NCBI GenBank assembly: GCA_902578775.1
Contig: CACHEF010000003.1
Span: 1 to 64,000 of the forward strand
DNA from: an uncultured Pelagibacteraceae bacterium
Lineage (GTDB): Bacteria; Pseudomonadota; Alphaproteobacteria; Pelagibacterales; Pelagibacteraceae
DNA: 64,000 nucleotides
Direction: 5' to 3'
How positions within the stretch are numbered: position 1 is the stretch's first letter; each line of letters starts with the position of its first letter. The notes below the pieces were generated by a model. The model did not search any database. It worked only from the letters and a program-made list of their open reading frames with translations, and was not told the origin of the DNA. A program made the translations under genes and the position numbers. Below, one piece after another: positions 1-64,000 of the stretch.

Positions 1-42
1 TATAATTTTTTTCTGTATAAATTTTTTAATTATCATTAAAGA

Positions 43-543
43 TTATTTTTCTTTTAATCTAGGTAACAATTCTATAAAATTACATGGTTTATTTTTAATA
101 TCTAACTGATATCTTAAAATTTTATCCCAGGCATCTGTAACTCCTCCTGAGGAACCTGGTAAAGCAAAAACATATTTACCATTTGCTAAGACTGCACAAG
201 CTCTTGATTGAATTGATGAAGTGCCAATTGTTTTAAGACTTATGTATCTAAAAATTTCTCCAAAACCCGGTATGTGTTTATCTGCAATTTCGTTAAGAGC
301 TTCTGGAGTGATATCCCGTCCTGTTAAACCGGTGCCTCCAGTTGTAATAATAACATCTACATCGTTATTTTTAAGCCATTCTTTGAGAATAAGGATAATA
401 TCTTCTTTATTATCTTTGCAAATTTTCCTATCTATCAAATTATGATCAGCTTCTTTTATTTTTTTTACAAGAATAGCGCCCGACTTATCATTATCAATTG
501 TTCTTGTATCAGTTACGGTCAGTAATGCTATATTCACTATCAT
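43..543 (-). CDS. moaB: MoaB/MogA-type molybdenum cofactor biosynthesis protein
   Basis: Cytoplasmic protein of about 166 residues in the MoaB/MogA family, which adenylates molybdopterin before molybdenum insertion. The N-terminal strand (IALLTVTDTR), a following DNDKSG and the glycine-rich ITTGGTGLTGRDITPEAL segment are the family signature. An in-frame ATG lies 90 bases further upstream. I prefer the internal ATG at 543 because the protein then begins directly with the conserved first strand and no longer runs into the divergent gene starting at 560. MoaB and MogA cannot be separated with certainty here. A moeA fragment lies at the far end of the window, too distant to share an operon. Confidence 0.9.
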   Translation of the reverse strand: MIVNIALLTVTDTRTIDNDKSGAILVKKIKEADHNLIDRKICKDNKEDIILILKEWLKNNDVDVIITTGGTGLTGRDITPEALNEIADKHIPGFGEIFRYISLKTIGTSSIQSRACAVLANGKYVFALPGSSGGVTDAWDKILRYQLDIKNKPCNFIELLPRLKEK

Positions 544-559
544 AAAAAACTTTTTTGGA

Positions 560-1303
560 ATGATTATATTATCAATATTATTTTTAATAACAGCAATATT
601 ATATTCAAGTGTTGGTTTTGGTGGTGGATCCACTTATTTAGCTTTATTATTAATATGGGAAATACCTTATTATATATTTCCAATATTAGCATTGATTTGT
701 AATATTATAGTCGTCTCAGGAAATTCTATAAATTATATAGCATCAGGAAATTTAAATCTTAAAATTTTAGTTCCCTATTTAATTGGTTCTGTTCCTTTTG
801 CTTTCATCGGAGGAACAATAAATTTAGATAAAGAAATTTTTGAAATTATTTTATTTATTGTATTAAGTTTAGCTGGTGTCCTTTTGTTACTCAGTTCTAA
901 TTCTTATAAAAAGAATTTTAAATTAAGAATTATACCAAAATATATTTCAATTTTTATTGGTTCAACGTTAGGTTTGTTGTCTGGAATTGTTGGTATTGGT
1001 GGTGGAATATTTTTAAGCCCCATCTTATATCTTTTAAAAGTAGGTTATCCGAGACAAATAGCAACAACAGCGTCATTATTTATTCTTATAAATTCGATTT
1101 CTGGTGTGTTTGGTCAATTAACAAAACAAAATGTAATGAATGATATATTTAACTACTGGCCTTTATTTTTTTTAGTTTTAGTAGGTGGTCAAATAGGTAA
1201 TTTTTTAAACCTAAAGATTTTATCTAATAAATTATTAGCAATTATAACCTCTGGACTAGTCATCTTTGTGGCTATAAGAATTGGTATAAAAATATACTCA
1301 TAA
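560..1303 (+). CDS. TSUP (TauE/SafE) family membrane permease
   Basis: Inner-membrane protein of 247 residues built almost wholly of hydrophobic helices. It carries the duplicated glycine-rich signature of the TauE/SafE (TSUP, DUF81) family: GFGGG near residues 19-23 and GIVGIGGG near residues 142-149, each beginning one half of the fold. Family members move sulfite, sulfoacetate or other small organic anions, but the substrate here cannot be read from sequence. It starts 16 bases from the divergent moaB start, so the two must share a very small promoter region. A sulfur-related substrate would fit SAR11 reliance on reduced sulfur, but that is inference. Confidence 0.85.
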   Translation: MIILSILFLITAILYSSVGFGGGSTYLALLLIWEIPYYIFPILALICNIIVVSGNSINYIASGNLNLKILVPYLIGSVPFAFIGGTINLDKEIFEIILFIVLSLAGVLLLLSSNSYKKNFKLRIIPKYISIFIGSTLGLLSGIVGIGGGIFLSPILYLLKVGYPRQIATTASLFILINSISGVFGQLTKQNVMNDIFNYWPLFFLVLVGGQIGNFLNLKILSNKLLAIITSGLVIFVAIRIGIKIYS

Positions 1304-1330
1304 ATAAAAATTTAGATACATTGATTTAAA

Positions 1331-1924
1331 ATGAAAAACATAAAACCTTTTGGTCCTACTATCGGTATCACTAAAATTAAAAATAACTTAGTAAAAAAAT
1401 TAAATGACGAATTTGATTTAAAATCAACTACAAAAAAAAAAGATTATTCTTCGAAACTTGCAAGTCAAATACAAAACGAGGTTTTATTTTCAAAAGATTT
1501 TGTAAAGAAGCATATATACAAAGATTTAAAAATATTAATTAAAAAGTTCTTGATTAAAGAAAATGTTAAAAAAATTAAGGATATTAAAATTTTAAATTTT
1601 TGGGTTGTTAGACAATTTAAAGGTGAATATAATCCAATTCATTATCACCAAGGAGATATATCTGGTGTAGGTTATATAAAAATACCTAAATTTATTTTTT
1701 CTAATAAAAATCTGAAACACAAAAAAGAATTCATGAATGGTACTATTGATTTTATAAATGGACAAAAAGCTTTTTTAAGTAATTGTATTCACAATATTAA
1801 GCCTGAAGTTGGAAAGTTAATACTCTTTCCAAATTATTTAATGCATACTGTTTATCCATTTAATGTTGAAGGTGAAAGGAGATCCTTTTCATTTAATGCA
1901 AAAATATCCTTTTCAAAAAAATAA
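1331..1924 (+). CDS. putative 2OG-Fe(II) oxygenase
   Basis: A 197-residue soluble protein that looks like the small 2-oxoglutarate/Fe(II) oxygenases of the 2OG-FeII_Oxy_5 (TIGR02466) type. The likely iron ligands are in HYHQGDISGV (H104/H106, D109) and in the Phe-Pro-Asn-Tyr-Leu-Met-His stretch (H172), with an Arg at 183/184 placed to bind 2-oxoglutarate. The first 80 residues are Lys-rich and not informative. It sits 27 bases after the TSUP gene and 12 bases before the homocysteine methyltransferase, so the three are probably co-transcribed. The substrate is unknown. Confidence 0.75.
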   Translation: MKNIKPFGPTIGITKIKNNLVKKLNDEFDLKSTTKKKDYSSKLASQIQNEVLFSKDFVKKHIYKDLKILIKKFLIKENVKKIKDIKILNFWVVRQFKGEYNPIHYHQGDISGVGYIKIPKFIFSNKNLKHKKEFMNGTIDFINGQKAFLSNCIHNIKPEVGKLILFPNYLMHTVYPFNVEGERRSFSFNAKISFSKK

Positions 1925-1936
1925 AAAAAAATTTTT

Positions 1937-2848
1937 ATGGATATAGACTATTTTAAAAAAGTGAGAATTTTAGATGGTGGAATGGGCCAAGAACTACTTA
2001 ATCGAGGTGTTAAATCTAATGGAACACTTTGGAGTGCGAGTGCATTAATAGATAAAAAATATCATGATATATTATTAAATACTCATTTAGATTTTATTAA
2101 AGCAGGATCAGAAATTATTGTTACAACAACATTCACTACAAGAAGAAAAAGATTAAGAGAAAATAATGTGGAGGATAAATTTGAAAATTTAAATAAATTA
2201 GCTGGAGAAATTGCATTAAAAGCTAAAAAAAAATTTCCGCATATTATTATAGCAGGAGGACTGCCTCCTCAACATTTTACTTATCAAGCAGATAACCGAA
2301 ACGAGGATGAAATAAGAAAAGATTTTTATGAACAAGCTAAAATACTAAATCCTTTTGTAGATTTTTTTTATTTCGATGTCTTAAGCAGTATTAAAGAGTT
2401 CGAATGCGGAATCCATGCAATAAAAGAATTTAAGAAACCGTATTTAATTGGAATTCATATATCAGATAGAAAAAGATTACCAAGTGGTGAAAAAATTTCA
2501 GAAATTAAAAAAATCATTGATAATCAATTACTCGGAATAATACTGTCCTGTGTTTCACCTGAAAATTTTCAAGTAAATTTACAAGAACTTAAAAGTCTTA
2601 ATGTTCCATTTGGATTTAAACTGAATGCTTTTATTACTACAAATCCAAACCCGTCTATTGCAGAAAACTATCTTAAAAGCAAAACTGGTAATCCAGTTGA
2701 AGTATTGGGAAAAAGAGAGGATCTTACTCCAGAAAATATGGCTAGGATTGTTGATAAATTTAAGAGTGCTGGAGCAACAATACTTGGTGGATGTTGCGAA
2801 ACAGGGCCAGCTCATATACAAGAATTATCAAAACTTATTAAAAAATAA
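1937..2848 (+). CDS. homocysteine S-methyltransferase family protein
   Basis: Zinc-dependent methyltransferase of 303 residues, of the betaine-homocysteine/S-methylmethionine-homocysteine methyltransferase (pfam02574) fold. The N-terminal LDGGMGQELLNRG and the three zinc cysteines are present: one near residue 205 (LSCVSPENF) and the pair in GGCCETGPAH near 286-287. It would make methionine from homocysteine using a methyl donor such as S-methylmethionine, glycine betaine or a dimethylsulfonium compound; the donor is not decidable from sequence. Only 12 bases separate it from the upstream oxygenase gene, leaving no room for the SAM-V riboswitch known upstream of some SAR11 methionine genes. 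The start is the only reasonable ATG. Confidence 0.88.
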   Translation: MDIDYFKKVRILDGGMGQELLNRGVKSNGTLWSASALIDKKYHDILLNTHLDFIKAGSEIIVTTTFTTRRKRLRENNVEDKFENLNKLAGEIALKAKKKFPHIIIAGGLPPQHFTYQADNRNEDEIRKDFYEQAKILNPFVDFFYFDVLSSIKEFECGIHAIKEFKKPYLIGIHISDRKRLPSGEKISEIKKIIDNQLLGIILSCVSPENFQVNLQELKSLNVPFGFKLNAFITTNPNPSIAENYLKSKTGNPVEVLGKREDLTPENMARIVDKFKSAGATILGGCCETGPAHIQELSKLIKK

Positions 2849-2873
2849 AAAGCATTAATTAATTCTATTTATA

Positions 2874-3779
2874 ATGCCCAGTCTTGAAAGTATTACAGTT
2901 ATAATAGTCACTTATTTAACTCAAAAGCACATCTTAATAAATTGTCTTAAATCAATCGATAAAAGAGTTAAAATAAAAATTGTAGAAAATTCTCAAAAAC
3001 TTGAATTTGAAAATGAAATATTATCTAATTTTGATAATGTTGAAATTATTTGCACTGGTGAAAATCTTGGGTATGGAAAAGGAAATAATTTCGGACTAAA
3101 ATTAACTAAGACTGATTATGCTTTGATACTAAATCCTGATTTAGTTTGTGATAATAAATTTTTTTCAAATATTGTTAAGGTTTTAGATAATGCTAAAGAT
3201 TTTTCCATAATAGGTTGCCAATATCAAAAAGATAGAATTTTTTTACCAGCTGGATTTTTTGACAAAAAACAAAATCAGGAGTTTGCGCAAAAATTCAAAA
3301 ATGAAAAAATAGATAACTTAGAAAAAGTTGATTGGGTAACTGGTTGTTCAATGCTAGTGAATCTTAAAAAATTTTCAAATAAAGAAGTATTTGATAAAAA
3401 CTTTTTCTTATATTTTGAGGAATTTGACTTATGTAAGTCGGTTGTTGATAAAGGCGAGAATATTTATACCTCTAAGTATTTAAAGATTGATCATCTAGGA
3501 TTTCAAAGTTCCTTAGGAAATAATTTAGAAAATAAAGATAGGGCAAATAGATTAAGAGAGTGGCATTGGATGTGGTCAAGTTTTTATTTTTATAAAAAAA
3601 ACTATAGTTATATGAAAGCTTTATGTAAAATGTTTGGAAAATTAATCAAATCATTTTTGAAATTTAATTATTACTTTTTAACTTTACAAAAAGCAAATAA
3701 AGAAAAATATTTATATAGATTTTTGGGAATTTTTAATGGCATGATTGGACGATCCTCTTTTTTTAGAGATAACAAATAA
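2874..3779 (+). CDS. family 2 glycosyltransferase
   Basis: GT-A fold glycosyltransferase of 301 residues, resembling bacterial rhamnosyltransferases (WbbL-like). Visible elements are the N-terminal strand ITVIIVTYL, the NLGYGKGNNFGL nucleotide-binding loop near residues 64-75, an Asn-Pro-Asp at 87-89 in the DxD position, DWVTGCSMLV near residue 153, and an FEEFDLC acidic motif near residue 182 that would supply the catalytic base. It probably adds a sugar to lipopolysaccharide or another surface glycan. It is isolated: 25 bases after the methyltransferase gene and convergent with the permease that follows, with only 2 bases between stop codons. Donor and acceptor are unknown. Confidence 0.85.
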   Translation: MPSLESITVIIVTYLTQKHILINCLKSIDKRVKIKIVENSQKLEFENEILSNFDNVEIICTGENLGYGKGNNFGLKLTKTDYALILNPDLVCDNKFFSNIVKVLDNAKDFSIIGCQYQKDRIFLPAGFFDKKQNQEFAQKFKNEKIDNLEKVDWVTGCSMLVNLKKFSNKEVFDKNFFLYFEEFDLCKSVVDKGENIYTSKYLKIDHLGFQSSLGNNLENKDRANRLREWHWMWSSFYFYKKNYSYMKALCKMFGKLIKSFLKFNYYFLTLQKANKEKYLYRFLGIFNGMIGRSSFFRDNK

Positions 3780-3781
3780 AT

Positions 3782-4654
3782 TTATTTAGCTTTTTTAACA
3801 AAATAAATACCAATACAAACAGCTATTAAAGATATTAAAACTTTAATTGTAATTAATTCTTTAAGAAATACGTATCCTAATATAGTTCCAAAAATTGGTA
3901 TTAAGTAAGAAACTTGCGATTGAAAAATTAAACCATTATTTTTTAGGATTCTAAATCTTAACAACCAAGCTACACCTGTTGGAACAACACCTAAATATAT
4001 CACCGATATTAAAGAGTCTGTTCTCGGAATTGACTGCCAAGGCTCTTCTATAAAACTTACCAAAGGTATTAAAATAAGAATTGCCCATATTAATATTGAA
4101 CCCGTAACGTTTTCATTTTTTTTCTTACTTATTTTTAAAGTTAGAACTCCACCTATTACATAACATGTTGATCCAAGTAAGATTAATAATGCTGAATTAA
4201 AATTGTTTTCATCAATTAAAATATTATCTGAAAATAAAAATACTATTCCTGAAAATCCAATCAAAATTCCAAATGTTTTTACTAAATTGAACTTCTCATT
4301 CTTAGTATAAAAATGACCTAGTACAGTTGAGCTTAATGGTGTAGTAGACATTAGAATTGCTGCTAAATTACTTTGAACTGACTTTACTCCATATGCTATT
4401 AAAAAAAATGGGGCCACTAAATTTATAAATCCTATCATTGCAAACCAGTGCCAATCTTTTGAAAAAGCTTCAATCTTTATATTTTTGTAATAACAAAGAA
4501 GTAAGACTGGAATTGCTCCAAAAAAAACTCTTAAAAAAGCAATTGTGATGGGTCCAAAAGAATATGTGGCTATCTTAATATTAAAAAAAGCTGAAGCCCA
4601 GATTAGAGCTAATATAGTTAATAAAATATAATCTATTAATTTTGGTTGTCTCAT
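3782..4654 (-). CDS. EamA-family (DMT) permease
   Basis: Inner-membrane protein of 290 residues with about ten hydrophobic helices in two repeated halves, typical of the drug/metabolite transporter superfamily. The helix beginning ILALIWASAFFNIKIA and the later LGVVPTGVAWLLRF segment are standard EamA landmarks. Family members export or import amino acids, nucleosides and other small metabolites, and specificity cannot be inferred. Its start codon overlaps the stop of the upstream ybaK-type gene by 4 bases, so the two are translationally coupled. One of three EamA permeases in the window. Confidence 0.88.
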   Translation of the reverse strand: MRQPKLIDYILLTILALIWASAFFNIKIATYSFGPITIAFLRVFFGAIPVLLLCYYKNIKIEAFSKDWHWFAMIGFINLVAPFFLIAYGVKSVQSNLAAILMSTTPLSSTVLGHFYTKNEKFNLVKTFGILIGFSGIVFLFSDNILIDENNFNSALLILLGSTCYVIGGVLTLKISKKKNENVTGSILIWAILILIPLVSFIEEPWQSIPRTDSLISVIYLGVVPTGVAWLLRFRILKNNGLIFQSQVSYLIPIFGTILGYVFLKELITIKVLISLIAVCIGIYFVKKAK

Positions 4655-5133
4655 TCTGTAAACTCTTTAATTTCACCAGATGTTAATTTAATCAATTGTT
4701 TATATTCTATTTTGAAAACACAGTTTGGATGTCCAGCTGCTGCATAAACATTTTTGAATCTCTCCAAATTATTATCCACATAGATTTTAATTTCATTTAG
4801 ATGACCTACAGGTGAGACACCCCCTATTGTATAACCTGTAATTTTTTTAACATCATCAGGTTTTGCCATTGATACATCTTTTTCATTCAAAATTTTTTTA
4901 AGTTTATTTAACGAACACCTTTTATCTCCAGAAACTAAGCAAAGAACAAATTTATCTCTAGAGCGAAAAAGTAAACTTTTAACTATTGCTCCAACATTAC
5001 AACCTAAAGCTGTAGCTGCATCTTTTGCTGTCTTGGCTGTTTGCTCTAAACATAGAATTGAGAGATTATTATCAAAATCTTTAATAGATTTTTCAGCTCT
5101 TTTGACTGCCTCTTTATTTATAATTTTATTCAC
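4651..5133 (-). CDS. YbaK/ProX-family aminoacyl-tRNA deacylase
   Basis: A 160-residue protein of the YbaK/EbsC/ProX editing family, which hydrolyses mischarged aminoacyl-tRNAs such as Ala- or Cys-tRNA(Pro). The conserved lysine of the active site is K52 in IVKSLLF, and the family loop GGVSPVGH lies at 104-111. A 140-base gap separates its start from the divergent glnA, which is one of the larger non-coding stretches in the window. It overlaps the downstream EamA gene by 4 bases. The exact tRNA substrate (YbaK, ProXp or related) is not decidable by eye. Confidence 0.88.
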   Translation of the reverse strand: MNKIINKEAVKRAEKSIKDFDNNLSILCLEQTAKTAKDAATALGCNVGAIVKSLLFRSRDKFVLCLVSGDKRCSLNKLKKILNEKDVSMAKPDDVKKITGYTIGGVSPVGHLNEIKIYVDNNLERFKNVYAAAGHPNCVFKIEYKQLIKLTSGEIKEFTE

Positions 5134-5201
5134 AGATTTTCAAAAATAATTGTTAAATATTATTGAATAAATACAGCACTTATGTGAAAATTGCATAGGT
5201 G

Positions 5202-5216
5202 TTATTTATTAAATAA
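5202..5216. promoter_or_regulatory. 15-bp AT palindrome upstream of glnA
   Basis: Perfect inverted repeat TTATTTA-T-TAAATAA, 59 bases before the glnA start and inside the 142-base glnA/ybaK divergent region. Flanking TTGC (5191-5194) and GCAA (5217-5220) add a second, not quite symmetrical, pair. It could be an operator, but A+T-rich DNA throws up such repeats by chance, so this is tentative. Confidence 0.3.
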
Positions 5217-5265
5217 GCAATATTTATCGTCATTATTTTGTTAATTACCACTTAAAAAATTATTT

Positions 5266-5270
5266 AGGAG
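5266..5270 (+). promoter_or_regulatory. glnA ribosome binding site
   Basis: AGGAG lies 5 bases before the glnA ATG at 5276. It is a clear Shine-Dalgarno sequence in a genome where most starts here have weak or no such motif. It fixes the glnA start and fits high expression. Confidence 0.75.
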
Positions 5271-5275
5271 ACATA

Positions 5276-6682
5276 ATGAGTGCAGCTAACGTTTTAAAAT
5301 TCATCAAAGAAAAAGAAGCTGAATTTGTAGATTTAAGATTTACTGATCCAAGAGGTAAACTTCAACATTTAACAATAGATGTCACTGCTGTAGATGAAGA
5401 TATGTTAAATGATGGTGTATTCTTTGATGGATCTTCAATTGCTGGATGGAAAGCAATAAATGAGTCTGATATGATTCTAAAACCAGACACTGCAAGAATG
5501 TTTATGGATCCATTTACTTCACATAATACAGTTGTATTGTTTTGTGATATTTTAGATGCCGTAAAAAAATCTCCTTATGAAAGAGATCCGAGAGGAGTTG
5601 CAAAAAAAGCTGAAGAATACCTAAAAAGTTCAGGAATTGGAGATAAAGCTTTTTTTGGGCCAGAGCCAGAATTTTTTGTATTTGACGACGTAAGAATTAA
5701 GAATGATATGAACGAATGTGGTTTTAAAATAGACAGTAAAGAAGGTCCTTACAATTCTGGTAAGGAATATGAAAATGGAAACATGGGACATAGGCCGCCT
5801 GTAAAAGGTGGATATTTTCCAGTACCCCCTGTAGATAGTGAACAAGATATGAGGGGCGAATACCTTAAAAATTTAAAAGAAGTTGGCATTAAAGTTGAAA
5901 AACATCATCATGAAGTTGCTCCAAGCCAACATGAACTTGGTATGTATTTTGGAACTTTAGTAAATCAGGCCGACAATGTTCAACTATATAAGTATGTAGT
6001 TCAAATGGTAACACACTCTTTTGGAAAGACAGCCACATTTATGCCAAAGCCGGTAGCTGGAGATAATGGATCAGGAATGCATATTCATCAATCTATTTGG
6101 AAAGGTGATACACCAGTATTTTCTGGTGATGCTTATGCTGGTTTATCTGAAACTGCACTACACTATATAGGTGGAATTTTAAAACATGCAAAAGCTATTA
6201 ATGCTTTTGCTAATTCAACCACGAATAGTTACAAAAGATTAGTTCCAGGTTTTGAAGCACCAGTTTTGCTTGCTTATTCAGCAAGAAATAGATCTGCTTC
6301 TTGTCGTATACCAATAACTTTAAGTAAAAAAGGTGCAAGATGTGAAATAAGATTCCCGGATGCATCTGGTAATCCTTACTTAACATTTGCAGCGATGCTG
6401 ATGGCTGGTCTTGACGGAATTAAAAATAAAATACATCCAGGTGAGTCCTTTGATAAGGACTTATATGATCTTCCACCTGAAGAAGTGAAAGCTATTCCAA
6501 CAGTATGTGGATCTTTAAGAGAGGCAATGGAAAGTTTAGATAAAGATAGAGATTTTTTAACACAAGGTGGCGTATTTACTGATGACCAAATAGATGCTTA
6601 TATAGCATTAAAATTTGAGGAAATTCATAAATTCGAGCATGCACCTCACCCTGTTGAATTTGAGATGTATTACAGTAGTTAA
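5276..6682 (+). CDS. glnA: type I glutamine synthetase
   Basis: ATP-dependent ligation of ammonia to glutamate, the main entry of ammonium into the cell. At 468 residues it has standard GSI-beta length. The DGSSIAGW latch, the [13 protein letters not shown] active-site segment and the NSYKRLVPG loop are intact. The adenylylation tyrosine falls at residue 397 in LYDLPPEE, the same number as in E. coli, so control by GlnE-type adenylylation is possible if that enzyme is present. Many alphaproteobacteria have glnB directly upstream; here it is absent and a YbaK-type gene lies divergent instead. The stop codon abuts that of the small convergent gene. I see no sigma-54 type promoter. Confidence 0.98.
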
Positions 6683-6853
6683 TTACTGTCTAGTTGTAGC
6701 AATTGTATCTTTGTTAACACCTTTTTTAACTACGTAATCTTGGGTGCCATTAGCACCAGTCTCAACTTCCTTACGTAAATCTTTAAAAAATGTTTTTTCT
6801 TTTAAAGAATCTCTTAAGCCTTTAACTAGATTTTTAAATTCAAATTTGTTCAT
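6683..6853 (-). CDS. small hypothetical protein (56 aa)
   Basis: I do not recognise this gene. From the ATG at 6853 it would give a basic protein of 56 residues beginning MNKFEFKNLVKGLRDSL and ending in a Gly-Val-Asn-Lys-Asp-Thr-rich tail. A further ATG at 6901 would extend it by 16 residues, but those have no clear character. It follows sufA on the same strand by 66 bases and its stop codon abuts the glnA stop. Coding is supported by the full use of the space between two real genes and by a helix-like charged pattern, not by homology that I can name. Confidence 0.5.
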   Translation of the reverse strand: MNKFEFKNLVKGLRDSLKEKTFFKDLRKEVETGANGTQDYVVKKGVNKDTIATTRQ

Positions 6854-6919
6854 ATTAGAATCATATATTAGATATGCATTTAATGCAATACTGCTATGCA
6901 ACTTATAGGATACTTGTAT

Positions 6920-7255
6920 TTAATCTATTTTAAAAGACTCACCACAGCCACATCGTTCAGTCTCATTTGGATTATTGAATACAAAAGATGATGACAATTC
7001 CTCTTTTTTGTAGTCCATTTCAGTACCTAAAAGATAGATAACAGCTGCTGAATCTATAAAAACTTTTACACCTTTTTCCTCAATAACCTCGTCATTTGGA
7101 TTTAATTCCTTTGAATATTCCATAACATAAGACATTCCTGCACAACCACCAGATTTAACAGAAACTCTTACACCTATTGCATTTTTCTCTGCACCAGACA
7201 TTATCTCTTTTATTCTTGATGCCGCATTATCACTTAATCTAATTATTGGACCCAT
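6920..7255 (-). CDS. sufA: SufA/IscA-type Fe-S carrier
   Basis: A-type carrier of 111 residues that receives Fe-S clusters from the SufBCD scaffold and passes them to apo-proteins. The three ligand cysteines are C38 in GGCAGMSY and C102/C104 in CGCGESF. It is the last recognisable gene of the suf operon: its ATG overlaps the sufT stop by 1 base. IscA, SufA and ErpA have the same motif; the operon context is the reason for choosing SufA. Confidence 0.92.
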   Translation of the reverse strand: MGPIIRLSDNAASRIKEIMSGAEKNAIGVRVSVKSGGCAGMSYVMEYSKELNPNDEVIEEKGVKVFIDSAAVIYLLGTEMDYKKEELSSSFVFNNPNETERCGCGESFKID

Positions 7256-7551
7256 TATAAATTTAACTCCAATTTAGCAGCATCTGACATCATATCTTTA
7301 CTCCAAGGAGGATCCCAAACTAATTCGAGATTTACATTATCTATTCCATCTACTTGCATAGCACCCTCTTTTACTTCTTTAGGTAAGGTTTCTGCAACAG
7401 GACAATTCGGTGTAGTTAATGTCATTTTTATTTCAGCTTTACGTCCATTTACTTGTATATCATAAATTAAGCCAAGTTCATATATGTTCACTGGTAATTC
7501 AGGATCGTAAATTTTTCTAATTTCCTCAATTATTTTGTTTTTTAAATCCAT
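7255..7551 (-). CDS. sufT: SufT, MIP18/DUF59 Fe-S maturation factor
   Basis: A 98-residue MIP18-family protein that helps Fe-S cluster maturation or delivery. The family markers are Asp-Pro-Glu at 16-18 in KIYDPELPV, the TTPNCP segment with C50, and the C-terminal VWDPPWSKDMMSD. It is packed between sufU (2-base gap) and sufA (1-base overlap), the usual position in alphaproteobacterial suf operons. A freestanding paralogue (PaaD-like) is excluded by the context. Confidence 0.9.
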   Translation of the reverse strand: MDLKNKIIEEIRKIYDPELPVNIYELGLIYDIQVNGRKAEIKMTLTTPNCPVAETLPKEVKEGAMQVDGIDNVNLELVWDPPWSKDMMSDAAKLELNL

Positions 7552-7553
7552 AA

Positions 7554-8018
7554 TTAATTTTCTGTGGTTGTTTCTTTCCCATCATTTTCCATTGCAGATA
7601 TTAAAGTATGCCATGATAAGGTAGCACATTTAACTCTCATTGGATATTGTTTAACACCTGACAAGCACATTAATTTTGTTTTATCATCCTCTTTTAATAT
7701 ATTATTTTTAAGTTCAGGATTTTCTTTTATCATTCCTAGAAAGTCCTCAATTATTTCTTTAGCTTCATTATCGCTTTTTCCTTTAATCAAATCGGTCATT
7801 ATAGAAGCTGATGCCATTGATATTGCACATCCGCTTCCTTCAAAAGAAATATCCTCTACTTTTCTTTGATCATTTAATTTTAGATACACATGTACATTAT
7901 CTCCACATAGTGGATTATTACCTTTTGCATCTTTATTAAAATTTTCTGTTTTTCCTAAATTTCTAGGATTCTTTCCATGCTCTAAAATTATTTCTTGATA
8001 TAATTCTTTTAAGTTCAT
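7554..8018 (-). CDS. sufU: SufU-type NifU N-domain protein
   Basis: A 154-residue protein of the NifU-N/IscU superfamily. The metal site is C38-x-D40, C64 (GSGCAISMAS) and C131 (RVKCATLSW), with an extra cysteine at 118. The spacing between the second and third cysteines is longer than in IscU because of an insertion, which is the SufU hallmark. SufU in Gram-positive bacteria is a zinc-dependent sulfurtransferase partner of SufS, replacing SufE, and no sufE is present in this operon. It overlaps sufS by 4 bases. Whether it acts as sulfur acceptor or as scaffold is inference. Confidence 0.88.
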   Translation of the reverse strand: MNLKELYQEIILEHGKNPRNLGKTENFNKDAKGNNPLCGDNVHVYLKLNDQRKVEDISFEGSGCAISMASASIMTDLIKGKSDNEAKEIIEDFLGMIKENPELKNNILKEDDKTKLMCLSGVKQYPMRVKCATLSWHTLISAMENDGKETTTEN

Positions 8019-9235
8019 TTTAAATCAAAAATTTTTTTACAATTATTAATACCTTCATTTAATTTATCTAAATCATCTTTGGTATTATAAACTCCTAATG
8101 ATGCTCGCGCACTTGCAGGTATACCCAATTTATCATGAAGTATTTGACAACAATGATGACCTGCTCTTATAGCCACTCCAGTTTCATCCAGAATAGTTGC
8201 AATATCATGTGAATGAACTCCTTCTACAGTAAAAGATAATACTCCACCTCGCTCTTTAGGATTTCCTATTAATTTCACGGAATTATTCTTTTTCAAAATT
8301 TCTTGTCCGTATTCTATTAATTCTTTTTCATGTTTAATTATATTTTCTATTCCAATACTTTCTAAAAACTTTATTGATTGATCAAAAGCAATGACTTGTG
8401 CTGTAGCCATTGTTCCAGCTTCATACTTGTTTGGAAGTTCTCCATAAGAAATTCTATCTTTTTTTACTTCACTTATCATTCCTCCACCTCCTTGATATGG
8501 TGGAAGTTGCTCTAGCCATTTCTTTTTTCCATATAGAACTCCAAGTCCTGTCGGACCATACATTTTGTGACATGATATTGCATAAAAATCACAATCTAAG
8601 TCTTGCATATCTAAATTTAAGTGTGGTCCCCCTTGACATCCATCTACTACAACGACGATATCCTTTGAGTGCGCTAATTGAGTTATCTCTTTGATTGGTA
8701 AAACTGCGCCAGTAACATTTGACAAATGAGTTATAGCTATTACTTTTGTTTTATTTGTAATTTCTTTCTCTATATTTTCTATTGGTATATCTCCATCTTC
8801 ATTTACCTCTGCAAACTTTATTTTTATATTTTTAGTTTTTCTTAAAAAATGCCATGGAACATAATTTGAATGATGCTCTAGTTCTGTAATTAAAATCTCA
8901 TCATTTGGTTCCAAGATTGCTTGACCCAGAGTATTAGCAACTAAATTTAAGGCTTCTGTAGCACCTTTAGTAAATACAATTTCATTTTTATCTTTTGCAT
9001 TTATATATTTTTGAACAGAAGTCCTTGTATTTTCATATAAATTTGTAGCTGCAACAGCTAAATAATGAATGCTTCTCCCTACATTTGAAAATTGTTTGGA
9101 GTAAAAATCGTTTATTCTGTCCAGAACTACTTTAGGTTTTTGAGATGAATTAGCACTATCCAAATAAACTAAATCATTATTTTGAATTTTTTCATCAAAA
9201 ATTGGAAATTCTTTTTTAATATTATCTATATTCAT
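8015..9235 (-). CDS. sufS: cysteine desulfurase SufS
   Basis: PLP-dependent class V aminotransferase-fold enzyme of 406 residues that converts cysteine to alanine and passes persulfide to a partner. The PLP lysine is K224 in SCHKMYGPTG. The persulfide loop is RAGHHCCQ, with C362 and C363, a group II (SufS/CsdA) arrangement rather than IscS. The start overlaps the sufD stop by 4 bases and its own stop overlaps sufU by 4 bases, consistent with coupled synthesis of the sulfur-mobilising pair. Confidence 0.97.
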   Translation of the reverse strand: MNIDNIKKEFPIFDEKIQNNDLVYLDSANSSQKPKVVLDRINDFYSKQFSNVGRSIHYLAVAATNLYENTRTSVQKYINAKDKNEIVFTKGATEALNLVANTLGQAILEPNDEILITELEHHSNYVPWHFLRKTKNIKIKFAEVNEDGDIPIENIEKEITNKTKVIAITHLSNVTGAVLPIKEITQLAHSKDIVVVVDGCQGGPHLNLDMQDLDCDFYAISCHKMYGPTGLGVLYGKKKWLEQLPPYQGGGGMISEVKKDRISYGELPNKYEAGTMATAQVIAFDQSIKFLESIGIENIIKHEKELIEYGQEILKKNNSVKLIGNPKERGGVLSFTVEGVHSHDIATILDETGVAIRAGHHCCQILHDKLGIPASARASLGVYNTKDDLDKLNEGINNCKKIFDLK

Positions 9236-10479
9236 TCTTTTAATCCAATAATAGTTTTTATTAAGTTTTTAATTTCTGGGTCAGTGATTTTTTCAACAAC
9301 ATCTAATAAAAATCCATTAATCAAGAGTTCTTTTGATTGTTGATAATTCAAACCACGAGACATTAAATAAAAAATTGAATTTTCATCCAAGCTACCAGAT
9401 GCTGATCCATGAGAACATTTTACATCATCAGCATAAATTTCTAATTCTGGTTTTGCATTAAACTCTGATGTTTCATCTAATAATATTGCTTTGCTTAATT
9501 GATACCCATCAGTTTTTTGCGCTTTTGAGTTTACATATATTCTTCCTTGATATGCAGATTTTGAATTTTTTCCAAGAACACTTTTGATGAGTTGATAACT
9601 TTTGGTTTTCTCAACTAAATGGTTAATTGTTGTTCTTATTTCGTGTTGCTGATTTTCCTTTAATGAAAATACTCCGTTAATAAAAGCAGAAGAATACTCA
9701 CCGTTTAGATTACAATTAATTTCATTCTTTAAATAATCTGAACCAGTAGATAATATAAACGTTTCTGAAACACTATTATTACCTTGATCAATATTATTAA
9801 AAGAATATTTTAAATTATCATTTCTAAATTTATCAATTTTATAATTTTTAAGGACTGAGTCTTTTTGTAAATCAAAATTATAAAAAATATTTATAAAATT
9901 TTTAGCTGTGTTATCAGCAAAATAATCAATTAGCTTTAAACAACTATTTTCACCTAATTCAAAATCTAATCTCAAATTGATATTAGTTGAATTTATTTTA
10001 TCATTTGTTGAATGATAAATTATCAATGGTTTCTTGAGAGAATAATTTTTTTTGATTAAAATTTTAAAAACTTTATCAGTAAATGCGCTATTTAAATCAA
10101 TTAATGAATTTTCATAATCAAATGTTATATCTTTTTTAATCTCATCAATTATTTCAATTTTATTTTGGTCTTCGAAGTTAAAATCAATTTTTTCAATTCT
10201 TCCATTAATAAAAATAATTTTATTATGCTCCAAACCATCAACTAAAATAGATGGATCAATTTTATTTGAGTGTGAGTAATCATTGAAAAAACTTAAATCG
10301 TTAATATTCTTTTTAATAATTTGACTAATATCTAAAAACTTCCAATCTTCTTGCTTTCTATTTGGAAAGCCTCTTTTTATGAAATTATTTAAAAAAATTT
10401 TTTTAAACTTAATTTCTTCATCAGAAAATTTTGAAATTTTTACTATTTTATCAAAGTCTGACTGTAGTTGCTCACTCAT
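9232..10479 (-). CDS. sufD: Fe-S scaffold subunit SufD
   Basis: Subunit of the SufB-SufC-SufD scaffold on which Fe-S clusters form, 415 residues. The C-terminal half has the beta-helix repeats and the conserved segment LEIYADDVKCSHGSASG that all SufB/SufD proteins share; its Cys and His are at the scaffold interface. The N-terminal 200 residues are A+T-biased and poorly conserved, as usual for SufD. sufC ends immediately before its start with no gap. Confidence 0.95.
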   Translation of the reverse strand: MSEQLQSDFDKIVKISKFSDEEIKFKKIFLNNFIKRGFPNRKQEDWKFLDISQIIKKNINDLSFFNDYSHSNKIDPSILVDGLEHNKIIFINGRIEKIDFNFEDQNKIEIIDEIKKDITFDYENSLIDLNSAFTDKVFKILIKKNYSLKKPLIIYHSTNDKINSTNINLRLDFELGENSCLKLIDYFADNTAKNFINIFYNFDLQKDSVLKNYKIDKFRNDNLKYSFNNIDQGNNSVSETFILSTGSDYLKNEINCNLNGEYSSAFINGVFSLKENQQHEIRTTINHLVEKTKSYQLIKSVLGKNSKSAYQGRIYVNSKAQKTDGYQLSKAILLDETSEFNAKPELEIYADDVKCSHGSASGSLDENSIFYLMSRGLNYQQSKELLINGFLLDVVEKITDPEIKNLIKTIIGLKE

Positions 10480-11214
10480 TTAATTAAAACTTTCGTATCC
10501 TTTTTTTTCTAATTCGATTGCTAATTCTGGACCACCAGATTTAATTATTTTTCCATTCATCAGAACATGAACAAAGTCAGGTTTAATGTAATCTAATAAT
10601 CTTTGATAATGGGTTATTATTAAAAAAGAATTTTTTTTATTTCTAAGAGTGTTCACACCGTCCGCAACTATCTTTAAAGCATCTATATCAAGTCCAGAGT
10701 CTGTTTCATCTAAAATGGATAATTTTGGGGCTAACATTGACATTTGCAGAATTTCATTTTTCTTTTTTTCTCCACCTGAAAACCCAACATTCAATTGTCT
10801 ATTCAGTTTTTCTTCATCAAATTTTAATTCTTTAGCTTTTTCTTTAACAAGTTTTAAAAATTCAATCGCATCTAACTCTTTCTCTCCTCTTGCTTTTCTT
10901 ATTGCATTTAATGATGTTTTTAAAAATATGTTTGTATTGACACCAGGAATTTCTAATGGATATTGGAAAGCCAAAAATATTCCTTTGTGTGCTCTTTCTT
11001 CGGTCTCAAGATCAAACAAATTTTTATTTTCAAATAAGATTTCACCTGATACTTCATACCCATTTTTTCCTGATAGAATGTTAGATAATGTGCTTTTTCC
11101 TGAACCGTTTGGGCCCATAATTGCATGAACTTCGCCAGGGTTTATATTCAGTGAAAAACCCTTTAAAATTGATTTGTTCTCGACATTCGCATTTAAATTA
11201 CTTATTTTAAGCAT
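10480..11214 (-). CDS. sufC: Suf ATPase SufC
   Basis: ABC-type ATPase of 244 residues that drives conformational changes in the SufBCD scaffold; cytosolic, with no membrane partner. Walker A is GPNGSGKST near residues 34-42, the ABC signature is FSGGEKKKNEI near 150, and the Walker B/D-loop region is LSILDETDSGLDIDA. The ATG overlaps the sufB stop by 1 base in a TAATG arrangement. Confidence 0.97.
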   Translation of the reverse strand: MLKISNLNANVENKSILKGFSLNINPGEVHAIMGPNGSGKSTLSNILSGKNGYEVSGEILFENKNLFDLETEERAHKGIFLAFQYPLEIPGVNTNIFLKTSLNAIRKARGEKELDAIEFLKLVKEKAKELKFDEEKLNRQLNVGFSGGEKKKNEILQMSMLAPKLSILDETDSGLDIDALKIVADGVNTLRNKKNSFLIITHYQRLLDYIKPDFVHVLMNGKIIKSGGPELAIELEKKGYESFN

Positions 11215-12656
11215 TAACCAACACTCCCCTCTAAGCTGATACCTACAAGTTTCTGAGCTTCAACTGCAAACTCCATTGGTAATTGTTGCAGCACTTCCTT
11301 ACAAAAACCATTAACAATTAATCCTACAGCTTCTTCAGGATTAAGTCCTCTTTGTTGACAATAATGTAATTGTTCTTCACTTATTTTTGATGTTGTAGCT
11401 TCATGAGCAATATTGGAGTCAAAATTTTTATTTTTGATATAAGGAACAGTATGAGCTCCACATTTATTTCCCATTAATAAAGAGTCACATTGTGTATAAT
11501 TGCTAGAATTTTTAGCTTTTGAATTAATATCTACTAAACCTCTGTAAGTCATATCAGAAAATCCAGCACTTATTCCTTTTGAAATAATTTTGCTTTTAGT
11601 ATTTTTTCCTAAATGAATCATCTTTGTGCCAGTGTCTGCCTTTTGATGATTATTGGTAATTGCTATAGAATAAAACTCACCAATTGAATTATCACCTTTT
11701 AATATGCAGCTTGGATATTTCCAAGTTATAGCTGAACCTGTCTCGACTTGTGTCCAAGAAATCTTAGAATTATTTCCCTTACATAATCCTCTCTTAGTTA
11801 CAAAATTATAAATTCCTCCTTTGCCATTTTCATCGCCAGGATACCAATTTTGAACAGTTGAATATTTTATTTCTGCATCATCTAAAGCTATTAATTCAAC
11901 ATTAGCTGCATGCAACTGATTTTCATCTCTCATTGGTGCAGTACAACCTTCCAGGTAACTTACATAGCTTCCTTTATCAGCTATAATTAATGTTCTCTCG
12001 AATTGTCCAGTTTCAGATGCATTGATTCTAAAATATGTTGAAAGTTCCATCGGACATCTTACTCCTTCTGGAATATAAACAAATGATCCATCAGTAAAAA
12101 CAGCAGAGTTTAGTGTAGCAAAGAAATGATCAGTAACTGGTATTACTGTACCTAAATATTTTTTTACAAGATCAGGATGTTTTTGAATTGCCTCTGACAT
12201 TGAACAAAAAATTATTCCATGTTTAGTCAACTCACCTTTAAAAGTAGTTGCAACTGAAACAGAGTCGAACACAGCATCTACAGCAATTCCATTTAATCTT
12301 GCTTGTTCTTGTAATGGAATTCCAAGTTTTTTATATGTATCTAAAAGTTTAGGATCAAGCTCATCTAGACTTTTTGGCTTATCCTTCATGCTTTTTGGTG
12401 CTGAATAATAATATAAATCTTGATAGTCAATTTTAGGATATTTTGGTTTTTGCCAATTAGGTTCTTTTAAAAGCTTTAATCTCTCGAAAGCATTTAATCT
12501 AAAGTCTAACATCCATTGTGGCTCTTTTTTGATATTAGAAATAAACTTTATAACATCTTCGTTTAACCCTTTCGGGGCTTTAATATTTTCTATATCAGTA
12601 GTAAAACCGTATTTATAATCTTTTAACTTTTCTATGTCTTTTTCTCTAGTGTCCAT
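11214..12656 (-). CDS. sufB: Fe-S scaffold subunit SufB
   Basis: Main scaffold subunit for cluster assembly, 480 residues, close to the normal length of about 490. Conserved blocks include [18 protein letters not shown], the [19 protein letters not shown] segment and a near-C-terminal [20 protein letters not shown]. It is the first structural gene after the regulator iscR, with 2 bases between them, so both come from the same promoter. It is the slowest-evolving gene in the operon. Confidence 0.97.
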
Positions 12657-12658
12657 AT

Positions 12659-13084
12659 TTAAATTCTTCTCTCAGAATTATCTTTAATAAGATCTTCTAA
12701 ACTTTTTTTTTCAAAAAAATCATTAATATGATTTTCAAGCTCATCCCATAAATTATGAGTTAAACATTTTGTAGATTTACCATTGCAGCTCTTTTTAGAC
12801 TCTTTTTTGCACTGAACAGTTTTAACCTTTTCATCTACAGCATCAAAAATATTAGTAAGTTTTATCTCTTTAGCTTTTTTGTTTAAAACATAACCACCTT
12901 GATTTCCTCTAACACTTTGAACAATCTCTTTTTTTCTAAGCTTAAAAAAAATTTGTTCCAAGTAATCGAGGGAAATACCTTGTCTAAGTGAAATGTCTCT
13001 TAGGGATACAGGGTTAATATTATTAAACCTCGCAAGATCCGCTAAAGCCATTACTGCATATCTACCTTTAGATGTAAGTTTCAT
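12659..13084 (-). CDS. iscR: Rrf2-family Fe-S regulator IscR
   Basis: Winged-helix regulator of 141 residues that senses Fe-S status. The N-terminus [18 protein letters not shown] and the recognition region are typical. The cluster-binding cysteines are C92, C100 and C107 followed by LTH (H110), spaced x7 and x6 rather than x5 and x5 as in E. coli IscR. The final cysteine with LTHNLW is the IscR form, not the RirA or NsrR form. It heads the suf operon and a strong match to the IscR type-1 operator lies over its own promoter, so autorepression by the cluster-bound form is the natural reading. Confidence 0.93.
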
Positions 13085-13101
13085 AATCCGCTATTTTACT
13101 G

Positions 13102-13130
13102 GGTATATATAAACCCGACTAAAATAGTCA
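13102..13130 (-). promoter_or_regulatory. iscR-suf promoter
   Basis: Reading leftwards, TTGACT (13125-13130) is followed after 16 bases by TATATA (13103-13108); an 18-base spacer would give TATACC. The start of transcription would fall about 10 bases before the iscR ATG at 13084, so the leader is very short. This would drive iscR and the seven suf genes. Confidence 0.7.
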
Positions 13131-13134
13131 AGTA
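13110..13134 (-). promoter_or_regulatory. IscR type-1 operator over the suf promoter
   Basis: A 25-base site on the minus strand runs ATACTTGACT, ATTTT, AGTCGGGTTT. Against the E. coli IscR type-1 consensus as I recall it (ATASYYGACT, RWWWY, AGTCRRSTAT), all positions agree except one near the 3' end. The dyad GACT/AGTC is intact. The site covers the -35 box and most of the spacer, a position suited to repression. Confidence 0.75.
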
Positions 13135-13192
13135 TCTTAAAGAAAAAAATACTAACATTTTGTCACGCAGTTGTGATAAACCTAATTTTTTT

Positions 13193-13209
13193 TTGAGAAT
13201 GATACTCAA
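13193..13209. promoter_or_regulatory. Fur-box-like palindrome
   Basis: TTGAG-AATGATA-CTCAA, a perfect 5-base inverted repeat around 7 bases, ends 8 bases before the ATG of the alpha/beta hydrolase gene. Its core matches 12 of 15 positions of the classic Fur repeat TGATAATGATTATCA. A possible promoter, TTGTCA (13160-13165) with a weak -10 at 13183-13188, would place the transcript start inside it. Family of the binding regulator is inference. Confidence 0.4.
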
Positions 13210-13217
13210 TAACAATT

Positions 13218-13874
13218 ATGGATAACAAAATTTTAGAAATTTTTATACCTGGGCCTGCAGGCAGACTTGAGGCTAAATATTTTAAGAGTAAAAAAAATAC
13301 TTCACCAGTTGCTTTAGTATTGCAACCACATCCACAATATGGAGGCACTATGAATAATAAAGTGGTGGTAGACATTTTTAAAACATTTGTAGAAAATGAT
13401 TTTTCAGTCTGTAGGGTTAATTTTAGAGGTGTTGGTAAAAGTGATGGTGAGTTTGATAATGGACAGGGTGAATTAGCTGATGCAGCAGCAGCCTTGGATT
13501 GGCTTGAAAGAGAAAATTTTGACAATTCTCAATGTTGGGTTTCTGGTTTTTCATTTGGGTCTTTAATTGCAATGCAATTATTAATGCGTAGACCTGAAAT
13601 AAATAGATTTATAGCAATTTCACCTCAACCAAATGTTTATGATTTTTCATTTTTATCACCATGTCCCACTTCTGGGATGATGATTTATGGAAAAAAAGAC
13701 GAACTTGTTCCTTTAGAGTATATTAATGAGTTAAATAAAAGATTGAGCTCTCAAAAAGGAATTAAAGTTGAATTCCAAGCTGTGTCAGAAGCTAATCATT
13801 TTTTTTCTAAAAATGAAGATCAATTAATTAAATATTTAGATAAGTATATTAAAAAAGAGACTGCTTTATATTAA
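13218..13874 (+). CDS. alpha/beta hydrolase (COG2945 type)
   Basis: Soluble serine hydrolase of 218 residues. The nucleophile elbow is GFSFG (Ser in WVSGFSFGSLIAM), with the oxyanion region HPQYGGTMNNKV near the N-terminus, a YGKKDELVPLEY loop carrying the acid, and ANHFF near the C-terminus carrying the histidine. This length and the HP-x-GGTMNNKVV motif fit the COG2945 family of small alpha/beta hydrolases. The natural substrate is not known. The gene is divergent from iscR and overlaps the convergent anmK by four bases (TTAA, a stop on both strands). Confidence 0.85.
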   Translation: MDNKILEIFIPGPAGRLEAKYFKSKKNTSPVALVLQPHPQYGGTMNNKVVVDIFKTFVENDFSVCRVNFRGVGKSDGEFDNGQGELADAAAALDWLERENFDNSQCWVSGFSFGSLIAMQLLMRRPEINRFIAISPQPNVYDFSFLSPCPTSGMMIYGKKDELVPLEYINELNKRLSSQKGIKVEFQAVSEANHFFSKNEDQLIKYLDKYIKKETALY

Positions 13875-15019
13875 AAATTTTTAATTAATATACCCCCAGT
13901 ACATGGATCTTTACAACCAGTTGTGCCAGGGAAGGAAATTGGTAATTTTAAAAGAGACCTTATTGCCAGATAACCAAAAGCTTGTGACTCAACAAAATCT
14001 CCATCAATTCCATATTTATCAATTAGTTCAATATTTATTTTTTCAAAATTTTTTTTTATATTTTCCAACAGATATTTATTTTTTCGTCCTCCTCCACAAA
14101 CTAACCAATTATTAGTTCTTGGCTGTGCCTGTGCTTGAACATATTTCATCCCGTCAGCTACAAGCGCAGCAGTAAAATTAGTAATAGTTGCAGCACCATT
14201 TTCTAATGAAAGACCTTTTGCGAAAAATATGTCATAGTCTTTAATATCTAAAGATTTTTGATAATTTGAATCTTCTGAAAAATTTTCTAAAGCTTGATTT
14301 AAAACTAATTCATCAACTATGCCAGATCTTGCTATTGAACCATCTTTATCATATTTCTTTTTAGAATTTTTTCTAATCCATTCATCTATAAGACAATTAC
14401 CGGGACCAATGTCATAAGCTTTAATTTCATTTTTAATTTGCCCTAAATTTTTCCAATCTACTGTAGAAGTAATGTTTGAAATTCCACCAATATTTAAAAT
14501 ATATAAGGGAAATCCCAAATCAGATTTTTTATTAATTAAATTTGCAAGAATGTTATGAAAAAGTGGTGTTAAAGGAGCTCCCTGCCCTCCATTGTCTAAG
14601 TCATTTTGTCTAAAATCATAAACAACCTTTTTTTTTGTTAGTTGAGATAATAATTTTCCATTACCCAGTTGTTTAGTAATTTTTATTTCTGGATTATGAA
14701 ATATTGTTTGACCGTGAAATCCTATTAAATCTAATGGGTATTCAAACATTTCAAGTGTTTCATTTACAGCCTCAGCATGAAATATTGTAATATCTCTCTC
14801 TAAATCTTTGATTTCCTCTAAATGTTTTTTAAAGTTATCTAGATTTGTGATTTTTTCCCTTAAATTCAGTAGTTTTTGAAGTATTTCATTATTATATTCA
14901 ATATACCTATCTAAAATTGATATGAATTCCTTATGACCATCTGACTTAATAATAGATACATCTACTCCATCTAATGAAGTACCACTCATAAGGCCCATAG
15001 CTGTATATATTTTACCCAT
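13871..15019 (-). CDS. anmK: anhydro-N-acetylmuramic acid kinase
   Basis: Peptidoglycan-recycling enzyme of 382 residues that hydrolyses and phosphorylates 1,6-anhydro-MurNAc to MurNAc-6-phosphate. The sugar-kinase phosphate motif MSGTSLDGVDVSI lies at the start, followed by GFHGQTIFHNP, the NIGGISNIT adenosine region and the DIGPGNCLIDEW segment; VCGGGRKN and ESQAFGYLAIRSL close the fold. In other alphaproteobacteria anmK is also divergent from tyrS, as here, with 47 bases between the two starts. Confidence 0.95.
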   Translation of the reverse strand: MGKIYTAMGLMSGTSLDGVDVSIIKSDGHKEFISILDRYIEYNNEILQKLLNLREKITNLDNFKKHLEEIKDLERDITIFHAEAVNETLEMFEYPLDLIGFHGQTIFHNPEIKITKQLGNGKLLSQLTKKKVVYDFRQNDLDNGGQGAPLTPLFHNILANLINKKSDLGFPLYILNIGGISNITSTVDWKNLGQIKNEIKAYDIGPGNCLIDEWIRKNSKKKYDKDGSIARSGIVDELVLNQALENFSEDSNYQKSLDIKDYDIFFAKGLSLENGAATITNFTAALVADGMKYVQAQAQPRTNNWLVCGGGRKNKYLLENIKKNFEKINIELIDKYGIDGDFVESQAFGYLAIRSLLKLPISFPGTTGCKDPCTGGILIKNF

Positions 15020-15066
15020 TCTTATTTTTTTTTATTAAATAATGTATATTGTGGAACTATAGACCT

Positions 15067-16296
15067 ATGAATAAATTTTTAAAAGAATTTAAAGATAGAG
15101 GTTTTTTCTATCAATGTACTAGTGAGGAAGAATTATCTAAATTATTAGATAAAGAAAAAATCAATGGATATATAGGTTTTGATTGTACAGCTGAGAGCCT
15201 TCATGTTGGAAGTCTTCTTCAAATAATGTGTTTAAGATTACTTCAAAAACATGGTCATAGACCCATTGTATTATTAGGTGGTGGAACAACTAGAATTGGT
15301 GATCCATCAGGTAAGGATAAAACAAGAAAAATATTAAAAGAAAAAGAAATAGATAAAAATATAAAGAATATAGAAAAAATAATTAAAAATTTTTTAGATA
15401 TTAAAAATCCAAAAACAAAACCAATTTTTGTAAATAATTATTCTTGGCTTAAAGACTTAAATTATATTTCTTTTTTGAGAGATATAGGAAAGCATTTTAC
15501 AATAAATAAAATGTTAAGTTTTGATAGTGTAAAAACAAGATTAGAAAGAGAACAGTCTCTTAGTTATATGGAATTTAATTATATGATACTTCAAGCTTAT
15601 GACTTTCTAGAATTAAATAAAAAGAAAAATTGTACACTTCAAATTGGTGGTTCGGACCAGTGGGGAAATATTGTGAATGGTGTTGAGCTTACAAAAAGAT
15701 ATACAAACAAACAAGTATATGGCTTAACGACTCCATTGATTACATTGGCCTCCGGGGCTAAGATGGGTAAAACTGAACATGGAGCAATTTGGTTAGACAA
15801 AAAATTTTTACCTGCGTATGATTATTGGCAATTTTGGAGGAACACAGATGATAGAGATGTCATTAAATTTTTAAAAATTTTTACTGATCTTGAAATAAGT
15901 AAAATTGATATTTTAAAGGATAGTAATATTAATGAATTAAAAATCTTGTTAGCAAATAAAGCTACGGCAATGCTACATGGTAAAAAAGCTGCTGAAAATT
16001 CAGAACGAGCCGCAAGAGAAGCTTTTTCAGGTAATTCTCTTGGTACTAATTTACCATCAGTAAAAATTAAATCAAAAGAACTGGATAAACAGATGATTAT
16101 TATGGATCTTCTAATTTTATCAAAATTAGAATATTCAAAAAGTGAAATTAGAAGATTATTTAAAGGTAATGCTATAAAGATAAATGATAAGCTTATTAAA
16201 GATGAAAAATTTATTATTAAAAAAGAGTTATTTAATAAAAATTACTTAAAACTTTCTATTGGAAAAAAAAGACACCTCAAAATTGAGATTGTTTAA
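15067..16296 (+). CDS. tyrS: tyrosyl-tRNA synthetase
   Basis: Class I aminoacyl-tRNA synthetase of about 409 residues. The HIGH signature appears as HVGS in CTAESLHVGSLLQI, tyrosine recognition as GGSDQWGNIVNG, and KMSKS as KMGKT in GAKMGKTEHGAIWL. A C-terminal S4-like RNA-binding domain occupies roughly the last 65 residues. The ATG at 15067 is preferred to one 18 bases upstream, since MNKFLKEFKDRGF matches the usual TyrS N-terminus. Its stop overlaps the convergent AsmA-like gene by four bases (TTAA). Confidence 0.95.
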   Translation: MNKFLKEFKDRGFFYQCTSEEELSKLLDKEKINGYIGFDCTAESLHVGSLLQIMCLRLLQKHGHRPIVLLGGGTTRIGDPSGKDKTRKILKEKEIDKNIKNIEKIIKNFLDIKNPKTKPIFVNNYSWLKDLNYISFLRDIGKHFTINKMLSFDSVKTRLEREQSLSYMEFNYMILQAYDFLELNKKKNCTLQIGGSDQWGNIVNGVELTKRYTNKQVYGLTTPLITLASGAKMGKTEHGAIWLDKKFLPAYDYWQFWRNTDDRDVIKFLKIFTDLEISKIDILKDSNINELKILLANKATAMLHGKKAAENSERAAREAFSGNSLGTNLPSVKIKSKELDKQMIIMDLLILSKLEYSKSEIRRLFKGNAIKINDKLIKDEKFIIKKELFNKNYLKLSIGKKRHLKIEIV

Positions 16297-18479
16297 TTTT
16301 TTTTAATTTTTTCTAAAGTTCGTGTAATAAATCTAGGTGTTAATGTTTTAATCGGGTTAACTGTAGTTTCTAAATCTCCTGGTGGACCTTTTATCTTAAA
16401 ACTCACACCAAAAACACCTTCACCAACTTTCTTTCCAACTAATATATTTCCAATTAATGGTATTGATGAAATCGTTCTGTTAATAGTTGTTGCTGGAACT
16501 AGAGTACCTCTTAAACTTATTAATTTATCTCTTTGAATATATCCTTCCATCAATATTGAAATTGCTGGACCAATTGCATAAATTTCATCAATAGTCATTA
16601 ATTTATCTTTATTTGAAAATTTCATTTCAAAATCTGTGAACCTAATACCCTCTCCAGTTAAAAGATCAGCAATTCCTTGTAGAGATGCTAAAGTTAAAAG
16701 TTTAGCTAATATAGGGATTTCTTGAACTTTAAAATTATCAATTTTTAATGTGGAATTTGTAATGCCATTTTTTTTAGTAGAGTAAAAATTAAGATCACCT
16801 TCTTCAAAACCTTTAATAAATTTATATCTATCAACAAAGGGTTTGGCTTTATACGAATATAATGTTGTTACTTTTTCATTACTTTCATTTTTTATAGTAA
16901 ACTTAATATTTTCTTGATTTGAAAATTCTGACTCTAGGTTTAAATCAGCAATTTTATTATCAATAAATGACATAGTACCATTCAAATTTTTGATTATATT
17001 ATTTTCATCTAAGAAAACTTTTTTTATATCAACTTTTAATTTAAAATCTCTATTGAAAAAATTTTTTTTGTTAACTTTTTTTGATTTCAAAAGATCAGTA
17101 AAAAGCTTATCAGCATTAAAACTATCCCCTACAATCAGATAATTTTTTTTATTCTTTTTTAATTCTAACTGATTTTTTTTCTTTTTTTTATCTTTATAAG
17201 ATAATTTAATATTTCTTATTTCTTCAATTTTATAATCACTAGATAATATCAAATCTTTAATTGAAAATATATTTTCACTTTCTGATAAGATTATTTGATC
17301 AAATCTTAAAGTATCTTTTTTCAAATTTCCTTTAATTTTAACATCAAAATTATTTTTAATACTTTTTTCAAAATTGATAGTATCGATCACAAAGGGATTA
17401 TCATTTATCTTTAAATTTATATTAAATAAATAATTGTCTTTATTACAAATTATTTCGTAATTGATATTATCTAAATTATCTTGAAGAAAAAGAATTCCTG
17501 AGCCAATTATATCAAGTTTATTTTCATCATAACTTAATTTTATCTTTTGTTTTTTAAATACAATGTCTTTTTTAATCTTAGGAAAAAAAGAATTTTTTCC
17601 TAAAAAATTATTCATTTCTAATTTCTCGATATTAATTGTGGACTCAATATTTAAATCTTTTATCTTGAATTTTTTATCAATATTAAAAGTAAATTCCGAA
17701 TTTGAGTTAAATATTATATTATTTAAATTTGTATTAATAAATTTATTATCAATGAATTCATTAATCTCGTTTTTTTTAAAACTCAAATTTTTATTATTAA
17801 GTTTTCCAATAAAAACGTATTCGCTTTTTTGTTTTTTAGCTTTAAGTTCTGGGATACTTAGACTTTTGTTATTAATAAAAAAATTAACATCTTTAAAATT
17901 AAATTCTTGATCTGTGATTTGAAAAATAAAATTTAATCTTGTAATCTTATTTTTTGAAAAAAATAATTGTCCATCATTAACTAACCCTTTTATCTTAAAA
18001 TTTTTTTTAATATTTCCTAATTCATTAAATTCAAACTTTAAATCAGCAATGATATATCCATTCTCTATTAACTGTTCAGCAAATAATAATTTTGGATCAT
18101 TTTTCATTGCTCTAATTAAACTTATCAAATTTTTTAATGGTATAGATTTTGTTGAAATCATAATTTCAGATAAGGCAAATTGATTTTTAATTATGGAGAG
18201 GAGTGAAATTTGAGACTTAATATTCTCAAGTTCGATAATTCTATTTTTGTAGATTAAATCTGAACCTAAAGTTTTTAAATCAATTACAAGGGAGAATAAA
18301 TTTAATTTTACACTAACATAGTTTATATTAAGACTTAAATTTGGATCAACCTTTGTAATTTTTGATGTTATAAGATCGTTAAATCTTTCAGTTTTCAAAC
18401 CAATTGTGCTAAGAAATATGATTGAAGACAAAACTATTAATATTAAACTAATAAATATTCTATAAATTATTTTCTTCAT
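16293..18479 (-). CDS. AsmA/DUF3971-like membrane-anchored protein
   Basis: A 728-residue protein with a single N-terminal hydrophobic helix (residues about 5-27) and a long, beta-rich, Lys/Asn-heavy periplasmic body. The C-terminal 150 residues are the best conserved: an EGDLNFYSTKKNG segment, then LLTLASLQGIADLLTGEGIRF and the final LVGKKVGEGVFGVSFKIKGPP block. This is the AsmA-like/DUF3971 (YhdP-type) family thought to help move phospholipid or control outer-membrane composition. It is translated with prfB (4-base overlap). I am sure of the family but not of the function. Confidence 0.82.
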   Translation of the reverse strand: MKKIIYRIFISLILIVLSSIIFLSTIGLKTERFNDLITSKITKVDPNLSLNINYVSVKLNLFSLVIDLKTLGSDLIYKNRIIELENIKSQISLLSIIKNQFALSEIMISTKSIPLKNLISLIRAMKNDPKLLFAEQLIENGYIIADLKFEFNELGNIKKNFKIKGLVNDGQLFFSKNKITRLNFIFQITDQEFNFKDVNFFINNKSLSIPELKAKKQKSEYVFIGKLNNKNLSFKKNEINEFIDNKFINTNLNNIIFNSNSEFTFNIDKKFKIKDLNIESTINIEKLEMNNFLGKNSFFPKIKKDIVFKKQKIKLSYDENKLDIIGSGILFLQDNLDNINYEIICNKDNYLFNINLKINDNPFVIDTINFEKSIKNNFDVKIKGNLKKDTLRFDQIILSESENIFSIKDLILSSDYKIEEIRNIKLSYKDKKKKKNQLELKKNKKNYLIVGDSFNADKLFTDLLKSKKVNKKNFFNRDFKLKVDIKKVFLDENNIIKNLNGTMSFIDNKIADLNLESEFSNQENIKFTIKNESNEKVTTLYSYKAKPFVDRYKFIKGFEEGDLNFYSTKKNGITNSTLKIDNFKVQEIPILAKLLTLASLQGIADLLTGEGIRFTDFEMKFSNKDKLMTIDEIYAIGPAISILMEGYIQRDKLISLRGTLVPATTINRTISSIPLIGNILVGKKVGEGVFGVSFKIKGPPGDLETTVNPIKTLTPRFITRTLEKIKKN

Positions 18480-19571
18480 TTTATTTGATATAAAGATTTT
18501 TCTAAAAATTCATCTATTTCTCCATTCAAAACCTTATCCGGATTTGTACTTTCATGTTGAGTTCTATTATCTTTAACAAGCCTATAAGGTTGTAAAACAT
18601 AAGATCTAATTTGATGACCCCAACCTATTTCAGACTTAGAGGCCTCTGTGCTTTGATTTTGTTTTTCCTTTTTTTTCATTTCAAAATCATACAATCTTGC
18701 CTTAAGCATATTAATACATGTTTCTTTATTCTTATGTTGAGACCTTTCATTTTGACACTGTACAACAATTTTGGAGGGAATATGTGTTATTCTAACTGCG
18801 CTATCTGTTGTATTAACATGTTGTCCACCAGCACCACTTGATCTGTAAGTATCGATACGTAAATCTTTATCTAAAATTTCAATATTTATATTTTCATCTA
18901 CAACAGGATAAACCCAAATACTTGCAAAACTTGTGTGTCGTCTAGCTCCTGAGTCAAATGGTGAAATTCTAACCAATCTATGAATACCGGACTCATTTTT
19001 TAACCAACCATAACTATAATCTCCTTCTATTTTTAAAGTTGTAGACTTAATGCCAGCCTCATCACCTTTATGTTCACTCACTATTTGATAATTAAAATTT
19101 TTTTTATCTGCCCATTTAAGATACATTCTTCTTAGCATGTCTGCCCAATCTTGACTTTCAGTCCCCCCAGCTCCTGCATGTATTTCGATATATGTATTTA
19201 AAGAGTCAGCTTCATTAGATAGAAAACATTTAATTTCATTTTTTTTTGCAAGAGCTCTTAAATCTGAAATATTCTGATTTACCTCATTTTGAATATCAGT
19301 GTTATTTTCCTCTAAAGCCAATTCATACAAATCATTAAGATCTATTATTTGATTAACTGAATAATTGTAAGAATTTATTAAATCTTCAAATAATTTTTTT
19401 TCTTTTATAGTTTTCTCAGATTTAGCTTTATCTTGCCAGAAGCCATCTTCAAGCATTTTTTTGTTATTATTATCTAATCTTGAATAAATATTATTTTTTT
19501 CAAAGATACTCCTTAACTCTATCGTTAATCTTTTCTATCTCTTTTTTAAAATTTATGTATTTATCATTCAT
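18476..19571 (-). CDS. prfB: peptide chain release factor 2 (programmed +1 frameshift)
   Basis: Class I release factor reading UGA and UAA. The uninterrupted frame begins at 19501, but the gene starts at the ATG at 19571: 23 codons (MNDKYINFKK... ending KEYL) run into an in-frame TGA at 19500-19502. Shifting +1 after CTT (19503-19505) continues as EKNNIYSRLD into the main frame, giving 364 residues, the normal RF2 length. The ATG overlaps the mrcA stop (TAATG). The anticodon-like tripeptide SPF, typical of RF2, and the catalytic GGQ in SSGAGGQHVN are present. Naive annotation would miss the first 38 residues. It is in an operon with mrcA and the AsmA-like gene. Confidence 0.95.
19500..19514 (-). 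promoter_or_regulatory. prfB programmed frameshift signal
   Basis: On the minus strand AAG GAG TAT CTT TGA: an internal Shine-Dalgarno sequence (AAGGAG) 3 bases before the slippery CTT and the TGA stop. Spacing equals that of the E. coli prfB site, where RF2 shortage favours the shift. The base after TGA is A, not C as in E. coli. Confidence 0.93.
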
Positions 19572-21910
19572 TAGTAAAACTTTAATATATTATTGGTATC
19601 TAATCTATTGTTATTTAAATATTGAATATTTCCACCATTTATATTTTTACTTTTATAAGACTCTATTATTGTATTTTTTGAACTAAATTTAGCTTTATTT
19701 CCAGTATTTGGATCTATAACCATAAGTGTAATTTCTTTTGGTATTTTAAATGGTCTTGCTTCTGATTTTTTAACTGCTTTTTTTACAAATTCCTCAAATA
19801 TTGGCAAAGCTGCTTTGGATCCAGTTTCAAATTTTCCTAATGGTTGAGGATTATCCATCCCAACATAAACACCTATAACTAAATTAGAAGTAAAACCAAT
19901 AAACCATGCATCAGTATTATCATTTGTAGTGCCTGTTTTTCCAGCTAAGTTTAATCCTAATTTCTTTAATTTTTTTCCTGTTCCTCTCTCAATCACTCCT
20001 TGTAGTAATGAAGTTACCTGATAAGCAGTTTGAGGTGAAAAAACTTGCTGAAAATTATCCTCTATTTTTGGAAATTCATCACTGGTAAAAGATATTTTAT
20101 CACAGTTTGCACATTTTCTGTTCTCATTATTAATTATCGTATTGCCTTCTCCATCTTGAATTCTGTCTATCAAAATTGGTTTAATCAGTTTACCTCCATT
20201 AACGAAAGAACAATAAGCTGATGTAAGATTTAACAAAGTTGTTTCTGCTGAACCTAGAGAAATTGATAAAAGCTCCTCTGGTTCTTTATAAATATTCATT
20301 TTTTTTGAGAAATTTGTAATTTTATCAACACCTAAATTTTGAGCAATTCTCACTGTCATTAAGTTTCTAGATTTTTCTAACCCTACTCTTAATGTAGATG
20401 GTCCATAAAATTTTTTTCCATAGTTTTCTGGTTTCCATTTTTTTAAATCTATTCCTTGGTCTAAAACAAGTGGTGCATCTAGAATTAAAGAAGAAGGAGT
20501 ATATTGATTTTCTAATGCGATTGCGTAAACAAAAGGTTTAAAAGCTGATCCTGGCTGTCTTAATGCTTGAGACGCTCTATTGAATTCACTATTTTTAAAA
20601 CTAAAACCACCACTTAGAGCAAGTATTCTTCCGGTAAAGGGATCCATTACAATTGCTCCACCGTTTATTTTTGGAAGTTGCTCAAGACTAAAAAATTCTT
20701 TACTAATTTTTTTTACATATATAATGTCACCTTCTTTAAATAAATCTTTAAAATTTTTTTTTGTCCAAGATATATCTTTGAATTTAATTGTTCCTTTTTC
20801 GCCTTTTTCAGTTTCAATTATTACATCAAATGGATTTATTTTTCTTATTATTGCAATTTGCCAACCAATTGATTTCTCTAATCTTAAATTTTTTTCAATT
20901 TTATCCGACCAATTCTTTGAATATTTGATATTTTTTAACGGGCCTCTCCAGCCTTTTCTTTTATCATAAGTTAGCAATCCATTTCTAAGAGATTGAGTAA
21001 CTTTTTTTTGTAATTCAAGATTTATCGGAGTATTAATATTATACCCTTGGTTATAAACTTTTTCATATGTAAGTTTATCAATAATGCTCTTTCTTACATC
21101 TTCAATGTAATATTGGGAGTCCTCTAAAAAAACTTTTTTGATTTTATTTAATTTAATTGGCTTATCTTTAAACTCATTATATTTATTTTCATTTATAAAA
21201 TTATTTTCATATAAATTGTTTAAAACTAAATCTCTTCTAAACTTTGCAAGATCTTTATTTTTATAAGGATTATATTTACTAGGAGCTTTTGGCAATGCTG
21301 CTAATAAAGCAGCTTCATTATAATTTAACTCTTTTATTGACTTATCAAAATATTCTAAGCTAGCTGCAGCCACACCATATGCTCCGCTGCCAAGATAAAT
21401 TTGATTAAGATATAACTCTAAAATCCTTTCTTTAGTTAACGCTCTCTCGATTCTAAATGCTAGAATTGCTTCTTTAATTTTTCTATTAATACTCACCTCA
21501 TTTGTTAGTAAGAAATTTTTAGCGACTTGTTGTGTGATTGTAGAAGCTCCCTCCAATCTCTTTGAATTCAATATATTATTTATATTATTAAAAATTGCTC
21601 TCACGAGTCCTTTGGCATCAACACCTGGATGTGAAAAAAAATTCTTATCCTCTGCAGATAAAAAAGAGTTTATCACATTTTTAGGAATAGCTTCATAAGG
21701 CACAAATATGCGTTTTTCTTTCGAAAAATCAGCTACCAGTTGTCCTTCACCAGAATACATTTTGCTTGAAACAGGAGGTTTATAATTTTTTAAAAACCTA
21801 TAATCAGGGATACTGTTAGAAAAAGTCCATAAAACTATCAAAATAGTTACAAAAGAAAGTAAAAGTAAACTTAGAATTATGATCAACGTATTTTTAAAAA
21901 ATTTCGTCAT
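19571..21910 (-). CDS. mrcA: bifunctional penicillin-binding protein 1A
   Basis: Class A PBP of 779 residues that polymerises and cross-links peptidoglycan. An N-terminal membrane anchor (about residues 8-28) is followed by the GT51 transglycosylase domain with EDKNFFSHPGVD, EGASTITQQVAKN and RKIKEAILAFRIER, then an OB-like insert, then the transpeptidase with SAFK in RQPGSAFKPF (about residue 455), the SRN motif and KTGTTND. A perfect TATAAT lies only 9 bases before the ATG. The gene is divergent from rne. In many alphaproteobacteria amiC lies between rne and mrcA; here it is missing. Confidence 0.95.
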   Translation of the reverse strand: MTKFFKNTLIIILSLLLLSFVTILIVLWTFSNSIPDYRFLKNYKPPVSSKMYSGEGQLVADFSKEKRIFVPYEAIPKNVINSFLSAEDKNFFSHPGVDAKGLVRAIFNNINNILNSKRLEGASTITQQVAKNFLLTNEVSINRKIKEAILAFRIERALTKERILELYLNQIYLGSGAYGVAAASLEYFDKSIKELNYNEAALLAALPKAPSKYNPYKNKDLAKFRRDLVLNNLYENNFINENKYNEFKDKPIKLNKIKKVFLEDSQYYIEDVRKSIIDKLTYEKVYNQGYNINTPINLELQKKVTQSLRNGLLTYDKRKGWRGPLKNIKYSKNWSDKIEKNLRLEKSIGWQIAIIRKINPFDVIIETEKGEKGTIKFKDISWTKKNFKDLFKEGDIIYVKKISKEFFSLEQLPKINGGAIVMDPFTGRILALSGGFSFKNSEFNRASQALRQPGSAFKPFVYAIALENQYTPSSLILDAPLVLDQGIDLKKWKPENYGKKFYGPSTLRVGLEKSRNLMTVRIAQNLGVDKITNFSKKMNIYKEPEELLSISLGSAETTLLNLTSAYCSFVNGGKLIKPILIDRIQDGEGNTIINNENRKCANCDKISFTSDEFPKIEDNFQQVFSPQTAYQVTSLLQGVIERGTGKKLKKLGLNLAGKTGTTNDNTDAWFIGFTSNLVIGVYVGMDNPQPLGKFETGSKAALPIFEEFVKKAVKKSEARPFKIPKEITLMVIDPNTGNKAKFSSKNTIIESYKSKNINGGNIQYLNNNRLDTNNILKFY

Positions 21911-22005
21911 TTTATTTCCATTATATAAAGGAATTTGTTAAAGATAAGGCATAATTAACAAACAAAATTTTATACAAAACTTATGTATCAATTAGATCAA
22001 AAAAT

Positions 22006-23865
22006 ATGGAAAAAAATTTATATATTGATGCCTCGCATCCAAATGAAACTAGAGTCGTTCTTAAATCGGAAAATAATATTGAAGACTACGAATACGAAGG
22101 ATTAAAGAATACTCTTATCAAAAATAATATTTATCTAGGCAAGGTAAGTAGAATCGAACCCTCACTTCAAGCAGCATTTGTAGATTTTGGAAGAGATAGG
22201 CATGGATTTTTATCCTTTAATGATATTCAGTCAGATTATTACCAAATACCACAAAGTGATCTCAATATAATTAAACAACAAGAGGAACAGGCGAGAGAAG
22301 AACTATCAAAAGAAGTTGAAGCAAAAGAAGAAAAAAATTTAGCAGAAGGAAAATTAGAAATTGATGATCCTTTAGAAGTAGAAAAAGATGAAGGCAATAA
22401 AGATATAAATGAATTCAGTGAAGACAATCCTGTAATAGATTCATCTAGCGATAATAATCAAGAAGAAAAAATAAACGAAATTTCTAAAGACGAAACTGAT
22501 AAGAATAATCAAAAAAAATTTAAGTTCAAAAGATATAAAATTCAAGAAGTGATTAAACCTAATCAAGTAATTCTTGTTCAAGTAATTAAAGATGAAAGAG
22601 GTCAAAAAGGTGCGGCCTTAAGTACATTCATATCAATAGCGGGAAAATATATTGTTTTAATGCCAAACACTCCTAAAGGTGGAGGTATTTCAAGAAAAAT
22701 ATTTAATCCAGCAGATCGAAAAAAAATTCGATCTATTCTTAATGAAATTGAAATTCCAAAAGAAATGGGTCTAATTGTGAGAACAGCTGGAAGCAATAAA
22801 ACAAAGAATGAGATAAATCTTGATCTCGAGACTTTAAAAAAAACGTGGAACCAAATAAAAAATAATGCATTAAACTCAATTGCACCAGCTTTAATTCATC
22901 AAGAAAGTGAGATTATTAAAAGAACTTTAAGAGACATGTATGATGAAAATACTAAAAATATAATTGTAGAAGGAAATGAAGGTTACAAAAAAGCTCAAAA
23001 TTTTATGAAAATGATGATTCCCTCTCACGTTAAAAAAATTAAAAAATATAGAGGTAAAATACCTTTATTCATCGAGGAAAACATTGAACAAAAATTAAAT
23101 CAAATTTTTGACTCCGAAATAAAATTAAATTCTGGAGGATATTTAGTTATTAATCCCACCGAAGCTCTTGTTTCTATTGATATAAATTCTGGTAGCTCAA
23201 TAAGACAAAAAAATGTTGAAAGTACAGCTCTTGATACAAATCTTGAAGCTGCTGAGGAAATAGCAAGACAAATTAAAATTAGAGATTTATCTGGTTTAAT
23301 AATAATTGATTTTATTGATATGCTTGGTTATGGAAATAGAAGAACAGTCGAAAGAAGGTTAAAGGAAAAATGTAGATCAGACAGAGCAAGAATACAAATA
23401 GGTAGAATTAGTAATTTTGGTCTACTCGAAATGTCTAGACAGAGACTTCGAGAAAGTGCTGTTAAATGGAAAGTTGAATTAACTGATGAATCTTTCGCAC
23501 AAAAATTATTGAAAATAGTCGAATTAAAATCTGTATTAAATAAGGCTAAATTTGTAGAATTAAAGGTTTGTGAAAAAATTTCAGATTTTTTAAAAGAAAA
23601 TTTTGTTGATGATTTAACTTATTTTGAAAATAAGAATAAGATGAAAATTGATATAATCACAGACAACTCTTTAATTATTCCAGAATATATAATTGATCTA
23701 AAAAACAAATCTAATAAAACTATCGAATTAGTTGAACATTACGAAAAATTAAAAAATTTAGAACAACAAAAAGATGAGCTTAAAATTTATGATATTAAAG
23801 AAAAGAAAAAATTTAGTAAGAAGAAAATTTATAAAAGAAAATTTTATAAAAAAAAAACTAAATAA
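22006..23865 (+). CDS. rne: ribonuclease E/G, compact form without zinc link
   Basis: Endoribonuclease initiating mRNA decay and rRNA/tRNA processing, 619 residues. The S1 domain (from about residue 36) is interrupted by an acidic low-complexity insertion at about 85-170, as in other alphaproteobacteria. The DNase I-like catalytic site is intact: D391 in SIDINSGS and D435 in IIDFIDML. The CPxC zinc link that normally follows the GLLEMSRQRLR segment is absent: the sequence passes to ESAVKWKVELTDESF with no cysteine pair. There is no long C-terminal degradosome scaffold, only a Lys-rich tail. The stop region overlaps the convergent thiG by 8 bases. Confidence 0.93.
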   Translation: MEKNLYIDASHPNETRVVLKSENNIEDYEYEGLKNTLIKNNIYLGKVSRIEPSLQAAFVDFGRDRHGFLSFNDIQSDYYQIPQSDLNIIKQQEEQAREELSKEVEAKEEKNLAEGKLEIDDPLEVEKDEGNKDINEFSEDNPVIDSSSDNNQEEKINEISKDETDKNNQKKFKFKRYKIQEVIKPNQVILVQVIKDERGQKGAALSTFISIAGKYIVLMPNTPKGGGISRKIFNPADRKKIRSILNEIEIPKEMGLIVRTAGSNKTKNEINLDLETLKKTWNQIKNNALNSIAPALIHQESEIIKRTLRDMYDENTKNIIVEGNEGYKKAQNFMKMMIPSHVKKIKKYRGKIPLFIEENIEQKLNQIFDSEIKLNSGGYLVINPTEALVSIDINSGSSIRQKNVESTALDTNLEAAEEIARQIKIRDLSGLIIIDFIDMLGYGNRRTVERRLKEKCRSDRARIQIGRISNFGLLEMSRQRLRESAVKWKVELTDESFAQKLLKIVELKSVLNKAKFVELKVCEKISDFLKENFVDDLTYFENKNKMKIDIITDNSLIIPEYIIDLKNKSNKTIELVEHYEKLKNLEQQKDELKIYDIKEKKKFSKKKIYKRKFYKKKTK

Positions 23866-24628
23866 TCCCTTTTAATGGTGATGAAGGTCTTCCCATTAAA
23901 GTTTTATTAATTCTACCTGAAAGATAAGATTGTCTACCTGCAATTACTGCGTTCTTAAATGCTTGTGCCATTTCAAATGGTTTTTTTGCTTTTGCTATTG
24001 CTGTATTTACTAAAACACCATCACATCCTAATTCCATTGCTATAGCCGCGTCAGAAGCTTGTCCTAACCCTGCATCAATTATTAAGGGTAATTTTGTTTG
24101 CTTTCTTATGATCTTGATGTTTACCTTATTCAAAATACCTAACCCTGATCCAATTGGAGCTGCCAATGGCATTATTGCTGAAGCCCCAGCATTCTCTAAT
24201 CGTTTTGCCATTAATGGATCATCATTACAATAAACCATTACCTTAAAACCTTCATTAGATAAAACTTCAGTAGACTTTAAAGTTTCAATCATTTCTGGAA
24301 AAAGGTTTTTTTTATCACCTAATACTTCAAGTTTAACTAATTTCCAACCACCAATTTCTCTTGCAAGTCTTAGAGTTCTAAGAGCATCTTCAGATGTGAA
24401 ACAGCCGGCTGTATTAGGTAAATATGTTATTTTCTTCGGATCAATATAATCCATAAGCAAAGGTTTATTCTTATCAGTTATATTTACTCTTCTTACTGCA
24501 ACTGTGACTATATCTGCTTTAGAAAGTTTAATTGCCTTTGCACATTCAGACATATTTTTGTATTTTCCTGTTCCAACAATAAGTCTTGAATTATATTTCT
24601 TACCAGCAATAATAAATTTATCTTTCAA
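23858..24628 (-). CDS. thiG: thiazole synthase ThiG
   Basis: TIM-barrel enzyme of 256 residues that joins deoxyxylulose phosphate, dehydroglycine and sulfur from ThiS thiocarboxylate to make the thiazole of thiamin. The start motif SRLIVGTGKY, the Schiff-base lysine in WKLVKLEVLGD, and the phosphate site IIDAGLGQASDAA with CDGVLVNTAIAKA are present. It begins with TTG at 24628, chosen because a strong ribosome binding site lies 8 bases upstream inside thiS. SAR11 is known to lack pyrimidine (HMP) synthesis while keeping the thiazole branch, which fits thiSG here. Confidence 0.95.
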   Translation of the reverse strand: MKDKFIIAGKKYNSRLIVGTGKYKNMSECAKAIKLSKADIVTVAVRRVNITDKNKPLLMDYIDPKKITYLPNTAGCFTSEDALRTLRLAREIGGWKLVKLEVLGDKKNLFPEMIETLKSTEVLSNEGFKVMVYCNDDPLMAKRLENAGASAIMPLAAPIGSGLGILNKVNIKIIRKQTKLPLIIDAGLGQASDAAIAMELGCDGVLVNTAIAKAKKPFEMAQAFKNAVIAGRQSYLSGRINKTLMGRPSSPLKGII

Positions 24629-24632
24629 GATA

Positions 24633-24851
24633 CTAACCTCCTCCTATAAAATGAACAATTTCAATTACATCTTTATTCTTTAATTTAATCTTATTAATTT
24701 TTTTTTTATCTAATATTTCTTTATTAAATTCTATTGCTACTTTTGTTAGAGGTATTTTAAGATCTTTTATTAATTTTGCTAATGGTAATTTGTCAAAAAT
24801 AGTTGTTATTTTCCCATTAACTTTAATTTTTATTTTTTTTATTTTTTTCAT
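24633..24851 (-). CDS. thiS: sulfur carrier protein ThiS
   Basis: Ubiquitin-like sulfur carrier of 72 residues. The C-terminal tail FIGGG is where the thiocarboxylate forms; the family normally ends in Gly-Gly, so here there is one additional glycine. The N-terminal strand is preceded by a short Lys/Ile repeat, KKIKKIKIKV. It precedes thiG by 4 bases and its last codons form the ribosome binding site for thiG. It is divergent from aroQ by 16 bases. Confidence 0.9.
   Translation of the reverse strand: MKKIKKIKIKVNGKITTIFDKLPLAKLIKDLKIPLTKVAIEFNKEILDKKKINKIKLKNKDVIEIVHFIGGG
24637..24645 (-). promoter_or_regulatory. thiG ribosome binding site inside thiS
   Basis: On the minus strand AGGAGGAGG, formed by the codons of the ThiS C-terminal Gly-Gly-Gly, ends 8 bases before the TTG start of thiG. 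It is the strongest Shine-Dalgarno match I saw in the window and decides the non-ATG start. Confidence 0.8.
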
Positions 24852-24867
24852 CGTATATAAGAGCTGA

Positions 24868-25317
24868 ATGAATAATAAAATAATTATTATTAATGGTCCT
24901 AACCTTAATCTATTAGGAGAAAGAGAACAATCACAATATGGATCTGTGACATTAGATAAACTTAAAGAAAAATGTCTTGAAAAAACTAAAGATCTAAAAA
25001 TTGAGACTGAATTCTATCAATCCAATATAGAGGGGGAAATTGTAACTAAAATTCAAGAGGCTCGAAAAATCTTTGATGGAATGATTATTAATGCTGCAGG
25101 TTTTACCCATACATCTGTTGCAATTAGAGATGCACTAAATATTTTTAAAAAACCAATAATCGAGCTACATATATCAAATATCTATAAAAGAGAAGATTTT
25201 AGACATAAATCATTAATCAGTGATGTTGTTACGGGAGGAATATTTGGCTTAGGCACTGAAGGTTATATTTTAGCCATAATTTCATTGGAGAAGATGCTTA
25301 ATAATGAAAATAGATAA
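24868..25317 (+). CDS. aroQ: type II 3-dehydroquinate dehydratase
   Basis: Third step of the shikimate pathway, a small dodecameric enzyme of 149 residues. The N-terminus IIIINGPNLNLLGERE with the catalytic tyrosine Y24 in QYGSVTL, the INAAGFTHTSVAIRDAL loop and the ELHISNIYKREDFRHKS region are all as expected. It leads the aroQ-accB-accC operon, an order found widely in proteobacteria. Its stop overlaps the accB start by 14 bases. Confidence 0.96.
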   Translation: MNNKIIIINGPNLNLLGEREQSQYGSVTLDKLKEKCLEKTKDLKIETEFYQSNIEGEIVTKIQEARKIFDGMIINAAGFTHTSVAIRDALNIFKKPIIELHISNIYKREDFRHKSLISDVVTGGIFGLGTEGYILAIISLEKMLNNENR

Positions 25318-25738
25318 AAAACTAATTAAAGAATTAAGTGAATATCTAGATGAGTTTAAACTCACGGAAATAGAATTTACAGAAAAAGATACCAAAATAA
25401 AAGTATCTAAAAATAATATATCTATAAATAATCAAACAGTTCCTAATAATCAAAATAATCCAGTTTCAAATGATAAAGCTCAAAAAATAATAAATACAAA
25501 TTCAGGAATAGAAGTAACATCCCCAATAATTGGAACAGCATATCACGCACCAGAGCCCGGAGCTAAGAAATTTGTAGAAGTTGGTAAAAAAATTAAAAAA
25601 GGCGATACAGTTATGATTGTTGAGGCAATGAAAACCATGAATCACGTACCATCTACTTCAGATGGGGTGGTTAAAGAAATTTGTGTCAATGATGGCCAGC
25701 CAGTAGAGTTTGGACAAACAATAATAATACTAGAATAA
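25304..25738 (+). CDS. accB: biotin carboxyl carrier protein of acetyl-CoA carboxylase
   Basis: A 144-residue BCCP that carries the carboxybiotin between the two half-reactions of acetyl-CoA carboxylase. The biotinyl lysine is K110 in VEAMKTMNHV. Between the N-terminal helix (about 1-40) and the biotinyl domain (from about 70) lies an Asn/Gln/Pro-rich linker. It overlaps aroQ by 14 bases and its stop shares a base with the accC start. Confidence 0.96.
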   Translation: MKIDKKLIKELSEYLDEFKLTEIEFTEKDTKIKVSKNNISINNQTVPNNQNNPVSNDKAQKIINTNSGIEVTSPIIGTAYHAPEPGAKKFVEVGKKIKKGDTVMIVEAMKTMNHVPSTSDGVVKEICVNDGQPVEFGQTIIILE

Positions 25739-27075
25739 TGTTTAAAAAAATTCTAATTGCAAACCGTGGGGAAATTGCGGTTAGGGTTATCAGAGCATGT
25801 AAAGAATGGGGAATTTCAACTGTTGCTGTCCACTCAGATGTAGATAGAGATAGCATGCATGTAAGAATGGCTGATGAAAGTGTTTGTATAGGATCTCATC
25901 AACCAGCTAATAGTTATTTAAATATTCCAGCTCTTATGTCAGCTATAGAAATCACAAATGCTGAAGCAGTTCATCCTGGATACGGATTTTTATCAGAAAA
26001 TGCAAATTTTGCTCGAGTATTAGAAGAAAATAACATCAAGTTTATTGGAGCATCTTCAAGACTAATCGAAATGATGGGTGATAAAATTCAAGCAAAAAAA
26101 ATAGCTAAGGAAAATGGTCTACCAGTTATAGAGGGATCTGAGGGTGGTATCAAAAATATCCATGAGGCAAAAGTTCTGTGTAAAAAAATTGGTTTCCCGG
26201 TGCTAATCAAGGCATCAGCTGGTGGAGGTGGTAAGGGTATGAAAATTGTTCATAAAGAAGAAGAATTTGAAACTTTATTTTCCACTGCAAAATTAGAAGC
26301 TCTTAAATATTTTGGAAACGATGAAATTTATTTAGAGAAATTTTTTCAAAATCCAAGACACATAGAGGTACAAGTCTTGGCCGGCAAAAATAGGACTGTT
26401 CATTTACATGAAAGAGACTGCTCTGTTCAAAGAAGACATCAGAAATTAATTGAAGAAACCCCCAGTCCTGTTTTGAGCGATGAACTCCGAAAAGATTTGT
26501 TCGAAAGAACTGTAAATATGGTTAGTAAAATTGGTTACGAAGGAGCAGGTACAGTTGAATTTATTTATGAAGACGGAAAATTTTATTTTTTAGAAATGAA
26601 TACAAGAGTTCAAGTGGAGCACCCTGTATCAGAAATGGTTACAGGTGTGGATATTATAAAAGAACAAATTTGGATAGCTTACACAGGAGAAACAGCATTA
26701 AATCAGTCTGATATAAGTCCTAGGGGTCATGCAATAGAATGCCGAATAAATGCTGAGGATCCAAGTAAAAACTTTCAACCTTCTCCTGGAACCATAAGTA
26801 TGTGCCACCAGCCATCAGGCTTTAGAACAAGAGTGGATGGTGCAATATTTCAAGGTTACAAAGTTACTCCTTTTTATGATAGCATGATTTGTAAGCTGAT
26901 ATGCCATGGTAGAAACCGTGAGGAAGCTATTCAAAGAATGAATCGATCCCTTGATGAATTTGTAATAGAGGGGATAACAACTACTATTCCATTACATAAA
27001 AAATTATTAAGTCATAGAAAATTTATAGACTCAAATTTTAATGTAAGTTGGTTAGATAAAGAAAAAATAATTTAA
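25738..27075 (+). CDS. accC: biotin carboxylase subunit of acetyl-CoA carboxylase
   Basis: ATP-grasp enzyme of 445 residues that carboxylates BCCP. It begins KKILIANRGEIAVRVIRACKE, and has the glycine-rich ATP lid ASAGGGGKGM, the HLHERDCSVQRRHQKLIEE block, and the EMNTRVQVEHPVSEMVTG active site with the catalytic arginine. At this length it is a stand-alone AccC, not an acyl-CoA carboxylase fusion. The stop overlaps the convergent DUF2155 gene by four bases (TTAA). Confidence 0.97.
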   Translation: MFKKILIANRGEIAVRVIRACKEWGISTVAVHSDVDRDSMHVRMADESVCIGSHQPANSYLNIPALMSAIEITNAEAVHPGYGFLSENANFARVLEENNIKFIGASSRLIEMMGDKIQAKKIAKENGLPVIEGSEGGIKNIHEAKVLCKKIGFPVLIKASAGGGGKGMKIVHKEEEFETLFSTAKLEALKYFGNDEIYLEKFFQNPRHIEVQVLAGKNRTVHLHERDCSVQRRHQKLIEETPSPVLSDELRKDLFERTVNMVSKIGYEGAGTVEFIYEDGKFYFLEMNTRVQVEHPVSEMVTGVDIIKEQIWIAYTGETALNQSDISPRGHAIECRINAEDPSKNFQPSPGTISMCHQPSGFRTRVDGAIFQGYKVTPFYDSMICKLICHGRNREEAIQRMNRSLDEFVIEGITTTIPLHKKLLSHRKFIDSNFNVSWLDKEKII

Positions 27076-27479
27076 TAGCAGTCAACTAACCAAATATCAT
27101 AAACTGGATGATCAAATGGTGCGATTGAGGGACTTGATGAAAACATCCATCCATTGAAAACGTAAACTTTATCATTATCAGTTTTTGTCAGATCTCTTAC
27201 TTGAATATAGGCTTTTATTTCAGGATTATCATCTAATTCAGAATTTGTACATTTCATTACTTTAATTTCTAAATCTTTGTAAATATTTTCATTACCATTT
27301 TTTAAACTTATCAATTCATTTTTTGAGCTTATTTTATCTAAGATTTTAATGTCAGTATTATTTCCAATAAAATTGTTGTCTGTTTGAGAATAAGTCACTT
27401 GAGTAAAAAAAAAATAAATTATCAGACTGATTACTAGTTTATTCAGATTTCCAACTTTTGTATTTTTTATTAATGGCAT
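27072..27479 (-). CDS. DUF2155 exported protein
   Basis: A 135-residue protein of the alphaproteobacterial DUF2155 family. Residues about 14-32 form a hydrophobic signal segment; the mature part ends in the family signature FNGWMFSSSPSI, HPVYDIWLVDC. The function is unknown. The gene order (NDUFA12 homologue followed by DUF2155 and beside acc or aat genes) is conserved in alphaproteobacteria. Its start lies 41 bases inside the upstream NDUFA12 gene; I found no better later start that keeps the signal sequence. Confidence 0.85.
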   Translation of the reverse strand: MPLIKNTKVGNLNKLVISLIIYFFFTQVTYSQTDNNFIGNNTDIKILDKISSKNELISLKNGNENIYKDLEIKVMKCTNSELDDNPEIKAYIQVRDLTKTDNDKVYVFNGWMFSSSPSIAPFDHPVYDIWLVDCY

Positions 27480-27807
27480 TTTCTTTTTTATTCTTATTAG
27501 GGTAATAGGCTTTTTCTGATCCGGTTAAGTTTGATTGATGTGGTTTTTGCCAATGATATTTTTCGAAATTATGTTTTTTTTCAATTCTGTTTGGAGTAAA
27601 ATGGATCCATGAATACCATTCAACAGGTATTTTAGTTGCATCAATTTCATCAGAATATATTACCCATCTTTTACCATTTTTACTTTCGTAATATTTGTTG
27701 CCTAAAGAATCAGAACCAGCATATTTTCCATAAAAAATAGTTTTTAATCTTGTTCCAAGCGTATCAACGTTCCACCAAGTGAAAATTTTTTTTAAGAATG
27801 TCAACAT
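27439..27807 (-). CDS. NDUFA12-family NADH:ubiquinone oxidoreductase accessory subunit
   Basis: A 122-residue homologue of the mitochondrial complex I 17.2 kDa subunit (NDUFA12/B17.2). Key blocks are GTRLKTIFYGKYAGSD, the GKRWVIYSDEIDATKIPVEWYSWIHF segment and the W-x-KPHQSNLTGSEKAYYP motif. Alphaproteobacteria are the bacterial group with this subunit, so it supports the taxonomic call. It lies far from any nuo operon in this window. It overlaps the DUF2155 gene by 41 bases. Confidence 0.9.
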   Translation of the reverse strand: MLTFLKKIFTWWNVDTLGTRLKTIFYGKYAGSDSLGNKYYESKNGKRWVIYSDEIDATKIPVEWYSWIHFTPNRIEKKHNFEKYHWQKPHQSNLTGSEKAYYPNKNKKENAINKKYKSWKSE

Positions 27808-27922
27808 ACTAAATTTTTTTTATTCAATTAATACTTGTATAAATTAAATTAGACTAAAATTTGGTTTTGTATATAAATAAATTGATTCATTAATCAAAAT
27901 AAATTTTTAAATTTGGGGTAAA

Positions 27923-28741
27923 ATGGCAAAATATTTAGTAGAGACTTATTATACATGTACATTCAAGGTTAATCATTACCTAGATAAAATAAATGAAACA
28001 GAGCTTAAAAATCTTGAAAAAAGAGATGATGGAAAATTTGAGGTAATAGATGTTAAGCTTGATAACAGGAAAACAAAAAACTTGGATCCTAATAGTAAAA
28101 ATATAGAAAAAAAAATAGATTTAGTAACAAAACCTAGAGATACTAAAAATGAAAATTTAGAAAATTCATTTGCTCAAGTTTTTAATAAGTCCGAAAAAGC
28201 AGGAAAAAGATTCAGTATGCCTGATAGACGAAAAGGTTATATCCAAAAAGCAACTATTGGTGATCATAAAGTATATCTCCATACTGGAGAATATGAGGAT
28301 GGTAAAATTGGAGAAATTTTTATTGATACCAGTAAAGAGGGGGAATTAGTAAAAGCTTTAATGAATAATTTTGCTATTGCAGTATCACTCGGCTTACAAT
28401 ATGGGGTTCCACTAGATGAATATATAAGTGCTTTTGTCGGTACAAAATTTGAACCCTCGGGCAAAGTGTTTGGTAATGACAGGATACTTAGTGCAACTTC
28501 AATTCTAGATTATATTTTTAGAGAATTAGCCATTTCATACCAAAATAGAGAGGATTTAGCCCACACACCGTCTATAGGTGGGGCAGAGGCTTCTAATCAA
28601 GATGAACAAAATACTGAAGATCAAAATCAATTAATGAAAATAGTAAAAGATATAACAAGTAAGGGTTTTGTAAGAAATAATTATAAGAAAAATCTTGTAG
28701 ATTTATCAGATGTAAAAATAAGCTTAAAAGGAAAAAAATAA
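27923..28741 (+). CDS. orphan TSCPD protein related to the NrdJ C-terminus
   Basis: A 272-residue protein whose middle (about 95-215) closely resembles the C-terminal region of B12-dependent class II ribonucleotide reductase: [67 protein letters not shown] and [19 protein letters not shown]. No catalytic barrel precedes it; instead there is a distinct N-terminal domain starting [16 protein letters not shown] and a charged linker. The start is firm: ATG preceded by GGGG. It cannot reduce ribonucleotides alone. Regulatory or binding roles are inference. It abuts the convergent aspS with no gap. Confidence 0.82.
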
Positions 28742-30529
28742 TTATTTTTTAGTCTTTAAATAAATATCGAGCTCTTTAAGTTGTTTTTCGCTTACTTCTG
28801 ATGGAGCATTCATCATTAGGTCTTGAGCATTTTGATTCATCGGGAACATTGTAACTTCTCTTATATTTTTTTCATCTGCAAGAAGCATGACTATTCGATC
28901 TATACCTGGAGCTATACCACCATGAGGGGGAGCTCCATAACTTAGAGCATTTATCATACCACTAAATTTTTCATCTACGACTTCTTTTTTATATCCAGCA
29001 ATTGAAAAAAGTTTATACATCAAATTTGGTATATGATTTCTTATGGCACCTGAGGATAATTCAACACCATTACAAACAATATCATATTGATAAGCTAAAA
29101 TATCTAGTGGTTTATCAAAATTTATATTCTCTAAATTACCTTGTGGCATTGAAAAAGGATTATGACTAAATTCTATTTTATTATTTGTATCATCTATCTC
29201 AAACATTGGATAATCAACAATCCAGCAAAATGCAAAGACATCATTATTAATTAAGTTTAAGTCTTGAGCAATTTTATCTCTTGCAAGAGATGTTATTTTC
29301 TCAAGTTCTTTTTGTTTTGAACATGCTAGAAATATACTATCACCTACTTCGGCACCTGTTAATTTCATAATTTCCTCTAAAGATTCTTTAGAAAAAAATT
29401 TACCAACTGGTCCCTTTCCTGATAACTCTTTTTCATTTTCAAATGTAAAGTACGCTAGACCTGAAGTACCCTGTTCCTTAGCCCATTTATCAATATTATC
29501 AAAAAAGCTCCTAGGTTTATCTTTTGTGTTTTTAGTTAAAATACATCTGACCATTGAACCAGATTTTACAAGTTTTTTAAAAATTTCAAATTTAACATCA
29601 TCCCTTAAAAAAATTCCGGTAATATCATTTATTATCAAAGGGTTTCTCAGATCAGGTTTATCTGAACCATATTTAAGCATTGCATCCTTATAAGTAATTT
29701 TTGGAAATTTTTCGAAAAGAATTTTTTTATTCGAAAATTTTTTAAAAGTATTAAGTAATAGCTTTTCTACAACATTAAAAACATCTTCTTGTTCTACAAA
29801 AGACATCTCTAAATCTAATTGATAGAATTCACCTGGGCTTCTATCTGACCTAGCATCTTCATCTCTAAAACAAGGAGCTATCTGAAAATATTTATCAAAA
29901 CCTGAAACCATAATTAGTTGTTTAAATTGCTGAGGTGCTTGTGGTAATGCATAAAACTTTCCAGGATTTAGTCTACTTGGAACTAAAAAATCTCTGGCAC
30001 CTTCTGGACTTGAGGATGTTAGGATAGGTGTTTGAAATTCTAAAAATCCTAAATTATTCATTTCATTTCTAATGAATGTAATTACTTTTGATCTTAAAAT
30101 AATATTTTCATGAATTTTCTTTCTTCTTAAATCAAGAAATCTATATTTTAATCTTATATCTTCAGCATATTCTTGATCACTAAAAACTGGTAAAGGTAAC
30201 TCTTTACATGTACCTAATACTTTAAAGTTTTTAATCCCTACCTCAACTTCACCAGTTTTTATTTCATTATTAATTGTGTCATTCGATCTATTTACTACTT
30301 TGCCTTCAATTCTTATTACTGTCTCTAACTGTATTTTTTCTATTTCTTTAAAATTCAAATTTTCTTTATCAATTATACATTGAGTAATCCCATAATTATC
30401 TCTAAGGTCGATAAATAATAAGTTTCCATGGTCTCTTTTTTTATTTATCCACCCAGAAAGTACTACATCACTATCAACGTGTTCTTTTCTTAGTTCATTA
30501 CAATTATGTGTTCTGTACTTATTGCTCAA
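28742..30529 (-). CDS. aspS: aspartyl-tRNA synthetase
   Basis: Class II synthetase of 595 residues, the full bacterial form with a GAD insertion domain. The N-terminal OB-fold anticodon domain (about 1-110) is followed by motif 1 ([13 protein letters not shown]...FLEFQTPIL), motif 2 ([21 protein letters not shown]) and motif 3 ([22 protein letters not shown]). It is separated by a single stop-start junction from hdaA upstream. Whether it also charges tRNA-Asn depends on gatCAB elsewhere in the genome and is not decidable here. Confidence 0.97.
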
Positions 30530-31192
30530 TTATTCTCCCAAAATCTCTTTTATTATCTTAAGATCGATCGGTTTTTTCTTTTTTAAACTTAGTTCGTCAA
30601 CTTTATATATGAAATTAGATATATTGCTATACGATCTATCAATTCTTTTGATTATGAAATTTATAAGTTTTTTATCAACTGAAATTTGACGGTCCGATAA
30701 ATTTTTTAATATAAGAGCAAACATCAATTCATCATCAGGTTTTTCGATTTTTTGCATAATAAAATTTTTAGTTCGTGATCTTAAATCTATTAATGAAAAG
30801 TTTATATCTACAATTGGTTTAATAGAAGTTACAATTATGAATTTATTATCAATATCAATAATATTAAATAAACTATAGATTAATTTTTCATCTACTTTTT
30901 CACTCAAATCCTCTAAAATTATATTTTGATGTATTTTTATTTTAAGCAAATCATCGTCTGTTAATAATCTAGCATCTAATTTAATACCTTTAAATTTTTT
31001 TTGGAAAATACTTGTCAAATGTGTTTTTCCTGAATATCTATCTCCATTAATGTTTAAAAAATTTTTTTCCCACTTTGGCCAATTATTCAATAGATTAAAA
31101 ATATTTATATTACTTTTTGATACATAAAAATCATCATCCTTAAAATTTTTCTCGTAATCAAACTTAATAATTAATTGATTTAGATCAGTCAT
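30530..31192 (-). CDS. hdaA: HdaA/Hda-type DnaA-related regulator
   Basis: A 220-residue homologue of the DnaA AAA+ domain that in Caulobacter and E. coli works with the sliding clamp to inactivate DnaA-ATP. The Walker A is GDRYSGKTHLTSIF, the Walker B region IILEDLSEK, and a clamp-binding-like segment NQLIIKF sits near the N-terminus. The C-terminal DNA-binding helix-turn-helix of DnaA is missing, as expected. The ATG at 31192 overlaps the DUF2066 gene stop by 4 bases and is chosen over the one 12 bases upstream. It is between DUF2066 and aspS. Confidence 0.85.
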   Translation of the reverse strand: MTDLNQLIIKFDYEKNFKDDDFYVSKSNINIFNLLNNWPKWEKNFLNINGDRYSGKTHLTSIFQKKFKGIKLDARLLTDDDLLKIKIHQNIILEDLSEKVDEKLIYSLFNIIDIDNKFIIVTSIKPIVDINFSLIDLRSRTKNFIMQKIEKPDDELMFALILKNLSDRQISVDKKLINFIIKRIDRSYSNISNFIYKVDELSLKKKKPIDLKIIKEILGE

Positions 31193-32250
31193 TTTAAAAC
31201 CCAAATTTTATTTTGTGTATCAAAATTAAATTCTTGCTCTTTCATTATATCTATAAATTTTTTTGCTGTTCCATTAAATATTAATTCATAAAATACATTA
31301 TCTTTATCAAAGCTTATTATAGAAAAACTACTTACGAGATCTAATTCATTTAAAATTTTTTCAAATCTTAAGGATATATCAAAATTTTTATCATTGATTT
31401 TAACTAAGATAGGAAATTTAATTGACGTATTTATCAAATTATTTTCTTTCCAAAAATCTTCATAAGTAATTTTTAATTCATTGATTAATTTCTCTATACT
31501 TTCATTATTATCTAAATATATATTTTTAAAAGAGTTACTTTTTATTACCTTATTTCCTTTAATCCTTATTTTAGATAAAACTTTAATTTCATTTTCATTT
31601 TTAAAAAAAATGGCAATAATTGAATTACTTAAGGAGTATTTTTCAATAATTTTTTCAAAATTAAAATTTTCTATTTCTAATTGATTTTTTCGTATAATTC
31701 TTAAATCATCCAAATCTTCTGTAGGTAAAACATAAGAGACAAGATGATCTCTCCTTTTCTCATTTTTCCATCTATCATAGAATGGATTACTTGAATAAAC
31801 TAAAATATCATTATTTGATTGATCTAAAAGTATTGGGATAAATAGAAAACTTTCATCTTTTATTTGAGAAGGGAAAATTTTTTTCCTATCTAGATAATTA
31901 AATATTTTTTTTTTGTTAAACAGAACCCCTAAATTTAGATTATAGGTTTTATTAATGAATTTTTCTTCTTTAATTGTAAAAGTTTCAATCATACTTTTAA
32001 TTTCATTTAATTTAATATTTTCAACTTTAATTAAATCTTTAGATTGTACTAATTTACTCATTAATTCTTGAAATGCTTTTTTAAAACCTTTGTTAATCAG
32101 TTTTTCTTTATTAAAATTATTTTCTAGTTTTTCTTCAATCTCTATATCATCAATAAAAAAAGCTTTAGCCTTAACTTTAGTTGTGGAAAAAAAAGATAAA
32201 CTTAGAGCAAGAACTAAAAAAAAAATATATAAGTGTTTTTGATAATGCAT
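31189..32250 (-). CDS. DUF2066 exported protein
   Basis: A 353-residue protein with a cleavable-looking signal peptide (hydrophobic residues about 8-24, then an Ala-containing site at KVKAKAFF). The body carries the DUF2066 pattern: EEKLENNFNKEKLINKGFKKAFQEL near the start and two later domains of alternating strands. The function is unknown. The neighbourhood, divergent from purM and upstream of hda, is a recognised proteobacterial arrangement for DUF2066. Strongly biased to Lys, Asn and Ile. Confidence 0.8.
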   Translation of the reverse strand: MHYQKHLYIFFLVLALSLSFFSTTKVKAKAFFIDDIEIEEKLENNFNKEKLINKGFKKAFQELMSKLVQSKDLIKVENIKLNEIKSMIETFTIKEEKFINKTYNLNLGVLFNKKKIFNYLDRKKIFPSQIKDESFLFIPILLDQSNNDILVYSSNPFYDRWKNEKRRDHLVSYVLPTEDLDDLRIIRKNQLEIENFNFEKIIEKYSLSNSIIAIFFKNENEIKVLSKIRIKGNKVIKSNSFKNIYLDNNESIEKLINELKITYEDFWKENNLINTSIKFPILVKINDKNFDISLRFEKILNELDLVSSFSIISFDKDNVFYELIFNGTAKKFIDIMKEQEFNFDTQNKIWVLK

Positions 32251-32267
32251 TATTAAATAATATCTTA

Positions 32268-33296
32268 ATGAATAATAAAACCTTTACTTATAAAAAAAGT
32301 GGCGTCAATATTGATACTGCAGATAAATTTGTCAATTTCATCTCTAAGATTTCATCAAAAAAAGAAGGCAATAAAAAGTTTAGTAATATTGGGGGGTTTG
32401 GCTCGATTTCTGATATTCCAAAAGGGGTCAAAAAACCTAAAATTGTTGCATGCACGGATGGGGTGGGAACTAAAGTAGAGATTGCTAATCTATTAAACAA
32501 ATATGATACCATAGGTATTGACTTAGTTGCTATGAGTGTAAACGACTTAATTGTTCAAGGTGCTAAGCCTATTTTGTTTTTAGATTATATTTCAACAAAT
32601 AAAATTATACTTAGTAAAGTTAAGTCTATCATTAAAGGAATTGCGAAAGGTTGCGAGTTTTCAAATTGTGAACTTGTAGGAGGAGAAACTGCGGAAATGC
32701 CTGGTACATATGAAAAAGGTAAATTTGATATAGCAGGGTTTGCTGTAGGTGTTGTAGATGAAAAAAAAATATTAAATAACAATAGAATAAGAAATGGCGA
32801 TCTTGTTGTGGCAATTCCATCTTCGGGTATTCATTCTAACGGGTATTCATTAGTTAGGCATATTATTAATAAAAAAAAAATTAATATAAAAAAAAATAGT
32901 TTTTTAAAAAAAGAATTAATCAGACCTACAAAGATTTATGTAAGAGAAATTCTTAATTTAAATAAAAGAGATTTATTAAATGGTTGTGCAAATATTACTG
33001 GGGGTGGGTTAAGCGATAATATAAAAAGAGTAATACCTAAAGGATTATCTGCTAATATTGATTTAAGTAAAATTAAAACCTTGAAGATATTTAAATGGCT
33101 AAAAAAAAATAATATTTCTGATAAAGAAATGTTAAAAACTTTCAATTGTGGGGTTGGTTTCTGTTTAATCATCAATTCAAAAAAATTTCAAAAGATTCTA
33201 AAATATTTCTCAAAAGAATATAAGCCATACATAATAGGAGAAATAATTCGAGGTGAAAATAAAGTAAAACTAAATGCAAAAATTAATTGGAATTAA
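32268..33296 (+). CDS. purM: phosphoribosylformylglycinamidine cyclo-ligase
   Basis: Fifth step of purine synthesis, closing the imidazole ring to AIR, 342 residues. The N-terminus TYKKSGVNIDTADKFV, the GGFGSISD segment, the VACTDGVGTKVEIA active site, LVGGETAEMPG and the IPSSGIHSNGYSLVR and ITGGGLSDN motifs are all intact. The ATG at 32268 is chosen because it matches the family start; an upstream ATG would run into the divergent DUF2066 gene. purN overlaps its 3' end by 23 bases. Confidence 0.96.
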   Translation: MNNKTFTYKKSGVNIDTADKFVNFISKISSKKEGNKKFSNIGGFGSISDIPKGVKKPKIVACTDGVGTKVEIANLLNKYDTIGIDLVAMSVNDLIVQGAKPILFLDYISTNKIILSKVKSIIKGIAKGCEFSNCELVGGETAEMPGTYEKGKFDIAGFAVGVVDEKKILNNNRIRNGDLVVAIPSSGIHSNGYSLVRHIINKKKINIKKNSFLKKELIRPTKIYVREILNLNKRDLLNGCANITGGGLSDNIKRVIPKGLSANIDLSKIKTLKIFKWLKKNNISDKEMLKTFNCGVGFCLIINSKKFQKILKYFSKEYKPYIIGEIIRGENKVKLNAKINWN

Positions 33297-33858
33297 AAAA
33301 ATTAATATTGCAGTATTTATTTCTGGTAATGGAAGTAATTTTAAAAATTTAATTTTTTACTCTCTAAAAAAAAATTCAAAGTATAGAATTAAATTACTTA
33401 TATCAAATAAAAGAAATGCTATGGGACTTCAATATGCTAAAAAGTATAAGATAAAAAAAAAAATTATAAATTATAATAATAAAAAAATTGCAGAAAAAAA
33501 TATTTTATCGGAATTAAAAAAAAATCAGATAGACTTAATTTGTCTAGCCGGATTTATGAAGATTTTATCAGGCAACTTAATTAAAAGATTTAAGGGTAAA
33601 ATTATTAATGTTCATCCATCTTTATTACCTAAATATAAAGGATTAAATACGCACCAAAGGGCTATCGATAATAATGAAATATATTCAGGATGTACTGTAC
33701 ATTATGTTAGTACAAAATTAGACTCTGGAAAAATTATTTTACAAAAGAAAGTTAAAATTTTTAAAAATGATACAGCTAAAAAACTTGCCAAAAAAATTCT
33801 TAAACAGGAACATTTTTTGTACCCAAAAGCTTTAAATAAAGTTTTAATTAATCTTTAA
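33274..33858 (+). CDS. purN: phosphoribosylglycinamide formyltransferase
   Basis: Folate-dependent GAR transformylase of 194 residues. Visible elements are the phosphate loop SGNGSNFKNLI, the catalytic INVHPSLLPKYKG (Asn and His) and the Asp in GCTVHYVSTKLDSG. The purM-purN pairing is universal in proteobacteria. The start lies 23 bases inside purM. It ends 11 bases inside the convergent ndk gene. Shorter than the 212 residues of E. coli PurN. Confidence 0.94.
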   Translation: MQKLIGIKKINIAVFISGNGSNFKNLIFYSLKKNSKYRIKLLISNKRNAMGLQYAKKYKIKKKIINYNNKKIAEKNILSELKKNQIDLICLAGFMKILSGNLIKRFKGKIINVHPSLLPKYKGLNTHQRAIDNNEIYSGCTVHYVSTKLDSGKIILQKKVKIFKNDTAKKLAKKILKQEHFLYPKALNKVLINL

Positions 33859-34258
33859 AAAAGAAATCTATTTCAATTTTTGCATTTTCGACACTATCAG
33901 ATCCATGTACTGAATTTTTATCAATTGAAATACCATACTTTTTTCTAATAGTGCCCTCTGCAGCTTCAGCTGGATTGGTTGCGCCCATCAATTCTCTATT
34001 ACCTAATACAGCATTTTCCTTTTCAAGAATCATTACAACTATTGGACCTGACGATAAATATGTACATAAATCATTATAAAAAGGCTTTGTTTCGTGAATT
34101 TTATAAAATTTTTCTGCCTCAGACTTTTCAATTTGAATTTTTTTTTCTTTAACGATTAGAAATCCTTTTTTCCTAAAAATTTCTTTTATTTCATTATCTA
34201 AATTTCTTTCAACAGCATCAGGCTTTATGATAGATAATGTTTGCTCAATATTATTCAT
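33848..34258 (-). CDS. ndk: nucleoside diphosphate kinase
   Basis: A 136-residue enzyme that balances nucleoside triphosphates by a phosphohistidine intermediate. The active histidine is H118 in NSVHGSDS, and the N-terminal TLSIIKPDAVERN is the family hallmark. Overlaps pepA by 8 bases upstream and purN by 11 bases at the 3' end. Slightly shorter than the usual 140-143 residues. Confidence 0.97.
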   Translation of the reverse strand: MNNIEQTLSIIKPDAVERNLDNEIKEIFRKKGFLIVKEKKIQIEKSEAEKFYKIHETKPFYNDLCTYLSSGPIVVMILEKENAVLGNRELMGATNPAEAAEGTIRKKYGISIDKNSVHGSDSVENAKIEIDFFFKD

Positions 34259-35708
34259 AATTATCCTCTATTAATTGACTTAATAACCTTACTCCATAAC
34301 CTGTTGCACCACCTGAGTTTAAAGCTCCGCCATACTTTGAAAAAGCCATACCCGCTATATCTAAATGCGCCCATGGCGTTTTATTCAAAATGAATCTTTG
34401 TAAAAATTGTGCAGCTGTAGTTGATCCAGCTCCACCGACATAATTAATATTTTGCATATCAGCATTTTTTGAGTCTATAAGTTTATCAAAATTCTTATGT
34501 AAAGGCATTCGCCATAATTTTTCTTCCACCTTTTCACCTGATTGTATCAATTGATTAGATAATTTATCATTATTTGAAAAAAGTCCTGCATATTCAGATC
34601 CCAAAGAAACTATAATTGCGCCTGTTAAAGTTGCTAAATCTACTATAAATTTTGGTTTGAATTTTTTTTCTGTAAAAGTTAAAGCATCAGCCAGAACTAA
34701 TCTACCTTCAGCATCTGTGTTTAATATTTCTATTGTTTTCCCACTATAAGATTTTACAATGTCTCCAGGTCTTTGTGCATTTCCACTTACCATATTTTCT
34801 ACAAGGCCTACAACACCAACTGCATTTACTTTTGCTTTTCTTATAGCAAGACTCATCATCAAACCAACAACAGTAGCAGAACCAGCCATATCATAAGTCA
34901 TATCTTCCATAAATTTTGCAGGTTTTAATGAATAGCCACCTGTATCAAAACATACTCCTTTACCTACAAAAGCTAAAGGTTTTGAATTATTTTTAAGTCC
35001 CTTCCATTCCATTGTTACTAAATATGATCCTCTAATACTTCCTTGGCCAACACCAAGTAAAGCATTCATTCCTAATTTTTTCATTTTCTTGGTATCATAA
35101 ATATTTACTTTCAATCCATATCTTTTCAAAGTTCTTAATCTTTTTGCATATTCGTCTGGATGTAAAATATTTCCTGGCTCAGAAACTAAATCTCTAGTAT
35201 AAAAAGTCCCTTCTTCGAGAGCTTTAAATTTCAGCTGACTTTGAACTGATGGTTTATTAGTTCTTCCAATTATATTTATATTTAAAATTTTTAACTTTTG
35301 TTTTGTTTTGTATTTATTAAACTTATAAGATTTTAATTTGAGTCCATGTAAAAAATGAGAAATAAAGTTGGGATATTTAATATCTAAACTTTCTGAACTT
35401 ATAGAAAGTTCCTTTGATTTATTAGATTCAATTTTTTCGTATAATTTTGCACCTAAGTTTTCTATCTCAGATGATTTAAGATTTGATTTTGTAGATATTA
35501 AAATTATCTTTTTTTTTGAATTTACTTCGAACGTTAATAAATTTTTTTTCAAATCACTATTTTTTAATAAATCGCTGATATATGAAAGTTCGTGAGATGG
35601 AATATACTTGCTTAAATGTTTAATATTGAATTTTTCATTAGTGAATAAGACAAGATTTCCAGAAAGTTTCTTTGAAAAATCACCTTTATAATTAATTTTT
35701 ATAGACAT
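34251..35708 (-). CDS. pepA: leucyl aminopeptidase (M17)
   Basis: Di-metal cytosolic aminopeptidase of 485 residues with the M17 signature NTDAEGRLVLADAL and preceding metal and catalytic residues in VGKGVCFDTGGYSLKP and MTYDMAGSATVVGLM. The N-terminal macro-like domain (about 1-150) is divergent and lysine-rich. The gene sits divergent from lptF with 59 bases between starts, the usual alphaproteobacterial arrangement, and overlaps ndk by 8 bases. Confidence 0.95.
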   Translation of the reverse strand: MSIKINYKGDFSKKLSGNLVLFTNEKFNIKHLSKYIPSHELSYISDLLKNSDLKKNLLTFEVNSKKKIILISTKSNLKSSEIENLGAKLYEKIESNKSKELSISSESLDIKYPNFISHFLHGLKLKSYKFNKYKTKQKLKILNINIIGRTNKPSVQSQLKFKALEEGTFYTRDLVSEPGNILHPDEYAKRLRTLKRYGLKVNIYDTKKMKKLGMNALLGVGQGSIRGSYLVTMEWKGLKNNSKPLAFVGKGVCFDTGGYSLKPAKFMEDMTYDMAGSATVVGLMMSLAIRKAKVNAVGVVGLVENMVSGNAQRPGDIVKSYSGKTIEILNTDAEGRLVLADALTFTEKKFKPKFIVDLATLTGAIIVSLGSEYAGLFSNNDKLSNQLIQSGEKVEEKLWRMPLHKNFDKLIDSKNADMQNINYVGGAGSTTAAQFLQRFILNKTPWAHLDIAGMAFSKYGGALNSGGATGYGVRLLSQLIEDNYE

Positions 35709-35767
35709 ATATTTTTAAATACAATTTGTACGAGCAATGCTATATATGTTGTAATAAAATATTTTCA

Positions 35768-36877
35768 ATGAAAAAATTAATATTTAGAAAGATTTATCTT
35801 GATATTTCAAGATTTTTTTTAGCAGCAATACTGATAGTTGGTTTAATTGTTTGGACTATTCAAGCGGTGAACTATTTCGATTTTGTCACAGAAGACGGCC
35901 ATGGATTAAAGATTTATTTTTACTATTCATTGCTAAATTTTCCTAAAATTATTCAAAGAATACTACCTTTTATATTTTTTGTTTCGATATTTTACACAAT
36001 TATGAGTTATGAGTTCAGAAATGAAATTTTCATATTTTGGATAAATGGAATAAAAAAAATAAATTTTCTTAATAGATTATTAGTGTTTTCTATTATTTAT
36101 ATGTTATTTCAATTAATTTTAAGTTCATATATTTCACCATTATCAAAACTTGAGGCAAGAAATTATTTAAAAAATTCAAATATCGATTTTTTTACATCAT
36201 TAATTAAAGAAGGAAAATTCATTAGTATTACTGATGGCTTAACTATATTTATTAACAGTAAAGACAATGATGGAAGTTTTAAAGATATTTTTTTAGAAGA
36301 AACGAATAAAAATAATTCTAAAATGATATATGCAGATAGGGGTGTGCTTTATGAAGACGGTCTTAAAAAAGCTTTTAAACTTTTTGACGGAAGAGTAATT
36401 AATATTGAAAACTCTAAAATTAACTTATTTGATTTTGATCAAATTGATTTTAGTTTACAAAATTTAACTACAAAAACAATTACTGTGCCAAAAATTCAAG
36501 AAATAGACACTCAAATTTTATTAAGTTGTTTTTTTAATATCAAAAATGATAAATTAAATGATTTTAAAAGTTTTAAATGCAAGAATCTAAAAAAAGAAGT
36601 TAAAATTGAATTAATTAATAGACTTCACAAACCATTTTTTATTCCTTTAACAGTCTTGTTTTCATGTTTTCTTATATTGTACTCAAAGAATGAAAAAAAT
36701 TATAAAATTAAGATAAATTCAATATTCTTTACAGTTTTTTTTCTTTTAGTATATTCTGAGGTATCAGTACAATATTTCACATCTTCAGTAAATTTAACAA
36801 TTTTTTATTTTTTATTTCCAATACTTATTTTTATTATTGGTTATTTATTATTTAATAGATTAATTAGAAATGTTTAA
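35768..36877 (+). CDS. lptF: LPS export permease LptF
   Basis: Inner-membrane subunit of the LptB2FG ABC exporter that extracts lipopolysaccharide, about 369 residues. It has three hydrophobic N-terminal helices (beginning FFLAAILIVGLIVWTI), a periplasmic beta-jellyroll segment and three C-terminal helices. The ATG at 35768 is preferred to one 42 bases upstream since MKKLIFRKIYLDISRFFL is the conserved start of YjgP/YjgQ proteins. It leads lptF-lptG-lptD-surA-pdxA-rsmA, all overlapping. The ATPase lptB is not in the window. Confidence 0.92.
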   Translation: MKKLIFRKIYLDISRFFLAAILIVGLIVWTIQAVNYFDFVTEDGHGLKIYFYYSLLNFPKIIQRILPFIFFVSIFYTIMSYEFRNEIFIFWINGIKKINFLNRLLVFSIIYMLFQLILSSYISPLSKLEARNYLKNSNIDFFTSLIKEGKFISITDGLTIFINSKDNDGSFKDIFLEETNKNNSKMIYADRGVLYEDGLKKAFKLFDGRVINIENSKINLFDFDQIDFSLQNLTTKTITVPKIQEIDTQILLSCFFNIKNDKLNDFKSFKCKNLKKEVKIELINRLHKPFFIPLTVLFSCFLILYSKNEKNYKIKINSIFFTVFFLLVYSEVSVQYFTSSVNLTIFYFLFPILIFIIGYLLFNRLIRNV

Positions 36878-37949
36878 AATATATCAAAAATATATTATCA
36901 TTAATTATTTAAAAAAATTTATTAATACATCTCTTATTTTTTTATTATTAATATTTATCTTGAATGTTCTCGAAGAAATAAATTTTTTTAAGGATTTAAA
37001 CGTAAGTTTTTATTATCCTTATTTTTTAACTTTTTTAAATATTCCAATCACTCTTTTTGAAATATTTCCATTTATTTTTTTAATTTCTACACAATTCTTT
37101 TTTTACGATCTATTTAAAAAAGACGAGCTTAACTTATTAAAAAAAAATGGTCTCAGTAATTTAAAAATTGTTCAAATTTTATTTTTTTTATCAATATTTA
37201 TAGGAATTTTTAATGTACTAATTTATTATAATATTGCATCAAAACTTAAATTTTATTACTCAGACATTAAAAATAGTTTTTCTAATGATAATAAATATCT
37301 TGCTATGGTTACTGATAACGGACTATGGATTAAAGATGAAATAAATGACAAAAAATTTATTATTAAATCTAAACTTATTCAAGACACAATTCTGATAGAA
37401 AATGTAATCAATGAATTTAGCCCAGAATTTAAATTAATAAGAACTATCCAATCCGCTAAGATAGATATAAGTGATAATGAATGGATTGTTCACAATCCAT
37501 CTATTACAATAAATAATAGAACAGAAAATATCATTGGAATTATTAAAATTTCCTCAAATTTTAATTCTAAAATAATTAATAACCTTTTTTCTAACATTTC
37601 CTCGTTTGATATATTTAAGCTTTATGATCTTAAAAAAGATTACCAAAAATTTGGATATTCAACAGACGAGCTTAGAATTCAAATATTAAAACTTTTTTCA
37701 ACACCATTTTTTTATGGAATATTTACCTTATTTTCTATTGCGATTATGTTTAATTTAACAAAAAATAAGTCATTATTATTCCATATAATAATTGGTGTTT
37801 TGTTGTCTGTGTTAATTTATTATGTAAATTTTATATTTAATTCTCTCGGAAATAATGGGAAAATTCCTGTATATCCGTCTGTTTTCTTTCCATTGTTGAT
37901 TATATCAACTTTATCGTTAATAGGATTGGTAAATATTAATGAAAAATAA
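36870..37949 (+). CDS. lptG: LPS export permease LptG
   Basis: Partner of LptF, 359 residues, of the same YjgP/YjgQ architecture: three N-terminal helices, a central periplasmic domain of about 170 residues, three C-terminal helices. The starting IYQKYIIINYLKKFINTSLIFLLL and the periplasmic WIVHNPSITI segment fit LptG. It overlaps lptF by 8 bases and lptD by 11 bases, which suggests strict co-translation of the exporter. Confidence 0.92.
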   Translation: MFKIYQKYIIINYLKKFINTSLIFLLLIFILNVLEEINFFKDLNVSFYYPYFLTFLNIPITLFEIFPFIFLISTQFFFYDLFKKDELNLLKKNGLSNLKIVQILFFLSIFIGIFNVLIYYNIASKLKFYYSDIKNSFSNDNKYLAMVTDNGLWIKDEINDKKFIIKSKLIQDTILIENVINEFSPEFKLIRTIQSAKIDISDNEWIVHNPSITINNRTENIIGIIKISSNFNSKIINNLFSNISSFDIFKLYDLKKDYQKFGYSTDELRIQILKLFSTPFFYGIFTLFSIAIMFNLTKNKSLLFHIIIGVLLSVLIYYVNFIFNSLGNNGKIPVYPSVFFPLLIISTLSLIGLVNINEK

Positions 37950-40323
37950 TTTTATAATAATTTTTGTAATATATACCTTTTTTTTTACAAATTTAGCTTT
38001 TTCAGAAAGCTTTACTTTAGAAAGTAAAAATATTGAAATTCTAAATGAGGGGGACCAAATTAAAGCCTACAAAGGAAGTGCAATTTCTAAAGATAAAAAT
38101 TTAGAAATCAAATCTGATGAATTCATATATCTTAAAAATTTGGATACTCTCAAATCTAGTGGAAATGGAGAATTATTTATTAGATCTAAAAAGATAAGGC
38201 TAAAATATGATAATGGAGTTTTTGATCAAAAAAATTTAATTTTTAATGCTAATGGAAATATAGAGATTTTTCAAACAGATGGATTATTTGTCATAAAAAC
38301 AAACAAGATTCTTTACGACCAAAAAAAAAATATAGTGTTGTCCAATGAAACTACCAAAGTTGAAGATAATTTTGGAAATCTATATTTTGCAGATAATTTT
38401 GAATATGAGATAGACAAAGATTTAATAAAAGTTAATAATTTAATTAGTAAAGATACTCAAAATAATACATTTAGAACATCATTAGCATATATAAATACGA
38501 ATTCAGGAAAAATTTTTGGAAAAGATATTAAGATTGATTTAAGAAATAAGTCAGCTCAAGGTGTAAATGACTATAGGTTAAGAGGCAATAGTGGTGAAAT
38601 TGATGAAAATTTTTCAAATATTACTAAAGGTGTATTCACAACTTGTAAAAAAAGGGATGGTTGTCCTCCATGGACTTTTAGTGCAAAAAAAATCACTCAT
38701 GACAAAAAAAAACGAGAAATTCACTACGATGAGGCTTTATTAAAAGTTTATGATATTCCATTAGTTTATTTTCCAAAATTTTTTCATCCAGATCCATCCG
38801 TAAAGAGAAGGTCTGGTTTTTTAATACCAACAATTAAAAGTTCTTCAAACTCAAACAATTTTTTAACTGTTCCATATTTTTATGCTATAGCAGATAACAA
38901 AGATATTACCTTTTCACCAAGATTATATGCTGATGATAAAATTTTACTACAATCTGAATTCAGACAAAAAAATTCTAAAAGCGATCATACTGCAGATTTT
39001 AGTTTATTTGCTGAAAATGATAAAAACTCGAAAAATCATCTTTTTTATAAATTCAATAAAGATTTACTTGTTAAAAATTTTGATGATAGTGAAATCAATT
39101 TTAAAATACAAACAACATCTAATGATACATATTTAAAATCAAATAAGATAGAAAGTGAACTAATAAATGATAATGATTTATTAGAAAATTCGATAAATTT
39201 AGATTTATATTCTAATAATTTATCAATAAATTTTGGAACTGCAGTATACGAGAATTTGAACAAAGCAAATAACGATAGATATGAATATGTAATTCCAAAA
39301 TTTTTACTAACAAAGAATTTCGATAATTTTTCCTACCTAAATGGAAATCTCTCATTTGAGACAGATAATTTGATTAGACAATATGATACAAATATTCTAG
39401 AAAAACGTAATGTCAATAACCTCATTTTTAATTCTGACTCAAAAATAAATGAATTAGGTGTTTTAAATAATTATGAATTTCTCATAAGAAACACAAACAG
39501 TGAAAATAAAAATACTAATTATAAAAACAATAAAAATTTTTATGTTTCAGGTATTTTTCAGCATAACTCTACATTACCCTTAGTTAAAGAGAATGATATT
39601 TATCAAAAAATATTAAAACCTAGAATATCAGTTAGAGCAGCACCAACACATACTAAAGATGAAAAAAATGTTGAAAGAAAAGTTGATTTAACAAATATAT
39701 ATTCACTTGATAGAGTTTCAGACAGCACAAGCATTGAAGGTGGCTTATCTTTAACATATGGAATTGATTATACAATATTGCAAAAATTAAAAACTAAAGA
39801 AGTATTGAACTTAAAAATAGCTAACAATTTAAGATTAAAGAAAAATGATGATCTTACCAATACAAACCAAATTGGTGAAAAAATGTCAAATATGTTTAGC
39901 GAAATTATGTATAGTCCAAATGATCATTTGACAACAAAATATATCACTGCGATCAAAAATAATTTTAAAGATATAAATTATGAAAATTTATTAACTGAAT
40001 TCAGAATTGATAATTTTGTTACAACATTTGACTATCTTAATGAGAATAATACGGTGAATAAAAATTCTTATTTATCAAATACTACAGCTTATAACTTGAA
40101 TGAATTCAATAATATTTCATTTTCTACAAGAAAAAATAAAACTAAAGATTTAACTGAATATTATAATTTAATGTACCAATATAAGAATGATTGTTTGGCT
40201 GCATCAATTGAGTATAAAAAAGATTTTTATAGTGATAGAGAATTAAAACCAGATGAATCTATACTGTTTAAATTAACTATAACACCATTTGCTGAGATAA
40301 GTAGTCCAGATATTAAACAATAA
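37939..40323 (+). CDS. lptD: LPS-assembly protein LptD
   Basis: Outer-membrane beta-barrel that inserts LPS into the outer leaflet, 794 residues. A signal peptide (to about residue 23, ending in AFSES) is followed by an OstA/LptA-like jellyroll (about 25-200) and the barrel. The conserved hinge region FTTCKKRDGCPPWTFSAKKI carries two cysteines; another lies near the C-terminus in YKNDCLAAS, so an inter-domain disulfide is possible. It ends with the outer-membrane type strand ILFKLTITPF. Base overlap of 1 with surA. Confidence 0.92.
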   Translation: MKNNFIIIFVIYTFFFTNLAFSESFTLESKNIEILNEGDQIKAYKGSAISKDKNLEIKSDEFIYLKNLDTLKSSGNGELFIRSKKIRLKYDNGVFDQKNLIFNANGNIEIFQTDGLFVIKTNKILYDQKKNIVLSNETTKVEDNFGNLYFADNFEYEIDKDLIKVNNLISKDTQNNTFRTSLAYINTNSGKIFGKDIKIDLRNKSAQGVNDYRLRGNSGEIDENFSNITKGVFTTCKKRDGCPPWTFSAKKITHDKKKREIHYDEALLKVYDIPLVYFPKFFHPDPSVKRRSGFLIPTIKSSSNSNNFLTVPYFYAIADNKDITFSPRLYADDKILLQSEFRQKNSKSDHTADFSLFAENDKNSKNHLFYKFNKDLLVKNFDDSEINFKIQTTSNDTYLKSNKIESELINDNDLLENSINLDLYSNNLSINFGTAVYENLNKANNDRYEYVIPKFLLTKNFDNFSYLNGNLSFETDNLIRQYDTNILEKRNVNNLIFNSDSKINELGVLNNYEFLIRNTNSENKNTNYKNNKNFYVSGIFQHNSTLPLVKENDIYQKILKPRISVRAAPTHTKDEKNVERKVDLTNIYSLDRVSDSTSIEGGLSLTYGIDYTILQKLKTKEVLNLKIANNLRLKKNDDLTNTNQIGEKMSNMFSEIMYSPNDHLTTKYITAIKNNFKDINYENLLTEFRIDNFVTTFDYLNENNTVNKNSYLSNTTAYNLNEFNNISFSTRKNKTKDLTEYYNLMYQYKNDCLAASIEYKKDFYSDRELKPDESILFKLTITPFAEISSPDIKQ

Positions 40324-41250
40324 TGTTCAAAAAAACCTTCTTATTAATTTTTTTAATATTTTTTTTTTCACAGAAAGAGTTATTAGCAGAAATTAAGATA
40401 ATAGTTTCAGTAGATAATGAAATTATCACTAATCATGATTTAAAAAAAGAGAGTAATTATTTAAAAGTTTTAAACCCAAATTTTATTCGATTGGATCAAA
40501 ATCAAAGATTTGAAATTGCAAAAAATTATATAATAGATCAAATTATAAAAGAGAAAGAAGCTAAAAAATTTATTAAATTAGAAAATAATGATGAAATAAT
40601 AAATGATTATATAAAAAACTTTATTAAAAAAATTAGGTTTTAATAATGAGGAAGATTTTAAAAAATCATTAGATTTAACAGAGAATTATAGTTTACCTGA
40701 AATAAAAGAAAAAATTAAAATAGAATTAATTTGGAACGAATTGATTTATTTAAAATATAACAATCAAGTAAAAATTGATAAAAAAATTATACTTAAAAAA
40801 GTGAATGAAATGCAAAATAGAAAAAATAGAGAATTTCTTTTATCAGAAATTGTATTTGCTAAAAAAAAAGGAGTTCCTTTAGAAAAATTATTTAAAGAAA
40901 TAGTCCTAAGTATTAAAGAAATAGGATTTAATAATACTGCCAATATTTATAGTAACGCTGATAGTGCTAAGTTTGGTGGTAAGATAGGCTGGATAAGTGA
41001 AATTAGTCTTGCAAAATCTATCAATAAAGAATTAGAAGATAAGAACATAGGTGAATATACAGACTTAATAAAGTTGGGTAATAATTTCTTGATATTAAAA
41101 ATTGAAGATATGAAAATTGCTAATTCAGTAATTGATAAACAAAAAGAAATTGAAAAATTAATAAAATCAGAGAGAAATTCCCAATTAAATAAGTTTTCAA
41201 AAATATATTTCAATAAAGTAAAGTTAAATTATTTGATTGATGAAAAATAA
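40323..41250 (+). CDS. surA: SurA-type periplasmic peptidyl-prolyl isomerase, frame broken at an A7 run
   Basis: Periplasmic chaperone/parvulin for outer-membrane proteins. The first part has a signal peptide (to about residue 22) and the SurA N-domain (IVSVDNEIITNHDLKKE), then stops at 40641-40643 just after an A7 run (40626-40632). The next frame (+1) carries on without stops from there: KKLGFNNEEDFKKSL, then the parvulin-like domain (SAKFGGKIGWI...NFLILKIEDMK) to 41250. One A fewer or two more would restore about 308 residues, a normal length. Either a real frameshift, a sequence error, or rescue by slippage on the A run. It is in the lpt-surA-pdxA-rsmA operon and pdxA starts before its end. 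Confidence 0.82.
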
Positions 41251-42199
41251 ACCAATTCTTTTAGTTGCTGGTGAACCGAATAGTATATTTTTAGAAATTT
41301 TTTTTAAAACGCTTAAAAATGAGAATTTTAAAAGCCCTTTAATTTTGATTTGTTCAAAACAAATTTTGGAGTCTCAAATGAAATTTTTTAATTACAAATT
41401 TAATATTAAAGTTTTGGAAATAGATAAAATAGAATCTTATAATTTAGATAATAATTCAGTGAACATAATAAATGTGGGTTACAAGCAAAAAAAAACTTTT
41501 GAAAAAATTTCAGTTAAATCCAGATCATACATTGAAGAATCATTTTCTATTGCTATTAAATTAATAAAATCAAATTTTACAAATAAATTCATCAATGGTC
41601 CTATATCTAAAAAATATTTCCTTAATAATAAATTTCTCGGAATTACCGAGTACATAACCTCTAAGTTTAAAATTTCTAATAGTGCTATGTTGATTTATAA
41701 TAAGCAACTTTCAGTTAGTCCAATAACCACTCATTTATCAATAAAAAATGTTCCAAAAAAAATTACAAAAAATTTAATAATTCAAAAAATAAAACTTATT
41801 GATATTTTTTTTAAAAAAGAATTAAATATAAAACCCAAAATTGCTATCACTGGTTTAAATCCGCATTGCGAAGGAAAAACAAATGAGGAAAAAACACTAA
41901 TAAAACCTGCAATAAGTTATTTAAGTAAAAAGAAAATTAAGATTTTTGGACCGTTTCCTGCTGATACACTATTTCTAAAAGAAAATAGAAAAAAATATGA
42001 CGTTATAGTTGGAATGTACCATGATCAAGTTTTAACGCCTCTAAAAACATTATATGAATATGATGCGATAAATATAACAATAGGTCTTCCATTTTTAAGG
42101 ATCTCTCCAGATCATGGGCCAAACGAAAATATGCTTGGACAAAATAAGTCGAGTCCATTTAGCTTAATACAGTCATTAAAATTTTTAGATAAAAAGTGA
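41240..42199 (+). CDS. pdxA: 4-hydroxythreonine-4-phosphate dehydrogenase
   Basis: Enzyme of deoxyxylulose-dependent pyridoxal phosphate synthesis, 319 residues from the ATG at 41240; a TTG lies one codon upstream. Recognisable blocks are AGEPNSIF at the start, FINGPISKKYF, the GLNPHCEGKTNEE metal site, GPFPADTLF, the VGMYHDQVLTPLKTL histidine and ISPDHG near the end. It overlaps surA by 11 bases and its TGA overlaps the GTG start of rsmA. Confidence 0.93.
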   Translation: MKNKPILLVAGEPNSIFLEIFFKTLKNENFKSPLILICSKQILESQMKFFNYKFNIKVLEIDKIESYNLDNNSVNIINVGYKQKKTFEKISVKSRSYIEESFSIAIKLIKSNFTNKFINGPISKKYFLNNKFLGITEYITSKFKISNSAMLIYNKQLSVSPITTHLSIKNVPKKITKNLIIQKIKLIDIFFKKELNIKPKIAITGLNPHCEGKTNEEKTLIKPAISYLSKKKIKIFGPFPADTLFLKENRKKYDVIVGMYHDQVLTPLKTLYEYDAINITIGLPFLRISPDHGPNENMLGQNKSSPFSLIQSLKFLDKK

Positions 42200-42984
42200 T
42201 TAAAGCTAAAAAAAGTTTAGGTCAAAATTTTTTGATTGATCAAAATATTATTGATATAATAGTAAGTACAATTGAGATTAAAGATAAATCAATTTTAGAG
42301 ATTGGTCCAGGAACAGGTAATTTAACTATTAACATTTTAAAAAAAGGACCTAAAAATTTATTAGTAGTGGAGAAAGATTTTAATTTGGTTGAAAAACTAG
42401 ATAAGAATTTTGGATCAAAAATTCAAATAATTAATAAAGATGTATTGAAAATTGAAGAAAATAATTTAAGTAACGAAATTTTAACAGTTTTTGGAAATTT
42501 GCCATATAATATTTCTACAGAAATATTGTGCAAATGGATTTTAAATATTAGAGAAAACAATTTTTGGTTTGATTATCTAATTTTAATGTTTCAAAAAGAG
42601 GTCGCCGATAGAATAATTTCTGATTTTAATACTAAAAACTACGGAAGATTATCAATTTTAGCTAATTGGAAATTGCATATTAAAAAAATTTGTGATGTGA
42701 AACCTTGTAGCTTTTCTCCAAAACCAAAAATTGATAGTACTGTTTTATTATTTCAGCCAAAAAAAAAATTTTTTCAACTTAAAGAACCTAAAAATTTAGA
42801 AAAATTAACAAGAATTTTTTTCATGCACAGACGTAAAATGTTAAAGAAACCATATAATATATTATTTAATAATAATCTTGAGGTTGCTGATAAATTAAAA
42901 ATTGATCTTAACTTAAGACCTCAAAATTTGAATTTTGAAACTTACTTTAATCTCACAAAAGAGTATGAAAATTTAAGATGTTAA
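42196..42984 (+). CDS. rsmA: 16S rRNA dimethyladenosine transferase
   Basis: KsgA/RsmA methylates two adenosines at the 3' end of 16S rRNA, 262 residues. The start is GTG at 42196, overlapping the pdxA stop (GTGA), and leads directly to [13 protein letters not shown], the canonical N-terminus. SAM binding [12 protein letters not shown] and the catalytic NLPYNIS motif are intact; the C-terminal domain has the [10 protein letters not shown] element. It overlaps the convergent gmk by 12 bases. Confidence 0.96.
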
Positions 42985-43608
42985 ATTTTCAACATGACTT
43001 CTAATATACTCAGGATCATAGTCTTTTGATCCATTATTAATCTCAGCATCAATCAAATTACTTATCTTATTAAAGCAAGATTGTAAATCATCATTAATCA
43101 AAACATAATTATAATTTATCCAATGAAGCACATCCCTTTCAAATTGTTTCATTCTTTCCTCAACTATTAATTTGTCTTTCATATCTCTGTTAGACAATCT
43201 TTCAAACAAAATTTGCTTACTTGGAGGTAATATAAAAAAAGTAATTAATTTAAAATCTAGATTTTTATTTTTAATTTGATCAGCACCTTGCCAATCTATA
43301 TCAAACAAAACATTTTTTCCCTTATTAAGCTTGTCAATTACAGGGGTTCTTGTCGTTCCATAATAATTATCAAACACTTTTGCGTATTCAAGAAATTCTT
43401 GATTTTTTATTAGCCTTTTAAATTCTGAGCTCGAGACAAAATAATAATCTTTTTCTGGAATTTCATTTGGACGAGGCTGTCTTGTAGTATGAGAAATTGA
43501 GATCTCAAAATTTTTTTTCTTTTCTGATAATAGATTGACTAGAGTAGTCTTACCCGCTCCAGAGGGAGAAGATAAAATAACCATTATCCCATCATTTGAA
43601 GTGGGCAT
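42973..43608 (-). CDS. gmk: guanylate kinase
   Basis: Phosphorylates GMP to GDP, 211 residues. Walker A is [11 protein letters not shown], followed by the GMP-binding [11 protein letters not shown] and KDYYFVS and the [11 protein letters not shown] region. It follows acpP by 12 bases. In many alphaproteobacteria fabF, mltG and yicC lie between acpP and gmk, but none is present here. Confidence 0.97.
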
Positions 43609-43620
43609 TTAGAATTTTAA

Positions 43621-43860
43621 TTAGTTTGCTTTACCTTCAATGAATTTTACAGCATCACCAACTGTTAAAATTTTTTCTGCTTCACTATCAGAAATTTCTG
43701 AACCGAATTCTTCTTCAAAAGCCATTACTAATTCAACTGTATCTAGACTATCAGCTCCAAGATCGTCTATAAAACTTGACTCCTCAGTGACTTTCGCTTC
43801 ATCTATTCCTAAATGGTCTGCAACTATTTTTTTTACTTTGCTTGAGACATCTTCTGACAT
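43621..43860 (-). CDS. acpP: acyl carrier protein
   Basis: Acidic 79-residue carrier for fatty-acid intermediates. The phosphopantetheine serine is S38 in [15 protein letters not shown], the universal ACP signature. It is in the fabD-fabG-acpP cluster, 49 bases after fabG, and directly before gmk. Confidence 0.98.
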
Positions 43861-43909
43861 ATTGATCCTTTTTTGTTATAAATCGTTAATAGTTTAATTC
43901 ACTAAATTG

Positions 43910-44644
43910 TCAAGCCATATACATACCACCATTTACATGCAAGGTTTCTCCATTAATATAATCTGATAGATTGGATGTTAAAAAAAGAACAGCATTAGCT
44001 ATATCATTTGCTTCCCCTAATCTTGCAGAAGGTATCTTTGATATAATTGCTTCTTTAAACTTTTCATCTATTTTATCAGTCATGGCAGTTTTAATAAAAC
44101 CAGGTGAAATACAGTTGATATTAATATTCTTTTTTGCATACTCTAAAGATAAGCTTTTTGACATCGCAACTATTCCAGCTTTAGATGCTGTATAATTCGC
44201 TTGCCCTAAGTTTCCTGTGTGTCCAACAACCGAGGTAATATTTACTATCTTGCCACTTTTGTTTTTGAGCATTTTTTTTATTGCAAATTTACTTAATAAA
44301 AAAGTAGAGGTTAAATTGATATCAATTACTTTTTTCCACTCTTGAATACTCATTCTAATTGCTAAATTGTCTTGAGTAACTCCTGCGTTATTAACTATAC
44401 AGTCCAAACCATTCAATTCTTTTGTAGCATTTTCAATAAACTCCTCTATTTTATCGTTTTGTGAAATATCAAATTTAAGAACCTTAATTTTACTAAACTT
44501 ACTTTTAAGTTCTTCAAGTTTTTCAACGCGTGTTCCAGATGCTAAAATAGTTGCACCTTTTTCACTTAGTTTTTCTACAATTGAATTTCCAATTCCTCCA
44601 GAGGCTCCTGTTACAATAATCTTTTTATTTTCTAAATCTTTCAT
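43910..44644 (-). CDS. fabG: 3-oxoacyl-ACP reductase
   Basis: NADPH-dependent short-chain dehydrogenase of 244 residues for fatty-acid elongation. The Rossmann motif TGASGGIGNSI, NNAG, the catalytic Ser in NITSVVGHTG with NYTASKAG (Tyr and Lys), and the GETLHVNGGMYM C-terminus are typical of FabG. It overlaps fabD by 4 bases. Confidence 0.97.
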   Translation of the reverse strand: MKDLENKKIIVTGASGGIGNSIVEKLSEKGATILASGTRVEKLEELKSKFSKIKVLKFDISQNDKIEEFIENATKELNGLDCIVNNAGVTQDNLAIRMSIQEWKKVIDINLTSTFLLSKFAIKKMLKNKSGKIVNITSVVGHTGNLGQANYTASKAGIVAMSKSLSLEYAKKNININCISPGFIKTAMTDKIDEKFKEAIISKIPSARLGEANDIANAVLFLTSNLSDYINGETLHVNGGMYMA

Positions 44645-45567
44645 ATTTTAATATTCTTAATATCTTCCTCACTATTAATTGAACTTATATTTATGTCCTT
44701 GTTAATTCTTTTTACTAAACCTGACAAGACCTTTCCAGGGCCTATTTCAATAAATTGATCCACCCCTTTTTCTATCATATTAATTACACTTTCTCTCCAT
44801 CTAACTCTATTTTCAATTTGTTTAATTAATAAATTTTTTAACTCATCTGCATTAAAAATTTCGTCTGCTGTTATGTTTGAAATTAAAGGATTAATTCCTT
44901 TTTTAAATTTCAGCTTAATTAATTCCTCTCTCATCACTTCCGTGGCTTTGCCCATTAAACTACAATGGAATGGTGCACTTACAGGAAGTTTAATATTTTT
45001 TATCTTATTTTCTTTTAGTACAATGCTTAAAATTTCTAAGTCTTTATTTTTACCACTTAAAACTATTTGACCCTCTGAATTATCATTTGCAATTTCTGCT
45101 ATAAACTTATCTTTATTTTCTTTTAAAATTTTTTCAATATTTTCAACTGATGATCCTAGAACAGCAGTCATACCACCCTCACCTTTAGGTACTGAATTTT
45201 GCATTGCATTCCCTCTAATTTTTAAAATTTTTATTGTGTCCTTAAAATCTAAATATCCAGCACAAGCAATAGCAGAATACTCTCCTAAGGAATGGCCAGC
45301 AAAAAATTTTGCTTTATTCAAATCTATTTCAAATTCTTGTTTCATTACCTGAAAGATAGAATAACTAACTAAAAAAATTGCAGGTTGTGTATTAACAGTC
45401 AAATCTAATTCCTCTTTTGGACCCTCTAAAATTATATTTGTTAAGTTTATTTTAAGAGCTTCATTTGCCTCACTAAAAAGATCTTTTACAATTTTAAAGT
45501 TTTTATAAAATTCTTTTCCCATCCCAATTGTTTGAGAACCTTGTCCAGGGAAAATTACTGAAAACAT
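44641..45567 (-). CDS. fabD: malonyl-CoA:ACP transacylase
   Basis: Loads malonyl groups on ACP, 308 residues. The N-terminal FPGQGSQTIGMGKEF and the catalytic serine in GHSLGEYSA (about residue 92) define the family; the catalytic histidine is in SAPFHCSLM and the GPGKVLSGLVKR block closes the domain. It is divergent from rpsF with 88 bases between, and leads fabD-fabG-acpP-gmk. Confidence 0.97.
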   Translation of the reverse strand: MFSVIFPGQGSQTIGMGKEFYKNFKIVKDLFSEANEALKINLTNIILEGPKEELDLTVNTQPAIFLVSYSIFQVMKQEFEIDLNKAKFFAGHSLGEYSAIACAGYLDFKDTIKILKIRGNAMQNSVPKGEGGMTAVLGSSVENIEKILKENKDKFIAEIANDNSEGQIVLSGKNKDLEILSIVLKENKIKNIKLPVSAPFHCSLMGKATEVMREELIKLKFKKGINPLISNITADEIFNADELKNLLIKQIENRVRWRESVINMIEKGVDQFIEIGPGKVLSGLVKRINKDINISSINSEEDIKNIKI

Positions 45568-45594
45568 ATCAAAATCTATTTAAATTTTAGTTTT

Positions 45595-45623
45595 TTTTAC
45601 TATTGTAATTGAAGATTTATAAT
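45595..45623 (+). promoter_or_regulatory. probable rpsF-rpsR-rplI promoter
   Basis: A consensus TATAAT (45618-45623) lies 33 bases before the rpsF ATG, with a weak TTTTAC -35 (45595-45600) at 17-base spacing. The leader of about 26 bases is too short for the S6:S18 autoregulatory RNA motif. Confidence 0.4.
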
Positions 45624-45655
45624 AGTATATCCTCACGTTTTATTAAAGATTTTAA

Positions 45656-46018
45656 ATGAATTTATACGAACATACTATTATTGCAAGGCAAGACACTTCT
45701 TCAAGTGAGCTTAAACAGCTCACAGAAAAATATTCAAAAATTATTGAAAAAAATGAGGGAGAAATAGTAAAAACTGAGAATTGGGGTCTTCTAAACCTTT
45801 CCTACTTAATAAAAAAAAATAAAAAAGGTAGTTACATTCATTTTAAAATTAAAGGAAAAGATAAAGTTGTTGAACAACTTGAAAAAAATGAGTCAATCGA
45901 TAAAAAATTATTAAGATATTTGACTGTTAAAGTTAAAAATTTTGACCTAGATACAAATTATTTCTCAAAAAAAGAGGATATAGAAAAAATTGATAAAAAG
46001 GAAAAAGTTTCAAATTAA
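45656..46018 (+). CDS. rpsF: 30S ribosomal protein S6
   Basis: Small-subunit protein of 120 residues, placed next to S18 on the platform. The N-terminus [18 protein letters not shown], the central [18 protein letters not shown] loop and the LLRYLTVKV strand are the S6 signature. It has an acidic and Lys-rich C-terminal tail of about 20 residues. First gene of the rpsF-rpsR-rplI operon. Confidence 0.97.
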
Positions 46019-46020
46019 TT

Positions 46021-46293
46021 ATGCCAAAAAGACAAAGTGGAAATAAAAAAAGTAAACAAAGCAATTTTGCTAAACTAAGTATTTTTCAACCTAACAAATA
46101 CAAATTTAAGAAAAGCTGCCCCTTGTCTGTGAAAGGTGCACCTAAAATTGACTATAAAAATATAAAATTATTAAAAAAATATATGTCTGAAAATGGAAAA
46201 ATTTTACCATCAAGAATTACAAATGTAAGTCAAAAAAAACAGAGAGAGCTATCTCTTTCAATTAAGAGAGCTAGAAATTTAGCGTTGTTATAA
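46021..46293 (+). CDS. rpsR: 30S ribosomal protein S18
   Basis: A 90-residue small-subunit protein. The core [29 protein letters not shown] and the C-terminal [11 protein letters not shown] identify S18. The N-terminus is extended and basic. The sequence [12 protein letters not shown] keeps a cysteine of the sometimes zinc-binding N-terminal region. Two bases after rpsF and one before rplI. Confidence 0.97.
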
Positions 46294-46294
46294 A

Positions 46295-46753
46295 ATGAAA
46301 GTTATTTTATTGGAAAATATGAAAAGAATTGGATCAATCGGTGAAGTAATTGATGTAAAAAGAGGTTTTGCTAGAAATTTTCTTATAGCAAATAAAAAAG
46401 CATTGTATGCTTCAAAAGAAAACATTAAAGAAGTTGAAAAGATCAAAGCTGATCTAGCTAAAAAAGATAATGACAAAAGAGCAGAGGCACAAAAAATTTG
46501 TGATCAAATTAATAATAAAGAATTCTTAGTAAAAAAACTTAGTACGGAAAATAATGAATTATATGGTTCAGTAAAACCAACCGAAATTGCAAAATTAATT
46601 CAAGAAATTAACAAAGTTGATGTTAAACCTTCAATGATACAACCAATTCAAGAAATTAAAACCCTTGGAAAACATAAAGTAAAAATTTCTTTACACTCTT
46701 CAGTTGATGCGGAAATTAAAATTATTGTTCAATCAGCTGAAACTATTCAGTAA
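46295..46753 (+). CDS. rplI: 50S ribosomal protein L9
   Basis: Two-domain large-subunit protein of 152 residues. The N-terminal MKVILLENMKRIGSIGEVIDVKRG and ARNFLIANKKA segment binds 23S rRNA; a long charged helix (about 40-75) joins it to the C-terminal domain with LYGSVKPTEIAKLI. Normal length and context. Confidence 0.97.
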   Translation: MKVILLENMKRIGSIGEVIDVKRGFARNFLIANKKALYASKENIKEVEKIKADLAKKDNDKRAEAQKICDQINNKEFLVKKLSTENNELYGSVKPTEIAKLIQEINKVDVKPSMIQPIQEIKTLGKHKVKISLHSSVDAEIKIIVQSAETIQ

Positions 46754-46820
46754 TTATACAATTTCATCCACAGCATTTTTTTTAAATTTTGAATAAAGTT
46801 TTTTCATATAAATTACTTGT

Positions 46821-48239
46821 ATGGAAAATAATCTAAGCTTAGTAAAAGATAAATTTAAAGAACTTCCAAATAATATTGAAGCAGAGCAATCAGTTATTGG
46901 ATCCATATTAGTCACAAATGAGATATTTGATGAAATAAGTATTATTATTTCTAGTGCTAATTTTTATGATCCAATGCATCAAAAAATTTATAATGCAATA
47001 GAAAATTTAATATATAAAGGTATGTTAGCAAATCCAATTACTCTTAAAAATTATTTTGAAGATGAAAAAGATGAGTTAGATATTCCTGAATATTTAGTAA
47101 AAATAACAAAGTTTTCTACTTCTGTTAGACAAGCAATTGAATATTCTAAAATAATTTATGATATGTTTGTACGACGCGAATTAATCAAAATTTCAGAACA
47201 AACTATAGATAGTGCTAAAATTAATGATTTAGAATCAAATGGTCAAAATATAATTGAAAACTCTGAAAGATTGTTATTCGACTTAGCTGAAAAAGGTTCG
47301 TTTAGCTCATCTCTTGTTAAATTTGATGACGCAATGAAACAAACGATAGAAATGGCTTCAGCTGCCTATAAGAATGAAGAAGGAATTGTTGGTGTGCCAA
47401 CAGGATTAAGAGACTTAGATGATAAGCTCGGCGGTTTACATCAATCAGATTTAATTATTATTGCTGGTAGACCTTCAATGGGTAAAACATCACTTGCAAC
47501 AAATATTGCATTCAACGCTGCAAAATATATACAAGATAGTGGCAAAAAATCTTCTATTGCATTTTTCTCATTAGAAATGTCATCTGAGCAGTTATCAACA
47601 AGAATTTTATCTGAACAAGCTCGTATTGGTTCAAATGATATTCGGCGTGGAAGAATTTCTGATGAACAGTTTGATCAGTTTTTAGAAACTTCAAAAAATA
47701 TTGCTGAGCTTCCACTATACATTGATGAAACACCAGCAATCAGTATTGCTGCTATGAGCAATAGGGCTAGAAGAATTAAAAGATTACATGGACTAGATAT
47801 GATTGTAGTTGATTATATTCAGTTGATGAGAGGAACAACTTTTAATAAAGATGGGAGAGTTCAAGAAATTTCTCAAATTACTCAAGGTCTTAAAGCCATA
47901 GCAAAAGAACTAGGTGTGCCAGTAGTAGCATTATCTCAACTTTCAAGACAGGTTGAGCAACGTGATGATCATAAACCTCAGTTGGCTGATTTGAGAGAGT
48001 CTGGATCAATTGAGCAAGATGCAGATGTTGTTATGTTTGTTTATAGAGAGGGTTACTATCTTCAAAGAAAAGAGCCAAGAGAGGCAACTGTAGAACATGC
48101 AGAATGGCAAGCTAAAATGAATGAGGTAGCACATTTAGCTGAAATTATAATTGGCAAACAGCGACATGGACCAATTGGTAAGGTAACTCTTGAATTTGAG
48201 GAAAGATTTACAAAATTTAAAGATACTCAAATTAATTAA
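46821..48239 (+). CDS. dnaB: replicative DNA helicase DnaB
   Basis: Hexameric 5'-3' helicase of 472 residues. The N-terminal primase-binding domain begins LPNNIEAEQSVIGSI; the RecA-like motor has Walker A GRPSMGKTS (about 215-223), the FFSLEMSSEQLSTRI block, Walker B IVVDYIQLM and the arginine-finger region RESGSIEQDADVVMFVYR. No intein is present. It follows rplI by 67 bases and precedes the RND exporter by 20. In related bacteria alr and radA often follow dnaB. Confidence 0.97.
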   Translation: MENNLSLVKDKFKELPNNIEAEQSVIGSILVTNEIFDEISIIISSANFYDPMHQKIYNAIENLIYKGMLANPITLKNYFEDEKDELDIPEYLVKITKFSTSVRQAIEYSKIIYDMFVRRELIKISEQTIDSAKINDLESNGQNIIENSERLLFDLAEKGSFSSSLVKFDDAMKQTIEMASAAYKNEEGIVGVPTGLRDLDDKLGGLHQSDLIIIAGRPSMGKTSLATNIAFNAAKYIQDSGKKSSIAFFSLEMSSEQLSTRILSEQARIGSNDIRRGRISDEQFDQFLETSKNIAELPLYIDETPAISIAAMSNRARRIKRLHGLDMIVVDYIQLMRGTTFNKDGRVQEISQITQGLKAIAKELGVPVVALSQLSRQVEQRDDHKPQLADLRESGSIEQDADVVMFVYREGYYLQRKEPREATVEHAEWQAKMNEVAHLAEIIIGKQRHGPIGKVTLEFEERFTKFKDTQIN

Positions 48240-48259
48240 TTTCCAATATAAAAGATATT

Positions 48260-50650
48260 ATGCTCACTAATTTGTATGAAAATACAATTTTGAAAAATCC
48301 AAAGTCTGTTTTTATAATATTATTAATTACGATTTTAAGTTTTGGATATCATTCAAAAAATTTCAGATTAGATGCATCTTCCGAAACACTATTGATTGAG
48401 GGAGATCCAGATCTTGAATATTTAAAAGAAATTAACAATCGCTACGGGTCAAAAGATTTTTTAGTCCTAACCTATACTCCAAATGAGGGTATGGTTACAG
48501 ACAATTCAATTAATAATTTGTTAAGTCTAAAATATAAAATTCAAAGTTTAAATTGGGTTCATAGTGTCATAACTTTATTAGATATTCCTCTTTTAAATAA
48601 TTCCGATGCTCCATTACAAGAACGTCTGGAAGGGTTTAAGACACTTAAAGATGATGACGTTGATAGGCAACGAGGATTTAAAGAGATTTTAGAAAGTCCT
48701 GTTTTTAGAAATTTTGTAATTAGTGAAGATGGAAAAACAAGCGGAATAATTGTTAATATAAAAAAAAACTCACCTCCAGAAAATATCTCAAACAAATCTA
48801 GAGAAGAAAAAGAAGCATATCGTGATCAAATAAAAAAACAAAATCATGAAAATATTCTTGAAATAAGAGACGTAATTAAAAGTTATGAAGATATTGGAAA
48901 AATATACTTAGGTGGAATTCCAATGATTGCTGATGATATGATGACTTTTATTAAAAGCGACATAATTGTATTTGGTCTTGGTGTTTTGATTTTTATCATA
49001 GTGACTCTATGGTTTGTTTTTAGAAAACTTATTTGGGTAATAGTACCAATTAGTAGTTGTTTTTTCTCTGTTATAATTATGATGGGTTTACTTGGTTTAC
49101 TTGGTTGGAAAGTGACCGTTATCTCATCAAACTTTATTGCGTTAATGCTAATATTAACGATGGCAATGAACATTCATATGAGTACAAGATTTTTACAAAT
49201 TAGAAAAACATATCCCTCGAAAAATATTTTAGAAATTTTAATATTAACGACCAGTAAGATGTTTTGGCCAATACTTTACACAGTGCTTACAACTATAATC
49301 GCATTTTTATCTTTAATATTTAGTGAAATTAAACCAATTATTGATTTTGGATGGATGATGACTATTGGATTAATTACATCATTTATTATTACTTTTACTC
49401 TCTTACCTACTTTACTAAACTTTGTACCTACAAAAAATATTTCTGTTAAAGAAAAAGAAGGATCTAAAATTACTAACCTTTTAAGTAATTTATCTTTAAA
49501 TCATCAAATACCTGTTTTTGGCTTAACTATAATCATCATATTAGTAAGTATTTTTGGAATTAGTAAATTAGAAGTTGAAAATAGTTTCATAAATTATTTT
49601 AGTAAGAAAACTGAGATCTACAAAGGAATGAAATTAATTGATGAAGAACTTGGGGGCACTACTCCTCTTGAAGTTATTTTAAAATTCCCAAAAATTAAAA
49701 AAGAAAAAACAGATGAAAATGATGATTTTGAGGACTGGGGTGAAGAAAGTGATCTGGACGATGAGAAATATTGGTTTACAAAAGATAAGATAGAAACTAT
49801 TTCTAATGTTCATAATTACTTAGATGATTTACCCCAAATTGGTAAGGTATTATCTTTTTCATCAATTGTTGATGTTGCTACCCAATTAAATAACAATAAA
49901 CCATTAGGAACTTTGGAAATGGGGGTTCTGTATTCTAAAATCCCAAATAATATTAAGACAGAAATAATAGATCCATATATTTCTATTAAGGATAATGAAG
50001 CAAGAATTAGTTTAAGAATAATAGACTCTCAAGAAAATCTGCGTAGAAACGATTTGATAAATAAAATTAATTTAGATCTTCAAAATAAAATTGGTCTAAA
50101 AAAAGAAGAATATAAGTTAGCAGGTGTGCTAATATTGTTCAATAATCTTTTACAAAGTTTATTTAAATCACAAATTTTAACTTTGGGACTTGTCATGATT
50201 GGTATTTTTGTCATGTTTTTTATTTTATTCAGAAATATAAAATTATCACTTATAGGTATTATTCCAAATTTTATAGCTGCCTCTTTTATATTAGGTATAA
50301 TAGGACTGTTAGGTATTCCACTAGATATGATGACGATTACAATTGCAGCTATTACAATTGGTATCGCAGTTGATAATAGTATTCATTATATTTATAGATT
50401 TAAAGAGGAATTTAAAGAAATAAAAAATTATAAAGAGACTTTAAAGGTTTGTCATTCAACAGTTGGAGTTGCAATACTAAATACCTCAATTACGATTGTA
50501 TTTGGGTTTTCAATCCTTGTTTTATCAAAATTTATTCCAACTATTTATTTTGGAGTTTTTACAGGTCTTGCAATGTTGCTTGCAATGATTTCAGTTTTAA
50601 CTCTTCTTCCATCTTTACTATTAGCTATTAAACCTTTTAAAAATAATTAA
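48260..50650 (+). CDS. RND/MMPL-family exporter
   Basis: Inner-membrane protein of 796 residues with about twelve helices in two halves, each with a large periplasmic loop after the first helix. Conserved RND elements include MNIHMSTRFLQIR (helix 4 region), SFIINYFSKKTEIYKGM at the start of the second loop and TIGIAVDNSIHYIYRFKEE in the second half, where the Asp is probably proton-relay. The loop contains an acidic insertion (DDFEDWGEESDLDD). It resembles COG1033 exporters and HpnN-like hopanoid transporters. Substrate unknown; possible lipid. It abuts cvpA. Confidence 0.85.
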   Translation: MLTNLYENTILKNPKSVFIILLITILSFGYHSKNFRLDASSETLLIEGDPDLEYLKEINNRYGSKDFLVLTYTPNEGMVTDNSINNLLSLKYKIQSLNWVHSVITLLDIPLLNNSDAPLQERLEGFKTLKDDDVDRQRGFKEILESPVFRNFVISEDGKTSGIIVNIKKNSPPENISNKSREEKEAYRDQIKKQNHENILEIRDVIKSYEDIGKIYLGGIPMIADDMMTFIKSDIIVFGLGVLIFIIVTLWFVFRKLIWVIVPISSCFFSVIIMMGLLGLLGWKVTVISSNFIALMLILTMAMNIHMSTRFLQIRKTYPSKNILEILILTTSKMFWPILYTVLTTIIAFLSLIFSEIKPIIDFGWMMTIGLITSFIITFTLLPTLLNFVPTKNISVKEKEGSKITNLLSNLSLNHQIPVFGLTIIIILVSIFGISKLEVENSFINYFSKKTEIYKGMKLIDEELGGTTPLEVILKFPKIKKEKTDENDDFEDWGEESDLDDEKYWFTKDKIETISNVHNYLDDLPQIGKVLSFSSIVDVATQLNNNKPLGTLEMGVLYSKIPNNIKTEIIDPYISIKDNEARISLRIIDSQENLRRNDLINKINLDLQNKIGLKKEEYKLAGVLILFNNLLQSLFKSQILTLGLVMIGIFVMFFILFRNIKLSLIGIIPNFIAASFILGIIGLLGIPLDMMTITIAAITIGIAVDNSIHYIYRFKEEFKEIKNYKETLKVCHSTVGVAILNTSITIVFGFSILVLSKFIPTIYFGVFTGLAMLLAMISVLTLLPSLLLAIKPFKNN

Positions 50651-51195
50651 TGGTAAAAATCCTTGCAGAATTCTATAATTCAATCTCTGTTATAGATTTA
50701 ATAAGTTTAATAATTACAATTTTGTCTTTAATAAAATGTTACAAAAAAGGCTTTGTTTTAAGTATCTTATCAATGGCAAAATGGTTATTAGCTTATATTA
50801 TTACTTTAATAATTTTTCCAAAAATAAAACCATATTTTGAAAACATTATAGATAATGAATATGTTTTAGATGTTAGTCTTGGTATTACAATATTTGTTAT
50901 AGTTATTTTTTTAATCTTATTGATTAATAAAGGAATTAGCAGAGCAGTCAGGTACACTGGTATTGGAAGTTTGGACACAATATTTGGATTCTTCTTTGGT
51001 TTTATTAGAGCCTACATAATATCTGTATGTATATTTTCAGGTGTCCATATCGTCTATAATTATGAAAAATGGCCTATAAATTTGGATAAATCTTATGTCT
51101 TTCCATATTTAGAGAAAGGTAGTAATTATCTTTTAAAAGAATTCCCAGATGAAAAAACATACCAAGATTCAAAAGAAAAAATTGAGGAACTTTAG
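50650..51195 (+). CDS. cvpA: CvpA family membrane protein
   Basis: Small inner-membrane protein of 181 residues with four hydrophobic helices, the first beginning VIDLISLIITILSLIKCYKKGF, the usual CvpA start. The segment GSLDTIFGFFFGFIRAY is the family core. cvpA next to purF is conserved in proteobacteria. Its precise role (colicin V production, purine-linked growth, envelope stress) is unsettled. It overlaps purF by up to 47 bases. Confidence 0.9.
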   Translation: MVKILAEFYNSISVIDLISLIITILSLIKCYKKGFVLSILSMAKWLLAYIITLIIFPKIKPYFENIIDNEYVLDVSLGITIFVIVIFLILLINKGISRAVRYTGIGSLDTIFGFFFGFIRAYIISVCIFSGVHIVYNYEKWPINLDKSYVFPYLEKGSNYLLKEFPDEKTYQDSKEKIEEL

Positions 51196-52630
51196 TCCAA
51201 AAATAAAAGAGGAGTGTGGTGTTTTTGGAATAAGTAATATTGAAGATGCGTCCGCTTTGACTGCTTTAGGTCTCCATGCATTGCAACATAGAGGCCAAGA
51301 GGGATGTGGAATTGTCACTTTCGATGGTGAACAATATTACTCTGAAAAAAGATTTGGTTTAGTTGGTGACAACTTTAATAAGGAGAAAATTTTAAAAAGA
51401 CTTAAAGGTAATTATGCGATTGGTCACAATCGATACAGTACAACCGGCAGTAATACTTTAAGAAATATTCAACCTTTTTTTGCGGATACAAATGCTGGAG
51501 GAATAGGAGTTGCTCACAATGGAAATTTAACAAACTCTATTCATTTAAGAAATAAGCTAGTTGAAGATGGTGCTATTTTTTATACAACATCAGACACAGA
51601 AACTATTGTTCAACTAATTGCAAAATCTAAAAGAGCCAAGACTATTGATAAGGTTGTTGATGCCATTTTTCAGATTCAAGGTGGATATGCTTTAGTAATG
51701 TTAACTCAAAAATCATTAATAGGCGTAAGGGATCCATATGGAATAAGACCACTAGTGATAGGAAAATTAAAGAAAAGTTATGTACTTGCCTCTGAAACTT
51801 GTGCATTAGATATTATTGGAGCTAAATTTGTTAGAGAAGTTGAGAATGGAGAGATTGTTCTAATTGAAAATGATAAATTAGAGAGTATCAAGCCCTTTCC
51901 ACCCAAAAAAGTAAGGCCTTGCGTATTTGAATACATTTATTTCGCAAGACCAGACAGTATTTTAAGTGGCAAAACTGCGTATGAACACCGAAAAAATTTA
52001 GGAAAAGAACTAGCAAAAGAAAATGATATTGAAGCAGATATTATTGTGCCTGTTCCAGATAGTGGAAACGCTGCAGCCTTAGGATTCGCTCAACATCAAG
52101 GTAAAAACTTCGAACATGGGTTAATTAGAAATCATTATGTAGGGAGAACATTTATTGAACCAAGTCAACAAATAAGAAGTCTTGGAGTAAAGTTAAAACT
52201 TAATGCAAACCAAACTACTATTCAAAATAAAAAAATAGTTTTAATTGATGATTCATTAGTGAGAGGAACTACATCTCTTAAAATTGTAAAAATGCTGTAT
52301 GATGCAGGTGCGAAAGAAGTACACGTAAAAATAGCGTGTCCAGAAATTAGGTATCCAGACTTTTATGGGGTAGATACTCCTACTAGAAAAGAGTTATTAG
52401 CAGCGAATAAATCAAATGATCAGATATGTGACTATATAGGAGCAAAAACTTTAAAATTTTTATCAATAAATGGAATGTATCGAGCAATAGGATTCGATAA
52501 AAGAAATGAAAACTATCCTCAACTAACAGATCATTATTTTACAGGAGAATACCCTGTTAAGCCTATTGATGAATTAGGTGACAATAAAATCACTCAACTA
52601 TCATTATTGAATACTATATCTAATAATTAA
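51149..52630 (+). CDS. purF: amidophosphoribosyltransferase
   Basis: First committed step of purine synthesis, 493 residues. The N-terminal nucleophile cysteine would be C23 in EECGVFG after removal of the leader; the glutaminase region GLHALQHRGQEGCG and the PRPP loop VLIDDSLVRGTTS are intact. The ATG is 47 bases inside cvpA. A TTG at 51182 would shorten the leader to 12 residues before the cysteine and reduce the overlap to 14 bases, and is a real alternative. I see no sign of a frameshift. Confidence 0.96.
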   Translation: MKKHTKIQKKKLRNFSPKIKEECGVFGISNIEDASALTALGLHALQHRGQEGCGIVTFDGEQYYSEKRFGLVGDNFNKEKILKRLKGNYAIGHNRYSTTGSNTLRNIQPFFADTNAGGIGVAHNGNLTNSIHLRNKLVEDGAIFYTTSDTETIVQLIAKSKRAKTIDKVVDAIFQIQGGYALVMLTQKSLIGVRDPYGIRPLVIGKLKKSYVLASETCALDIIGAKFVREVENGEIVLIENDKLESIKPFPPKKVRPCVFEYIYFARPDSILSGKTAYEHRKNLGKELAKENDIEADIIVPVPDSGNAAALGFAQHQGKNFEHGLIRNHYVGRTFIEPSQQIRSLGVKLKLNANQTTIQNKKIVLIDDSLVRGTTSLKIVKMLYDAGAKEVHVKIACPEIRYPDFYGVDTPTRKELLAANKSNDQICDYIGAKTLKFLSINGMYRAIGFDKRNENYPQLTDHYFTGEYPVKPIDELGDNKITQLSLLNTISNN

Positions 52631-52658
52631 AATGAAATAAAATTAGTTTTAATTATCT

Positions 52659-53954
52659 ATGATCACCTCTAAAGAAAAAATAATTGAATATTTTAAATCA
52701 GGAATTAAACAAATTAAAAACTTTAAAATTGGAATTGAACATGAAAAATTTTTATTTAATAAAGATGATAATAAAAGAATTGATTATTCAAAAATAAAAG
52801 AAATGTTTGCTGCTCTTCTGGAATTTGGTTGGCAGCCGATTTTAGAAAATCGTAATATCATTGGATTAAATAACGGAGACAAAAATATATCTCTAGAACC
52901 TGGAAATCAAATCGAGTTATCAGGAGGAAAATTAAATAATATTCATGAAGCATGTGCTGAATCTCAAGATTATTTATTTGAATTAAATCAAGTAACTAAA
53001 AAACTAAATATAAATATTGTCAGTGCTGGATTTGATCCTATTTCAAGACTTAATCAAATCCCTAATAATCCAAAGCAGCGCTATAAATTAATGACAAAAG
53101 ATATGCCAGAGGGTGGTAAGTTAAGTTTAGATATGATGTATCGAACTTGTGGAACACAACTTAATTTAGATTATGAATCAGAAAATGATTTCATCAAAAA
53201 ATTTACAGTAATAAACTCAGTTGTTCCTATTTCAATTGCATTATTTGCAAATTCATCAATTGTGGAAAAAAAAAAAAGTAATTATTTATCATATAGATCA
53301 AAAGTTTGGCAAAATACTGCTCGAGGTGGGTTGCCAAAGCTATTTTTTGAAAAATTAAATTTTGAAAAATATGCTGATTTTATCATAAATTTTCCAATTT
53401 TATTTATAAATGAGAATGGAAATTATATTTCAGGAAAAAATTATATTTTTAAAGATTTTATGGATGGAAAAATAAATGAAATCGGTAACAGATTTCCTAA
53501 TGAGAATGATTTATCTACTCACCTAAGTACAATTTTTACTGAAAATAGGTTAAAAAAATATATCGAGATTAGATCAATGGACACATGCGGTTGGGATTGT
53601 TTATGTTCTGGCCCAGCTTTTTATACTGGTATATTATATGGAAACTTAGACGAGGTTTTTGAACTAATTTCTAAATGGGATAAAGACAAAATTATAAATG
53701 CTTATATCGAAGCTCCCCAAAAAGGATTTAATACCCAGCTAATGGGAAAAGATCTTCTTTACTGGGCCTCTAATTTATTAAATTTATCAAGAAGAGGTTT
53801 AGAAAATCGAGATATAGTCAATAAAAGTGGAAAAAATGAAACAATATTTTTAAATCATTTACAAAAAGTGATTGATAATAAAACGACAAATGCAGATCAT
53901 ATGATTAATAAATTTTCAAGAAATGAAGATTTAAATGAATTGTATGACAAATAA
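52659..53954 (+). CDS. gshA: glutamate-cysteine ligase (GCS2 type)
   Basis: First step of glutathione synthesis, 431 residues, of the plant/alphaproteobacterial type. FKIGIEHEKFLFN supplies the Mg-binding glutamates, followed by SLEPGNQIELSGG, MTKDMPEGGKLSLDMMYRTC and EIRSMDTCGWDC. Two cysteines lie near the position of the redox-sensitive pair of plant GCL, but I cannot confirm redox control. Its end overlaps gshB by 11 bases, so the two glutathione enzymes are coupled. Confidence 0.94.
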   Translation: MITSKEKIIEYFKSGIKQIKNFKIGIEHEKFLFNKDDNKRIDYSKIKEMFAALLEFGWQPILENRNIIGLNNGDKNISLEPGNQIELSGGKLNNIHEACAESQDYLFELNQVTKKLNINIVSAGFDPISRLNQIPNNPKQRYKLMTKDMPEGGKLSLDMMYRTCGTQLNLDYESENDFIKKFTVINSVVPISIALFANSSIVEKKKSNYLSYRSKVWQNTARGGLPKLFFEKLNFEKYADFIINFPILFINENGNYISGKNYIFKDFMDGKINEIGNRFPNENDLSTHLSTIFTENRLKKYIEIRSMDTCGWDCLCSGPAFYTGILYGNLDEVFELISKWDKDKIINAYIEAPQKGFNTQLMGKDLLYWASNLLNLSRRGLENRDIVNKSGKNETIFLNHLQKVIDNKTTNADHMINKFSRNEDLNELYDK

Positions 53955-54870
53955 AATTATTGCTGTTCAAGGAGACCATCCTTCTAAACTAAATCCAAAA
54001 ACAGATACAAGCGTTTTCTTAGCTCATGAAATTCAAATCAAAAATTATAAGATTTTCTACTATGAACCTAAAGATTTATCGATAATTAACTCAAAAGTTA
54101 TAGCTAAAGGATTTTTTATTGAATTTAATTACTCAAAAAAAAATTTTTTTAAAATATTAAAAAAACAAAAACTTGAACTTTTAAAATGTAAATTTATTTT
54201 AATTCGTCAAAATCCTCCTTTTAACCTTGAATATATTTCAACAACTTATATTCTTGATGTTATCAAAGATAAAGTTAAAATCATAAATGATCCCTTTTCA
54301 ATTAGAAACATATCTGAAAAACTTTATTCAGCTAGATATCAAAAGTTTATGCCAAATACTATTTTTACTCAAAATATAAATGAAATTAAAAAATTTTTTA
54401 AAAATCATAAAAAAGTAATTTTAAAACCTATTCATAGTTATAGCGGAAATAATATATTTCTTTTAAATAGATTTAATAAAAAATTAATTAATCAATATAT
54501 AAAAAAACATAATCATATTATGTGTCAAAAATTTTTACCCAAAATAGATAAAGGTGATAAAAGAGTTTTTTTGATAAATGGAAAAGTTTGTGGGGCAATA
54601 TCAAGAGTTCCTAAAAAAGGATCCTTTTTAAGTAATCTAAGTAAAGGTGCTAAACCAACAAACATTCATTTAACAAAAAAAGAAATAAAAATATCGAATT
54701 TAATTGCTAAAGATCTAAAAAAAGAAAATATTTTTTTTGCAGGAATTGATTTTATTGATCAAAAACTGAATGGTGATATTAATGTTACCTCCCCTACTGG
54801 TTTAAAAACACTTTATGATTTATCAGGAATTAATTTAGCAAAAATTTTTTGGAAAGAAATTAAAGCGTGA
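53944..54870 (+). CDS. gshB: glutathione synthetase
   Basis: ATP-grasp ligase joining glycine to gamma-glutamylcysteine, 308 residues from the ATG at 53944; another ATG 9 bases upstream is possible. KIIAVQGDHPSKLNPKTDTSV, the RQNPPFNLEYIS segment, ILKPIHSYSGNNIF (ATP-binding) and the FAGIDFIDQKLNGDINVTSPTGL block follow the bacterial GshB pattern. The TGA stop overlaps the GTG start of the EamA permease. Confidence 0.93.
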   Translation: MTNKIIAVQGDHPSKLNPKTDTSVFLAHEIQIKNYKIFYYEPKDLSIINSKVIAKGFFIEFNYSKKNFFKILKKQKLELLKCKFILIRQNPPFNLEYISTTYILDVIKDKVKIINDPFSIRNISEKLYSARYQKFMPNTIFTQNINEIKKFFKNHKKVILKPIHSYSGNNIFLLNRFNKKLINQYIKKHNHIMCQKFLPKIDKGDKRVFLINGKVCGAISRVPKKGSFLSNLSKGAKPTNIHLTKKEIKISNLIAKDLKKENIFFAGIDFIDQKLNGDINVTSPTGLKTLYDLSGINLAKIFWKEIKA

Positions 54871-55727
54871 ATAATTTATCTGACCAACAGAAAGGGTCTT
54901 TATTAGCTTTTATTGCTGTAATGTTTATTACACCAGATAGTTTATTCATACGATTATCAAGTGTTGATACTTGGAGTTTAGTTTTCTATCGGGGAATTAT
55001 TCCATTTTTTACAGTTTTGACCGGAATGTTAATTATTTATAAATTAAATTTTTTCAAGATGCTTTATACTAGTGGATATCATGGATTAATTTATATTATT
55101 ACTTTTTCAATCACTAACATAACTTTTGTAGTTTCTATTCAAAGCACCAATGTAGCTAACACTTTAATTATGATAGCAATGGCTCCAATGCTATCTGCAA
55201 TTTTAGGAGCTTTTTTTCTAAAGGAAATTCCTGATAAAAAAACTTGGGCTGCAATCGGAATTACATTTATGGCAGCTGTGTATATATTTTATGACTCTCT
55301 TAAACTAGGTAGCATTTATGGAGACATCTTAGGCTTTATTACAGCAGTCGGACTAGCTGTTGGAGCAGTAACTATTAGATCTGCTAAGAAAAAAAACCTA
55401 GTTCCAGCAGCTGTGGTTGGTAAGTTATTTGTCGCTTTATTTGCAATGTTTTTCATTGAATCTTATGTTTTAGCTGATCAAGACTTGTTGATTGTTCCTT
55501 TAATGTGCGTGATGTGTGTGGCTATTCCTTTTGTAATGGTAACTATAGCTCCAAGATTTATACCTGCAGAAGAGGTAAATCTATTTTTTTTACTAGAAAC
55601 TATTATTGGCCCTTTTTGGGTCTGGATGGTTATAAAAGAACAACCTAGTATTGAGACTATTCAGGGTGGAGTTATAATAATTTTAACTATTGCCATTCAT
55701 TCATTTATAAAATTGAAAAAATCTTAA
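54867..55727 (+). CDS. EamA-family (DMT) permease coupled to gshAB
   Basis: Inner-membrane transporter of 286 residues with about ten helices. The GTG start overlaps the gshB TGA in a GTGA junction, so it is translationally coupled to glutathione synthesis. FITPDSLFIRLSSVDTWSLVFYRG and the RSAKKKNLVPAAVV loop between halves are EamA-like. It could carry a thiol, an amino-acid precursor or something unrelated; only the coupling points to a thiol role. Confidence 0.88.
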   Translation: MNNLSDQQKGSLLAFIAVMFITPDSLFIRLSSVDTWSLVFYRGIIPFFTVLTGMLIIYKLNFFKMLYTSGYHGLIYIITFSITNITFVVSIQSTNVANTLIMIAMAPMLSAILGAFFLKEIPDKKTWAAIGITFMAAVYIFYDSLKLGSIYGDILGFITAVGLAVGAVTIRSAKKKNLVPAAVVGKLFVALFAMFFIESYVLADQDLLIVPLMCVMCVAIPFVMVTIAPRFIPAEEVNLFFLLETIIGPFWVWMVIKEQPSIETIQGGVIIILTIAIHSFIKLKKS

Positions 55728-55784
55728 TTTAATAATTATAAATAACTTGATTTAGCCACAAATCAGAAATAGACGTCCATTTAA

Positions 55785-57152
55785 ATGAATAAAGTATTAA
55801 AAAATTCTTGGGCACTCTTTTTAGGTATGGGTTTCATAATGATGGCATATGGGTTTCAAGGTTCATTGCTTGGAGTTAGAGCGGTACAAGAAGAATTTAG
55901 TTTAACAGCAACTGGCTTTATGATGTCTGGATACTTTGTTGGATATTTTATTGGTGCAGCTACTATTCCAAATATTATATCTAGGGTTGGACATATAAGA
56001 GTTTTTGCTGCTTTTGCATCTTTAGCTTCATTAGTTATATTAGTTCACTCTATTATAATTAACCCATTCATTTGGTTTTTACTTAGGGTATTAACAGGAA
56101 TAAGTATGGTTTGTATTTATACTGTTGCTGAAAGTTGGCTTAATGATAGATCAAGTAATAAAAATAGAGGGAGTGTTCTGTCTATTTATATGGTTATTCT
56201 TTATGGGTCAATGGGTATTGGAATGTTTTTACTTAACTTTAGTAGTCCTCAAAATTTTCAACCATTTATATTAGTCTCTGTAATTACATCAGCTGCTCTA
56301 ATTCCTATTTTATTAACTAAAAAAAAGCCACCCACATTTAAAAGAATTAAAGCGATGACATTAAAAAACTTATATGAAGCCTCTCCTTTTGGAATGGTAA
56401 GTTCTTTTTTTTATGGGACAATACAAGCTGCTTTATTTACCTTATTAGCGGTATATGCAACTTCAATGAATTTTACAATACTAGAAATATCAATTGTAAC
56501 ATTCTTATTGGCTATCTCTGGTGCAATCTCTCAATTTCCAGTTGGAAAAATATCTGATATTTATGATAGAAGATTGGTAATAGTTGTTTCAACTTTTGCT
56601 GCTGCTTTATTTTCTCTTTTTGCAATTTTAGTTTCAAGACAAATGTATTTACCGGATGGTCTAGCTACTAGCAAAACTTGGTTCTATATTTTTTTAATAC
56701 TCTTTTCTTTTTGTAGTTTGCCCATGTTTTCATTAATTTTAGCACACACAAATGACTATATACCAAAAGAAAAATTTGTTGCTGCAGGTGCAGGTCTGCA
56801 ATTTGTATTTGGATTAGGAGCTATGAGTGGACCATTTCTATGCTCAATATTTATGGATATAGTTGGTTCAAATGGGTTTTTTGTATTTTTATTTTTCTTT
56901 CACGCAGTGATTGGCGTTTTTGGAATTTACAGAATGAGAGTAAGACAAACGGTTGATAATCCAGACTCACAATTTGTTGCAATGCCACAAACAATTACAC
57001 CTGCTGGAATAGAATTAAATCCTCAAACTGAACCAATACAAGATCCTAGTCCTATATTAAAAGAAAACGATTCTGGAGAAGCATTAGCGATTTATGAACC
57101 AATGGAAAATGAAGTAAGTAAAACAGAAGCCTCAGATGAAAACAAATATTAA
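55785..57152 (+). CDS. MFS permease
   Basis: Twelve-helix major facilitator of 455 residues. GFIMMAYGFQGSLLGVRAVQEEF starts the first helix, the helix 2-3 loop is SRVGHIRVFA, the helix 4 region RVLTGISMVCIYTVAESWLNDR resembles sugar and unknown (YcaD/UMF) MFS proteins, and the helix 8-9 loop has SDIYDRR. The C-terminal 60 residues are a soluble Pro/Glu-rich tail. It is 57 bases after the EamA gene. It ends in a TTAA shared with cmk. Substrate unknown. Confidence 0.88.
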   Translation: MNKVLKNSWALFLGMGFIMMAYGFQGSLLGVRAVQEEFSLTATGFMMSGYFVGYFIGAATIPNIISRVGHIRVFAAFASLASLVILVHSIIINPFIWFLLRVLTGISMVCIYTVAESWLNDRSSNKNRGSVLSIYMVILYGSMGIGMFLLNFSSPQNFQPFILVSVITSAALIPILLTKKKPPTFKRIKAMTLKNLYEASPFGMVSSFFYGTIQAALFTLLAVYATSMNFTILEISIVTFLLAISGAISQFPVGKISDIYDRRLVIVVSTFAAALFSLFAILVSRQMYLPDGLATSKTWFYIFLILFSFCSLPMFSLILAHTNDYIPKEKFVAAGAGLQFVFGLGAMSGPFLCSIFMDIVGSNGFFVFLFFFHAVIGVFGIYRMRVRQTVDNPDSQFVAMPQTITPAGIELNPQTEPIQDPSPILKENDSGEALAIYEPMENEVSKTEASDENKY

Positions 57153-57790
57153 TTTGATAAAAATTTATCAATTGAGTTAGACATTTTAGCCAAAACCTCT
57201 TTTTTATTTAGTTTGTCACTTCTAATCAAAATAGCATCTTTTACCCTAACTAATGGACTATTTTTTCTTTTTTTATCTAAAGATGTTCTCAATTTTAGTG
57301 ACTTTTTAACAACCTTTAAAGGAACTAATTTTTTAATATCTACCCAACGTCTGAAAGCTGCAACTCTTAAGTTGCATTTAAAATAGAAAGCTAAGTCATA
57401 TTTTGGATTTTTGGATAAAATTTTACTAGCTATATCACGACCCTCTACACAAATTCTATTATTTTTTTTTATAATTCTCATCTGTAACTGATTAACAATT
57501 CCTCTAACTTTTTTATCTTTTGCAAGAATAGCTACATGGTTTGAGATTTCCTCTGAATGAAGTTTTTGTTTTGCAATGACTCTATAAGATATAGTTTTAA
57601 ATTTTTTTTTTAAGAAAGAGATAACATTTTTAGGCTTGTTATTAATAATCAATTTACTACAATACCTATAAATCAAACCTGAGTTGATCAAAAGAAGTTT
57701 ATATTTTTTTGAAACTAATTTTGCTGCTGTGCTTTTTCCACTTGCAGATTCTCCATCACAAGCAATTATTAATTTTTTAATCTTGGCCAT
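57149..57790 (-). CDS. cmk: divergent cytidylate kinase
   Basis: Likely CMP/dCMP kinase of 213 residues. The P-loop CDGESASGKSTAAK differs from the usual DGPSGSGKGT, the NSGLIYRY motif replaces DTGAMYRA, and CVEGRDIASKIL keeps the EGRD box. The C-terminal RTSLDKKRKNSPLVRVKDAILI matches the RD-x-R and DA-LV patterns. The N-terminal part is good enough for a kinase call, but a related nucleotide or pantothenate-type kinase is not wholly excluded. No rpsA is next to it, unlike in many alphaproteobacteria. Confidence 0.8.
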   Translation of the reverse strand: MAKIKKLIIACDGESASGKSTAAKLVSKKYKLLLINSGLIYRYCSKLIINNKPKNVISFLKKKFKTISYRVIAKQKLHSEEISNHVAILAKDKKVRGIVNQLQMRIIKKNNRICVEGRDIASKILSKNPKYDLAFYFKCNLRVAAFRRWVDIKKLVPLKVVKKSLKLRTSLDKKRKNSPLVRVKDAILIRSDKLNKKEVLAKMSNSIDKFLSN

Positions 57791-57842
57791 AAGATTTAAT
57801 TCTCTTGAAATTAAATATAATCAAAATATAAAATTTCTATTT

Positions 57843-58601
57843 TCAAACTAATCTATAAAATTTTTCAAACTCATTAAAAGATTTAGATAATGGGTTATAT
57901 ACACGAGCTATAGCAGAATACCTTATTTTTTTAGACTCATTATAACCAGATTTATGAATTAAATTAGGATGGTAAATAGTAACATCAGATACATTAGTCT
58001 CAATTTGTTTTGCAAAAGTTTTGTCAAATTTCTCAATTATTTCTCTTTGACCAGATTTATTTTTATTGCCTTTCTTCTGTTGCATCTTAAGTCTTTTTTT
58101 ATGTGATCCTGGTATTAGCCAAACAGCACCCATATTTTTTTTAATGTTATGTAATGAAACGTTGCATACGAGACTATTTTGCCCATCTGTATCTTGTAAA
58201 TAATAGGATGAATCTTGATGCCATTTTAAAGTATGTTTTTGATCTTGAGGGTAATCAATTCTAAATTGAAAATCAGTTATTATTAAATTATCGCTTTTAG
58301 TTTTTAACAACTTTGCGCAAAGTTTTTTTATTTTTTCATTTTCAAAAATTTGAATAAATGTTGATAAATGTTTAGAAGTTGTATAAATTTTTTTAATAGT
58401 ACTAGGAGACTTTTTTTTTAATTTAATTAAAAAGTTATTAATTTCTTTCTCGTTAAAATGGGTACTTTTTTTTAGACTAATTAAGCTAGTTTGATTATAA
58501 TCACATAATTTTTTTAATGAAAGTTTAAATTTATCTATATATTTATTATTGTGAAAATTTTTTATATGTATATAGCCATTTTTTTTAAATTTATCATGCA
58601 T
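57843..58601 (-). CDS. phytanoyl-CoA dioxygenase (PhyH)-type protein
   Basis: A 252-residue 2OG/Fe(II) dioxygenase of the PhyH superfamily. The iron triad is visible: H-x-D in WHQDSSYY and the distal His in NLIHKSGYNES, with the 2OG-binding arginine shortly after in IRYSAIARVYN. The LIPGSHKKRL segment between them is also characteristic. PhyH relatives include ectoine hydroxylase and enzymes of lipid and antibiotic metabolism. The role is unknown; it is divergent from the methyltransferase with 33 bases between. Confidence 0.82.
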   Translation of the reverse strand: MHDKFKKNGYIHIKNFHNNKYIDKFKLSLKKLCDYNQTSLISLKKSTHFNEKEINNFLIKLKKKSPSTIKKIYTTSKHLSTFIQIFENEKIKKLCAKLLKTKSDNLIITDFQFRIDYPQDQKHTLKWHQDSSYYLQDTDGQNSLVCNVSLHNIKKNMGAVWLIPGSHKKRLKMQQKKGNKNKSGQREIIEKFDKTFAKQIETNVSDVTIYHPNLIHKSGYNESKKIRYSAIARVYNPLSKSFNEFEKFYRLV

Positions 58602-58634
58602 ATTAAATTAATACATAATTTTTAAAAAAAAGGA

Positions 58635-59708
58635 ATGACAAAATTATACAATCAAGTTTATGGAAAATATTCCACAGCGAGTGGAGTTTGGTTAAGTAGT
58701 GGATCCTATAAAAATTCAAAAGAGAATATATTTTCTAATGAAATAATAGAAACTTATATTACTAAAGTTTTACAAGACCTACTTAGAATGAATTTAGAGA
58801 AAGAAATCAAGAATTTAAAAATTATGGATGTGGGATCAGGGAGACATTCATTAGCCTTCGAAAGGCTAGGAGCAAAAAAAATTGATCTGGTTGATATATC
58901 AATTTCAAATTACAAAAGAATGAAAAAATTTAGAAAAAACAATACCACTATTTTGGAAAATTTTAATTTTGATATTTGTTCAGATAAATTTAAAAAATGG
59001 AAGAGAAGTTATAATTTAATTTATCTCGATGGCGTAATACAACATACGAAATCACCAGCACAAGCACTTTATAATCTTAGAAATAAACTTAATCAAAAAG
59101 GAATACTGTACTTATATTTTTACCAATTTGGGAATCCACTTAATATATATAGAGATATTGCTAGAAAAATTTTTGATAAAAAAAAATTAAAGATAAAAGA
59201 AAGTATTAATTTTTTTAAAAAAAAGTACGAACCTAAAGTTTTAGATAGTATTATAGATAATTTAGGTTGCGATTATTGCCACATAATTCCCTCTAAACAT
59301 TATATGGATTTAATGAAATCTCTGGGATTTGAAATATTTTGGTCTAAAGATATTTATAATAGAAAACCTTCTATAAGAATCTCTAGAAGATCATGTTTAT
59401 CATCGTTTAGGGTAAAAAATAAAATAAATACAACAAAGTTCAAAAAGCTCTCAAAAATAGAAAATTTTGATTTGTACAATTATAAAAATTATCACGAAGA
59501 AGATAAAGAATTAATTCAAAATTTAAAGATACTTAAAAATAAACTTTTTCAAGTTGTAGAAAAAAAAAAATTATCAAGGCTTAAAATATATAAAATTATT
59601 GAATTATTAATTTCTCAAATTTTAAAAGAAAATTTATTAGATAGTTATACAAAAAAATCAGAAAATTTAAAAAAAACATTGAAAAAAGCAATTTCAATAG
59701 CAAAGTAA
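58635..59708 (+). CDS. SAM-dependent methyltransferase domain protein
   Basis: A 357-residue protein with a class I methyltransferase fold in the first 200 residues. Motif I is IMDVGSGRHSLAFERLGA, followed by an acidic strand end in IDLVDIS, and YLDGVIQHTKSPAQAL at motif IV. The C-terminal 150 residues are Lys-rich and helical with no clear match. Substrate unknown; possibly a surface-sugar or small-molecule methyltransferase. Neighbours are a PhyH-type oxygenase and a 77-residue unknown. Confidence 0.75.
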   Translation: MTKLYNQVYGKYSTASGVWLSSGSYKNSKENIFSNEIIETYITKVLQDLLRMNLEKEIKNLKIMDVGSGRHSLAFERLGAKKIDLVDISISNYKRMKKFRKNNTTILENFNFDICSDKFKKWKRSYNLIYLDGVIQHTKSPAQALYNLRNKLNQKGILYLYFYQFGNPLNIYRDIARKIFDKKKLKIKESINFFKKKYEPKVLDSIIDNLGCDYCHIIPSKHYMDLMKSLGFEIFWSKDIYNRKPSIRISRRSCLSSFRVKNKINTTKFKKLSKIENFDLYNYKNYHEEDKELIQNLKILKNKLFQVVEKKKLSRLKIYKIIELLISQILKENLLDSYTKKSENLKKTLKKAISIAK

Positions 59709-59752
59709 TCTAAAATTATTTTTTTTTATGAAATTTACTCTTACAATTTGTT

Positions 59753-59986
59753 ATGAATAAAGAAAACGCAAGTAAACTCTGGAAAATTATTCAAGAAGCT
59801 GGCGATTATTTAGAAGGACTATTGCCTGATCATCCTAATCATCCTAGTGGAAGAAATCCATATGCTCATGTTGCTATATGTGTAAAAGAACAATTTAATG
59901 CAAGTTATAAAGATATTCCTAATGAAAAGTTTGATGAAGTTGTAAAGTATATTAATTTTTTAAAAAAAAATCCTAACAAAAATTAA
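59753..59986 (+). CDS. hypothetical protein (77 aa)
   Basis: I do not recognise this gene. It codes a soluble 77-residue protein with a coherent pattern: an amphipathic start NKENASKLWKIIQEAGDYLEGLL, a striking PDHPNHPSGRNPYAHVAI turn-rich centre, and a helical end EKFDEVVKYINFLKKNP. The conserved-looking HP-NHP-GRNPYAH centre suggests metal or ligand binding, but that is a guess. It follows the methyltransferase by 44 bases and is 19 bases from the convergent amidinotransferase gene. Confidence 0.7.
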   Translation: MNKENASKLWKIIQEAGDYLEGLLPDHPNHPSGRNPYAHVAICVKEQFNASYKDIPNEKFDEVVKYINFLKKNPNKN

Positions 59987-60005
59987 TACATTATAATCAC
60001 TGAAT

Positions 60006-61121
60006 TTATTGTTTTGGAAAGTAATCTTTTAAAGTGCCCTCTCTATAAACATCTGCTGTACAGCAATGAAGTCCTCCACCAAATGCATATGCATCTCTTA
60101 AATCAACAGGAATAACTTCCATTCCTAATTGATCTAACTGATCTGCTTGATAAACTTCACTTTTTTCTACACAAACAGTTTTTGGATCAAGCACCAATAC
60201 ATTCATAGACAACCAAACAGATGAGTAACATAGGGCTGGAGGTTCATTATGTGCTGGTTGTGCACTGTCTATAATTTCCCATCCATTATCTTCGAATAGT
60301 TTTCTTTGTTCAATTGGAAGTCTTCTTTGAGGGTTGTTAATAATTAATCCCTCTTTAATTGGAGTAAAAGTTGCATCAATGTGAATAGGGTATGGATCGC
60401 CTGGAAAGTTCACTGCATGAACCCTATGATCTTTATAATGTCTTTTTAACCAATTAATACCTTTTAAATTAGTAGTAAATCCATGCTGAACTACTAAATC
60501 TTTGCCAAATCTTAAAACATCCGCTGCATCAAATAAAGGCTCTTCCTCTGTGGTTACAAAATATTTTTTTTCAGTCCACTCTAATCTTTTTTGAACCCCA
60601 ATTTTATCAGAAAGATAATCTTTTCTGTAATCCAAGTCAGTTAACCTTGGTTTTGGTGCTGACTCATGTCTCATATTAGGATCTTGATTGTAGTATTCTT
60701 TTAATAATGGTCGATAACATAAGTATTCAAACCATCTACATCTATAACTCATAGTTGCCTCTAAAATTTCGTTTCCAACAGTTAATAAAACATCTCTTGG
60801 GGGCATACATCCAAACATAGTTTCTGTTTCCCAATCCGGAGTTGATGTTTTTTGATTAAAGTTAATAGTAGTTGGTCGGTCAACTTTGATTCCTCTTTTC
60901 ACTAACAGATTCGAAAAATTGTCTAAAAGCTGATTTGCCTTATCAATAGAATCTTGAGTTCTTGGTCCAAATTGACCTCTCATGTCACTATCTTCAGGGA
61001 CTTTCGCATCTAAGGCAGGTTCAGGTGCTGGAATGCATGTACCATCCGCTTTTCCAACAATTACATGTTTTAAGGGATCCCACTCATTCCAACTATTAAC
61101 GACTATTGTATTTTTACTCAT
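60006..61121 (-). CDS. glycine amidinotransferase (AGAT-like)
   Basis: A 371-residue enzyme highly similar to vertebrate L-arginine:glycine amidinotransferase, which moves the amidino group from arginine to an amine. The triad is conserved: D198 (FDAADV), H247 (HIDATF) and nucleophile C353 (GGGLHCCTADV), with the Asp at 249 too. Residues lining the acceptor pocket differ from human: Tyr244 in place of Asn300 and Ile246 in place of Met302 by my alignment. The product would be guanidinoacetate if the acceptor is glycine. It is downstream of and overlaps the creatinase gene by 4 bases. StrB-like inosamine transferases are the alternative. Confidence 0.9.
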   Translation of the reverse strand: MSKNTIVVNSWNEWDPLKHVIVGKADGTCIPAPEPALDAKVPEDSDMRGQFGPRTQDSIDKANQLLDNFSNLLVKRGIKVDRPTTINFNQKTSTPDWETETMFGCMPPRDVLLTVGNEILEATMSYRCRWFEYLCYRPLLKEYYNQDPNMRHESAPKPRLTDLDYRKDYLSDKIGVQKRLEWTEKKYFVTTEEEPLFDAADVLRFGKDLVVQHGFTTNLKGINWLKRHYKDHRVHAVNFPGDPYPIHIDATFTPIKEGLIINNPQRRLPIEQRKLFEDNGWEIIDSAQPAHNEPPALCYSSVWLSMNVLVLDPKTVCVEKSEVYQADQLDQLGMEVIPVDLRDAYAFGGGLHCCTADVYREGTLKDYFPKQ

Positions 61122-62353
61122 TGGTTTGTTTTTATTATATTGTTTTCAGGTCCAAAAGGAAATTTTGTGATATTTTCAGAACCACCTTTACCAATCACTA
61201 AAATATCGTGCTCTCTATAACCGCCTGCTCCAGGATTTCCCTCAGGAATCATAATCATAGGCTCCATTGAAACCACCATATTTTCCTCTAAAACTGTATC
61301 AATATCCTCTCTTAATTCTAAACCTGCTTCTCTGCCGTAAAAGTGAGAAAGAACTCCAAATGAATGACCATAGCCAAATGTTCGATACTTAAGATATCCA
61401 AGCTCAGCAAATAATTCATTGAGTTCATGACAAATATCAGAACATTTTACTCCTGGTTTAATTAATTCTAAGCCACGTTTATGAACTTTAACATTAGCTT
61501 CCCAAGCTTTTAAAGATGCATCATCTACATGATCTAAAAATAAAGTTCTTTCAAGTGCTGTGTAGTATCCTGAGATCATTGGAAAAGTATTCAGAGATAA
61601 AATATCCCCTTTTTTAAGTTTTCGATTTGTTTTTGGATTATGTGCTCCATCTGTGTTAATTCCAGATTGAAACCAAACCCAAGTATCCATATATTCTGCC
61701 TCTGGATAAGATTTTGCAATTTCTCTCTCCATACAATCTCTGCCAGAAATCGCAATTTCTAACTCTGTATTTCCTTCTTTAATATTATTTGCAATTTCTT
61801 TACCTCCGAGATCAGCTATCCTTGCTCCATTTTTAATGATTTCGATTTCCTCATTAGACTTTATCATCCTTAGTTGCATAAGATCTTTTGCAACATCAAA
61901 GAATGTAGATAAAGTAAAAATAGAGGATAATTTATCTTTTATATCTAAAGTAATATGATCATATTCAAGACCTATATTTTTTGGAAGGTTATTTCTATCA
62001 GTAATAGATACAATTGCTTTTAAAAAATTATCTCTTTTCCAATCAGTATAAATAATATTATCACAATGTGATCTTCTCCATGGTTGGCTTGCATCAATAT
62101 TTGCTGAAATGGTATAAAGTTTATCTAGTGTCACAATACAACCATATGGTCTTCCAAATGAGCAATAAATAAAACCCGTATAATAAGCAATATTATGCAT
62201 AGAAGTAAGAATAACCATATCTAAATTTTTTTTATTCATAATAGTTCTGAGACAATCAATTCTATTGTCATATTCTTTTTGTGAAAATGGTAGTTTAACT
62301 TTTTCTCCATTTTTTAATGTAAAAAAATCTGGTCTGTCCATTTTATTATCCAA
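61118..62353 (-). CDS. creatinase (creatine amidinohydrolase)-like M24 protein
   Basis: A 411-residue pita-bread-fold hydrolase very close to Pseudomonas creatinase: creatine + water to sarcosine + urea. The catalytic His is H238 in GINTDGAHNP, with E268 (ALERTLF) and E364 (SMEPMIM); carboxylate-binding F66/R68 (CSFGRPY) and R341 (YGREAGLEL) are present. The metal-binding residues of M24 peptidases are absent, so a true proline dipeptidase is unlikely. Guanidinoacetate is a candidate alternative substrate. It lies in the operon of EamA (5-base gap) and AGAT (4-base overlap). Confidence 0.92.
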   Translation of the reverse strand: MDNKMDRPDFFTLKNGEKVKLPFSQKEYDNRIDCLRTIMNKKNLDMVILTSMHNIAYYTGFIYCSFGRPYGCIVTLDKLYTISANIDASQPWRRSHCDNIIYTDWKRDNFLKAIVSITDRNNLPKNIGLEYDHITLDIKDKLSSIFTLSTFFDVAKDLMQLRMIKSNEEIEIIKNGARIADLGGKEIANNIKEGNTELEIAISGRDCMEREIAKSYPEAEYMDTWVWFQSGINTDGAHNPKTNRKLKKGDILSLNTFPMISGYYTALERTLFLDHVDDASLKAWEANVKVHKRGLELIKPGVKCSDICHELNELFAELGYLKYRTFGYGHSFGVLSHFYGREAGLELREDIDTVLEENMVVSMEPMIMIPEGNPGAGGYREHDILVIGKGGSENITKFPFGPENNIIKTNQ

Positions 62354-62358
62354 ATAAA

Positions 62359-63264
62359 CTAATTGAGACCAATATAGCGTTTATTCCATCTCATGATTAA
62401 GCTATAATAGAATAAAGAGATAAATAAAAAAAAGCCACCAATTACTGTATTTGTATCTGGTATTTCATTAATTCCAAATAAAGGAAGCCATACCCAAAAA
62501 ATACCACCTATTACCTCAGTTAAAGACAATAAAGTTAGCTCAGCAGCTGGAATTGCTTTAGAGCCTATTGAATATAAAATTAGTCCTGTACAAACTAAAG
62601 TACCATGTAAAGAAAATAAAGTACTATTATAACTTGATGAGAAAAAAACTTGTCCTTTAGATAAAATCATTGATGAAGCAAATACAAAACAAAATAGTCC
62701 TGCAAAAGCAACAGTTGTAAATTTGGGTGTTTCTTTTCTCCATCTAAGAGTTACTGAAAAAACAGAAAAACCAATTGATGAGGTAATTCCAAAAATAAAT
62801 CCAATCAATGAATTTTCACCAGAATTTCCGAAAGCCATTATTATTATTCCAATGGTTGCAATTACAATTGAAATCCAAACATTTATAGAGATTTGTTCTT
62901 TTAAGAAAATAAATGCTAAAAGTGCTGTAAAAAAAGGCATTGCAGCTAGACAAAGAAGAGTAATAGCTGCTGTAGTGTTAGTAATTGAATAAATAAATGA
63001 GATCATGGCAATACCAAGACCCGAACCACCTAAAATTCCAGATTTACCTATTTTTAAATAATTTTTCCAAAATTTAGTTCCTTCCTCAAAATATAAATAA
63101 AGATTGAGAATAATAAAGATCGTCAGACCTCTTCCAAATATATACTGCCAAGGCACTTGATCTGGATTGTCCATATATCTGACCACTAAGGGTCCAAATG
63201 ACCAAAGAATTCCAGCAAAAAGAACTACTGGGACAGCAATTTTTGGGTTTTTTAATTCAAGCAT
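62359..63264 (-). CDS. EamA-family (DMT) permease of the guanidino operon
   Basis: Inner-membrane permease of 301 residues with about ten helices. It begins NPKIAVPVVLFAGILWSFGPLVVRYM, keeps the interdomain RWRKETPKFTT loop and ends LPLFGINEIPDTNTVIGGFF. It is the first gene of a three-gene operon with creatinase and AGAT (5-base gap), so its natural cargo could be creatine, guanidinoacetate or an amino acid. Transport direction cannot be read from sequence. Confidence 0.87.
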   Translation of the reverse strand: MLELKNPKIAVPVVLFAGILWSFGPLVVRYMDNPDQVPWQYIFGRGLTIFIILNLYLYFEEGTKFWKNYLKIGKSGILGGSGLGIAMISFIYSITNTTAAITLLCLAAMPFFTALLAFIFLKEQISINVWISIVIATIGIIIMAFGNSGENSLIGFIFGITSSIGFSVFSVTLRWRKETPKFTTVAFAGLFCFVFASSMILSKGQVFFSSSYNSTLFSLHGTLVCTGLILYSIGSKAIPAAELTLLSLTEVIGGIFWVWLPLFGINEIPDTNTVIGGFFLFISLFYYSLIMRWNKRYIGLN

Positions 63265-63315
63265 TAAAAGCAGATTAATTCTAAAAATTTATAACTACAA
63301 CAAAATTAAAAATTT

Positions 63316-64000
63316 TTAATTAAATATTTTATTTGTGTTGTTAGGAAAAAAACAATTAATAATTTGACCTTTTTTAAATTTTGATCGTCCATGTGGTAGC
63401 ACTGCCCAGATATTTGATCTAATAAATGAGTTAATTCTAAAAGATTCTTGTCCAGGTAATAACTTTACTTCTAATTTACCATTTTTAGTTGAGTTAAGTT
63501 TGCTTTTTATAAATCTTGTAAATTTTTTATGTTTTTCAAAATTATTTTTTAAATAGGCCTTTATTGGTTTTTCATGTTGAAGATTTAGAATATTTTCAAT
63601 AAATGGATAAACAAAAAATCTAAAACAAGCAGCAGAAGAAATTGGATTTCCTGGTAAACCAAATATTACTTTTTCCTTTCCTTTCATTTTAGCAAATAAA
63701 ATTGGTTTACCTGGTCTTATAGCAACACCCTTAAAATAATTTGATAATCTAAATTTTTTTACAATCTTGGGGATATAATCAAATTTTCCAGCTGAAACAG
63801 CCCCTGAGGTTATTAAAATATCAACTTTCGAATTTATCATTTTACTCAACTGTTTTTCAAAAATAAATTCATCTTTATCTTTTAGAATTCCACCATCTTT
63901 AAGATTAAATGAGAAATTACTTTTTAAAGATTGAATATAATATAAATTCGAATTTCTTACTTTCCAATTAGGAATTTTAAATTGATTAGTAATTTCATTT
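63316..64000 (-). CDS. moeA: MoeA-type molybdopterin molybdenumtransferase (5' part outside window)
   Basis: C-terminal part of MoeA, which inserts molybdenum into adenylated molybdopterin. The frame stays open to the window edge; visible are VRNSNLYYIQSLKSN, ILITSGAVSAGKFDYI, the AIRPGKPILFAKM block, GLPGNPISSAACFRFF and domain IV ending at 63316. An internal ATG at 63849 is not the true start, since the MoeA domain continues before it. The stop is 51 bases from the EamA gene start. Confidence 0.9.
   Translation of the reverse strand, partial: NEITNQFKIPNWKVRNSNLYYIQSLKSNFSFNLKDGGILKDKDEFIFEKQLSKMINSKVDILITSGAVSAGKFDYIPKIVKKFRLSNYFKGVAIRPGKPILFAKMKGKEKVIFGLPGNPISSAACFRFFVYPFIENILNLQHEKPIKAYLKNNFEKHKKFTRFIKSKLNSTKNGKLEVKLLPGQESFRINSFIRSNIWAVLPHGRSKFKKGQIINCFFPNNTNKIFN

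Follow-up and report, generated by a model that had tools for sequence, protein, structure and literature searches.

The window analysed here, that is the whole 64-kb stretch of DNA, carries on its minus strand an operon for iron-sulfur cluster assembly, with iscR as the first gene, divergent from an alpha/beta hydrolase gene on the plus strand:

12659–13084, minus strand: iscR, Rrf2-family regulator of 141 aa, with C-x7-C-x6-C-x2-H, E43 and D40 (Pfam Rrf2, 128 bits; TIGR02010, 174.4 bits)
11214–12656, minus strand: sufB (NCBIfam SufB, over cut-off)
10480–11214, minus strand: sufC ATPase (ABC_tran; operon order as SAR11_0740)
9232–10479, minus strand: sufD (SUFBD_core)
8015–9235, minus strand: sufS cysteine desulfurase (TIGR01979, over cut-off)
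7554–8018, minus strand: NifU-like scaffold, the sufE position in SAR11_0743 (NifU_N; operon order)
7255–7551, minus strand: SUF-associated protein of the paaD type (TIGR02945, 143.2 bits, just below the cut-off of 143.4)
6920–7255, minus strand: sufA/HesB-type carrier (TIGR01997, 131 bits, cut-off 136.2; TIGR00049, over cut-off)
13218–13874, plus strand: divergent alpha/beta hydrolase (Abhydrolase_1, 52 bits; the same neighbour at 14/16 operator loci outside the genus)

The eight-gene order, iscR-sufBCDS-nifU-paaD-sufA, equals that of SAR11_0738-0745 in Candidatus Pelagibacter ubique (PMC2864753; this and the other PMC papers are cited throughout from excerpts), and the nearest named relatives are Pelagibacteraceae, in agreement with the first-pass annotation of this DNA, which had spoken of a SAR11-type suf promoter. 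A 72-aa ORF directly after sufA, also on the minus strand (window 6683-6901), has no Pfam match and may be the last gene of the operon. The iscR product scores above the Pfam cut-off for Rrf2, and its best NCBIfam model is TIGR02010 (IscR), at a score below the cut-off of 207.55; the gene is the sole Rrf2 gene in the assembly.

The divergent gap between iscR and the hydrolase gene measures 133 bp, and four features can be placed in it:

13111–13135, minus strand: IscR type-1-like operator of 25 bp with a GACT-N5-AGTC dyad (consensus match, uniqueness, conservation)
13126–13131, minus strand: -35 hexamer TTGACT, within the operator, 5/6 (sequence; TTGACY in 81/81 genus upstream regions)
13104–13109, minus strand: predicted -10 hexamer TATATA, spacer 16, 4/6 (comparison of genus upstream regions)
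13194–13213, plus strand: putative Fur-type iron box TGAGAATGATACTCAATAAC, near the hydrolase start (lineage pattern matches)

The 25-mer ATACTTGACTATTTTAGTCGGGTTT, read on the minus strand from 13135 to 13111, differs from ATASYYGACTRWWWYAGTCRRSTAT, the 25-bp consensus of Escherichia coli type-1 IscR sites (PMC3899308), by one mismatch, at position 24, and its GACT/AGTC dyad is whole. The first-pass annotation had claimed agreement at all but one position and a retained dyad, both of which the count bears out; it had the right site on the right strand, with coordinates (13110-13134) one base too low. The operator lies 26 bp before iscR and 82 bp from the hydrolase start. It is the sole match at ≤3 mismatches in the window (dinucleotide shuffles gave a mean of 0.02, with a match in 2 of 100), and the genome-wide search that had been proposed as a check likewise returned this one place at ≤3 mismatches in the 1,128,687-base assembly, which is 88.7% complete.

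The operator overlaps the predicted promoter of the suf operon. As had been claimed from the window alone, it covers the -35 element and the spacer of the iscR promoter, with TTGACT inside it, and the overlapped -35 recurs as TTGACY in all 81 genus upstream regions (the window plus 80 loci; TTGACT in 42, TTGACC in 39), with TATATA, TATAAA or TTTAAA at a spacing of 16 in 77 of them. This promoter is absent from the output of a generic promoter scan, because that scan demands a final T in the -10 hexamer. Column identity averages 0.89 across the operator, 0.50 over the nine adjoining bases (13136-13144) and 0.60 in the leader; the whole spacer at 13136-13161 is itself fairly conserved (0.755), and the hydrolase gene reaches 0.82 over its first 67 bases. 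A longer inverted repeat, CTATTTT...GGGT / ACCC...AAAATAG, runs from the operator into the leader (window 13085-13126, minus strand).

As to the regulator, alignment to solved IscR chains points to a cluster-ligand pattern of three cysteines and a histidine, C-x7-C-x6-C-x2-H, the cysteine spacing being as the first-pass annotation had it. The corresponding spacing is x5/x5 in E. coli (C92, C98, C104, H107) and x9/x6 in Caulobacter crescentus (C95/C105/C112/H115), which likewise has three cysteines and a histidine. The tension that had been seen between altered cysteine spacing and an unchanged operator dissolves on comparison: C-x7-C-x6-C is found in 163/163 complete IscR proteins across the order, some of which may be the same organism present in two collections (two more loci are incomplete), and the Caulobacter pattern, C-x9-C-x6-C-x2-H, is close. 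Because this spacing is usual across the order, there is no paradox in its pairing with a near-canonical operator. The window's IscR also retains E43, the residue that keeps apo-IscR off type-1 sites (PMC3899308). Its residue 40 is D; the E. coli equivalent, S40, is, with E43, among the contacts at a type-2 site.

Conservation of the site was followed at two scales. One is the set of 81 genus regions, made up of the window and the 80 best-ranking among 555 confirmed relatives, every one of these 80 titled Pelagibacteraceae, Pelagibacterales or Candidatus Pelagibacter. The site is present in 81/81, at 26-32 bp before iscR, with one, two or three mismatches in 37, 37 and 7 regions, respectively. 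The other is a sample of 297 genomes of the order, tabulated by hand, in which the site (≤3 mismatches) or iscR was counted anywhere in the genome, and in which genomes without both may be merely incomplete. The site occurs in 215/297 of these, and the reversed pattern, used as a control, in about 48/297 (hand count). Within the genus of the window (198 genomes, 179 with iscR), 176/179 iscR-bearing genomes also have the site. The three misses are a genome whose iscR match starts at base 10 of a contig (G168), one in which only the last 87 positions of the profile matched (G244), and one that, by eye, has the same site at 4 mismatches (G261); two further genomes (G159 and G247) have the site and no iscR match. 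The first-pass annotation had named absence of the site upstream of iscR in relatives as grounds for refutation, and the finding in 81/81 regions and 176/179 genomes is the reverse. The strict core ACT-N5-AGT was tried as a marker and set aside: it is found in 34/81 genus regions and in 15/24 loci of the sister genera g3, g5, g6 and g7. With GACC and GGTC halves so frequent, it marks the site poorly, and a matrix was used in its place.

A second family, f2, maintains the site in a different setting. Of its 53 genomes 38 have iscR, and 37 of these 38 also have the site (G073 has iscR without a match); iscR is present in all 30 f2 loci fetched. In the four loci that were read, the site lies between the hydrolase gene (13-17 bp) and cysE (63-65 bp), with iscR second, which implies that the location of the site is tied to the promoter rather than to the start of iscR. 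The identity of CysE was confirmed in one locus (TIGR01172, 213 bits). In these four loci (L084-L086 and L111), cysE (serine O-acetyltransferase) heads the operon, with cysteine supply behind the same operator. Given the distances to cysE and to the hydrolase gene, the operator's action in this family is less clear.

In the other genera of the window's own family (46 genomes), the site has drifted or been lost. None of the 38 genomes with iscR has it at ≤3 mismatches. A related dyad, such as AATCCTGACTAAAATAGTAGGAATT, is found 29-35 bp before iscR in g3, g5, g6 and g7, at 4-9 mismatches (24 of the 38 iscR-bearing genomes were looked at). With a matrix derived from the genus and f2 sites, and 200 mononucleotide shuffles per locus, the best score falls at the homologous place in 24/24 loci of these four genera, each with a shuffle p of 0.03 or less. 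Recognition at the drifted sites may be weak or changed. Several g5 loci (L145-L163) tend to a symmetric TACT/AGTA operator with AATTC/GAATT flanks, and their IscR segments have A40, so that a changed specificity of operator and IscR is possible in this genus, as judged from these sequences. A recognition-helix residue that tracks the drifted operators was sought among the commonest six segments per clade and none was convincing; at position 40 the genus has D and g5 has A, with S seen in g3, in g6 and in most of f2.

A more drastic case is presented by g2 and g4 (six genomes, three of them single-contig), in which the Rrf2 gene is absent from 6/6 and sufB directly faces the hydrolase gene. 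The matrix scan of this gap found no stretch above shuffles in any of the six (p 0.055 to 0.92). In a midpoint-rooted tree of 38 SufB sequences, with f2 left out, g2 and g4 form one clade (0.994) inside a clade of g2, g3 and g4 (1.0), and the joint loss of iscR and the site is therefore counted as one event; on these gene contents and this tree it was probably a single loss. As to gene order, the g3 loci (L175-L177) have an iscS-like gene directly between iscR and sufB, and the loci of g4 (L178-L181) and g2 (L182-L183) have no Rrf2 gene.

The site can also be traced in the wider class. In a sample of 337 genomes, 62 have a match at ≤3 mismatches, as against some 16 with the pattern reversed (counted by hand). 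Two of the 29 new loci inspected belong to Pelagibacter. Among the remaining 27, the site is at cysE, iscR or iscS in 16, 14 of which have the hydrolase on the other side, and 11/27 lack any of the queried genes. As these loci were chosen for having a site, they tell where sites lie and not what share of iscR genes has one. The hydrolase is the neighbour in most Rhodobacteraceae and Rhizobiaceae (PMC6956336), and the arrangement looks old in the alphaproteobacteria.

Comparable arrangements are known from well-studied systems. In E. coli and Pseudomonas aeruginosa, the isc operon is autorepressed by [2Fe-2S]-IscR acting at type-1 sites (PMC3899308), and the window shares with these the consensus, the overlap with the promoter, the presence of iscR in its own operon, E43 and the three cysteines and histidine; it differs in having one site found, before a suf-type operon, where the isc operons have two or three (PMC3899308). 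Caulobacter crescentus also possesses a single operon for iron-sulfur cluster assembly, isc-suf, with IscR over the -35 element, as supported by a ChIP peak over the -35 of iscR and by EMSA (PMC11475020). However, Caulobacter has a large regulon, estimated at 302 genes, and a Type I motif that is rich in A and loosely defined (PMC11475020), whereas the SAR11 site is close to canonical and, at the stringency applied here, the only one. In Rhodobacter sphaeroides, the isc-suf operon with its promoter P2 likewise has a putative hydrolase, RSP_0444, as divergent neighbour (PMC6956336; PMC4618611). The main iscR promoter there is more strongly repressed by holo-IscR and has a predicted IscR box at -36 to -19 (PMC6956336), like the promoter site of the window; the Rhodobacter IscR, however, contains just one cysteine and governs an Iron-Rhodo-box regulon, and iscS follows iscR there and not in the window. 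A box upstream of Rhodobacter iscR had been predicted earlier (Rodionov et al., 2006, as cited in PMC6956336 and PMC4618611).

The closest comparison is with Candidatus P. ubique HTCC1062, which has the same eight-gene suf operon, induced about twofold (PMC2864753). Under iron limitation, SAR11_0738-0745 rose 1.76- to 2.44-fold (1.76-fold for the regulator gene, at a P of 0.062, and 1.80- to 2.44-fold for the seven suf genes); the suf transcripts rose and the Suf proteins did not (PMC2864753). The main text of that paper names Fur and Irr and nowhere mentions IscR, and the excerpts used here assign no operator to the operon. Our search of one collection of papers returned no earlier description of an IscR site in SAR11 or Pelagibacter, with the proviso that the study of Rodionov et al. 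(2006) may include Pelagibacter, and nothing on iron-sulfur in IMCC9063 or HIMB114.

Overall, this is very likely a case of ordinary autorepression, in which IscR, when loaded with its cluster, acts at this single type-1 operator and represses the operon to which it belongs, iscR-sufBCDS-nifU-paaD-sufA. The position of the site, its match, its overlap with the promoter, its conservation and its joint absence with iscR are direct observations at these loci. From them, and from the systems above, we infer that the window's IscR binds the site, that it does so in the holo form and that binding represses. As the site overlaps the -35 element and the spacer, holo-IscR bound there would bar RNA polymerase from the promoter; under a shortage of iron or clusters, IscR would lose its cluster and leave the site, and the freed promoter would let the Suf operon rise about twofold. 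The operator is thus probably real, and a further case of the known type-1 IscR autoregulation. The first-pass annotation had expected one of the few readable regulons of a streamlined genome; with the type-1 pattern at ≤3 mismatches, the regulon comes down to one promoter, and a second match is found in just 2/198 genus genomes, at different places and each inside an ORF. A larger regulon is possible beyond this threshold.

The alternative that deserves most attention is that the main target of the site is the divergent hydrolase gene, or that it serves this gene and the suf operon together. The shared gap invites this reading, as do the hydrolase neighbour kept across the class (14/16 non-Pelagibacter operator loci at cysE/iscR/iscS) and the four f2 loci in which the site is 13-17 bp before the hydrolase start. 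We nevertheless hold it unlikely, as in the genus it is the suf-side -35 that is overlapped, in 81/81 regions, the window's site being 82 bp from the hydrolase start, and as the site has gone together with iscR while the hydrolase stays. The excerpted part of the P. ubique list of induced genes includes SAR11_0738-0745 and not SAR11_0737, assumed to be the hydrolase (PMC2864753), and the Rhodobacter neighbour RSP_0444 shows small responses only (PMC6956336). Less probable again is the proposal that apo-IscR, or a mixed form, acts as an activator at this site. The operon is of the Suf type, which apo-IscR activates in E. coli (PMC6956336), but a type 1 motif over the -35 is a repressor's place, and iscR lies within the operon, as in the autorepressed isc operons.

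Two further explanations dispense with IscR. The segment scores as terminator-like on the minus strand (1 found, shuffle mean 0.2), and 56 nt of that strand fold with an RNA z of -3.59 in the window, which would suit a role as RNA hairpin or intrinsic terminator in place of protein binding. The segment, however, lies over the -35, in a divergent gap upstream of both starts; the hairpin in the window's leader was rejected as a candidate because one of its arms is poorly conserved among relatives (identity 0.60), and Rfam gave no match at gathering score in 12600-13400, leaving this explanation very improbable. As to a chance palindrome in AT-rich DNA, single matches at 3 mismatches are not rare per genome, judging from the reversed pattern (about 48/297 order genomes), but the fixed place and the conservation (81/81 regions, 215/297 order genomes) refute chance, as do the class sample (62/337 versus about 16) and the 16/27 non-Pelagibacter loci at cysE/iscR/iscS, and we consider this practically negligible.

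The hydrolase side of the gap holds a second candidate element. The lineage pattern of TGAGAATGATACTCAATAAC is found at ≤2 mismatches in 78/81 genus gaps, a count that is not independent because the pattern came from the same alignment; the best place is always 120-139 bp before iscR, and shuffled copies reach 4 mismatches at best. The Fur 7-1-7 box is the heptamer dyad TGATAATNATTATCA, from which the window's box differs by 3 mismatches by eye. In g5-g7, a Fur-type dyad within 2 mismatches of TGATAATNATTATCA occurs in 20/21, and nine loci of g2, g3 and g4, with shorter stretches, are at 4-6 mismatches, both counts being without shuffle control. The Fur consensus GATAATGATAATCATTATC was also scanned against the window's own genome and abandoned: it gave four places at 3 mismatches, none at the hydrolase/iscR gap, and the lineage-derived form did better.

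Independently of that alignment, the next best place for the iron box in the assembly (2 mismatches; L224:1501-1520) precedes a solute-binding protein gene by 45 bp. This gene matches SBP families, with no NCBIfam model over cut-off, and is, judging from its sequence, presumably of the sfuC type. The iron box is found in 116/121 genus genomes, as compared to about 19 for the reversed pattern (hand count). Of 30 iron-box loci fetched, 23 have this SBP gene beside the box (one of them as a partial match), three are the hydrolase/iscR gap and four are neither. The box recurs at both places across the genus, often in overlapping copies at the sfuC-like gene. The assembly holds two FUR-family genes, one of which (L258:1432-2424; G000:C4) encodes an HHHFYD stretch, presumably Irr-like, and has a weak iron-box copy (3 mismatches) close upstream; the gene facing it is presumably fabA-like.

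As a tentative reading of these patterns, possible rather than probable, the gap may be a two-input iron switch, the suf side being served by the IscR operator and the hydrolase side by a Fur/Irr-family box that is shared with the sfuC-type promoter. The genera g1, g5, g6 and g7 would keep both inputs; g3 would be without the iron box; g2 and g4 would be without iron box, iscR and operator, leaving suf without such control; and in g5, where the operator has drifted to TACT/AGTA, the specificity of IscR would possibly have changed.

In conclusion, the near-canonical, conserved operator presents a testable control point for iron-sulfur assembly in SAR11, and it is a likely cause of the twofold rise of suf known under iron limitation. 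One lineage is naturally without both iscR and the operator, and thereby allows the value of this control to be tested by comparison. The iron box shared by the sfuC-like genes and the hydrolase/iscR gap would be a second readable control, still putative, and if the two-input switch holds true, these genera would serve as naturally occurring wild and knock-out backgrounds for the control of iron-sulfur assembly in the most common bacteria of the ocean.
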